Of a stretch of DNA of 33,339 nucleotides, positions 1-33,339 are shown one piece after another. Positions within the stretch are counted from its first letter, which is position 1, and every line of letters begins with the position of its first letter. Source of the DNA: Burkholderiaceae bacterium (lineage in GTDB: Bacteria; Pseudomonadota; Gammaproteobacteria; Burkholderiales; WYBJ01); NCBI GenBank assembly GCA_011525945.1, contig WYBJ01000204.1:1-33339 (forward strand), given 5' to 3'. The notes under the pieces were generated by a model that was given only the letters and a program-made list of their open reading frames with translations, was not told the origin of the DNA and searched no databases. The translations under genes and the position numbers were made by a program.

Positions 1-84
1 CGAAATCGACGCCAGACGCGAAGCGAACCGCAGCCAGGTTGGACACCTGGCGAGGATTCGCGACAAAGTATGGCGTCGATTTCG
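1..84. repeat. nested inverted repeat, possible structured RNA
   Basis: Bases 1-14 (CGAAATCGACGCCA) are the exact reverse complement of bases 71-84. Inside them, 17-22 (CGCGAA) pairs with 57-62, and 34-39 (CCAGGT) pairs with 45-50 around a 5-base loop. Three nested perfect stems in 84 bases make a long stem-loop likely. It starts at the window edge, so it may extend further left. It could be a structured RNA, the end of a mobile element, or a terminator-like element. On the minus strand the same bases also read as an open frame starting at ATG 88, so a coding explanation is not excluded. Confidence 0.55.
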
Positions 85-481
85 GCATCTTTTGTGCGGC
101 GAACTTCTGACTCGGGACACTAGCGTTCTTCGGCTGCCACCGCCCGATGAACGACGGCTCCCGAGCCACTGGCCCCTCGTTCAATCTTGTGGCAAGCCGT
201 CGCTTTGGCGACCTGCTTCGCGTTACGGCGGTCGTGCTCAACGCGTAGCATTCCCTCGCTCGCACAGGGTACGGAGCCCGGCGTTGTGCGAGCAATCGTG
301 CGTGGCCGGCCGCTTCATTTCGTCCATGACGAGTGCGTACGCGGTGTTGCGCGGGCGCCATAGGGGCCCCCGTCGAGACGATTACTACCTAAAAAATCAT
401 ATGCTTTTCCGGTCAATATCGTAGAATAGGTAATCCATCGGCGTTAACCACCAGAAAAAAAAGGCAAAACGCGGGGAAGGG
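1..481. other. gene-free stretch at left edge
   Basis: No convincing gene is seen in these 481 bases. A + strand open frame at 92-424 has no recognisable motif, no clear ribosome-binding site and an Arg/Ser/Pro-rich composition typical of chance frames in GC-rich DNA. The stretch begins with a nested inverted repeat (listed separately). It contains a small GTCGC/GCGAC hairpin near 198-212 and a GC-rich hairpin-like run near 350-372. An A/T-rich patch near 389-425 lies upstream of the kinase gene and is the likeliest place for its promoter, but no clean -35/-10 pair was found. The 8-A run and GGGGAAGG at 472-480 lie just before the kinase ATG. Confidence 0.6.
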
Positions 482-3031
482 ATGAACAGGCTCAATTTTT
501 GGCGGTCGGACTGGTTTATCGGCGTGGTGGCCACGCTGGTCATCCTCATTCTGTCTCCCCAAGACCTGCTGCAGAGCCTGGAGCGCAAGGCCTACGACCT
601 CGGCGTGCGCGCCACGTCGCAAACCCCGAGCGATCGCATCGCCGTCATCGCCATCGACGATCAGAGCATCGCCAACATCGGCCGTTGGCCCTGGTCGCGC
701 GACGTACACGCGCGCATGACCGAGTTGTTGATCGGCGCCAAGGCGAAGGTGATCGGTTACAACGTATTCTTCTTCGAGCCGCAGATCGATCCGGGCCTGG
801 AATACATCAACAAGCTGACCGACGTTTTCGCCGCATCGTCTTTTCGCAATTCCGCCGATCCGGCTGCGGGTCAGTTCAACCGTCTCCTCGCCGAGGCGGC
901 CGAAGCGCTGAACGCCGATGCCAAGCTGCAAGGCAGCTTCAAGCGTGCCAACAACGTCGTCCTGCCGTTCGTATTCCAGGCGCTGGTGGAGCCGCAGGGC
1001 AATCCCGACAAGCCGCTCCCCGACTATATGCTGAGGAGCAGCATCTCGGCGTCCGATCGGGGCGTGGATGTCGAGCAACTGCCGATTCCGGGCATCAACC
1101 CGCTCTTTCCCTTGGAAGGTTTTGCGACTGCCGCGGTTGCGCTCGGTCACCTCAATGCCGATCGCGACATCGACGGTGCGGTTCGCACCGAGCCGCTGGT
1201 GGTGCGCTACTACGACAAGTATTTTCCGGCGATGTCGGTGATGCTGGCAGCGCAAAGCCTGAATCTGGCGCCCGCCGACATCCGTCTCAATTTCGGCGAG
1301 GGACTGGTCCTGGGCAAGCTCAGGATTCGTACCGACTCGAATCTGCGCATGTACACGTACTTCTATTCCGGCCAGGAAGGTGGGAGGCCGCCTTTCCCGA
1401 TCGATTCGTTCTTCGACGTCTATAGCGGCAAGATCCCGCCGGAGAAGTACCGTGACAAGATCGTGCTCATCGGACCCACCGCCACCGGACTCGGCCAGGC
1501 CCAGGTGACGCCCGTGTCGGCGGCGACTTCGCCGGTCGAAACCATGGCGCACACGGTGTCGAGCATTTTGCGCGAGCACTACTTCGTCGCGCCGAGCTGG
1601 GGCATCTGGGTGCAGTTGCTGCTCATCGTCCTGGTCGCCGCCTACCTGATCGGCGTCCTGCCTCGGCTGAAGGCGGGCACCGGCGCGATCGTTTCGCTCG
1701 CGCTTCTGACCGCGCTGATCGTTGGGCACTTCGCCTTGATGGTCGGCAAGCAGATGTGGATCCAGTTCATGACGGCTGCGGTGCTGCTGGTCGTGGGTCA
1801 CGCCCTGCTCACCACCAAGCGCTTCCTGCTGACGGAAAAGGGCAAAGAGAAATCCGAGGCCGAGTCGGCCCATTCCAATCGCATGCTGGGGCTTGCGTTG
1901 CAGGGCCAGGGGCAGCTCGACATGGCGTTCGACATGTTCCGCAAGCTCCCGCTCGACGATTCGGTCATGGATCTGCTCTACAACCTTGCGCTCGATTTCG
2001 AGCGCAAGCGCCAGTTCAACAAGACCGAGTCGGTATTCCGCTACATGGCGGACTACAACCCGAAGTTCCGCGATCTGGAGCAGCGCCTCGGGCGGGCCAA
2101 GGCGATGAGCGAGACGGTCATGCTGGGCGGTACGGGGTCGCACCCCGGCGGCACCATGCTGCTCGGCGCCGGCACCGAGAAGCCGATGCTGGGCCGATAC
2201 CAGGTGGAGCGCGAGCTCGGTAAGGGCGCCATGGGCATCGTCTATGGCGGGCGCGACCCCAAGATCAATCGGGTGGTCGCGATCAAGACGATGGCGTTGG
2301 CTCAGGAGTTCGACGCCGACGAGCTCGAGGACGTGAAAGCGCGCTTCTTCCGCGAGGCCGAAACCGCCGGTCGGCTCAATCATCCAAACATCGTCACCAT
2401 CTTCGATGCCGGCGAGGAGCACGATCTGGCTTACATCGCGATGGAATTCCTCAAGGGCAGGGATCTGGTGCCGTACACCAAGCCGGACAACCTGCTCCCG
2501 ATCGCCAGGACCATGAGTATCATGGCGCGGGTGGCCGAGGCGCTGAGTTACGCGCACTCGCAGAACGTGGTTCACCGTGACATCAAGCCGGCCAATATCA
2601 TGTACGAGCCGGAAAGCGATTCGGTCAAGGTCACAGACTTCGGTATTGCGCGTATCACCGACTCGTCGCGCACCAAGACCGGCATGGTGCTCGGTACGCC
2701 CTCTTACATGTCGCCCGAGCAACTCGCGGGCAAGAAGATCGGCGGGCAGTCGGATCTGTTCTCGCTCGGCGCAACGATGTTCCAGATGGTCTGCGGCCAG
2801 CTTCCGTTTCAGGGCGATTCCATGGCACAGCTGATGTTCAAGATTGCCAACGAGCCGCATCCCGACATCGTCGCGATTCGCCCGGACGTGCCCGATTGCC
2901 TGGCCGCGATCATCAATCGGGCGCTTGCCAAGAATCCGGAAGAGCGCTTCCAGACGGGCGAGGAGATGGCACGGGCCATCCGCACCTGCGTCGCGAGCCT
3001 GACCTCGGACACGATCGACATCGGGTTGTAG
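482..3031 (+). CDS. CHASE2-domain serine/threonine protein kinase
   Basis: This is an 849-residue membrane sensor kinase. A membrane segment (about 11-25) precedes a periplasmic CHASE2 domain (about 30-360, with GRWPWSR at 67-73). Three membrane segments follow (about 374-393, 401-421, 426-444). A short TPR-like stretch (465-535) leads to a cytoplasmic Hanks-type kinase domain (about 571-840). The catalytic set is complete: glycine loop GKGAMG from 580, K602 in VAIK, H698-R699-D700, N705, D719-F720-G721, and SPE at 744-746. The juxtamembrane linker holds T545 and T558, each with Leu at +3, a pattern FHA domains can bind once phosphorylated. A PP2C phosphatase gene starts 7 bases downstream and an FHA gene follows, so these three probably form one operon and circuit. 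The ATG sits 1-2 bases after a GGGGAAGGG run, a tight ribosome-binding site. The CHASE2 ligand is unknown. Confidence 0.93.
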   Translation: MNRLNFWRSDWFIGVVATLVILILSPQDLLQSLERKAYDLGVRATSQTPSDRIAVIAIDDQSIANIGRWPWSRDVHARMTELLIGAKAKVIGYNVFFFEPQIDPGLEYINKLTDVFAASSFRNSADPAAGQFNRLLAEAAEALNADAKLQGSFKRANNVVLPFVFQALVEPQGNPDKPLPDYMLRSSISASDRGVDVEQLPIPGINPLFPLEGFATAAVALGHLNADRDIDGAVRTEPLVVRYYDKYFPAMSVMLAAQSLNLAPADIRLNFGEGLVLGKLRIRTDSNLRMYTYFYSGQEGGRPPFPIDSFFDVYSGKIPPEKYRDKIVLIGPTATGLGQAQVTPVSAATSPVETMAHTVSSILREHYFVAPSWGIWVQLLLIVLVAAYLIGVLPRLKAGTGAIVSLALLTALIVGHFALMVGKQMWIQFMTAAVLLVVGHALLTTKRFLLTEKGKEKSEAESAHSNRMLGLALQGQGQLDMAFDMFRKLPLDDSVMDLLYNLALDFERKRQFNKTESVFRYMADYNPKFRDLEQRLGRAKAMSETVMLGGTGSHPGGTMLLGAGTEKPMLGRYQVERELGKGAMGIVYGGRDPKINRVVAIKTMALAQEFDADELEDVKARFFREAETAGRLNHPNIVTIFDAGEEHDLAYIAMEFLKGRDLVPYTKPDNLLPIARTMSIMARVAEALSYAHSQNVVHRDIKPANIMYEPESDSVKVTDFGIARITDSSRTKTGMVLGTPSYMSPEQLAGKKIGGQSDLFSLGATMFQMVCGQLPFQGDSMAQLMFKIANEPHPDIVAIRPDVPDCLAAIINRALAKNPEERFQTGEEMARAIRTCVASLTSDTIDIGL

Positions 3032-3038
3032 CCCAGGC

Positions 3039-3866
3039 ATGGCCATATTGTCCGCGGCTCTGGAGTTCGCCTCGGCCACCGACCCGGGGCGGGTTCGCTC
3101 GCACAACGAGGATTCGATCGGCACGGAACCGGAGGTCGGCCTGGCGGTGCTGGCCGACGGGATGGGTGGTTATAACGCGGGTGAGGTTGCCAGCGGGATC
3201 GCCGTGGCGGTGGTATCGGCCGAGATAAAGCGCGCCCTGTCCGGCCGGACCCTGCACTCGATCGATCCGGCCACGGGCCGAACGGAAGCGGAATGTATCG
3301 CGCTCAAGCACAGCGCGAAGGCAAACACCTCGATTTTCGAGGCTGCACGCAGTCAGCCGCAGTACTCCGGTATGGGGACGACGCTGGTGGTGGCGCTGTT
3401 CTTCGACAATCGTGTCTGCGTCGCTCACGTCGGCGACTCGCGTTTGTATCGGCTGCGAGCAGACGCGTTCGAGCAGATCACGCGCGATCATTCGTTGTTG
3501 CAGGAACAGATCGACAGCGGCATGATTACTCGCGAGGCGGCCAAGCTGTCGCAGAACAAGAACCTGGTGACGCGCGCGTTGGGCATCGATGCCGAGGTCG
3601 AAACCGAGGTTCATGTTTACGAGACCAAGCCGGGCGATACGTATCTACTGTGCTCTGATGGCCTCAGCGATATGGTCGGTGATGATGACATGAAGATCAC
3701 GCTGGCCAGCCTGCAGGCGAACCTGCAACTGGCGGCGGAACAGTTGGTCCAGCAAGCGAACGACAATGGCGGTCGAGACAACATTTCGGTGATACTCGTC
3801 AGGGTCAAGGACGACTATGCCGCGCCCAAGGGCTGGATTGCGCGGCTCATATCGTGGTTTAAATAA
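3039..3866 (+). CDS. PP2C-family serine/threonine protein phosphatase
   Basis: This 275-residue metal-dependent phosphatase is of the bacterial Stp/PrpC type. The expected metal-binding aspartates are present: D25 in SHNEDS, D40 in ADGMGG, D207 in CSDGLSD and D247 in GGRDN. GMGTTL and HVGDSRLYRL are also conserved. It lies between a kinase and an FHA protein, the usual partners for reversing Ser/Thr phosphorylation. The kinase stop is 7 bases upstream, so the two are very likely co-transcribed. The C-terminus (about 264-275) is a short aromatic and basic amphipathic stretch (WIARLISWFK) that could dock on the membrane near the kinase; that part is inference. The upstream ribosome-binding site is weak (CCAGG), which fits translational coupling. 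Confidence 0.93.
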   Translation: MAILSAALEFASATDPGRVRSHNEDSIGTEPEVGLAVLADGMGGYNAGEVASGIAVAVVSAEIKRALSGRTLHSIDPATGRTEAECIALKHSAKANTSIFEAARSQPQYSGMGTTLVVALFFDNRVCVAHVGDSRLYRLRADAFEQITRDHSLLQEQIDSGMITREAAKLSQNKNLVTRALGIDAEVETEVHVYETKPGDTYLLCSDGLSDMVGDDDMKITLASLQANLQLAAEQLVQQANDNGGRDNISVILVRVKDDYAAPKGWIARLISWFK

Positions 3867-3881
3867 GCACGGGGTACTGCC

Positions 3882-4772
3882 ATGGCGAAGCTGATTCTCA
3901 GTCTGGATGGGACAGTCATGAAGGAAGTCCCCCTCGATAGGGAGCGCCTGACCGTCGGACGCCGTTCGAGCAACGACCTGCAGATCGACAATCTGGCCGT
4001 AAGCGGCGAGCACGCCCTGATCGTTACGATCCTCAACGATTCCTTTCTCGAGGATCTCGGCAGCACCAACGGCACGCTCGTCAACGGCGTGCCGATAAAA
4101 AAGCACATTCTGCAGCACAACGACGTGATCGAGATCGGCAAGTACAAACTGAAATACATCGCCGAGCACATCGCCACCGGCATGCAGCCCGCCGTTGCTG
4201 CCGAGTTCGAAAAGACCATGGTCATACGCCCCGGGATGGCGGCAAGGGCCGCGCAGACCGGCGCCAGCCCGGCCTTCGGTGCAGGCCCCGCAGCGACCGC
4301 GACGACCACCCAGCCGGGGTCGGCCGGTCAGGCCGCGAGCCCGATCACCGGCCAGCAGTCGCGACCGGCTAGCGCGCCGCCGGCGGCGCCACCACCCCCA
4401 GCGGCCAGGCCTACGACGCAGCCATTGGCGAGCGCGACGCAGTCGTACGCGGGACCAGCGCCTACCCAGACCAATTTGCAGCCGCAAGCGCCGGCCGCCG
4501 GCCAGTTGCTCGGTGCGATCCAGATTCTTACCGGCCCGAGCGCCGGTAAGGAGCTGGAACTCGTGAAGAACCTTACCACCCTCGGCAAGCCCGGGGTGCA
4601 GGTGGCCGTCATCACACGGCGCCCGCAGGGCTACTTCATCACGCATGTCGAGGGCGCCAACTTTCCGATCGTGAACGGCAAGACGCTCGACGCGCAGGCG
4701 CATCCGCTGCGCGACCACGACATCGTCGAATTGGCCGGGGTCAAGATGGAGTTCTTTCACAAGGGCGCTTGA
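3882..4772 (+). CDS. two-FHA-domain phosphothreonine-binding protein
   Basis: This 296-residue protein has a canonical N-terminal FHA domain (about 1-95): G26-R27, S41-x-x-H44 and the STNGT loop at 61-65, the residues that hold phosphothreonine. Residues about 118-207 are a low-complexity Ala/Pro/Thr/Gln linker. Residues about 208-293 look like a second FHA fold (LTTLGKPGVQ, then an IVNGKTL loop), but the Arg and Ser/His contacts are not evident, so it may not bind phosphate. Just after the first FHA, T112 sits in EKTMVIRP with Ile at +3, making it a candidate target of the neighbouring kinase and a possible self-ligand. The gene starts 15 bases after the phosphatase gene. It probably acts as the adaptor or output of the kinase/phosphatase pair; its partner is unknown. 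Confidence 0.9.
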   Translation: MAKLILSLDGTVMKEVPLDRERLTVGRRSSNDLQIDNLAVSGEHALIVTILNDSFLEDLGSTNGTLVNGVPIKKHILQHNDVIEIGKYKLKYIAEHIATGMQPAVAAEFEKTMVIRPGMAARAAQTGASPAFGAGPAATATTTQPGSAGQAASPITGQQSRPASAPPAAPPPPAARPTTQPLASATQSYAGPAPTQTNLQPQAPAAGQLLGAIQILTGPSAGKELELVKNLTTLGKPGVQVAVITRRPQGYFITHVEGANFPIVNGKTLDAQAHPLRDHDIVELAGVKMEFFHKGA

Positions 4773-5081
4773 GCGCTGCCCTGCGTTCGCCTGATCTCGC
4801 GCTCTGTCGAGGCGGATCGACTCGTGCCGTCAGGGAGGCGGCCGTGCTTGTCCAGAGTCCTGGAAATCAAAGCGGCGTCGCCTGCGCCGATGGGCAAGTT
4901 GCGAACAGGTGTCGCACCACCCGATCGACGCCGCCGCAACCGGACTATCTGTTTCCTGCCCCTAATTTCAGGTTTGCGTGCATCGGGACTTCGCTATGCT
5001 CGCATGCGCGCATGATCGTGTGCGAGCGTCCATGAATCGTATCGTCCCCATCCGGCAAGCGCCCGAGCGCACGGAGGCCGT
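4773..5081. other. 309-bp intergenic region before cyclase gene
   Basis: No convincing protein gene is seen. The right half holds a possible promoter and an operator-like palindrome (listed separately). It also holds a 17-codon open frame, MNRIVPIRQAPERTEAV, at 5032-5085, whose TGA overlaps the GTG start of the cyclase gene. No clear terminator for the upstream kinase/phosphatase/FHA genes was found, so read-through is possible. Confidence 0.55.
4974..5014 (+). promoter_or_regulatory. possible promoter with palindrome at start site
   Basis: TTGCGT (4974-4979) and TATGCT (4995-5000) resemble a -35 and -10 pair with a short 15-base spacer. A perfect 12-base palindrome, CATGCGCGCATG (5003-5014), falls where transcription would begin, a common position for a repressor site. 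The promoter match is only fair and no regulator is identified. Confidence 0.35.
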
Positions 5082-7355
5082 GTGAAGAAGCACGCCGTGC
5101 GCATCGGCTTCGGCATCCTGGTCGTGCTGGTTTTTGTTGCCAATGCCGCCGGTTGGGTCCGGCTGCCCCTGATGGAGCATCTGGAAGCGCTTACTTACGA
5201 CGCTCGGCTCAAATCCACGATGCCGAATACCGTGGATCCACGCATCGTCATTGTCGACATCGACGAGGCGAGTCTGCGCCCGCGGGAGTTGGGCGGCGAA
5301 GGGCGCTGGCCGTGGCCGCGCAATCGGCTCGCGCTCATGCTCGACAACCTGTTCGACAGGTATGGAGCGGCGATCGTCGGATTCGACGTGGTGTTCGCCG
5401 AGCGCGACGAGAGCTCCGGGCTCCAGGTTCTGCGCAACCTGGCGAACTCGCAGCTCAAAGATGACGCCTCGTTCCGGTCCGCGCTCGCGCGGATCGAGCC
5501 GCAGCTTGATTTCGACGGTGCGTTCGCCGATCGCATGCGCAACCGCCCGGTGGTGCTGGGCTATTATTTCTCCCCTGAGCGCCGGGCGGCGGTAAGCGGC
5601 ATGTTGCCCGCCCCGGTCCTTCCACCCGGCACGTTCGCCGGCAAGAACATCCCCTTCTATACCGCCTACGGGTTTGGCGGAAATTTGCCGGACCTGATCC
5701 GGGCGGCTGCCAGCGCCGGCCACTTCAATCCGTATACCGACCCGGATGGCGTGTCGCGTCGCGTGCCCATGCTGGTGGAGTTCAAGGGCGCCTACTACGA
5801 GCCACTGTCGCTCGCGATGGTGCGCGTACTGCTCGGGATGACCGCGGCGGCCAAGACCGGAGCGGCGACGATCGCCTTACCTAAGGTCGTGCCGGGATAT
5901 CCCACCGAGGGCATCTGGTCGCGCGGCTATCAGGGACTCGAATGGCTGCAGGTCGGACCCCTGCGCATTCCGGTCGACGATCGCGTCACCGCGTTGGTGC
6001 CGTATCGGGGTAAACAAGGCAGCTTCAAGTACTTAGCGGCAGCAGACGTAATCCAGGGGAAGGCGGATCCAGCCGACCTCAAGGGGAAGATCGTGCTCGT
6101 CGGGACCACGGCGCCAGGGCTGTTCGATCTGCGATCGACACCGGTCGCCTCGGTCTATCCCGGCGTGGAGATCCACGCCAACCTGATCGCCGGCATGCTC
6201 GATCAGAATATCAAGCAAAAGCCCCCTTACGTGCTGGGGGCGGAAATCGTGTTGCTGCTGCTCACCGGGCTGGCCATGACGCTCGCCTTGCCCCTGCTCG
6301 CACCGGACCGCCAGGCGCTCGCCACGGTGGGTGCGCTGGTGTCGGTGGTGGCGGCCAATATCGCCATTTTCCATTACGAGAACCTGGTGCTGCCGCTCGC
6401 GTCAGGATTGGCGATGATCGCGGTGCTGTTCATCTTCAGCATGGCGTACGGCTTTTTCGTCGAGGCCCGGGGCAAGCGTCAGATTACGAGCCTGTTCGGA
6501 CAATACGTTCCGCCGGAACTGGTGGACGAGATGGCGAAGGACCCGACGAGCTTCTCGATGGAGCCAGAAAGCCGCGAGATGACGGTGCTGTTCTCCGACG
6601 TTCGCGGCTTTACCACGATATCCGAGGGCTTGGAGCCGAAAGATCTGTCCAGCCTGATGAACGAATTCCTCACGCCCCTGACCGAAGTCATCTACAGTCA
6701 TCGCGGCACCATCGACAAGTACATGGGAGACGCCATCATGGCGTTCTGGGGAGCGCCCCTGCCGGCTCACGATCACGCCCGGCAGGGCATCAGGGCGGCG
6801 CTTCAGATGCACCGCAAGCTCGCCGCGCTGCAACCGCAGTTCAAGAGCCGTAATTGGCCCGAGATCCGCATCGGTGTGGGCCTGAACACGGGACGCATGA
6901 GCGTGGGCAACATGGGTTCGAGCGTCCGGCTTGCCTACACGGTGATGGGCGACGCGGTCAATCTGGCCTCTCGACTCGAGGGGCTCACCAAGGAGTATGG
7001 CGCCGCCATCATCGTCGGCGAATCGACCCGAGCCCTTACTGCTCAGGATTTCGTCTATCGCGAGCTCGACCGCGTGCGCGTCAAGGGCAAGCTCGAGCCC
7101 GTGGCGATCTACGAGCCGCTCGGGGCTACTGGTGAGGTCGACAAGCGCACCCTGGACGAGCTGAGGATATTCTCGCAGGCGCTTAAGCTCTATCGTGCGC
7201 AGGACTGGGACATGGCGGAGCTGCAGCTCATCAACTTGCTCAAGGCGACGCCTCAGTTCCGGCTCTACCAGCTTTATCTGGACCGCATCGGCGTCTACCG
7301 CAGCAGCCCGCCCGGCAGGGGCTGGGATGGCGCCTTCACGTTCGAGCACAAGTAG
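5082..7355 (+). CDS. CHASE2-domain class III adenylate/guanylate cyclase
   Basis: This is a 757-residue membrane-bound class III cyclase. A membrane segment (about 8-25) is followed by a periplasmic CHASE2 domain (about 30-375), three membrane segments (about 384-405, 411-429, 435-458), and a catalytic domain (about 495-685). Catalytic residues are visible: metal aspartates D506 (FSDVRGF) and D550 (KYMGD), and transition-state residues N627 and R631 (VMGDAVNLASR). K546, just before YMGD, favours ATP as substrate, so cAMP is the likely product; guanylate activity is not excluded. The C-terminal 70 residues are a short TPR-like helical tail. The GTG start has a good ribosome-binding site, GGAGG at 5073-5077. 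The next gene, 2 bases downstream, resembles a cyclic-nucleotide phosphodiesterase. The CHASE2 sensor resembles that of the upstream kinase (GRWPWPR here, GRWPWSR there). Confidence 0.92.
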   Translation: MKKHAVRIGFGILVVLVFVANAAGWVRLPLMEHLEALTYDARLKSTMPNTVDPRIVIVDIDEASLRPRELGGEGRWPWPRNRLALMLDNLFDRYGAAIVGFDVVFAERDESSGLQVLRNLANSQLKDDASFRSALARIEPQLDFDGAFADRMRNRPVVLGYYFSPERRAAVSGMLPAPVLPPGTFAGKNIPFYTAYGFGGNLPDLIRAAASAGHFNPYTDPDGVSRRVPMLVEFKGAYYEPLSLAMVRVLLGMTAAAKTGAATIALPKVVPGYPTEGIWSRGYQGLEWLQVGPLRIPVDDRVTALVPYRGKQGSFKYLAAADVIQGKADPADLKGKIVLVGTTAPGLFDLRSTPVASVYPGVEIHANLIAGMLDQNIKQKPPYVLGAEIVLLLLTGLAMTLALPLLAPDRQALATVGALVSVVAANIAIFHYENLVLPLASGLAMIAVLFIFSMAYGFFVEARGKRQITSLFGQYVPPELVDEMAKDPTSFSMEPESREMTVLFSDVRGFTTISEGLEPKDLSSLMNEFLTPLTEVIYSHRGTIDKYMGDAIMAFWGAPLPAHDHARQGIRAALQMHRKLAALQPQFKSRNWPEIRIGVGLNTGRMSVGNMGSSVRLAYTVMGDAVNLASRLEGLTKEYGAAIIVGESTRALTAQDFVYRELDRVRVKGKLEPVAIYEPLGATGEVDKRTLDELRIFSQALKLYRAQDWDMAELQLINLLKATPQFRLYQLYLDRIGVYRSSPPGRGWDGAFTFEHK

Positions 7356-7357
7356 CG

Positions 7358-8122
7358 ATGAAGCTGAGGGTCCTCGGCTGCAGCGGCGGCATCGGCGGTT
7401 GCCTGCGGACGACCTCGATGTTGCTCGACGACGATATCCTGATCGATGCCGGAACCGGGGTGGGGGAGCTCACGATCGCGCAGCTCTGCAAGATCGATCA
7501 CGTGTTCGTGACACACTCGCACATGGATCACGTCACCTCGATCCCGTTCATTGTCGACACCGTCGGTGGCATGCGCTCCGGACCCCTTACGGTGCATGCC
7601 ACCGAGGCCACGCTCGACATCATTCACAGGCACATCTTCAACTGGAAGATCTGGCCTGATTTCACTCAGATCCCGAGCCGTGAGAACCCCTATTTGCGCC
7701 TGCAGCCGGTGCACGTGGGCGCCGAGGTCAGCCTCGGCGGGAGGTCGATCACTCCGGTGCCGGCGAACCACGTCGTGCCCGCGGTGGGCTATCATGTGGA
7801 CAGCGGGCGCGCAAGTCTCGTCTTCACCGGCGATACCACCAGCAACGACGAGCTCTGGCGGGTGGTCAACCGGATCGAGAACCTGCGTTACATCATCATA
7901 GAAACCGCGTTCTGCAACAAGGAGCGAGATTTGGCGGTGGCGTCCAAGCATTTGTGCCCGGACATGCTTGCCGAGGAGCTGGCGAAGCTAAGCCGCAAGG
8001 CCGCGATCTATATCACGCACCTCAAACCCGGCGAGCCCGAGATCATCATGCGAGAGATCGAGGCGAGTGCTGCAAAGTATGCTCCGAGCATGCTGCGCAA
8101 CGATCAGGTATTCGAGCTATGA
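7358..8122 (+). CDS. MBL-fold hydrolase, likely class II cNMP phosphodiesterase
   Basis: This 254-residue metallo-beta-lactamase-fold protein carries the metal-binding motif H53-x-H55-x-D57-H58 (HSHMDH), with further candidate ligands H138, D159 (TGDT), H198 and H221 (THLKPG). Overall form and motifs resemble class II 3',5'-cyclic-nucleotide phosphodiesterases. RNase Z and other hydrolases of this fold share the motif, so the fold alone does not prove the substrate. The strongest argument is position: the ATG lies 2 bases after the stop of a class III cyclase gene, so synthesis and breakdown of the same messenger would be made from one transcript. No signal peptide is seen, so it should be cytoplasmic, where the cyclase domain also sits. 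Confidence 0.8.
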   Translation: MKLRVLGCSGGIGGCLRTTSMLLDDDILIDAGTGVGELTIAQLCKIDHVFVTHSHMDHVTSIPFIVDTVGGMRSGPLTVHATEATLDIIHRHIFNWKIWPDFTQIPSRENPYLRLQPVHVGAEVSLGGRSITPVPANHVVPAVGYHVDSGRASLVFTGDTTSNDELWRVVNRIENLRYIIIETAFCNKERDLAVASKHLCPDMLAEELAKLSRKAAIYITHLKPGEPEIIMREIEASAAKYAPSMLRNDQVFEL

Positions 8123-8162
8123 CCGACGGTAAGTCGCAGCCCTTCCAGCAGAGGGTGAACCC

Positions 8163-10544
8163 ATGAGCAGCGTACTCGAAAGCAAGCCTGCCGCGCAGGA
8201 CAACGTGCTCGCCGAGAAGCTGACGTTCTCGCGCAATCTGCAGGCGGTGACGAACAAGATCCATGCGACCAGCAACATCGACGAAATCATGTTGGAGCTC
8301 TCGCAGGACATCTGCGCGCTGCTCAACGCCGATCGCCTGACGCTTTACTCGGTATCCGAGGACAAGCAGTCCATCATCTCCAAGGTGAAGATGGGGCTGA
8401 ATCAGTTCAAGGATCTGAAGCTGCCGATTAGCGAGCAGAGCATCGCCGGCTACTGCGCCACCCACAAGCGAGTGATCAACATCCGCGACGTGTACGACGA
8501 CACCGAACTCAAGTCGTACAGCCCGCAGCTCAACTTCCTGAAGGAAGTCGACAAGCGCACCGGCTACCGCACCAAGCAGATGCTGGTCGCGCCCGTGATC
8601 GATGGCCCCGGCAAGGATCTGATGGGTGTCATCCAGATCATCAACAGCAAAGCCGGGCAGCCGTTCTCGACCATGGTCGAGGAGGGTGTGACGCATCTAG
8701 CCGAAACGCTTGCGATCGCCTTCCGCCAGCGCAGCCGGGTGCAACCGGCGCTGGTGCGCGGCAAGTACGACGCGCTGGTGACCAACGCTGTGATCTCGGC
8801 CGAAGAGATGGAGCTCGCGACACGTTCCGCGCGCCGCAAGAATCTGGAAGTCGAGACAGTCCTGCTGGACGAGTTCCAGGTCAAGCCCAACGCCCTGGGC
8901 GAGGCTCTCGCGGCTTTCTTCGGCGTGCCCTATGAACCCTACCGTGCCGACCGCATCAAGCCGCTCGACTTGCTGCGTAATCTCAAGCGCGATTTCTGCG
9001 TCTCCAGCGGCTGGGTGCCGATCGATGATAGCAAGGAAGGCCTCTTGGTGCTCACCACCGATCCCGAGAAGATCAAGAGCTCGAGGGTGGTGAACAACGT
9101 ATTTCCGAAGGCCAAGCTCGTCTACAAGGTCTGCTCGCAGCGTGAGTTCGGCATGGCGCTGGACCAGATGTTCGGTGCGGAAGCCGATCTCGGTGGGTCG
9201 ATCGACGACATGCTCGGCGGCCTGGACGAGGTGGAGCTCGAGGATGCGGTCGGCGGCGGCGACGATGCGGTGAGCGCGGCCAATGACAACGAGCTGGTGA
9301 AGCTGGTCAACAAGGTTATCGTCGACGCCTACAGCCAAGGCGCCTCGGACATTCACGTTGAGCCGTATCCCGGAAAGCAGAAGACCGAAATCCGCTTCCG
9401 CAAGGATGGCTCGCTGCAGCCCTACATCTCGGTTCCGGCCAGCTATCGAAACGCGATCGCGGCGCGGCTGAAGATCATGTGCGATCTGGACATCGCGGAG
9501 AAGCGCAAGCCCCAGGACGGCAAGATCAAGTTCAAGAAGTTCGGCCCGCTCGACATCGAGCTACGCGTGGCGACCATTCCTACGCAGGGCGGGGTCGAAG
9601 ACATCGTCATGCGTATCCTGGCCGCGGGCGAGCCGATCCCGCTCGACAAGCTGGGGCTGTCGGCGCGCAATCTCGAGCGCATGAAATCGGCGATCGAGAA
9701 ACCGTATGGGCTTTTCTTCGTCTGTGGGCCGACGGGCTCAGGCAAGACTACCTCGCTTCATTCGGTGCTGGGTTATCTCAACACCCCCGACACCAAGATC
9801 TGGACCGCCGAGGATCCGGTAGAAATCACCCAGCGGGGCTTGCGTCAGGTGCAGATGAATCCGAAGGCGGGGCTTTCGTTCGCGGTTGCGATGAAGGCGT
9901 TCCTGCGCGCCGACCCCGACATCATCATGGTGGGTGAGATGCGCGACAAAGAGACCACGTCGACCGGCATCGAGGCCTCGCTTACCGGCCACCTAGTGTT
10001 CGCGACGCTGCACACCAATAGCGCGCCCGAGTCGATCATCCGCCTGCTCGACATGGGCATGGATCCGTTCAACTTCGCCGACGCGCTGCTGGGCGTGCTC
10101 GCCCAGCGCTTGGCCAAGCGCCTTTGCGCCAAGTGCAAGCGCGCGCATCCGGCGTCACAGTCCGAGATCGACGCGTTGCTCGACGAGTATGCGCAGGAGC
10201 TCACCCATACGGCGGCGTGGAAACAGGACGCCAAGGCGAGCCGCGCGGCGCTCGCCAAGGAGTGGATGGAGGGTTTCAGTAACGACAAGGGCGAGCTCGT
10301 TCTGTACGAGGCGGTCGGCTGCGAAGTGTGCGGCGGCACGGGTTACAAGGGGCGGGTCGGATTGCACGAGCTGCTGCTCGGTTCGGACGCGATCAAGAAG
10401 CATATTCAGGAGCACGCGCGCGTGGCCGAAATGATCGCGACGGCTCTGGAGGACGGCATGCGCACGTTGAAGCAGGACGGCATCGAGAAGGTCCTGCAGG
10501 GCGTAACCGACATCAAGCAAGTTCGCGCGGTGTGCATCAAGTAG
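8163..10544 (+). CDS. GAF-domain GspE/PilB-type assembly ATPase
   Basis: This 793-residue protein belongs to the type II secretion/type IV pilus assembly ATPases. An N-terminal GAF domain (about 25-190) comes first, then a GspE/PilB N-terminal-like domain (about 200-335), then the ATPase core (about 370-790). The core has Walker A GPTGSGKTT (522-530), Walker B DPDIIMVGE (584-592), the intervening Asp box, a His box around 610-620, and a four-cysteine zinc site (C655, C658, C720, C723). It looks catalytically intact. A GAF domain at the front is unusual for PilB/GspE and suggests control by a small molecule. The GAF carries KRTGYRTK, close to KKTGYRSK in the next protein. No pilC, pilD, pilM or secretin gene is nearby; the nearest pilins are about 9.5 kb downstream. 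Ribosome-binding site GAGGGTG precedes the ATG. Confidence 0.92.
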   Translation: MSSVLESKPAAQDNVLAEKLTFSRNLQAVTNKIHATSNIDEIMLELSQDICALLNADRLTLYSVSEDKQSIISKVKMGLNQFKDLKLPISEQSIAGYCATHKRVINIRDVYDDTELKSYSPQLNFLKEVDKRTGYRTKQMLVAPVIDGPGKDLMGVIQIINSKAGQPFSTMVEEGVTHLAETLAIAFRQRSRVQPALVRGKYDALVTNAVISAEEMELATRSARRKNLEVETVLLDEFQVKPNALGEALAAFFGVPYEPYRADRIKPLDLLRNLKRDFCVSSGWVPIDDSKEGLLVLTTDPEKIKSSRVVNNVFPKAKLVYKVCSQREFGMALDQMFGAEADLGGSIDDMLGGLDEVELEDAVGGGDDAVSAANDNELVKLVNKVIVDAYSQGASDIHVEPYPGKQKTEIRFRKDGSLQPYISVPASYRNAIAARLKIMCDLDIAEKRKPQDGKIKFKKFGPLDIELRVATIPTQGGVEDIVMRILAAGEPIPLDKLGLSARNLERMKSAIEKPYGLFFVCGPTGSGKTTSLHSVLGYLNTPDTKIWTAEDPVEITQRGLRQVQMNPKAGLSFAVAMKAFLRADPDIIMVGEMRDKETTSTGIEASLTGHLVFATLHTNSAPESIIRLLDMGMDPFNFADALLGVLAQRLAKRLCAKCKRAHPASQSEIDALLDEYAQELTHTAAWKQDAKASRAALAKEWMEGFSNDKGELVLYEAVGCEVCGGTGYKGRVGLHELLLGSDAIKKHIQEHARVAEMIATALEDGMRTLKQDGIEKVLQGVTDIKQVRAVCIK

Positions 10545-10558
10545 CGGTCGCGGCCGCC

Positions 10559-12190
10559 ATGGATCCCTCCGCCGCGCACAGTCTGTTCAAGCGTCTTGAG
10601 GAACTGAACAGCATCGGCGTGTCCCTCTCCAAGGAGAAGGACATCACCCGGCTGCTGGAGAAGATCCTGATCGCGGCCAAGACGATCACGAATGCCGATG
10701 GCGGCACGCTCTATCGCATCAACGAGGAGGGCAACTGCCAGTTCGAGATCATGCGCACGGATTCGCTCAATATCGCCATGGGCGGGACGACCGGCGTGCC
10801 GATCCCGTTCTATCCGATCCATCTGATCGGGCGTGAGGGGCTTCCGAACAACTCGATGGTAGTGGCGTACTCCGTGCTGCACGACAGCACGGTCAATATA
10901 CCAGATGCATACGCTGCGGAAGGGTTCGACTTCTCCGGCACGAAGAACTTCGACAAGAAGACCGGCTACCGATCGAAGTCGTTTCTGACGGTGCCGATGA
11001 AGAATCACGAGAACGAGATCATCGGCGTACTGCAACTCATCAATGCGCAGGATCGCGCGAACGGGGAGATCATCGCCTTCTCGGCCGCCGATCAGTCGCT
11101 GGCCGAATCGCTCGCCTCGCAGGCGGCGATCGCACTCACCAACCGGCTGCTGATCAATCAGTTGGAGGATCTGTTCGAGGCATTCATCAACCTCATCAAC
11201 ACCGCCATCGACGACAAGTCGCCGTACACGGGTGGACATTGCCAGCGCGTTCCGGTCCTTACCATGATGCTGGCGGAGGCGGCCATCCGCACACGCACGG
11301 GGCCGCTGCGCGATTTTGCGCTCGACGAGCACGCGCTGTACGAGTTGAAGCTCGCGGGGCTCCTGCACGATTGCGGCAAGGTAACCACACCCGTACACAT
11401 CGTCGACAAGGCGACCAAGTTGCAGACGATATTCGATCGGATCGATCTGATCGACACGCGCTTCGAGGTGGTAAAACGCGAGGCCGAGATCGAGTTCCTC
11501 AGGACGAAGCTCGAGCTGCTGAGCGGGAACCCAAGTGCGAGCATTAGCGCGCTGGAGGTGCAGTTGCGCCAGCGCTTGAGCGCGCTTGACGACGATCGCA
11601 ACTTCCTGCGCCGGATCAACATCGGCGGCGAATCGATGAGCCGCAAGGACCTCGAACGGGTTGAGCGCATCGCGCGCACGCAGTGGACCAACGAGCACGG
11701 CGAGCGGGCGGCGCTGCTGAGCAGCGACGAGGTCTACAACCTGTCGATCACGCGCGGGACACTCACGCGCGAGGATCGCCAGATCATCAACAACCATGTC
11801 GCGATGACCTTCAAGATGCTTTCGGCGCTGCCGTGGCCCAAGCACTTGCGCGGCGTGCCCGAAATCGCGGCGAGTCACCACGAGCGCCTCGACGGCAGGG
11901 GCTATCACCGCGGCCTAACCGCCGAGCAGATGCCGTTATCGGCGCGCATCGTCGCTATCGCCGATATCTTCGAAGCCTTGACGGCTAAGGACCGGCCCTA
12001 CAAGCCGGGTAAGACGCTATCCGAATCGCTGGAGATTCTGGGGCGGATGGCGATGGAGAATCACGTCGACTCGCACTTGTTCGATGTGTTCATCCGCGAG
12101 AAGGTATATCTCAAGTATGCGGAGCAGTTTCTCGATCCGGTGCAAATCAATCTGGTGGATGAGACGCAGATACCGGGCTACACCCCGTAG
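10559..12190 (+). CDS. GAF-HD-GYP cyclic-di-GMP phosphodiesterase, variant
   Basis: This 543-residue protein has a GAF domain (about 10-198) followed by an HD-GYP domain (about 200-530). HD-GYP enzymes hydrolyse c-di-GMP. H270-D271 with G273-K274 (HDCGK) and H440-H441 (HHERLDGRGY) are present. Two features are odd. The name-giving GYP triplet reads GYH (448-450). The distance between HDCGK and HHE is about 170 residues, roughly 100 more than usual, with a charged helical insert. The metal ligands are retained, so activity is plausible but not certain. The ATG at 10559 starts 14 bases after the ATPase stop; the frame is open further upstream, but that part overlaps the ATPase gene and was excluded. 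The GAF core resembles that of the ATPase, so both may respond to the same signal. Confidence 0.9.
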   Translation: MDPSAAHSLFKRLEELNSIGVSLSKEKDITRLLEKILIAAKTITNADGGTLYRINEEGNCQFEIMRTDSLNIAMGGTTGVPIPFYPIHLIGREGLPNNSMVVAYSVLHDSTVNIPDAYAAEGFDFSGTKNFDKKTGYRSKSFLTVPMKNHENEIIGVLQLINAQDRANGEIIAFSAADQSLAESLASQAAIALTNRLLINQLEDLFEAFINLINTAIDDKSPYTGGHCQRVPVLTMMLAEAAIRTRTGPLRDFALDEHALYELKLAGLLHDCGKVTTPVHIVDKATKLQTIFDRIDLIDTRFEVVKREAEIEFLRTKLELLSGNPSASISALEVQLRQRLSALDDDRNFLRRINIGGESMSRKDLERVERIARTQWTNEHGERAALLSSDEVYNLSITRGTLTREDRQIINNHVAMTFKMLSALPWPKHLRGVPEIAASHHERLDGRGYHRGLTAEQMPLSARIVAIADIFEALTAKDRPYKPGKTLSESLEILGRMAMENHVDSHLFDVFIREKVYLKYAEQFLDPVQINLVDETQIPGYTP

Positions 12191-12204
12191 CCCGCTCGAG
12201 CGGG
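12191..12204. terminator. palindrome between convergent genes, possible terminator
   Basis: CCCGCTCGAGCGGG is a perfect 14-base palindrome. It begins right after the HD-GYP stop codon and lies 11 bases before the end of the convergent small gene. It could serve as a two-way terminator stem, but there is no T run on either side. Confidence 0.4.
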
Positions 12205-12215
12205 GCAGGTCTCGA

Positions 12216-12569
12216 TCAGCGTTTCGCGCTGCCTGCAGCCGACGCGCTCGGAGCCTTGCGCGTGATGTAGACAATCAGGCCTTCGGTCGCCATTTCGATG
12301 AATGGCTTGCTGTAGCCGAGCTCGGTCAGCTCCCAACGAAAGGTATTGCCCAGGCGGGCCTTCTTGTAGACGCCAAGGCTCTTGCCAGACTCGAACTCGA
12401 TCGCCTTGCGGTAGGCGTCTTCCAATACCTTAGCGATCCGGTTCTGCGAAATCTTCTTCTCCTTCGCCTGATCGAGCGAAGGCGGGTAGCGCCTGGAAAT
12501 GTCGACCGCGAGCGATTTGGCGAAGTGGTCGACATCCTTGCTGGAAAAGCGATCGAAGATCCCCATCAT
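12216..12569 (-). CDS. conserved-looking hypothetical protein, 117 aa
   Basis: I do not recognise this protein. It starts MMGIFDRFSSKDVDHFAKSL and has a charged helical N-terminal half, a central K/R-rich stretch (KEKKISQNRIAKVLEDAYRK) and an Ala/Ser-rich tail. No signal peptide, membrane segment or cysteine motif is seen; it should be cytoplasmic. A good ribosome-binding site (AGGAG) precedes two adjacent ATG codons at 12569 and 12566, and the second is at the more usual spacing. The frame stays open upstream to 13118, but that part lies over the next gene and is rejected. Codon use looks like a real gene. It is convergent with the HD-GYP gene and divergent from the TPR gene. Confidence 0.7.
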   Translation of the reverse strand: MMGIFDRFSSKDVDHFAKSLAVDISRRYPPSLDQAKEKKISQNRIAKVLEDAYRKAIEFESGKSLGVYKKARLGNTFRWELTELGYSKPFIEMATEGLIVYITRKAPSASAAGSAKR

Positions 12570-12777
12570 CGGTCTCCTGGCGGCGCCGCAGTCCTCGGTG
12601 TGCGGCGGCAGCGTTATTGTCCGACAAGCCACGCCAGTGTGCCAGCGCGCTTGTGGCGTCATACTTTGGATGAAGGCCAATCTTGTTCCGCTATCCGATA
12701 GCATACGCAGTGACGCTGCGAACCGGTGCGGCCGCGAGCAGCACGCTAGCCGGCATGTGCGGCTTCTGCGGAGGCAT

Positions 12778-14523
12778 ATGCTTTCCCGACTTCTCTCGTC
12801 GCTGATCCGCCGGCCCGATCGGCCACGCGGTACTGCGCCCAGGCACGGCGGCAGCGACCTCGTCGAGCAGGCCGAGCAGGCGCTCGCCGAGGGCGATTCA
12901 CAGCGTGCCCAAACCATGCTAGAGAACGCGCTGCATGCTGGCGCTGAATCGGCCCGTATCCGACGCGCGCTGGGCAGCATCCTGGGCGCCGGCGGCCATC
13001 TCGAGCGCGCGCGAGTGGAGTTGGAACGGGCGTTGGAAATCGAGCCCGACCACGCGTCGGCGCTGGCCGACCTCGGCAACGTGCACCGCCTGTCCGGGCG
13101 GTTCGATGAGGCACGCATGTGTTACGTGAGCGCGTTGCGCCACGACTCGGAGAATGCGGCCGTCGGCTGCAATCTTGCACTGCTCGACGATCACACGGGC
13201 CGCACCGAGGCTGCCATCGATGCGCTGCGCTCGCTCGTGCAATATCCCGCGTATCCCGAGGCCGTGCGCGCGCTCGTCGATATCCTCGGTCGGATCGGCC
13301 GCACTGCGGAAGCGAAGTCGACATGCACCGCGATCCTGGCGCGAGAACCGGACCATGCGCTCGCGCATGCCGTGCTCGGATTCCTGCTGCTCAAGCGCGA
13401 GCTGGAGCCTGAACGGGCGCTCGAGCATTTCGACCGCGCGATCGCGCTCGGTTACGCGGACGCGGAGCTGTGGTCGAACCGGGGCATTGCCTTGCAGCAT
13501 TCGGGCCGGATCGAGGAGGCGATCGCCAGTTACGATATCGCGGTACAAGTCGGGCCGAACTATCGGTTGGCGCGCTTTCATCGCGCGCTGGCGCTGCTGA
13601 TGCGAGGCGATTTCGGGCAGGCGTGGCCGGACTACGAACTGCGGCTGCTGAGCGAGGATCGACCCAAACCGCCGCGATCGTTTCCCGCCTGGCGCGGTGA
13701 GCGGTTGCCCGCAGGAGCCTTGTTCGTCCATGGCGAGCAAGGGATCGGCGATGAAATCATGTTCGCTTCATGTCTGCCCGACGTCATAGACCTTCAACCG
13801 AGGACCGTCATCGCGTGCAGTGCCAAGCTCGAGACCATTTTTCGGCGCTCGTTTCCGAGCGCGGCGGTGATGAGCCTGCAGCGTGCGTGCGAGTCGAGCG
13901 CGGACGTCGAGTTCGCCGACGTAATGGCGATGGCGCCGATCGGCAGCCTGCCACGGCATTTCAGGCTGTCGCGCGAGTCCTTTCCAAGACACGCCGGCTA
14001 TCTGCGCGCGGATCCCGATCTTGTCGAGGAATATCGTGCTCGACTCGCCCGCCTGGGAAGCGTGCCTAAGGTAGGCGTTTCCTGGCGCGGCGGAAGCGAG
14101 CTGACTCGCCGCGCCCTTCGCAGCCTGGACGCAGAGCGGCTTGCCCGGCTCCTCGCCACGCCGGGCGTGCAATTCGTCAATCTTCAATACGACAGCCGGC
14201 CCGAAGGCGAGGGCATCGAGCGCGTATTGGCCGAAGGCAAGCTCGTGCACTGGCAGGACGCGCTCGACGATTACGATCGGACCGCAGCCCTCGTCTGTGC
14301 GCTCGATTCGATCATCAGCGTGTGCACGGCCTTGATACACCTAGGCGGGGCGCTCGGTCGACCGGTGTCGGTCATGGCGCCGCACAGCCCGGAGTGGCGC
14401 TACGGGATCGGCACAGACACCATGCCTTGGTACCCGTCGGTGCATGTCGAGCGCCAGCCCAGGGCGGGCGACTGGGACTCCGTCGTCTGCGCCGTACAGC
14501 GCAGACTGGCGGCGGGGATCTGA
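12778..14523 (+). CDS. TPR protein with C-terminal glycosyltransferase domain (copy 1)
   Basis: This 581-residue protein is the first of four paralogues in the window. TPR repeats fill about 30-290, and a GT-B-like, family 9-type domain fills about 300-578. Shared motifs are EQGIGDE (320-326), FASC, SWRGG (435-439), CTALIHLGGALGRP and MPWYPS. The family resembles glycosyltransferases often found in flagellin or pilin modification loci; donor and acceptor are unknown. The ATG at 12778 follows GGAGG by 3 bases and gives an N-terminus (MLSRLLSSLIRR) like those of the paralogues. The frame is open further upstream, but that part overlaps the divergent small gene. No membrane segment is seen beyond the short amphipathic N-terminus. 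Confidence 0.85.
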   Translation: MLSRLLSSLIRRPDRPRGTAPRHGGSDLVEQAEQALAEGDSQRAQTMLENALHAGAESARIRRALGSILGAGGHLERARVELERALEIEPDHASALADLGNVHRLSGRFDEARMCYVSALRHDSENAAVGCNLALLDDHTGRTEAAIDALRSLVQYPAYPEAVRALVDILGRIGRTAEAKSTCTAILAREPDHALAHAVLGFLLLKRELEPERALEHFDRAIALGYADAELWSNRGIALQHSGRIEEAIASYDIAVQVGPNYRLARFHRALALLMRGDFGQAWPDYELRLLSEDRPKPPRSFPAWRGERLPAGALFVHGEQGIGDEIMFASCLPDVIDLQPRTVIACSAKLETIFRRSFPSAAVMSLQRACESSADVEFADVMAMAPIGSLPRHFRLSRESFPRHAGYLRADPDLVEEYRARLARLGSVPKVGVSWRGGSELTRRALRSLDAERLARLLATPGVQFVNLQYDSRPEGEGIERVLAEGKLVHWQDALDDYDRTAALVCALDSIISVCTALIHLGGALGRPVSVMAPHSPEWRYGIGTDTMPWYPSVHVERQPRAGDWDSVVCAVQRRLAAGI

Positions 14524-14539
14524 CCGTTCCGAGCGCCCG

Positions 14540-14588
14540 AAACCCGCCGCGCGATCGATGCGAAGCCTTATCGGATTCGTGCGGGTTT
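14540..14588. terminator. inverted repeat between convergent genes
   Basis: AAACCCGC (14540-14547) pairs exactly with GCGGGTTT (14581-14588) across a 33-base loop. It lies between the ends of the TPR-glycosyltransferase gene and the convergent methyltransferase gene. The A-rich and T-rich ends would suit termination in both directions, but the loop is long. Confidence 0.35.
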
Positions 14589-14619
14589 GTCAGGCGATTG
14601 CAGAAAACGCGCGCGATCC

Positions 14620-15291
14620 CTAGGTGTCGCCCATGGCCTGGGTCGCTGGTGCTTGCCGCTTGCCTTGCGGGCGCCGTTCGAAGACCACCACGCTGTCGTA
14701 GCACGCTATGCAGTCGGTCGCCTTGGTGAAGTCGGAAACGCTCAGTGCGCCCCTGGAATGCACCGCGTTGATCTCGTCGAGCTTGTCCTTGGTGAATTCC
14801 ATGAAACTGCCCGGCTGTCTCAATCCGCCCTGGTACTCCGGCCAATAGCACGTGTGCGTATCCTCGACCACGTAAACACCGTGCGGATGAAGCCTCGAGT
14901 ACAGCAATTCGAACGACGAGATCATGTGTTCCATCACATGGCTGCCGTCGTCGAGCACGATGTCGACGCGCGGATGCTTGCTGAATATGCGCTCGATCAG
15001 CTCCGGATCGTCCTGGCTGCCGATGAAGATTTCGATGCCGTCGGCTTCATGCACCTTGCACTGTGGGTTGATGTCGATGCCGATGATCCTGGCGCCTTCC
15101 CCGAAAAATGCCTTCCACATGGCGAGCGAACCACCGCCGAAGACGCCGATTTCGATCATCACGGGAGCTCTTTGCCTGAAGCGCGAGAAGTGGCGCTCGT
15201 AGATGTCGAAGTAGTGCATCCACTTGTGCAGGCGCTTGTCGGCGTTGTTGAGGAAGTATCTGTGGAGGAAGCCATCGCTCATTTCGGTCAT
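14620..15291 (-). CDS. class I SAM-dependent methyltransferase
   Basis: This 223-residue protein has a Rossmann-type SAM site: EIGVFGGGS (47-55) is the glycine-rich loop and D73 (GIDINP) the ribose-binding acid. DDGSH (114-118) and VVEDTHTCYW (141-150) resemble the metal-assisted sugar O-methyltransferases of the MycE/macrocin type. It probably methylates a sugar or glycan, which fits the glycosyltransferases around it; the substrate is not known. The chosen start has GGAGG four bases before ATG 15291. A longer frame to 15402 exists but would overlap the divergent glycosyltransferase gene and lacks a comparable ribosome-binding site. The last 20 residues are a basic, Ala/Gln-rich tail. No signal peptide is seen. 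Confidence 0.85.
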   Translation of the reverse strand: MTEMSDGFLHRYFLNNADKRLHKWMHYFDIYERHFSRFRQRAPVMIEIGVFGGGSLAMWKAFFGEGARIIGIDINPQCKVHEADGIEIFIGSQDDPELIERIFSKHPRVDIVLDDGSHVMEHMISSFELLYSRLHPHGVYVVEDTHTCYWPEYQGGLRQPGSFMEFTKDKLDEINAVHSRGALSVSDFTKATDCIACYDSVVVFERRPQGKRQAPATQAMGDT

Positions 15292-15385
15292 CCATCCTCC
15301 GACTATTGACACGCGGGGCAGAAGGTCCGATTGTTTGCCGCAAGTATAATCGACGGGAAGTGACCCGCAGCGAAAGGGACAGTCC

Positions 15386-16072
15386 ATGATCCGCATTTTC
15401 ATCGGCTTCGATCCGCGCGAGACCGTGGCGTTCCATGTTCTCTGCCACAGTATCCATGCGCGTGCATCGCGACCTGTCGAGGTGGCGCCGCTCGCGCTCT
15501 CTCAACTGGCCGGAGTGCTGACTCGGGAGCGCGACCCGCTCCAATCCACCGATTTTTCGTTTTCCCGTTTTCTCACGCCGTACTTGTCGGGATTTTCCGG
15601 CTGGTCGATCTTCATGGATTGCGACATGCTGGTGCTGGACGATATCGCCGGGCTCTATGAGATGCGCGACGATCGTTACGCGGTTATGGTGGTGAAGCAC
15701 CAGCACAGGCCGAGAGAGCAGATCAAGTTCCTCGACCAGCCGCAATCGAAGTACGAGAAGAAGAACTGGTCGAGCGTGATGCTGTTCAACAATTCACGTT
15801 GCCGCGCGCTCACGCCCGAGTTCGTCAACTCGGCAAGCGGATTGCAATTGCATCAGTTCAAGTGGCTGGACGATGAAGCGCTGATCGGCGAGCTACCGCA
15901 CCGATGGAACCATCTGGTCGGCTACGATGCTCCGGCGCCGGGGATGTCGCTGGTGCACTACACGCTCGGGGGGCCGTACTTTGACGAGTACCGGGACTGC
16001 GAGTACGCCCGCGAGTGGTTCTTGGAGCGTGACCGGATGCTGTTCGCCGCTCAGCGCGATCGCCCGCAATAG
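15386..16072 (+). CDS. small DxD-type glycosyltransferase
   Basis: This 228-residue protein looks like a GT-A fold, GT8-like glycosyltransferase. It starts MIRIFIGFDPRE, has the nucleotide-sugar and metal motif D78-C79-D80 (FMDCDML), and ends with a His-containing region (SLVHYTLGGPYFDEY) of the sort that completes the metal site in this fold. Ribosome-binding site AAGGGA lies before the ATG. It diverges from the methyltransferase gene across 94 bases. That gap contains a perfect TATAAT at 15345-15350 but no matching -35. The next TPR-glycosyltransferase gene starts 20 bases after its stop, so the two are likely co-transcribed. Sugar and acceptor are unknown. Confidence 0.82.
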   Translation: MIRIFIGFDPRETVAFHVLCHSIHARASRPVEVAPLALSQLAGVLTRERDPLQSTDFSFSRFLTPYLSGFSGWSIFMDCDMLVLDDIAGLYEMRDDRYAVMVVKHQHRPREQIKFLDQPQSKYEKKNWSSVMLFNNSRCRALTPEFVNSASGLQLHQFKWLDDEALIGELPHRWNHLVGYDAPAPGMSLVHYTLGGPYFDEYRDCEYAREWFLERDRMLFAAQRDRPQ

Positions 16073-16092
16073 CGCGCCCATCGGCGTTTCCC

Positions 16093-17799
16093 ATGCGATT
16101 GTTCGACAGACTTCTGCGCCGCGCCGGTCGCGCGCCAGGCGCGATGCCTGGACGCGGCGCGGGCGACACCGGCGCGTCCAGGCAGAACGCGCCCGTCGGC
16201 GGCAACGATTCGGACCCTTGCGCCGAGGGGGAGCGTTTGCTTGCCCTTGGGTCGCCGCAGCAGGCGCTGAACGCATTCCAAGCGGCGCTCGACGGTGCTG
16301 CAGATCATGCGCAGGCGCACGTTGGCGAGGCGCGTGCGTACCTTGCCCTGAGCCGGACCGAAGAGGCATGCGAGAGCCTCGAGATTGCGCTGGCGGTCGA
16401 GCCCGGTTGCATACCCGCGCTGCAACTGCTGGGTCGGCTGCGACGCGAGGGCGATCGTCCCCGCGAGGCGATTGACCTGCTGGCGCGGGCCGTAATCCTT
16501 GCGCCCGAACGCGCCGACCTGCGTTTCGACCTGGCGCTTGCGTTGAACCGAGCGCAGCGCCCGGAGGAGGCCGCCCAGGCGTACCGGGATGCGATCGAGC
16601 GAGATCCTCGCAATCCTGCACCCCGGATCAATCTCGGCCTCATGTATCTGCAGCAGTTTGGCGACCCGGTTGCAGCCGAGGCGCATTTCCGCCACGCCTT
16701 GCAGATCGAACCCGGGCACGTGGTAGGTATGGCCAACCTCGGCCTGTCGCTGCACGATCAACACCGCTGCGACGAGGCGATTGCACTTTATCGGGAAGGT
16801 CTGCATCAGCACCCGGAACACGTGGAGCTGCGCTGGAACGAGGGGCTTGCGCACCTGTCGCTTGGCGACTATGCGCGCGGCTGGCCGGGTTACGAGATGC
16901 GATTCATGCGTACGGGCGGGCGCAAACTCGACCGATTTCCATATCCGCAATGGGATGGGCAGGCGCTCGCCGATGCAAAGCTGCTCGTCGTTGGCGAGCA
17001 GGGCATCGGCGACGAGATCATGTTCGCGTCCTGCCTCACCGACCTGAGCGACCGGGTCGGTGGAGTCGTGCTCGAATGTGCGCCTCGCCTGGAGCGGCTT
17101 TTCATGCGCTCCTTCGGCGGCATTGCCGTTCACGGCAAGGAGCGAGGTGTCCCGATCGACTGGCTGCGCCAGTATCCCGAGATCGGCGCCAAGACGGCAA
17201 TCGGCAGCCTGCCGCGCTTCTTACGCTGTTCGCGGGAAGCGTTCCCGACACACCGCGGCTACCTGGTTGCCGACCCGGAGCGGGTCGGTTCGTTTCGTCA
17301 TCGCCTGCGAGCCGCGGGACCGGAGCTCACCGTGGGGATCTCCTGGCGCGGTGGAACCAGCGGTACGCGTGGTCCGATGCGCTCCATTGCCGTGGAGCAA
17401 TTGCGGCCCCTGTTCGCCGTACCCAACACGCGCTTCGTCAGTCTGCAGCATGCGCTGCGACCCGACGAGCGCGAGCAGGTGCGCGCCGCGGGCATGGCGG
17501 TATGGGACGGCGCCGGCGACGACATGGACGATACGGCCGCGCTGGTCGGCGCGCTCGATCTGACGATCACGGTCGCTAATACCAATGCGCATCTTGCCGG
17601 TGGACTCGGCCGCCCGGCGTGGGTACTTTTGAACGAAAGCCCGGATTGGCGCTGGCTATGCGCAGGCGAGGCCTCCCCGTGGTACCCGTCGCTTAGGTTG
17701 TTCCGCTCGGACGGCAGGCCGCGCTGGTCAGCACTCATCGCCAGCCTCGCGCAGCGCCTGACTGCGGTGGCGAGCGGGCCGGCTTCCGACTTCGCTTGA
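16093..17799 (+). CDS. TPR protein with C-terminal glycosyltransferase domain (copy 2)
   Basis: This is a 568-residue paralogue of the protein at 12778-14523. TPR repeats span about 42-275 and the GT-B-like domain about 285-560, with GEQGIGDE (301-308), FASCLTD and SWRGG (417-421). It differs from the other copies at the late donor-site motif: TNAHLAGGLGRP replaces the CTALIHL-type sequence, and SPWYPS replaces MPWYPS. It may therefore use a different sugar; that is inference. The N-terminus, MRLFDRLLRRAGR, is again Leu/Arg amphipathic. The start has no clear ribosome-binding site and sits 20 bases after the upstream glycosyltransferase gene, consistent with translational coupling. Confidence 0.85.
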   Translation: MRLFDRLLRRAGRAPGAMPGRGAGDTGASRQNAPVGGNDSDPCAEGERLLALGSPQQALNAFQAALDGAADHAQAHVGEARAYLALSRTEEACESLEIALAVEPGCIPALQLLGRLRREGDRPREAIDLLARAVILAPERADLRFDLALALNRAQRPEEAAQAYRDAIERDPRNPAPRINLGLMYLQQFGDPVAAEAHFRHALQIEPGHVVGMANLGLSLHDQHRCDEAIALYREGLHQHPEHVELRWNEGLAHLSLGDYARGWPGYEMRFMRTGGRKLDRFPYPQWDGQALADAKLLVVGEQGIGDEIMFASCLTDLSDRVGGVVLECAPRLERLFMRSFGGIAVHGKERGVPIDWLRQYPEIGAKTAIGSLPRFLRCSREAFPTHRGYLVADPERVGSFRHRLRAAGPELTVGISWRGGTSGTRGPMRSIAVEQLRPLFAVPNTRFVSLQHALRPDEREQVRAAGMAVWDGAGDDMDDTAALVGALDLTITVANTNAHLAGGLGRPAWVLLNESPDWRWLCAGEASPWYPSLRLFRSDGRPRWSALIASLAQRLTAVASGPASDFA

Positions 17800-17836
17800 G
17801 TTTCGTTGCGATGAGATCGCGACGCTGGGCAGCGCG

Positions 17837-19540
17837 ATGGTGGGTTGGCTAGGGCGACTTCGGCGGCGCATCGCGCAGCGCGCTGCACCCGCGCCGCACA
17901 CGCCGGCATCCGGCACGGGCGCTATCGCAGCCGATGCCGGAAAAGCATACGACCGAGGGGTCGAGCTCTACGAGGCTTCGCAGTTCGCCGATGCCTGCCG
18001 CTGTTTCGAGTCGGCACTCGACATCGATCCCGAGTTCGCGCACGCATACTACTATCTCGGCATGGCTCGCGGCGCGCTCGGTCAGTTCGAGGATGCCGCC
18101 GATGCGTTCACGATGGCATCGTACTTTTCGCCTGTAATGTCCGCGGCATATCTGGGTCTAGCCGAAGCGCAGTGGAAACAGGGCGATGCTCGGGTCGCCC
18201 TGCAGAGCATCGGTCGCGCGCTGGAGCTGGACGATCGCAATCCGGAGAGCCACAAGCTGCGAGCTGCGCTGCTGGTCGAGGCGGGGGATGTGCCTGCCGC
18301 AATCGCGAGCTACCGACAGGCGATCGAGCTGCGCGCGGACGATGCGGCCGCGCATGCCAGCCTCGGTTACCTGTTGTTCAATGACTGCGCGCAGTACGAA
18401 CTCGGCGCCTCGCACCTGGAACGTGCGCTCGAGATCGATCCGGACAACTTGTTCGCATTGTGCAACCACACGCTAGTGCTGCTTGCGCATCGCGCGAACC
18501 CCGAGGCGGCCGTGCGGGTCGCCGATCGGCTGCTCGCGCGGCACCCCGAGCTGCACGAGGCGCGGCTCAACCGTGCGCTCGCTTTGCTTACCTTAGGCCG
18601 CTTCGATCTCGCCTGGGACGACTATGAAGCAAGGAAGCTCGTGCGCGGTAACTACCGCCCGAAGGCCGTCGCTCTGCCCGAATGGCAAGGAGACGATCTC
18701 GCCGGCAAGACGGCGCTGATCCATGCCGAGCAGGGGCTCGGGGATGAAGTCATGTTCGCATCGTGCTTCGGCGACGTCATCGCGCGCGCCAAGCACTGTA
18801 GCATCGCCTGCTCCTCTCGCCTGCAGCCGCTGTTCGCGCGCTCGTTTCCGGCCGCGCGCGTCGTGAACGACCAGGCGTTCGATTCGTGCTCTGCGGCCGA
18901 GCTTGCGCAGCGGTTCGATTGCCGCATCGCGGCCGGCAGCATCCCGCGATACTTCAGGCGAAGCTGGTCGGATTTTCCGCGGCATGCGGGATATCTACGC
19001 CCCGATGCCGGTTGTCAGGACGCATGGCGGCAAAGGCTCGCCGCGCTAGGCCCGGGATTGCGGGTCGGATTGTCGTGGCGGGGCGGTGCAGTTTCCACGC
19101 GACGCAGCTTGCGATCCGTGCCATTGCGCGACCTGGCGCCGCTGCTTGCGGTAGCGAATTGCCATTTCGTCGACTTGCAGTATGGCGACACGGCGCAGGA
19201 ACGTTCCGAGGCGCGGCTGATCGGGGCATGCGAGCTGCATCATTGGCAGGATGCGATCGACGATCTCGACCAATGTGCTGCGCTCATAGCGAACCTCGAT
19301 CTCGTCATCAGCGTTTGCACGGCCTTGATCCATCTGAGCGGCGCCATCGGGCGCCCCGTCTGGGTCATGGTGCCTCGCAATCCCGAGTGGCGCTATCTTG
19401 CCGCCGGTGAACGTATGCCCTGGTATCCGAGCGCGACGCTGGTGCGGCAGCAAACCAGCGGCGATTGGGGGGCGGTGATCGCGCAGCTTGCAATCCGGCT
19501 GAATACCACCGCCGCAGACAAGGGCGGAAACCGACGCTGA
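17837..19540 (+). CDS. TPR protein with C-terminal glycosyltransferase domain (copy 3)
   Basis: This is a 567-residue paralogue, starting 37 bases after copy 2. TPR repeats span about 35-270 and the GT-B-like domain about 280-560. AEQGLGDE occurs at 297-304, followed by [27 protein letters not shown] and MPWYPS. The N-terminus, MVGWLGRLRRRIAQR, is basic and amphipathic like those of its relatives. It is the last gene before the pilin promoter region. The likely transcription unit runs from the DxD glycosyltransferase through copies 2 and 3. An 18-base palindrome 52 bases after the stop may end transcription. Its target is unknown; pilin is the obvious candidate by position. Confidence 0.85.
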   Translation: MVGWLGRLRRRIAQRAAPAPHTPASGTGAIAADAGKAYDRGVELYEASQFADACRCFESALDIDPEFAHAYYYLGMARGALGQFEDAADAFTMASYFSPVMSAAYLGLAEAQWKQGDARVALQSIGRALELDDRNPESHKLRAALLVEAGDVPAAIASYRQAIELRADDAAAHASLGYLLFNDCAQYELGASHLERALEIDPDNLFALCNHTLVLLAHRANPEAAVRVADRLLARHPELHEARLNRALALLTLGRFDLAWDDYEARKLVRGNYRPKAVALPEWQGDDLAGKTALIHAEQGLGDEVMFASCFGDVIARAKHCSIACSSRLQPLFARSFPAARVVNDQAFDSCSAAELAQRFDCRIAAGSIPRYFRRSWSDFPRHAGYLRPDAGCQDAWRQRLAALGPGLRVGLSWRGGAVSTRRSLRSVPLRDLAPLLAVANCHFVDLQYGDTAQERSEARLIGACELHHWQDAIDDLDQCAALIANLDLVISVCTALIHLSGAIGRPVWVMVPRNPEWRYLAAGERMPWYPSATLVRQQTSGDWGAVIAQLAIRLNTTAADKGGNRR

Positions 19541-19592
19541 ACGCGAACGCCGAGCCGGGCGAGCGGATGCGTTCGGCAGCAAGGCAGCTCAT

Positions 19593-19610
19593 CTGGCGTC
19601 GCGACGCCAG
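19593..19610. terminator. 18-base perfect palindrome after copy 3 gene
   Basis: CTGGCGTCGCGACGCCAG is fully self-complementary. It lies 52 bases beyond the stop of the upstream TPR-glycosyltransferase gene. It could be a terminator stem, although no T run follows, or a protein-binding site of the pilin control region. Confidence 0.4.
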
Positions 19611-19632
19611 CCGTCGCCATCTGACGTTAATC

Positions 19633-19645
19633 GACACCATGTGTC
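19633..19645. promoter_or_regulatory. GACAC-N3-GTGTC palindrome, possible activator site
   Basis: GACAC CAT GTGTC is a perfect inverted repeat about 215 bases upstream of the -24/-12 promoter, a normal distance for a sigma-54 enhancer. The GTGTC half-site resembles the TGTC-containing sites described for PilR upstream of pilin genes. Binding by PilR is inference. Confidence 0.4.
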
Positions 19646-19728
19646 CTTGCGCGTCAGTCTGGCGCAACGCGAGCGCGGGGATCGATGCGCGGCGCCCGTG
19701 CCGCAGCACGGCCAAATCGCCGAATTGC

Positions 19729-19740
19729 GGGCATATGCCC
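19729..19740. promoter_or_regulatory. 12-base palindrome GGGCATATGCCC
   Basis: This perfect palindrome lies 120 bases upstream of the -24/-12 promoter. It is followed closely by GGGCAAATCGGGCG. A regulator site is possible; no regulator can be named. Confidence 0.3.
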
Positions 19741-19859
19741 GGGCAAATCGGGCGTCGATCCGATACGAGACTCTAAAGTTGGGCGCGCGGATGCCGAAAT
19801 CGAGTCGAGCGGCTTGTTAATAGGGGGAGTGTGCCATGCCGGATTCCGGCGAGCCGCGG

Positions 19860-19875
19860 TGGTACGGAAAGTGCC
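19860..19875 (+). promoter_or_regulatory. sigma-54 (-24/-12) promoter of pilin gene
   Basis: TGGTACG-GAAA-GTGCC matches the consensus TGGCACG-N4-TTGCW at most positions. The invariant GG (19861-19862) and GC (19873-19874) are at the exact spacing. Transcription would start near 19886, leaving a leader of about 60 bases. Pilin genes of many beta- and gammaproteobacteria use sigma-54 with PilR. Confidence 0.72.
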
Positions 19876-19945
19876 TCGGATCGTGCGGGCTTTTGCCGAA
19901 ATCCGGTTTCCCTCACTGATGACTGAACCACAAAGGAGTATGCAG

Positions 19946-20362
19946 ATGTTGCGACGTGTACAACGCGGTTTTACCTTGATCGAATTAATGATCGTGGTGG
20001 CGATCATCGGTATTCTGGCGGCGGTGGCATTGCCGGCCTATCAGGACTACACCATTCGTGCCAAGGTTTCGGAAATCGTACTGGCGGCAAGCGGCTTCAA
20101 TACGACCGTTGCGGAGAAGGCGGCCAACGACGGATCGCTGGCCTCCTCCGGTGTCGGCCTGACTGTCACGGTGAGCGGAAAAGTGTCGGGAGGCAGCGTG
20201 ACCGATGGCGGTCTCATCACCATCGCCGGGAGTGCGGCGAGTGTCGGTACGATCGTGACTGTCGTGCTGACGCCCTCCTTGAACGCCGGTAAGGTGATTT
20301 GGGAATGCAGCGCCGGCGCCAACGCGCAATTCAAGTACGTGCCGGCGGAGTGCCGCCACTAA
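19946..20362 (+). CDS. pilA: type IV major pilin (copy 1)
   Basis: This 138-residue prepilin has an 8-residue leader (MLRRVQRG), cleaved before F9 in [18 protein letters not shown], the standard PilD recognition sequence. Glu at +5 of the mature form and the hydrophobic N-terminal helix are present. The C-terminal loop is bounded by two cysteines (WECSAG and PAECRH), the usual pilin disulfide. The middle is rich in Ser, Thr, Gly and Val, offering many O-glycosylation sites. Start ATG 19946 is chosen because AAGGAG (19933-19938) is 7 bases upstream; an in-frame ATG at 19940 is too close. A sigma-54 promoter precedes it and a strong terminator follows, so it is probably transcribed alone and strongly. 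Glycosyltransferase genes flank it on both sides. Confidence 0.95.
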
Positions 20363-20393
20363 TCCGAGCTGGCTGTTCCTGGCAAGTCGAACC

Positions 20394-20421
20394 GGAAAAC
20401 CCCTCGCACGAGGGGTTTTCC
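20394..20421 (+). terminator. strong hairpin terminator after pilin copy 1
   Basis: GGAAAACCCCTC (20394-20405) pairs perfectly with GAGGGGTTTTCC (20410-20421) around the loop GCAC. The 12-base stem with an A run on one arm and a T run on the other is typical of an intrinsic terminator. It separates the two pilin genes. Confidence 0.85.
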
Positions 20422-20473
20422 ACAATAGGGTGATGCTCGCCCAGCGCGATGCCCTGACCGATCGGGTGCACAA

Positions 20474-20890
20474 TTGCTAGCAAGCCTCGCACGCGGGTTC
20501 ACGTTGATCGAGCTCATGATCGTGGTGGCGATCATCGGCGTCCTGGCAGCAGTCGCGCTGCCGGCGTACCAGGACTACACGATTCGCGCCAAGGTTTCAG
20601 AACTCGTCCTGGAGACGACATCCTGGAAAACGCAGGTGTCGGAGAAGGCTTTCACGGATTCGTCGCTAGCAAGCGCAGGAATCGGCTTGACGGTCACGCC
20701 GTCGGGCAAGGTTGCCGGAGGATCGGTCACCGATGTTGGGCTTATCACGATCTTCGGCAACAATGCTACCGTCGGCACCGCGGTGACGATTCTGCTTACA
20801 CCCAGCATATCCGGCGGCCGAATCCAATGGGCTTGTTCGGCGGGCAACGCGGCGACCTTCAAATATGTGCCGGCCGAGTGCCGTCACTGA
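20474..20890 (+). CDS. type IV pilin (copy 2), TTG start
   Basis: This 138-residue prepilin has the same length as copy 1 and aligns with it without visible gaps. The [18 protein letters not shown] helix and the paired cysteines (WACSAG, PAECRH) are kept; the middle differs at many positions. The two DNA sequences differ at many silent sites while the protein is conserved, which argues for a working gene. TTG 20474 is the only usable start: the frame has a stop at 20426-20428 and no ATG or GTG after it. It gives an 8-residue leader like that of copy 1. No ribosome-binding site and no good promoter were found between the terminator and the TTG. A 15-codon frame (20433-20480) overlaps the start and could couple translation. 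The last 32 bases overlap the end of a convergent glycosyltransferase gene. Confidence 0.85.
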
Positions 20891-22460
20891 GGCGCATCAG
20901 CTCGGAGCGGATCCGGGCGATCGTGCCGTGCCAGCCTTCGCCGTGTTGCCTGAACAAACGCACCGACGGGTACCAGATCATCGACTCGCCCGCGTCGCCG
21001 TAGCGCCACTCCGCGATGCGGGGTACAAGCACCCACGCGGGTCTCCCCAGCGCACCCGCAAGATGGACCACCGACGTCTGGACGCAGACAATCAAATCCA
21101 GCGCGCATACCAAGGCCGCGGTCTGGTCATAGTTCGATAGCGCATCGCTCCAGTCGGCTATCCGAACGCCGAGGGTCTGCTCGCTACGGGCAAGCTCGTC
21201 GCGACAGTTTCCGTATTGCAGGTTGACGGCCTGCACCGCGGGCAGATGAAGGATGGGCGCCCAATCGGTCAACGCCGTCGAGCGCGTTGCGCAACGCGTG
21301 GCGGGTGTGCCGCCGCGCCAGGAAATGCCGACCTTGAGCCCGGGCCCCTGCGCTTGCAGGCGTTGTCTCCACGCCGCGATCTGCGCCGCATCAGCGCGCA
21401 GGAACGGCGAGCGGGCGCTGAAATCTTCGCGCCGGCGTCGGAACCGGACGGGCAGGCTGCCGGCCCACGTCTTGGCGGCAGGCTTGATGCCATCGCCAAG
21501 CCACGGCTCCACATTCTTCTTGCGATGCGGATAGATCCGCATACGGGGAAACGAACGTGCGAACAACGCGCTCAGTCGGGGATCGCACTCGATGATCGAG
21601 TCCGCCACCTGGGCGCTCAGGTCGCCAAAACATGATGCAAACATGATCTGATCGCCCAGTCCCTGCTCGGCGCATACCAGCAGCGCGCCGGCGCGCATCG
21701 ACTCGCCATTCCACAGCGGATACTGGCCGGGGCTTGGTTGGGTGCGTCCGGCGTCGCGGTCGCGCCACTCGTACTCCTGCCACCCGCGATCGAAATCGCC
21801 GCGTCGCAGAAGCCCGAGCGCCTTGGTGACATGCGCTTGTGCCAATTGCGGATCGCGCGCCAGTACGCCGTCGACGAACTCTATGGCTCGGTCGAACTCG
21901 CCGAGGTCGAACAGGAGGCCGGCGAGATTGGTTGCAATCGTCGGATCGCTCGGCTCCGCGTCCAGGGCTTGCAGATAGTACTCGCGGGCCAGATCGAACT
22001 GGCCAAGATCCTGCAGGCAGAGTGCGCAATTCGATAGCGCCGATGCGAACCGGGGAGCTGCGGCGATCGCCTGACGATAATGTTCGATCGCCTGTTCCAG
22101 CTTCCCTTCGATGCGCAGCAGATTTCCGAGCGCATTGCGCGCGGCCGGATCGTCCGGCGACAGTGCAAGGGCCGCTTCGACGCGGTCGCGCGCACGCGCG
22201 GTCTCACCCTGCTGCGCGTACACGGCGCCGAGCAGAATCAGCGCTTCGGGCAGACCCGCCTCGAGGTCGATGGCTTGTTCGAGTGCGACGCGCGCCTGCG
22301 CCAGATCACCCCTGGCGAGCAGCGCGCGGCCGCGCTCGACCAGGGATGCGGTGTGCGTGCGGGCGTGCCGTACGCTCGGCGGCGGCTGCGGATCGGGCCT
22401 GCGCCCGCCAGGCTGCTCGCTCACTGGGTCGATGAGTTTGCGCAGAAACCTCAGGAGCAT
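20859..22460 (-). CDS. TPR protein with C-terminal glycosyltransferase domain (copy 4)
   Basis: This is a 533-residue paralogue on the minus strand. TPR repeats span about 38-230, followed by the GT-B-like domain (about 245-525) with AEQGLGDQ (264-271), where the acidic residue after GD in the other copies is Gln. FASCFGD, ISWRGG and IWYPSV are present, and the late motif reads [14 protein letters not shown]. The N-terminus [11 protein letters not shown] is again hydrophobic and basic. Its 3' end overlaps pilin copy 2 by 32 bases tail to tail, so each transcript is antisense to the other there. It lies 91 bases downstream of rfbD and probably belongs to the rfbC-rfbD unit. The ribosome-binding site is weak. 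Confidence 0.85.
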
Positions 22461-22551
22461 GCCGGGAGACTCGGATTAGCGGCGCGGAGGCCGGCACATG
22501 GGCAGGCGCCGTCGTACGTACGCCCTCGCTTGAGTCGAGCGCGGCATCGGA

Positions 22552-23436
22552 TCACCCGGTGGTCGTCGCTTCCTGTGCCAAGCACAACATCAATGCATCT
22601 TGCCAATGAGGCAGGGCAATGCCCAGGCGCTCCGTCGCAGCGGCACAACAGAGCAGTGAATTCCTGGGGCGACGCGCCGCGGTCGCGTAGCAGGATGTGG
22701 CGACGGGAACGATCTCGGGCGCGCAGCCCGTGTTCGGGTCGCGAACATCTTGCAGGACTCGTTGGGCGAATTCATACCATGACGCTGCGCCGGCGCAGGT
22801 CAGGTGGTACAACCCCGCTCGGTCCGTGAACTGCCTGCCGGCTTTCGCGATCGCCAGAGCGGTTGCCTCGGCCACGAGCCGACACCAGGTGGGTGCGCCG
22901 CTCTGGTCGTCTACGACGCGCAGCGGGACGTTCTGCGCTGCCAAGCGCCGCATCGTGCGCATGAAATTGCGACCACGCAGACCATAGATCCAACTCGTTC
23001 TGAAAATGAAGTACGGGACGCCGGTCGAAGCCACCGCGCGCTCGCCTGCAAGCTTACTGCGGCCGTATTCATTGCATGGATTGGGCAAGTCGTCCTCGGT
23101 GTAAGGGCTGTCCTTTTCTCCATCGAAGACATAGTCGGTCGAGTAGTGGATGATCGATGCGCCGATGCGCTTCGCCTCCTCGGCGAGGATCCCCGGCGCG
23201 ACGCCGTTGATTGCCATCGCCAGATCAGGCTCGGATTCGGCCTGATCCACGGCGGTGTACGCACCTGCATTGACGATGAGATGCGGCGTGATCCGGCGCA
23301 CGGCGCGCCGGATCGATGTCGGATCGGCGAGATCGAGCGTGCTGCGCTCGCACGCCGTCACCTGCCCGAGGCACGCAAGCGTTCGCTCCAGCTCGTACCC
23401 GAGCTGGCCGCGGGCGCCGGTAAGCAGCACCTTCAC
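22552..23436 (-). CDS. rfbD: dTDP-4-dehydrorhamnose reductase
   Basis: This 294-residue protein is RmlD/RfbD, which makes the last step of dTDP-L-rhamnose synthesis by NAD(P)H-dependent reduction of dTDP-4-dehydrorhamnose. The N-terminal nucleotide motif TGARGQLG (6-13) is present, as are NAGAYTAVDQAE, STDYVFDG (99-106) and the catalytic pair Y124 and K128 (YGRSK). The GTG start at 23436 overlaps the rfbC stop by 4 bases (GTGA), which signals tight coupling, and gives the normal family length. A longer open frame upstream lies inside rfbC and is rejected. rfbA and rfbB are not in the window. Rhamnose is a common sugar of O-antigen and of some glycosylated pilins. Confidence 0.93.
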   Translation of the reverse strand: MKVLLTGARGQLGYELERTLACLGQVTACERSTLDLADPTSIRRAVRRITPHLIVNAGAYTAVDQAESEPDLAMAINGVAPGILAEEAKRIGASIIHYSTDYVFDGEKDSPYTEDDLPNPCNEYGRSKLAGERAVASTGVPYFIFRTSWIYGLRGRNFMRTMRRLAAQNVPLRVVDDQSGAPTWCRLVAEATALAIAKAGRQFTDRAGLYHLTCAGAASWYEFAQRVLQDVRDPNTGCAPEIVPVATSCYATAARRPRNSLLCCAAATERLGIALPHWQDALMLCLAQEATTTG

Positions 23437-23981
23437 GCTTCGAATACCTCGGCATCTCGCAACAAACAGCCGGCGCGGTCCTTGGCCGACACGATGGGCG
23501 AGTCGAAGTGCGGCCAATCGATCCCGATCTCGGGATCGTTCCAGGCAATCGTCCGCTCGTGTTCGGGCGCCCAGTACCCGGTCACCTTGTAGATGAGCTC
23601 GGTGCCGTCCTCCAGCGCTGCGAAGCCGTGCGCGAAACCCGGCGGAATCCAAAGCATGCTGCGGTTTGTGGCCGAGAGCTCACACCCCACCCAGCGCCCG
23701 AAGCCGGGCGAGCTGCGACGCAGGTCGACCGCGACATCGAAGGCACGGCCGACTACCACGCGCACGAGCTTTCCCTGCACACGCCCAAGCTGGTAGTGCA
23801 GACCGCGTATGACTCCGCGATGCGAGCGGGAGTGATTGTCCTGCACAAACTCGGCGTCGATCCCGGCCGAGCGCATCAGATCGCGTCGGTTGTAGCTTTC
23901 AAACAGCGAACCGCGCTCGTCCTCGAAGACATGCGGCTGAATGCGAATGACGCCCTGGAGCGCTGTTGCGATGACATTCAT
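23433..23981 (-). CDS. rfbC: dTDP-4-dehydrorhamnose 3,5-epimerase
   Basis: This 182-residue protein is RmlC/RfbC, which epimerises dTDP-4-keto-6-deoxyglucose at C3 and C5. Family motifs are clear: F-DERGSLFESY, HRGVIRGLHYQ with catalytic H62, WIPPGFAHGF with H118, and LIYKVTGYW with conserved Tyr. Length fits the family. The ATG at 23981 is chosen for this; an open frame to 24113 adds only an Arg-rich stretch with no homology. It precedes rfbD with a 4-base overlap. A 156-base gap separates it from the upstream glycosyltransferase-methyltransferase fusion gene. Confidence 0.95.
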   Translation of the reverse strand: MNVIATALQGVIRIQPHVFEDERGSLFESYNRRDLMRSAGIDAEFVQDNHSRSHRGVIRGLHYQLGRVQGKLVRVVVGRAFDVAVDLRRSSPGFGRWVGCELSATNRSMLWIPPGFAHGFAALEDGTELIYKVTGYWAPEHERTIAWNDPEIGIDWPHFDSPIVSAKDRAGCLLRDAEVFEA

Positions 23982-24137
23982 GGCAGCCTGCCCGCGATCG
24001 ACCGCAGCGAATGGTAGCGCGAACAATGACCGGCTCCTGCGAGAACTGAACCGGCGACCAGAATACGCAATCCGACGAGGCTGCGGCGCCGGTCGTGGCG
24101 CCGACTCACGCACACGTCGATCCCCGGTTCGCCGGGC

Positions 24138-25856
24138 TCACCGATCATCGCTCGGCTTCTCGCCCACCATGCGCATGTCGCGCGGCTCCCGCAGCTTGTA
24201 TTGGGCCGCTTCCTGTCGGATGTTGACCAGGCCGGCCTCGGTCATGATCGCGCCAAGGCTCTGCGGGGTGTAGTTCCAGCGGTGGCACATGAGAGGATCC
24301 TTCCAGGCCGGATCCCCATAGAACACCCACATGGTGCGCTGCCCCTCCGGGCCCGGTCCCGAGCCGGCCGCGGGGTTGCGCAAGAACTCTTCGCAAGCTG
24401 TCAGTAGATTCGGGCATTCGAGTATCATGCGCCCGCCAGGTTTGAGCACCCGCACCCACTCCTTCAGGATATCGACCACTTCCCAGCGCCAGAAATGCTC
24501 GACCACGTGCACCGCAAGGATCTCTTGCGCCGTATTGGTACGGAACGGCTCGAGTCGGTGCAAGTCGCACAGTACGTCGGGAGGTTTACCTGCTCGGCTC
24601 GGCGCAACGTCGACGTTCACATATCCGGGAAGGATCTTGTCGCCACAGCCGAGATTGAGTCGAGCGCCGGGTTCTTCCGGCGCAGGCACACTCGGGGCTT
24701 GCGCTGCTGCGCTCGCTCGCGGTGCGAGCAGGCGCTGCCATTCGTTGACGATACGCTCGGGGGCGAAGCGGCTCGAAACATGGATCTGACCGGCACGAAT
24801 TCGCTCCAGCGCCGCCTGCGGATTGGAGAGCGCCCAATCGACGCCCTGCGCGAGGTCTTCCCCGATCCAGGCGTAGCTCGCGAGCTCGAGGTACGAAGGA
24901 ATGGGGGAGGCGATCGCCAGGCGTCCGCCTCGAATCGTTTCGACCAGGCGGTTGTGAGATTTGACCCGGCCCCAGGGGTCGCGGTGATCTTGCGGAAGAA
25001 TGACCAGATCGCATTCGTCGATGGCCTGCCAGGTAGCCGCCAAGGACCACGGTACGAACGTCGTCACGACGCGGTGCTGCGCGGCGAGGCGCGCGCCTAT
25101 CGTCGCGGCCATGCCGCGGCGGGTTTCATGCGTCACGAATGCGAGCTGCGCACGGCGCTCGCCCAGCCCCGCGAGCGCGCGACTCAATCCCTCGACGGTC
25201 GTCTCCAGGTTCGGATCGCCGATCGATCCGAACCAGCACAGATGCACCGGGTCGCGCATGGTCAGTCGCGGTGGCCGCGGCTGCGGGCTCTCGAACGGGT
25301 CCTCCACGACATGAATACCATGTCGCGCATGAGGTAAGAGCTCCCGTCGCAGCGCCTCGCACGAAACGATGAGCGTGCAATGCTGCGCCAGGGTCCGTTG
25401 ATAACGCGCGAGCAACTCGGTGCGATATTGCTCGTTGTAGCCGGCATAGTTATCGCTGAAGTCGGCGATCAGGCGGGTACCCGCCTTCACCTCGGGCAGC
25501 CACTCGAGCAGGATTTCGAAAGACTCGGGCTGCTTGATGAGATCGCCGGTCGAGAACTTCGCGATGACGAGCGTGTCGGCACGAGCAAGCGCATCGAGTG
25601 TCGACTCTTGCGCCAGCAGTGCGGGCGGTAGGAAGTAGACGGGCCGTGCTGCGGCTAGAGCCCGGGCGATCGGAATCGTGCGTAGTCGCAAGCTCGCAAG
25701 CTCGGAGAACATCTCGGCACCGGGCAGCACGCGTGCCGGCTCATCGGTGTTGACGATGAACACCACCGCGCCGGCCTCTATCCGCACCGCTGCCGCTGCC
25801 GCGGTGGGCCTGTGCGGGTTCTTGCTGAGCACTTGCGTTAGAAGTCTACGCAGCAT
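24138..25856 (-). CDS. glycosyltransferase-methyltransferase fusion protein
   Basis: This 572-residue protein has two parts. Residues about 25-375 look like a GT-B glycosyltransferase: an N-terminal Rossmann-like half, then HLCWFGSIGDPNLET and a C-terminal half with DLVILPQD and NRLVETIRGG, which resembles the donor-binding region. An Ala/Pro linker (about 376-397) leads to a class I SAM methyltransferase (about 398-572) with LNLGCGDKILPGYVNVDV and VLKPGGRMILECPN. Such fusions would add and cap a sugar in one protein; the substrates are unknown. ATG 25856 is preferred because GGTGAG precedes it; a GTG at 25865 would add three residues. The N-terminus MLRRLLTQVLSKN resembles those of the TPR-glycosyltransferases. 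It is the first gene of a likely minus-strand glycan unit ending with copy 4. Confidence 0.85.
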   Translation of the reverse strand: MLRRLLTQVLSKNPHRPTAAAAAVRIEAGAVVFIVNTDEPARVLPGAEMFSELASLRLRTIPIARALAAARPVYFLPPALLAQESTLDALARADTLVIAKFSTGDLIKQPESFEILLEWLPEVKAGTRLIADFSDNYAGYNEQYRTELLARYQRTLAQHCTLIVSCEALRRELLPHARHGIHVVEDPFESPQPRPPRLTMRDPVHLCWFGSIGDPNLETTVEGLSRALAGLGERRAQLAFVTHETRRGMAATIGARLAAQHRVVTTFVPWSLAATWQAIDECDLVILPQDHRDPWGRVKSHNRLVETIRGGRLAIASPIPSYLELASYAWIGEDLAQGVDWALSNPQAALERIRAGQIHVSSRFAPERIVNEWQRLLAPRASAAAQAPSVPAPEEPGARLNLGCGDKILPGYVNVDVAPSRAGKPPDVLCDLHRLEPFRTNTAQEILAVHVVEHFWRWEVVDILKEWVRVLKPGGRMILECPNLLTACEEFLRNPAAGSGPGPEGQRTMWVFYGDPAWKDPLMCHRWNYTPQSLGAIMTEAGLVNIRQEAAQYKLREPRDMRMVGEKPSDDR

Positions 25857-25990
25857 TTGACTCACCCGAGGTCGATTGCTCGGCTACGGTTCGACGCGCA
25901 GACCTATGCGGCCGGGATGTCAGCACCGGCTTCCGGTTACGCAGGTAAGCGGCGATTGCGATCGGATACGCGCTGGAATGCCCGGTCGCA

Positions 25991-26308
25991 TCAGCTCGCC
26001 GCGACCGCGGTCTCGATGCTGCTCTTGTCGCCCTTGTTGTCGACCCAGCTCACCGCGACCTTGTCGCCCGGCCTGGCACCCTTCACCTTGAAACCGAGAA
26101 AGGGGTTGCGCGAAATGGCTTGGCTCCACTGCGCACTCATCACGGCCTTGCCATTGAGCGTTGCCGTCACCTGCGTGATGAAATGCGCCGGCACCAGCTC
26201 ACCCCTTTCGTTCCTGCGCTGGCCCGTTTCCATCGGGTGGCTGATCAGTACCTTCACGTCCGCGCTCTCGCCTTGCATAGTGGCGCGGATCTTCATCGGC
26301 TGTGCCAT
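25991..26308 (-). CDS. soxZ: thiosulfate oxidation carrier subunit SoxZ
   Basis: This 105-residue protein matches SoxZ in size and sequence: KIRATMQGESADVKVLISHPMETG, then HFITQVTATLNG and a C-terminal immunoglobulin-like half. SoxZ pairs with SoxY in the periplasm to form the carrier on which sulfur compounds are oxidised. It has no signal peptide; SoxZ is normally exported bound to SoxY. GAGGG precedes the ATG. It starts 19 bases after soxY, as in other sox operons. The 134 bases between it and the next gene hold nothing I recognise. Confidence 0.95.
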   Translation of the reverse strand: MAQPMKIRATMQGESADVKVLISHPMETGQRRNERGELVPAHFITQVTATLNGKAVMSAQWSQAISRNPFLGFKVKGARPGDKVAVSWVDNKGDKSSIETAVAAS

Positions 26309-26327
26309 GGTTTGCCCTCGGCGTTTG

Positions 26328-26786
26328 TCAGCCGCAGCCGCCGATGGTGATCTTCACCTCACGCGACGCGGTGTAGAACTTGTCGTCAGCCCTGGCTAGC
26401 ACGCGTACATTCGAGGTAGCGCTCATCTTCATGCGCGTGCTGGCATAGGCTTCGGCGCCGTTGGCGAATTCGAAGATGGCGACCAACGGGAACGGATTCT
26501 TATCGGCGATGATCGCTATCGAACGCGTGTTCGGAATCTTGCTGGTGACCTCGATCGGGACCACGGCACCATTCTCGGCAATATCGGGTGCTTTGACGAT
26601 GACGTCCTTGCTCGGCACAGCACCGGCGGCGCCGAGGCTTTCGAGCGCCTGTTCCACGGCTTTCGCCTGGAATCCGACCTTGTTCCACTCGGCCGCGCCT
26701 GCTTGCCGGGCGGCATGCGGCCCGAGCGCTGCGAGGGCGCTGGCGCCCACTGCGACTTGGAGAAACTGTCTGCGCTTGACCTTCAT
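26328..26786 (-). CDS. soxY: thiosulfate oxidation carrier protein SoxY
   Basis: This 152-residue protein carries a twin-arginine signal (MKVKRRQFLQVAVGASALAA), probably cleaved near residue 32. At its end is the GGCG motif with C151, the cysteine that binds the sulfur substrate on a flexible arm. With SoxZ it forms the SoxYZ carrier. Start ATG 26786 is set by the signal peptide and by GAGG upstream; a longer open frame to 27047 has no support. No soxA, soxX, soxB, soxC or soxD is in the window, so either the rest of the pathway is elsewhere or the carrier has another role. Confidence 0.95.
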   Translation of the reverse strand: MKVKRRQFLQVAVGASALAALGPHAARQAGAAEWNKVGFQAKAVEQALESLGAAGAVPSKDVIVKAPDIAENGAVVPIEVTSKIPNTRSIAIIADKNPFPLVAIFEFANGAEAYASTRMKMSATSNVRVLARADDKFYTASREVKITIGGCG

Positions 26787-26947
26787 GACGTGCCTCGGAG
26801 AATGGGCTTGGTTCGTGCGCAACAAGCGCTGTATAGCACCAAACACCGAGCCTGCCAAATTCCTGGCGGCGTGCATCGGCAGGGGGCGGGCATGCCGGTG
26901 ATGCCGGTACAACGAAGGCCGCAAGGCGGCGGCGAAAGTCGCGCTTC

Positions 26948-27439
26948 TCAAGCGCCCTGCGGCGCGATCCAGACGCCGGATTTGCCGCCGCGTTTCTCCA
27001 TGAGCGCGACGGCTTCGATGTGCATGCCGCGATCGACGGCCTTGCACATGTCGTAGATGGTGAGCAGCGCCACGCAGCTTGCCGTCAGCGCCTCCATCTC
27101 GACCCCGGTGCGGCCGACCGTTTCGACCGTGGCGACACAGTCGACGGCGCAGCCCTGCGGGTCGGATTCAAACGCGATATCGACTCTGGTGAGCGCCAGC
27201 GGATGGCACAGAGGGATCAGCTCCGAGGTCCGCTTGGCCGCCTGGATACCGGCGATACGGGCAATGCCGAGGACATCGCCCTTGGCCGCCGTGCCTTCGA
27301 GGATCGCCGCGAGCGTGCGGCGCTGCATGCGGATGCGTCCGCGCGCCCGGGCGACACGGTGAGTCGGTTCCTTGCCCCCCACGTCGACCATGCGCGCTGC
27401 GCCGGCTGCGTCGAAATGGCTGAATTCGGGCTCGCTCAT
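26948..27439 (-). CDS. moaC: cyclic pyranopterin monophosphate synthase MoaC
   Basis: This 163-residue protein is MoaC, which acts with MoaA in the first step of molybdenum cofactor synthesis. Family motifs are complete: [15 protein letters not shown]53 in [21 protein letters not shown] with H79, [16 protein letters not shown], and [11 protein letters not shown] with D130 and K133. The ATG at 27439 gives the normal length. An upstream extension of the frame to 27541 covers the start of the divergent protease gene and is rejected. About 160 bases separate it from soxY. Confidence 0.96.
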
Positions 27440-27506
27440 GCGATATGCTGTAACGAACTGTTTCGATGCCAGGAACTCGTGGGCCGAACAATTTATCATA
27501 GTAGAT

Positions 27507-28952
27507 GTGCGCCTGCCGCTGCTATTTTTGCTCTTCCTCATCGTTCTGCCTGCGCGTTGCCCCGCGCAGGCACTGCCCGACCTCGGCGATGCCTCTCAGG
27601 CGGTGTTCACCCCGACGGCCGAGCGGCGCATGGGCGAGAGCATCATGGAGCGCGTGCGCATGGACCGCGCCTACCGCGACGATCCGGTCGTCACCGATTA
27701 CCTGAACGAGCTCGGCAATCGGCTGGTTGCGGCGAGCCCGGATTCGCGTCAGAGCTTCGAGTTTTTCCTGCTGGACGATCTCACCGTCAATGCATTCGCT
27801 TTGCCCGGCGGCTTTATCGGCGTGCACGCCGGCTTGATCCTTACCGCACAGACCGAGTCCGAGCTTGCCGGGGTGCTCGCGCACGAGGTGGCGCACGTGA
27901 CCCAGCGTCACATCGCCCGCATGATCGCTGGCCAGGAACGCAACCAGTTGGTGGCATTGGCGGCGTTGGCCGTGGGGATGCTGGCGGCTCGCTCCAATTC
28001 CCAGATTGGTGAGGCGGTCATTGCGGGGACGCAGGCGGCTGCGATCCAGAACGAGCTCAACTTCTCGCGCGACAACGAGCGCGAGGCCGACCGGGTCGGT
28101 GTGCAGATCCTGCAACAGGCGGGTTTCGACGTGAGCGCGATGCCGCTTTTCATGGAGCGGCTCCAGCGCGCCAACCGCGTGTACGAATTCAACGCCGCAC
28201 CCGCGTACTTGCGCACCCACCCGGTGACGACCGAGCGCATCGCCGACCTGGAGAACCGCATCGCGTCGATCGGTTACAAGCAGGTTCCGGACAACGTGGA
28301 CTTCCAGATCGTGCGCGCCCGGGTGCGCGCGAACACGACCGATCCGCACCAGGCGGTCATTTTCTTTACACAGGCGCTGAAGGACCGCCGCTTCATCAAC
28401 GAGGCCGCAACGCGCTACGGGCTTGCGCTCGCGTTGCTGCGCGCCAAGGATTATGACGGCGCGAAACGCGAGCTTGCCGAGCTCGAAGCGCTCCTGCCGC
28501 GGCAGCCCGCGGTTGCTGCGCTGCGCGGCCAACTGCTGGTCGCCTCGGGCGATTACGATGCGGCGGTCCGGTTCTACGCCAAGGCGGTCCAAGCACACCC
28601 CAACTACCGTGCGCTCGTCTACGATCGGGCCGATGCGCTGATTCTGAGCGGGGATGCGGATGCCGCTTTGAGGGCGGTGGAGGAGCGCCTGCGCTCGTAT
28701 CCGGACGATACGCGCTTGTATATCTTGCAGTCGCGCGCCTACGCCGCGCAGGGTAAGCGGCTGCTCCAGCACAAGGCGCAGGCCGAAGCCTATGCCCGGC
28801 AGGGAATGATCGGCGCGGCGGTGGAACAACTTCAGATCGCTTCGCGCTCGGGTGATGGCGACTTCTACCAGCTTTCCACCGTTGAGGCGCGCCTGCGGGA
28901 GCTGCGCACGCAGCTCAAGGCCCGGGAAAAGGAACGCCGCCAGGAGAAATAG
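27507..28952 (+). CDS. BepA-type periplasmic M48 metalloprotease with TPR
   Basis: This 481-residue protein resembles BepA (YfgC), a periplasmic zinc protease and chaperone that checks assembly of outer membrane proteins such as LptD. A signal peptide (1-22, [22 protein letters not shown]) leads to an M48 domain with HEVAH (126-130), the third ligand E191 in EREAD, and the THPVTTERI segment (H238) that in BepA plugs the active site. TPR repeats fill about 275-460. The length matches BepA. The GTG at 27507 is chosen because it starts directly before the signal peptide; in-frame ATGs at 27372 and near 27438 would add a polar stretch before it. A 67-base gap separates it from divergent moaC. No clear ribosome-binding site is seen. 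Confidence 0.9.
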
Positions 28953-29040
28953 CCGCCTTTCGCCGCGCCATTTCCGGCGCTGGCGCGCTGGCGCGTGTGT
29001 GGTATCGTAGCCGCACCCCGCATTTTTCCTCTGTCATACA

Positions 29041-30342
29041 TTGACTCCGAGCAAGATCGGCAAGTACGAAATTGTGCGCGAGCTGGGGCGCGGCGCGACC
29101 AGTGCGGTGTTCGAGGCGGTCGATCCATTTACGAGCCGGCGCGTGGCGATCAAATGGGTGCTGCCCGAGGCGCTGCGTGATCGGGACCACGGCAAGCGCT
29201 ATCGCAAGCTCTTCATCACCGAAGCTTCGCTCGCGGGCAAGCTCGCTCATCCGCACATCGCCACGATCTACGACGCGGTGGCCGAGGACGACGGCAGCTA
29301 CATCGTGATGGAATACGTCGACGGTGGCACGCTCGAACGCTTCGCCCGCGTCGACAGCCTGTTGTCGATACCGCAAGTGCTCGAGATCGTCTTCAAGTGC
29401 TGCAAGGCGCTCGACTACGCCGCCAAGCAAGGCGTGATCCATCGTGACATCAAACCGGCCAACATCCTGCTCACGAAAGACAACCAGATCAAGATTACCG
29501 ATTTCGGAGCGGCGCTCACCAACACCGCCCAGACGACTCAGGTGAGCGGCATCGGTTCGCCGGCCTACATGTCGCCGCAGCAGGTGAAGGAGCTTAACCT
29601 CACGCATCAGACCGACATCTATTCGCTCGGCGTGGTTCTGTACCAGCTGCTAACAGGACGGCTCCCGTTCCAGGCGAGCAACAACTACAGTCTCATCTAC
29701 CACGTCATCAATTCCGAGCCGTCGCCGCCGTCACGCCACCGCCCCGAGGTGACGCCCAATCTGGACGCGATCGTTGCGCGCGCCATGCACAAGTCGACCG
29801 ATGCACGCTACCTCACTTGGGAGGAGTTCGCGTTCGACCTGGCGAACGCGTTCGGATCTCTCTCCAGCCGGGTCGAGGCGATTCCCGACAGCGAGAAGTT
29901 CAACACCTTGCGCCAACTCGACTTCTTCCGCCGATTCAGCGACGTGGAGCTGTGGGAGGTGCTGCGCATCACCAACTGGCATCGTCATCCCAAGGACACG
30001 ATCCTGATCAAGGAGGGCGAGGTCGGGACGTCTTTCTTCGTCCTGGCGGCAGGTGAGGTCAAGGTCACCAAGCAGGAACGGCTGCTGAACGTACTGCGCA
30101 CCGGCGCCTGCTTTGGCGAGATGGCGCAACTCGCCCGGCACGAATTCGTGCGCACCGCGAGTGTCGCCGCACTGTCGCAGATCACCGTGATCGAGATCCG
30201 GTCCGATCGCCTGCAGCAAGCCTCCGAGAGCTGCAGGCACCAGTTCAACGGTGCGTTTCTCGCTATGTTGGTTGACCGGCTGGCGCTGGCCAACACGCGC
30301 TTGAGCCAGTTGCTCGCCGAGCGCAACATAAGCACGGGTTGA
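29041..30342 (+). CDS. serine/threonine kinase fused to cyclic-nucleotide-binding domain
   Basis: This 433-residue soluble protein joins a Hanks-type kinase (about 8-270) to a cyclic-nucleotide-binding (CNB) domain (about 295-415). Kinase residues are present: GRGATS loop, K38, H134-R135-D136, N141 and D154-F155-G156. The APE-type motif reads SPQ (178-180), so the usual Glu is Gln; the salt bridge it normally makes would be lost. The CNB phosphate cassette FGEMAQLARHEFVRTAS keeps G359, E360 and R371, so binding is plausible; RTA after the cassette Arg is more typical of cGMP-selective domains than RAA. TTG 29041 is the only usable start: the frame has a stop at 29008-29010 and no ATG or GTG before the glycine loop. 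No ribosome-binding site is seen. It could read the messenger made by the CHASE2 cyclase. Confidence 0.9.
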   Translation: MTPSKIGKYEIVRELGRGATSAVFEAVDPFTSRRVAIKWVLPEALRDRDHGKRYRKLFITEASLAGKLAHPHIATIYDAVAEDDGSYIVMEYVDGGTLERFARVDSLLSIPQVLEIVFKCCKALDYAAKQGVIHRDIKPANILLTKDNQIKITDFGAALTNTAQTTQVSGIGSPAYMSPQQVKELNLTHQTDIYSLGVVLYQLLTGRLPFQASNNYSLIYHVINSEPSPPSRHRPEVTPNLDAIVARAMHKSTDARYLTWEEFAFDLANAFGSLSSRVEAIPDSEKFNTLRQLDFFRRFSDVELWEVLRITNWHRHPKDTILIKEGEVGTSFFVLAAGEVKVTKQERLLNVLRTGACFGEMAQLARHEFVRTASVAALSQITVIEIRSDRLQQASESCRHQFNGAFLAMLVDRLALANTRLSQLLAERNISTG

Positions 30343-30387
30343 GCACCAATCGGCGTCGACCATTGAGTCGCGCGCCTGCCTTCGGAG

Positions 30388-30414
30388 CGGGATCTTGCGC
30401 ATCCCGTCCTTTTG
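30388..30414 (+). terminator. probable terminator after kinase-CNB gene
   Basis: CGGGAT (30388-30393) pairs with ATCCCG (30401-30406) around a 7-base loop and is followed by TCCTTTT. It lies 46 bases after the kinase stop. The stem is short, so strength is uncertain. Confidence 0.45.
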
Positions 30415-30466
30415 CCGGAGAGAGACGGCGAAACGGCCAGGCGGGAGCGGGTTGGCGGTGCACATT

Positions 30467-30475
30467 TGCTAATAT
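30467..30475 (+). promoter_or_regulatory. extended -10 promoter of tusA
   Basis: TGCTAATAT fits the extended -10 form TGN-TATAAT with two mismatches in the hexamer. TTGGCG at 30452-30457 is upstream but too close for a standard -35. Transcription would start near 30482 and leave about 80 bases before tusA. Confidence 0.45.
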
Positions 30476-30562
30476 AGCCGCGCTGTGGCGTTCGACCTGC
30501 GTTTGGTGGGTGGGGCGTTTTGTGTTGACGATGCTCTGTGGGGCCGCGTGGAGGAGCCGACG

Positions 30563-30793
30563 ATGGAACAGCATGACAAGGAACTCGATGCGCGCGGATT
30601 GAACTGCCCGCTGCCGATCTTGCGCACGAAGAAGTCGCTCGCGGACATGACCTCTGGCCAGATCCTGAAGATCCTCGCTACCGATCCGGGCTCGGTCAAG
30701 GACTTTCAGGCGTTCTCCAAACAGACCGGGAACGAATTGCTCGAGCACGCGCAGAACGACGGCGAGTACGTCTTCCTCATGCGCAAGAAGTAA
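30563..30793 (+). CDS. tusA: TusA-family sulfurtransferase
   Basis: This 76-residue protein has the TusA fold signature: LDARGLNCPLPILRTKK with active C15 in CPLP, then ATDPGSVKDF and a C-terminal GEYVFLMRKK. TusA proteins carry persulfide sulfur to tRNA thiolation, molybdenum cofactor or sulfur-oxidation enzymes. In this window soxYZ and moaC are nearby but not adjacent, so its route is not settled. ATG 30563 has an ideal ribosome-binding site, GGAGGAG at 30550-30556, six bases upstream. An open frame to 30485 is not needed. Its stop is one base from the stop of the convergent MFS gene. Confidence 0.93.
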   Translation: MEQHDKELDARGLNCPLPILRTKKSLADMTSGQILKILATDPGSVKDFQAFSKQTGNELLEHAQNDGEYVFLMRKK

Positions 30794-30794
30794 G

Positions 30795-32042
30795 TCACTC
30801 GCGCACGATCCCCAAACGCACGTAATGCGCGCGGATGTTGCTGCGTAGGACCGGCAGCTTCATCCAGAGCGCGAATCCCGCACCGAGGCAACACGCGCCG
30901 GAGGCAGCGAGCGTGGTGATCGCACCGAGCCGCTCCGCCAGCGCGCCGGCGGCGAGACTGCCCATCGGGATCATGCCCAGAAACGACATCGTATAGAGGC
31001 TCATTACGCGCCCGCGCTTCTCGTCCTCGACGATGGTCTGCAGGATCGTGCTGGTGCCGGTGATGACGACCAGCATACCGGCACCGACGAGGAACAGCAG
31101 CACGTAGGCGAGCCAAAGCAAACGCGTCTGCGAGAAGGCGAGCAGCGCCGCACCAGCGGTCACCGCCGCCACCAGGATGATGCGCGCGAGCCCGCGCACG
31201 TCCTTACGCCCCGCGAGCAGCAGGACCGCGATACCTCCGCCCAATCCAGCCGCGGCCATGAGGTAGCCAAGTGTTTCTGCGCCGCCGTGAAAGATCTCGG
31301 CGGCGAAGATCGGCATCAACGCCTGGTACGGGGCGACGAAAAAGCTCACCGCCGCGAGGGAGGGCAGCAAGATACGCACTGGCACCGTGTCCCAGGCATA
31401 GCGCAGCCCATCGGCGAGATCGGCGAGCACGCGCGCCTGGCGGCGTTTCTGCGGGCGCTCCCCGATCTTCATTGCGGCGACCGCGGCGATGACGCCCAGC
31501 TTGCTCATGGCATTGACGAGAAAACACAGCGCCTCGCTGGAGGCCGCCATCAGCAGCCCCGCGATCGTGGGGCCGATCAGCCTTCCCGCCTGCTGCATGA
31601 AGGCGCTCAAGGCGACGGCGCTCGGCAGGTCTTCGCGCGCGGTGACCATCTCGGCCAGGAACGTCTGGCGCAGTGGCGTGTCGGCCGCCTGGATGACGCC
31701 GAGCAGCGTCGCCAACACGATAACGTGCCAGGCGCTCAATAGATCCGCGTAGGCGGCACCAGCCATGACGGCTGCATGAATCGCCGCAAACACCTGCGTG
31801 ATCAGCAGTAAGCGCCGACGATCGACACGATCGGCGAGCAGCCCCATCAAGGGCGCAAGGAAAAACAACGGTGCCATGCTAGCGAACCCGGTCAACCCGA
31901 GCAGCAGCGCGGAGCCGGACAGGCGATACACGAGCCAGCTCATGGCAACGGCGTGGATCCAGGTGCCGATCACCGACACCGTTTGGCCAGCGAAGAACAG
32001 GCGGAAGTTCGGGTGCTTGAGCGCGCGCAGAGAATGCTTCAT
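30795..32042 (-). CDS. MFS transporter, EntS-like
   Basis: This 415-residue membrane protein has about 12 hydrophobic segments and belongs to the major facilitator superfamily, closest in form to the MFS_3/EntS group of exporters. The start reads MKHSLRALKHPNFRLFFAGQ, typical of that group, and the loop GLLADRVDRRR after segment 2 is the MFS motif A. Substrate is unknown; siderophore or drug export is possible. ATG 32042 gives the normal length; a longer frame to 32312 overlaps valS and is Ser/Ala/Arg-rich. The gene starts 25 bases after the valS stop on the same strand, so the two may be co-transcribed. No terminator fits between it and convergent tusA. Confidence 0.88.
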   Translation of the reverse strand: MKHSLRALKHPNFRLFFAGQTVSVIGTWIHAVAMSWLVYRLSGSALLLGLTGFASMAPLFFLAPLMGLLADRVDRRRLLLITQVFAAIHAAVMAGAAYADLLSAWHVIVLATLLGVIQAADTPLRQTFLAEMVTAREDLPSAVALSAFMQQAGRLIGPTIAGLLMAASSEALCFLVNAMSKLGVIAAVAAMKIGERPQKRRQARVLADLADGLRYAWDTVPVRILLPSLAAVSFFVAPYQALMPIFAAEIFHGGAETLGYLMAAAGLGGGIAVLLLAGRKDVRGLARIILVAAVTAGAALLAFSQTRLLWLAYVLLFLVGAGMLVVITGTSTILQTIVEDEKRGRVMSLYTMSFLGMIPMGSLAAGALAERLGAITTLAASGACCLGAGFALWMKLPVLRSNIRAHYVRLGIVRE

Positions 32043-32067
32043 GCCTGCGCACTCGCTGCGCGTAGCC

Positions 32068-33339
32068 CTACCGCAGCCGGGCGAGTTGGTCGTTGAGCTG
32101 CTCGAGTGTGGCGCGGAAACTCGCGAGCCGGTCGCGCTCCTGCGCGACCACGCGCTCGGGCGCGCGCTCGACGAAGCTCCGGTTGGCGAGCTTCGCCTCG
32201 GCTTTGCGTAGTTCGCCATCGATGCGCTGCTGCTCGCGCGTGAGGCGCTCGCGCTCGGCGTCGACATCGATCTCGATCTTGAGCATGAGGCGGAACTCGC
32301 CCACGATCGCAATCGGCGCCTCGACGCTCGGCAGCTCGGCCAAGGCGCTCACCTCCGACAGACGCGCGAGCGCCTTGAGGTAGGGTGCATACGCCTCGAT
32401 ACGCGCGGCATCTCCCGATACCAGCAGCGGCACGCGCTTACCGGAGCTTACGCCCATTTCGGCGGCGAGCTGGCGGCAGGCGTTGATCATGTCCTTGAGC
32501 GCCGCAATCCGGTTTTCGGCGCCCGCATCCATGCTGGCCGACTCCGGCGACGGATAAGACGCCAGCATGATGCTATCCCCGCTCTTGCCCGCGAGTGGTG
32601 CTACTTTCTGCCACAGCTCCTCGGTGATGAAGGGGATGAGCGGATGCGCGAGCCGCAGCACCGTCTCCAGCACGCGCACCAGCGTGCGCCGCGCGCCGCG
32701 CTGAGCAGCCGCCTCGCCGCCACCGAGCTCGACCTTGGCAAACTCCAGATACCAATCGCAATATTCGTCCCAGACGAACTCGTAGATCGCGCGCGATACC
32801 ATATCGAAGCGATAGTCGCGAAAGCCCGCATGCACGGCAGTCTCGCAGATCTGCAACCGGCTGACGATCCAGCGATCGGCATCGGTAAGCGTGACGGCCA
32901 GGTTCTCGTCGAGGCCCGTGTCTTGGCCGGCGGTGTTCATGAGCACGAAGCGCGCCGCATTCCACAGCTTGTTGCAGAAGTTGCGGTAGCCGTCGCAACG
33001 GTTCAGGTCGAACTTGATGTCGCGACCGTAGCTCGCGAGGCTGGCAAAGGTGAAACGCACGGCATCGGTGCCGAATGCGGGGATGCCGTCGGGGAAGTGC
33101 CGGCGCGTGGCGGCTTCGATGCGTGGTGCATCCTTCGGATTCATGAGGCCGGTGGTGCGCTTGGCGATAAGCGCATCGAGCGCAATGCCGTCGACAAGAT
33201 CGAGCGGGTCGAGGATATTGCCTTTCGACTTGCTCATCTTCTGGCCTTCGGCATCGCGCACGAGACCCGTCACGTAAACTTCGCGGAAAGGAACTTTGCC
33301 GGTGAAGTGCAGGGTCATCATCACCATGCGCGCCACCCA
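32068..33339 (-). CDS. valS: valyl-tRNA synthetase, C-terminal part
   Basis: This is the last 423 residues of ValS; the frame is open to the window edge and the start lies beyond it. It includes the class I signature KMSKSKGN that binds ATP, the [13 protein letters not shown] stretch after it, the helical anticodon-binding domain (with [16 protein letters not shown] and [15 protein letters not shown]) and the C-terminal coiled coil (about the last 70 residues, [20 protein letters not shown]). The enzyme charges tRNA-Val. Sequence appears intact, with no frameshift. The MFS gene follows 25 bases downstream. Confidence 0.96.

Follow-up and report, generated by a model that had tools for sequence, protein, structure and literature searches.

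A PilB/GspE-like assembly ATPase with a CyaB2-type GAF domain, encoded beside an adenylate cyclase: a candidate cAMP-gated motor in Burkholderiales

The window, that is, the whole stretch of DNA analysed here (33,339 nucleotides; contig WYBJ01000204.1 of the Burkholderiaceae bacterium assembly GCA_011525945.1), contains a cluster of signalling genes around an assembly ATPase gene. Its features are listed below, with E-values of the domain matches in brackets.

482 to 3031, plus strand: CHASE2 and Ser/Thr protein kinase (Pfam CHASE2 3.3e-54, Pkinase 3.5e-55)
3039 to 3866, plus strand: PP2C-type phosphatase (NCBIfam Stp1/IreP family, above cut-off)
3882 to 4772, plus strand: FHA-domain protein (Pfam FHA 2e-22)
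5082 to 7355, plus strand: predicted CHASE2 class III adenylate cyclase (Pfam Guanylate_cyc 3.7e-22)
7358 to 8122, plus strand: putative metallo-beta-lactamase (MBL)-fold phosphodiesterase, class II cAMP phosphodiesterase-like, with an HSHMDH motif (Pfam PDEase_II 3e-14)
8163 to 10544, plus strand: GAF, degenerate MshEN and T2SSE assembly ATPase (T2SSE 7.8e-114, MshEN 3.2e-10, GAF PF01590 9.2e-10)
8232 to 8732, plus strand: GAF domain of the ATPase, residues 24-190 (AlphaFold2 mean pLDDT 86.9)
8334 to 8342, plus strand: R58-L59-T60, equivalent by alignment to the adenine contacts R291/T293 of CyaB2
8550 to 8573, plus strand: D130-K-R-T133-G-Y-R-T137 core, equivalent by alignment to D356/N359 of CyaB2
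8625 to 8645, plus strand: GVIQIIN, with Q158 and N161 (the N of NKFDE), both invariant
10559 to 12190, plus strand: GAF and HD-GYP protein, predicted c-di-GMP phosphodiesterase, from an ATG at 10559 to a stop at 12190 (Pfam HD_5 1.9e-39, GAF PF01590 8.5e-13)
10640 to 11137, plus strand: GAF domain of the HD-GYP protein (AlphaFold2 mean pLDDT 90.6)
10949 to 10975, plus strand: FDKKTGYRS core of the HD-GYP GAF

The CHASE2-kinase gene is the first of a conserved cluster and is kept upstream in most related loci, and the PP2C and FHA genes are found in 60 and 64 of 80 such loci, respectively. The initial annotation named a cyclase and a phosphodiesterase just upstream of the ATPase; the genes directly upstream encode a class III cyclase and an MBL/PDEase_II protein. 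Reading of the cyclase identified the metal-binding Asp residues, the substrate Lys in IDKYMGDA, the Asp in GDAVN and the Asn and Arg of NLASR, and its nearest solved relatives are adenylate cyclases; by sequence, it is a class III adenylate cyclase. The PDEase_II match of the MBL protein lies over the Pfam cut-off but is local (45-108), and RNase Z models match as well; its best PDB match is the yeast-type PDE1 3',5'-cyclic-nucleotide phosphodiesterase 1 (4ojv, E 1.2e-6). Together, the two enzymes appear to make and destroy cAMP.

The T2SSE domain of the ATPase carries a Walker A motif (GPTGSGKT), a Walker B/His box and two CxxC pairs. The protein falls under the NCBIfam equivalog cut-offs for PilB (491 vs 675.65 bits) and GspE (441 vs 630.25 bits), and is by sequence a related but non-canonical motor of this type. 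Like MshE and PilB, it has a T2SSE motor and, N-terminal to it, an MshEN-type domain, and the allosteric input proposed for it is a nucleotide second messenger; unlike them, it has a GAF domain before MshEN. The MshEN c-di-GMP motif consists of two RLGxx(LVI)(LVI)xxG... 24-residue motifs (PMC5013675), neither of which was found in any of 123 GAF-ATPase motors, whereas a different ATPase in the same genome does carry it. On the absence of the motif, we rejected the reading of the motor as a c-di-GMP-binding MshE.

Both GAF matches are beyond chance, and both domains have the TGYR core followed by GVxQxIN that had been quoted for them: VDKRTGYRTKQ (residues 129-139) and then GVIQIIN (155-161) in the ATPase, and FDKKTGYRSKS and then GVLQLIN in the HD-GYP protein. 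The resemblance to phosphodiesterase and CyaB GAF domains suggested earlier is borne out by PDB sequence matches to CyaB2 (1ykd) and PDE5 (E 3.9e-17), and is stronger than first claimed. The best solved relative of the ATPase GAF is the cAMP-bound tandem GAF of the Anabaena adenylate cyclase CyaB2 (E 1.4e-27; profile 2.5e-35). Its model has a cNMP-type GAF fold, closest to PmGH, PDE2A, PDE5 and CyaB2, with the PDE6 GAF also among the close folds.

In GAFb of CyaB2, the side chains of R291, T293, I308, D356 and N359 reportedly touch cAMP (PMC4411481). Aligning these contact positions, rather than docking a ligand, places them at R58, T60, V75, D130 and T133 of the ATPase; I is substituted by V, and N by T, the latter as in PDE2A. 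The CyaB2 contact positions are thus occupied in the predicted pocket, and they are conserved: all 123 GAF-ATPases have R58, T60 and D130, position 133 is T or S, pocket entropy lies far under the domain mean, and pocket positions are more conserved than the remaining domain (permutation P about 0.001). The NKFDE motif is only partial in both GAF domains, as had been noted. In the ATPase, N161, F168 and E are kept, while S replaces K and V replaces D. The Burkholderiales motors have lost K and D; NKFD is intact in GAF-ATPases from other classes. In PDE2 and PDE5, mutation of the K/D residues weakens or abolishes binding (PMC11977230). Because the motif is incomplete, we do not file the ATPase GAF as a proven member of the cNMP-binding class.

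A rather unlikely alternative is that the TGY core and GVxQxIN are structural traits of this GAF subclass, and that the motor GAF has some other small molecule as its ligand, or no ligand at all, and provides the neighbouring signalling proteins with a module for dimerisation or docking. The lost NKFDE pair speaks for it, as do PmGH and one SpoIIE-type protein, which have nearly identical pocket letters; similar pockets thus also occur in GAF domains without a known ligand. The higher conservation of the pocket, including R58 and T60, argues against it, and so does the company that such pockets keep. The TGY signature is not universal, as many control GAFs lack it, and among 15 sampled non-ATPase GAFs with R-x-T and D..TG[YF].T, in a sample biased by selection on query similarity or PF01590 score, 14 belong to class III cyclases and the remaining one to the SpoIIE-type protein.

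The abundance of cAMP genes in the neighbourhood weighs in the same direction. About 40% of the Burkholderiales genomes sampled (104/250) have the gene cluster. The motor gene belongs to a conserved operon with CHASE2 adenylate cyclase, class-II-type phosphodiesterase and GAF-HD-GYP genes; in other orders and classes, rearranged neighbourhoods still join the motor to the CHASE2 cyclase, the GAF-HD-GYP protein or both. A Guanylate_cyc match occurs in all 104 genomes with a GAF-ATPase vs 76 of 146 without, counts that are uncorrected for kinship. The phosphodiesterase and motor genes are separated in 28 of 80 loci by a cNMP_binding-rhodanese gene whose phosphate-binding cassette is intact. Four genomes (G491, G467, G416 and G453), on the other hand, retain the pocket although their cyclase-like proteins are all divergent and lack the substrate Lys, and no class I cyclase was found in them, which favours the structural-trait alternative. 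In loci that lack the cyclase, the identity of the GAF domain falls further when measured against that of the ATPase core (Mann-Whitney P 0.009), but the drop is confounded with lineage and the pocket core itself is retained; we rejected erosion of the GAF domain in such genomes.

We regard a cAMP-gated, non-canonical PilB-like motor with a CyaB2-type GAF, which cAMP may switch directly, as the best explanation, and a moderately probable one. It draws on the cAMP-bound closest relative and the confident cNMP-GAF fold models, the kept CyaB2 contacts in a low-entropy pocket, the near-confinement of sampled R-x-T pockets to class III cyclases, the cyclase match in every GAF-ATPase genome, the pairing that survives rearrangement, the interposed cNMP_binding-rhodanese gene, the missing MshEN motif and the precedents of Lcd1 and Tlr0485, cAMP-sensing GAFs on other outputs (PMC8846402). 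The lost NKFDE K/D, the four genomes without a canonical cyclase and the pockets shared with ligand-unassigned GAFs count against it. The cNMP-controlled motor of the initial annotation gains from its neighbourhood, where many relatives encode another protein of cAMP-receptor fold, and loses from the missing full NKFDE.

Under cAMP gating, the CyaB2-type GAF would take the N-terminal regulatory position, replacing a working c-di-GMP-binding MshEN module. The CHASE2 cyclase would make cAMP on a periplasmic or envelope signal, and the MBL enzyme would remove it. cAMP would enter the GAF pocket with its adenine against R58/T60/V75 and the lid closed by D130/T133, and the bound nucleotide would shift the GAF-MshEN linker to turn the hexameric motor on or off. 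We infer the binding of the ligand, the direction of its effect and the filament driven. The downstream GAF-HD-GYP protein, a predicted c-di-GMP phosphodiesterase, is probably under the control of the same cAMP pool, in the manner of Tlr0485; this would link cAMP to c-di-GMP.

For that second GAF, the ligand is less certain than for the ATPase GAF because the adenine-contacting Arg is lacking: HD-GYP GAFs have Gly or Ala at this CyaB2 position, here Gly (10700-10702). The earlier likening of both GAFs to the cNMP type is partly supported: it stands for the ATPase domain, and this one is not its equivalent and forms a separate lineage. As the two lie in separate, well-supported clades, we rejected a recent duplication inside the operon. 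The nearest folds of the HD-GYP GAF model are PmGH and the PDE5 GAF; of NKFDE, N, F and D are kept, with A replacing K and Q replacing E. The HD-GYP metal ligands (HD, HH, D) are conserved across 90 sequences. This protein has GYH (3/90) where its relatives have GYP, and a Tyr at the position of PmGH E185.

That the motor GAF binds cGMP or a related nucleotide instead of cAMP is very improbable: PDE2A, PDE5 and PDE6 GAFs are likewise close folds and GAFb of CyaB2, when isolated, accepts cGMP as well as cAMP (PMC4411481), but the R-x-T of the motor fits CyaB2 rather than PDE2A/PDE5, and the cyclase has, by reading, the adenylate cyclase Lys/Asp pair. It is likewise very improbable that only the HD-GYP protein is cAMP-controlled, with the motor reached indirectly via c-di-GMP or phosphorylation by the operon kinase and FHA proteins, for which Tlr0485 and the kinase, PP2C and FHA genes could be cited, since the CyaB2-type Arg is in the motor GAF and missing from the HD-GYP GAF, and the MshEN c-di-GMP motif is absent from the motor.

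Compared with known systems, the cAMP-gated motor would be a novel variation on known parts. With CyaB2 and CyaB1 (PDB 1YKD) it shares the adenine-contact set R, T, I/V, D, T/N, the D..TGYRT core and GVxQxxN; unlike their tandem GAFs, its GAF is single, sits on an assembly ATPase and, in betaproteobacteria, has lost the NKFDE K and D. Lcd1 (GAF-GGDEF, cAMP-activated, PDB 5W10) is likewise a bacterial cAMP-binding GAF with a non-cyclase output, there a diguanylate cyclase and here a motor. Tlr0485, a cAMP-activated GAF-HD-GYP protein, is likened to the 10559-12190 protein by architecture, the latter differing in its missing CyaB2-type Arg and its GYH. PmGH of Persephonella (GAF-HD-GYP, PDB 4MCW) is the closest fold for both GAF models, and no GAF ligand is reported for it in the available part of the source. 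In a 2024 review of PilB control, cAMP acts on pili via transcription (Vfr) and c-di-GMP binds the motor, and GAF domains are unmentioned (PMC11656802). Our literature search found no description of a GAF-fused cAMP-type assembly motor, and no paper joining CHASE2 cyclase, GspE and GAF.

By sequence, many betaproteobacteria carry a pilus- or secretion-type motor fused to a sensor with a cAMP-receptor-like pocket. Somewhat short of an even chance, in our estimate, is the broader proposal of a widespread motor class with a cAMP-binding GAF as allosteric input in place of c-di-GMP-binding MshEN, and in which cyclase, phosphodiesterase, often a second receptor and a cAMP-gated HD-GYP protein are united in one operon. 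If cAMP does bind the motor, this would be a direct and fast input, with cAMP acting on the machinery itself and not by way of transcription, and a function would be assigned to a cluster found in about two-fifths of the sampled Burkholderiales genomes.

The genes at issue here are the following (window coordinates):

5082-7355: CHASE2 class III cyclase, directly upstream of the motor/HD-GYP pair
7358-8122: metallo-beta-lactamase (MBL)-fold protein matching class II phosphodiesterases, directly upstream of the motor
8163-10544: GAF-MshEN-T2SSE ATPase (the motor), adjoining the GAF-HD-GYP gene
10559-12190: GAF-HD-GYP protein, adjoining the ATPase gene

The cyclase and phosphodiesterase that the initial annotation had placed upstream are both present, their genes separated by 2 bases and preceded by CHASE2-kinase, PP2C and FHA genes, and 14 bases lie between the motor and HD-GYP genes. 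Pilin, platform or secretin genes were not seen in the cluster. A CHASE2 envelope-sensor type is common to two outputs, the Ser/Thr kinase (482-3031) and the cyclase, and a TPR-repeat protein (12499-14523) follows directly 3′ of the cluster. About 17 kb downstream, 29041-30342 (+) encodes a Ser/Thr protein kinase whose C-terminal cNMP_binding domain bears a phosphate-binding-cassette-like FGEMAQLARHEFVRTA; this may be a cyclic-nucleotide-regulated kinase.

The motor looks like an active assembly motor, since its sequence retains the Walker A GPTGSGKT, the DPDIIMVGEMRD stretch, the TGHLVFATLHTNSA box and two CxxC pairs; its score lies under both the PilB and GspE equivalog cut-offs. The c-di-GMP motif, as defined for MshEN domains (PMC5013675), was found in neither MshEN half of any of 123 motors, and a textbook copy, RLGELLVQQGLITTDQLRIGLTEQ, occurs in another ATPase of the same genome (L002).

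Both GAF domains carry the core previously described, DKRTGYRTK then GVIQIIN in the motor and DKKTGYRSK then GVLQLIN in the HD-GYP protein, and their assignment as GAF domains is not due to chance. The motor GAF matches PF01590 (9.2e-10), and its closest PDB sequence is CyaB2 (1ykd, 1.4e-27), which also leads a 46-sequence profile search (2.5e-35; runner-up 1.3e-17). Nearest to the HD-GYP GAF is PDE5 GAFa (3.9e-17; as profile 2.5e-28). AlphaFold2 models were confident (mean pLDDT 86.9 for the motor GAF, 90.6 for the HD-GYP GAF). In VIA-align, the motor model matched PmGH, the GAF-HD-GYP of Persephonella (Z 20.8, 2.5 A, 169 residues), PDE2A (20.1), PDE5 (18.4), CyaB2 (17.3) and cAMP-bound Lcd1, a GAF-GGDEF protein (15.9). 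The proposed structural comparison thus recovered cNMP-type folds, but fold alone does not name the ligand because PtsP GAFs, of another kind, also score Z 18-19.

Side chains touching cAMP in CyaB2 GAFb are R291, T293, I308, D356 and N359 (PMC4411481). These align with R58, T60, V75, D130 and T133 of the motor GAF, so that the expected contacts are occupied and conserved: R58, T60 and D130 are unchanged in 123/123 GAF-ATPases, T133 varies between T and S, and a hydrophobic residue occupies position 75 throughout the tabulated sequences. In the Burkholderiales set, mean column entropy was 0.15 bits at contact positions, compared with 1.11 bits over the domain (permutation P 0.0008). Pooling them with the positions that we take to be PDE2A contacts gave P 0.0004.

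Specificity was gauged on 35 GAF stretches from other proteins alignable to the motor profile, a sample biased toward query similarity. R-x-T with D..TG[YF].T was present in 15, namely 14 tandem-GAF class III cyclases (identified by reading C-terminal sequences) and one SpoIIE-type protein. In this similarity-biased sample the signature points to cNMP receptors, though not exclusively, given the SpoIIE-type carrier and PmGH, which has R-x-S with the same core. The main sequence-level objection to cNMP binding is the loss of K and D from the NKFDE motif, rightly described as partial: these two residues, which make no ligand contact yet matter for binding (PMC11977230), vary in Burkholderiales motors and are mostly lost together. 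NKFD is intact in GAF-ATPases of other classes, and several from other orders have NRFD/NHFD.

A cAMP role for the HD-GYP GAF, which belongs to a different clade, seems plausible from the cAMP-activated precedents Tlr0485, of the same GAF-HD-GYP architecture, and Lcd1 (PMC8846402), although less supported than that of the motor GAF. The CyaB2 Arg position is Gly or Ala; Thr and Asp are kept. Metal-binding residues are conserved (n=90 aligned sequences), GYP is found in 87/90 and GYH, as in the window copy, in 3/90. The window copy has Tyr at the PmGH E185 position, which places it in the Y/F subfamily predicted to be binuclear (PMC4159591).

Among 80 named relatives (mostly uncultured Betaproteobacteria, with Azospira, Chitinimonas, Noviherbaspirillum and others), 67 have a cyclase relative (at least 45% identity) near the motor, 69 have the phosphodiesterase there and 70 the GAF-HD-GYP; contig ends explain some of the missing cases. 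Loci from other orders and classes differ in gene order and strand, with a CHASE2 cyclase (L159, L242, L248), GAF-HD-GYP (L154, L242, L244, L246, L251, L252, L253) or MBL enzyme (L154) adjoining or near the motor. A second, motor-related GAF-MshEN protein without the catalytic half adjoins the GAF-ATPase in L247 (2388-3782) and L248 (2420-3913, including masked bases), and paralogues without GAF (L161:3174-4511, L162:7181-8518) share an ATPase core ~74% identical to the window motor.

Between phosphodiesterase and motor, 28/80 relatives carry a gene of ~360 residues (L089:6886-7980, L104:6889-7974 and 26 more loci of L090-L148), absent from the window's own cluster. The two copies scanned contain cNMP_binding (E 3e-22, 2.8e-21) and rhodanese domains, and the canonical phosphate-binding cassette (FGEEAL...RNA or RSA) is kept in 27/27 copies where it was located. 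This unrelated predicted cyclic-nucleotide receptor, a second cAMP-receptor fold at the same site, provides independent evidence for the cyclic-nucleotide theme of the cluster.

Across 250 Burkholderiales genomes, Guanylate_cyc matches occur in 104/104 with a GAF-ATPase versus 76/146 without (Fisher P 5e-21, kinship not corrected). As evidence to the contrary, four motor-bearing genomes (G491, G467, G416, G453) have only divergent cyclase-like proteins, read as lacking the substrate Lys (for G467, in one of two matches), and no class I cyclase. Such proteins in G467 and G491 (L234, L235) have ~360-400 residues and no substrate Lys; that of G491 is its sole Guanylate_cyc match. Three of the four keep the whole contact set, and G453 has Ala at V75. 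The explanations considered are continued cyclic-nucleotide synthesis by the divergent proteins, a different ligand, or preservation of the pocket for some other reason.

The proposal of a cNMP-controlled motor therefore stands in part, with pocket and neighbourhood favouring the motor GAF, against the lost K/D and the less supported HD-GYP GAF. The component parts are of known kinds, in a combination not found described in the literature searched. For the motor GAF, cAMP is the most probable ligand, and we consider it somewhat more probable than not that cAMP gates the motor.
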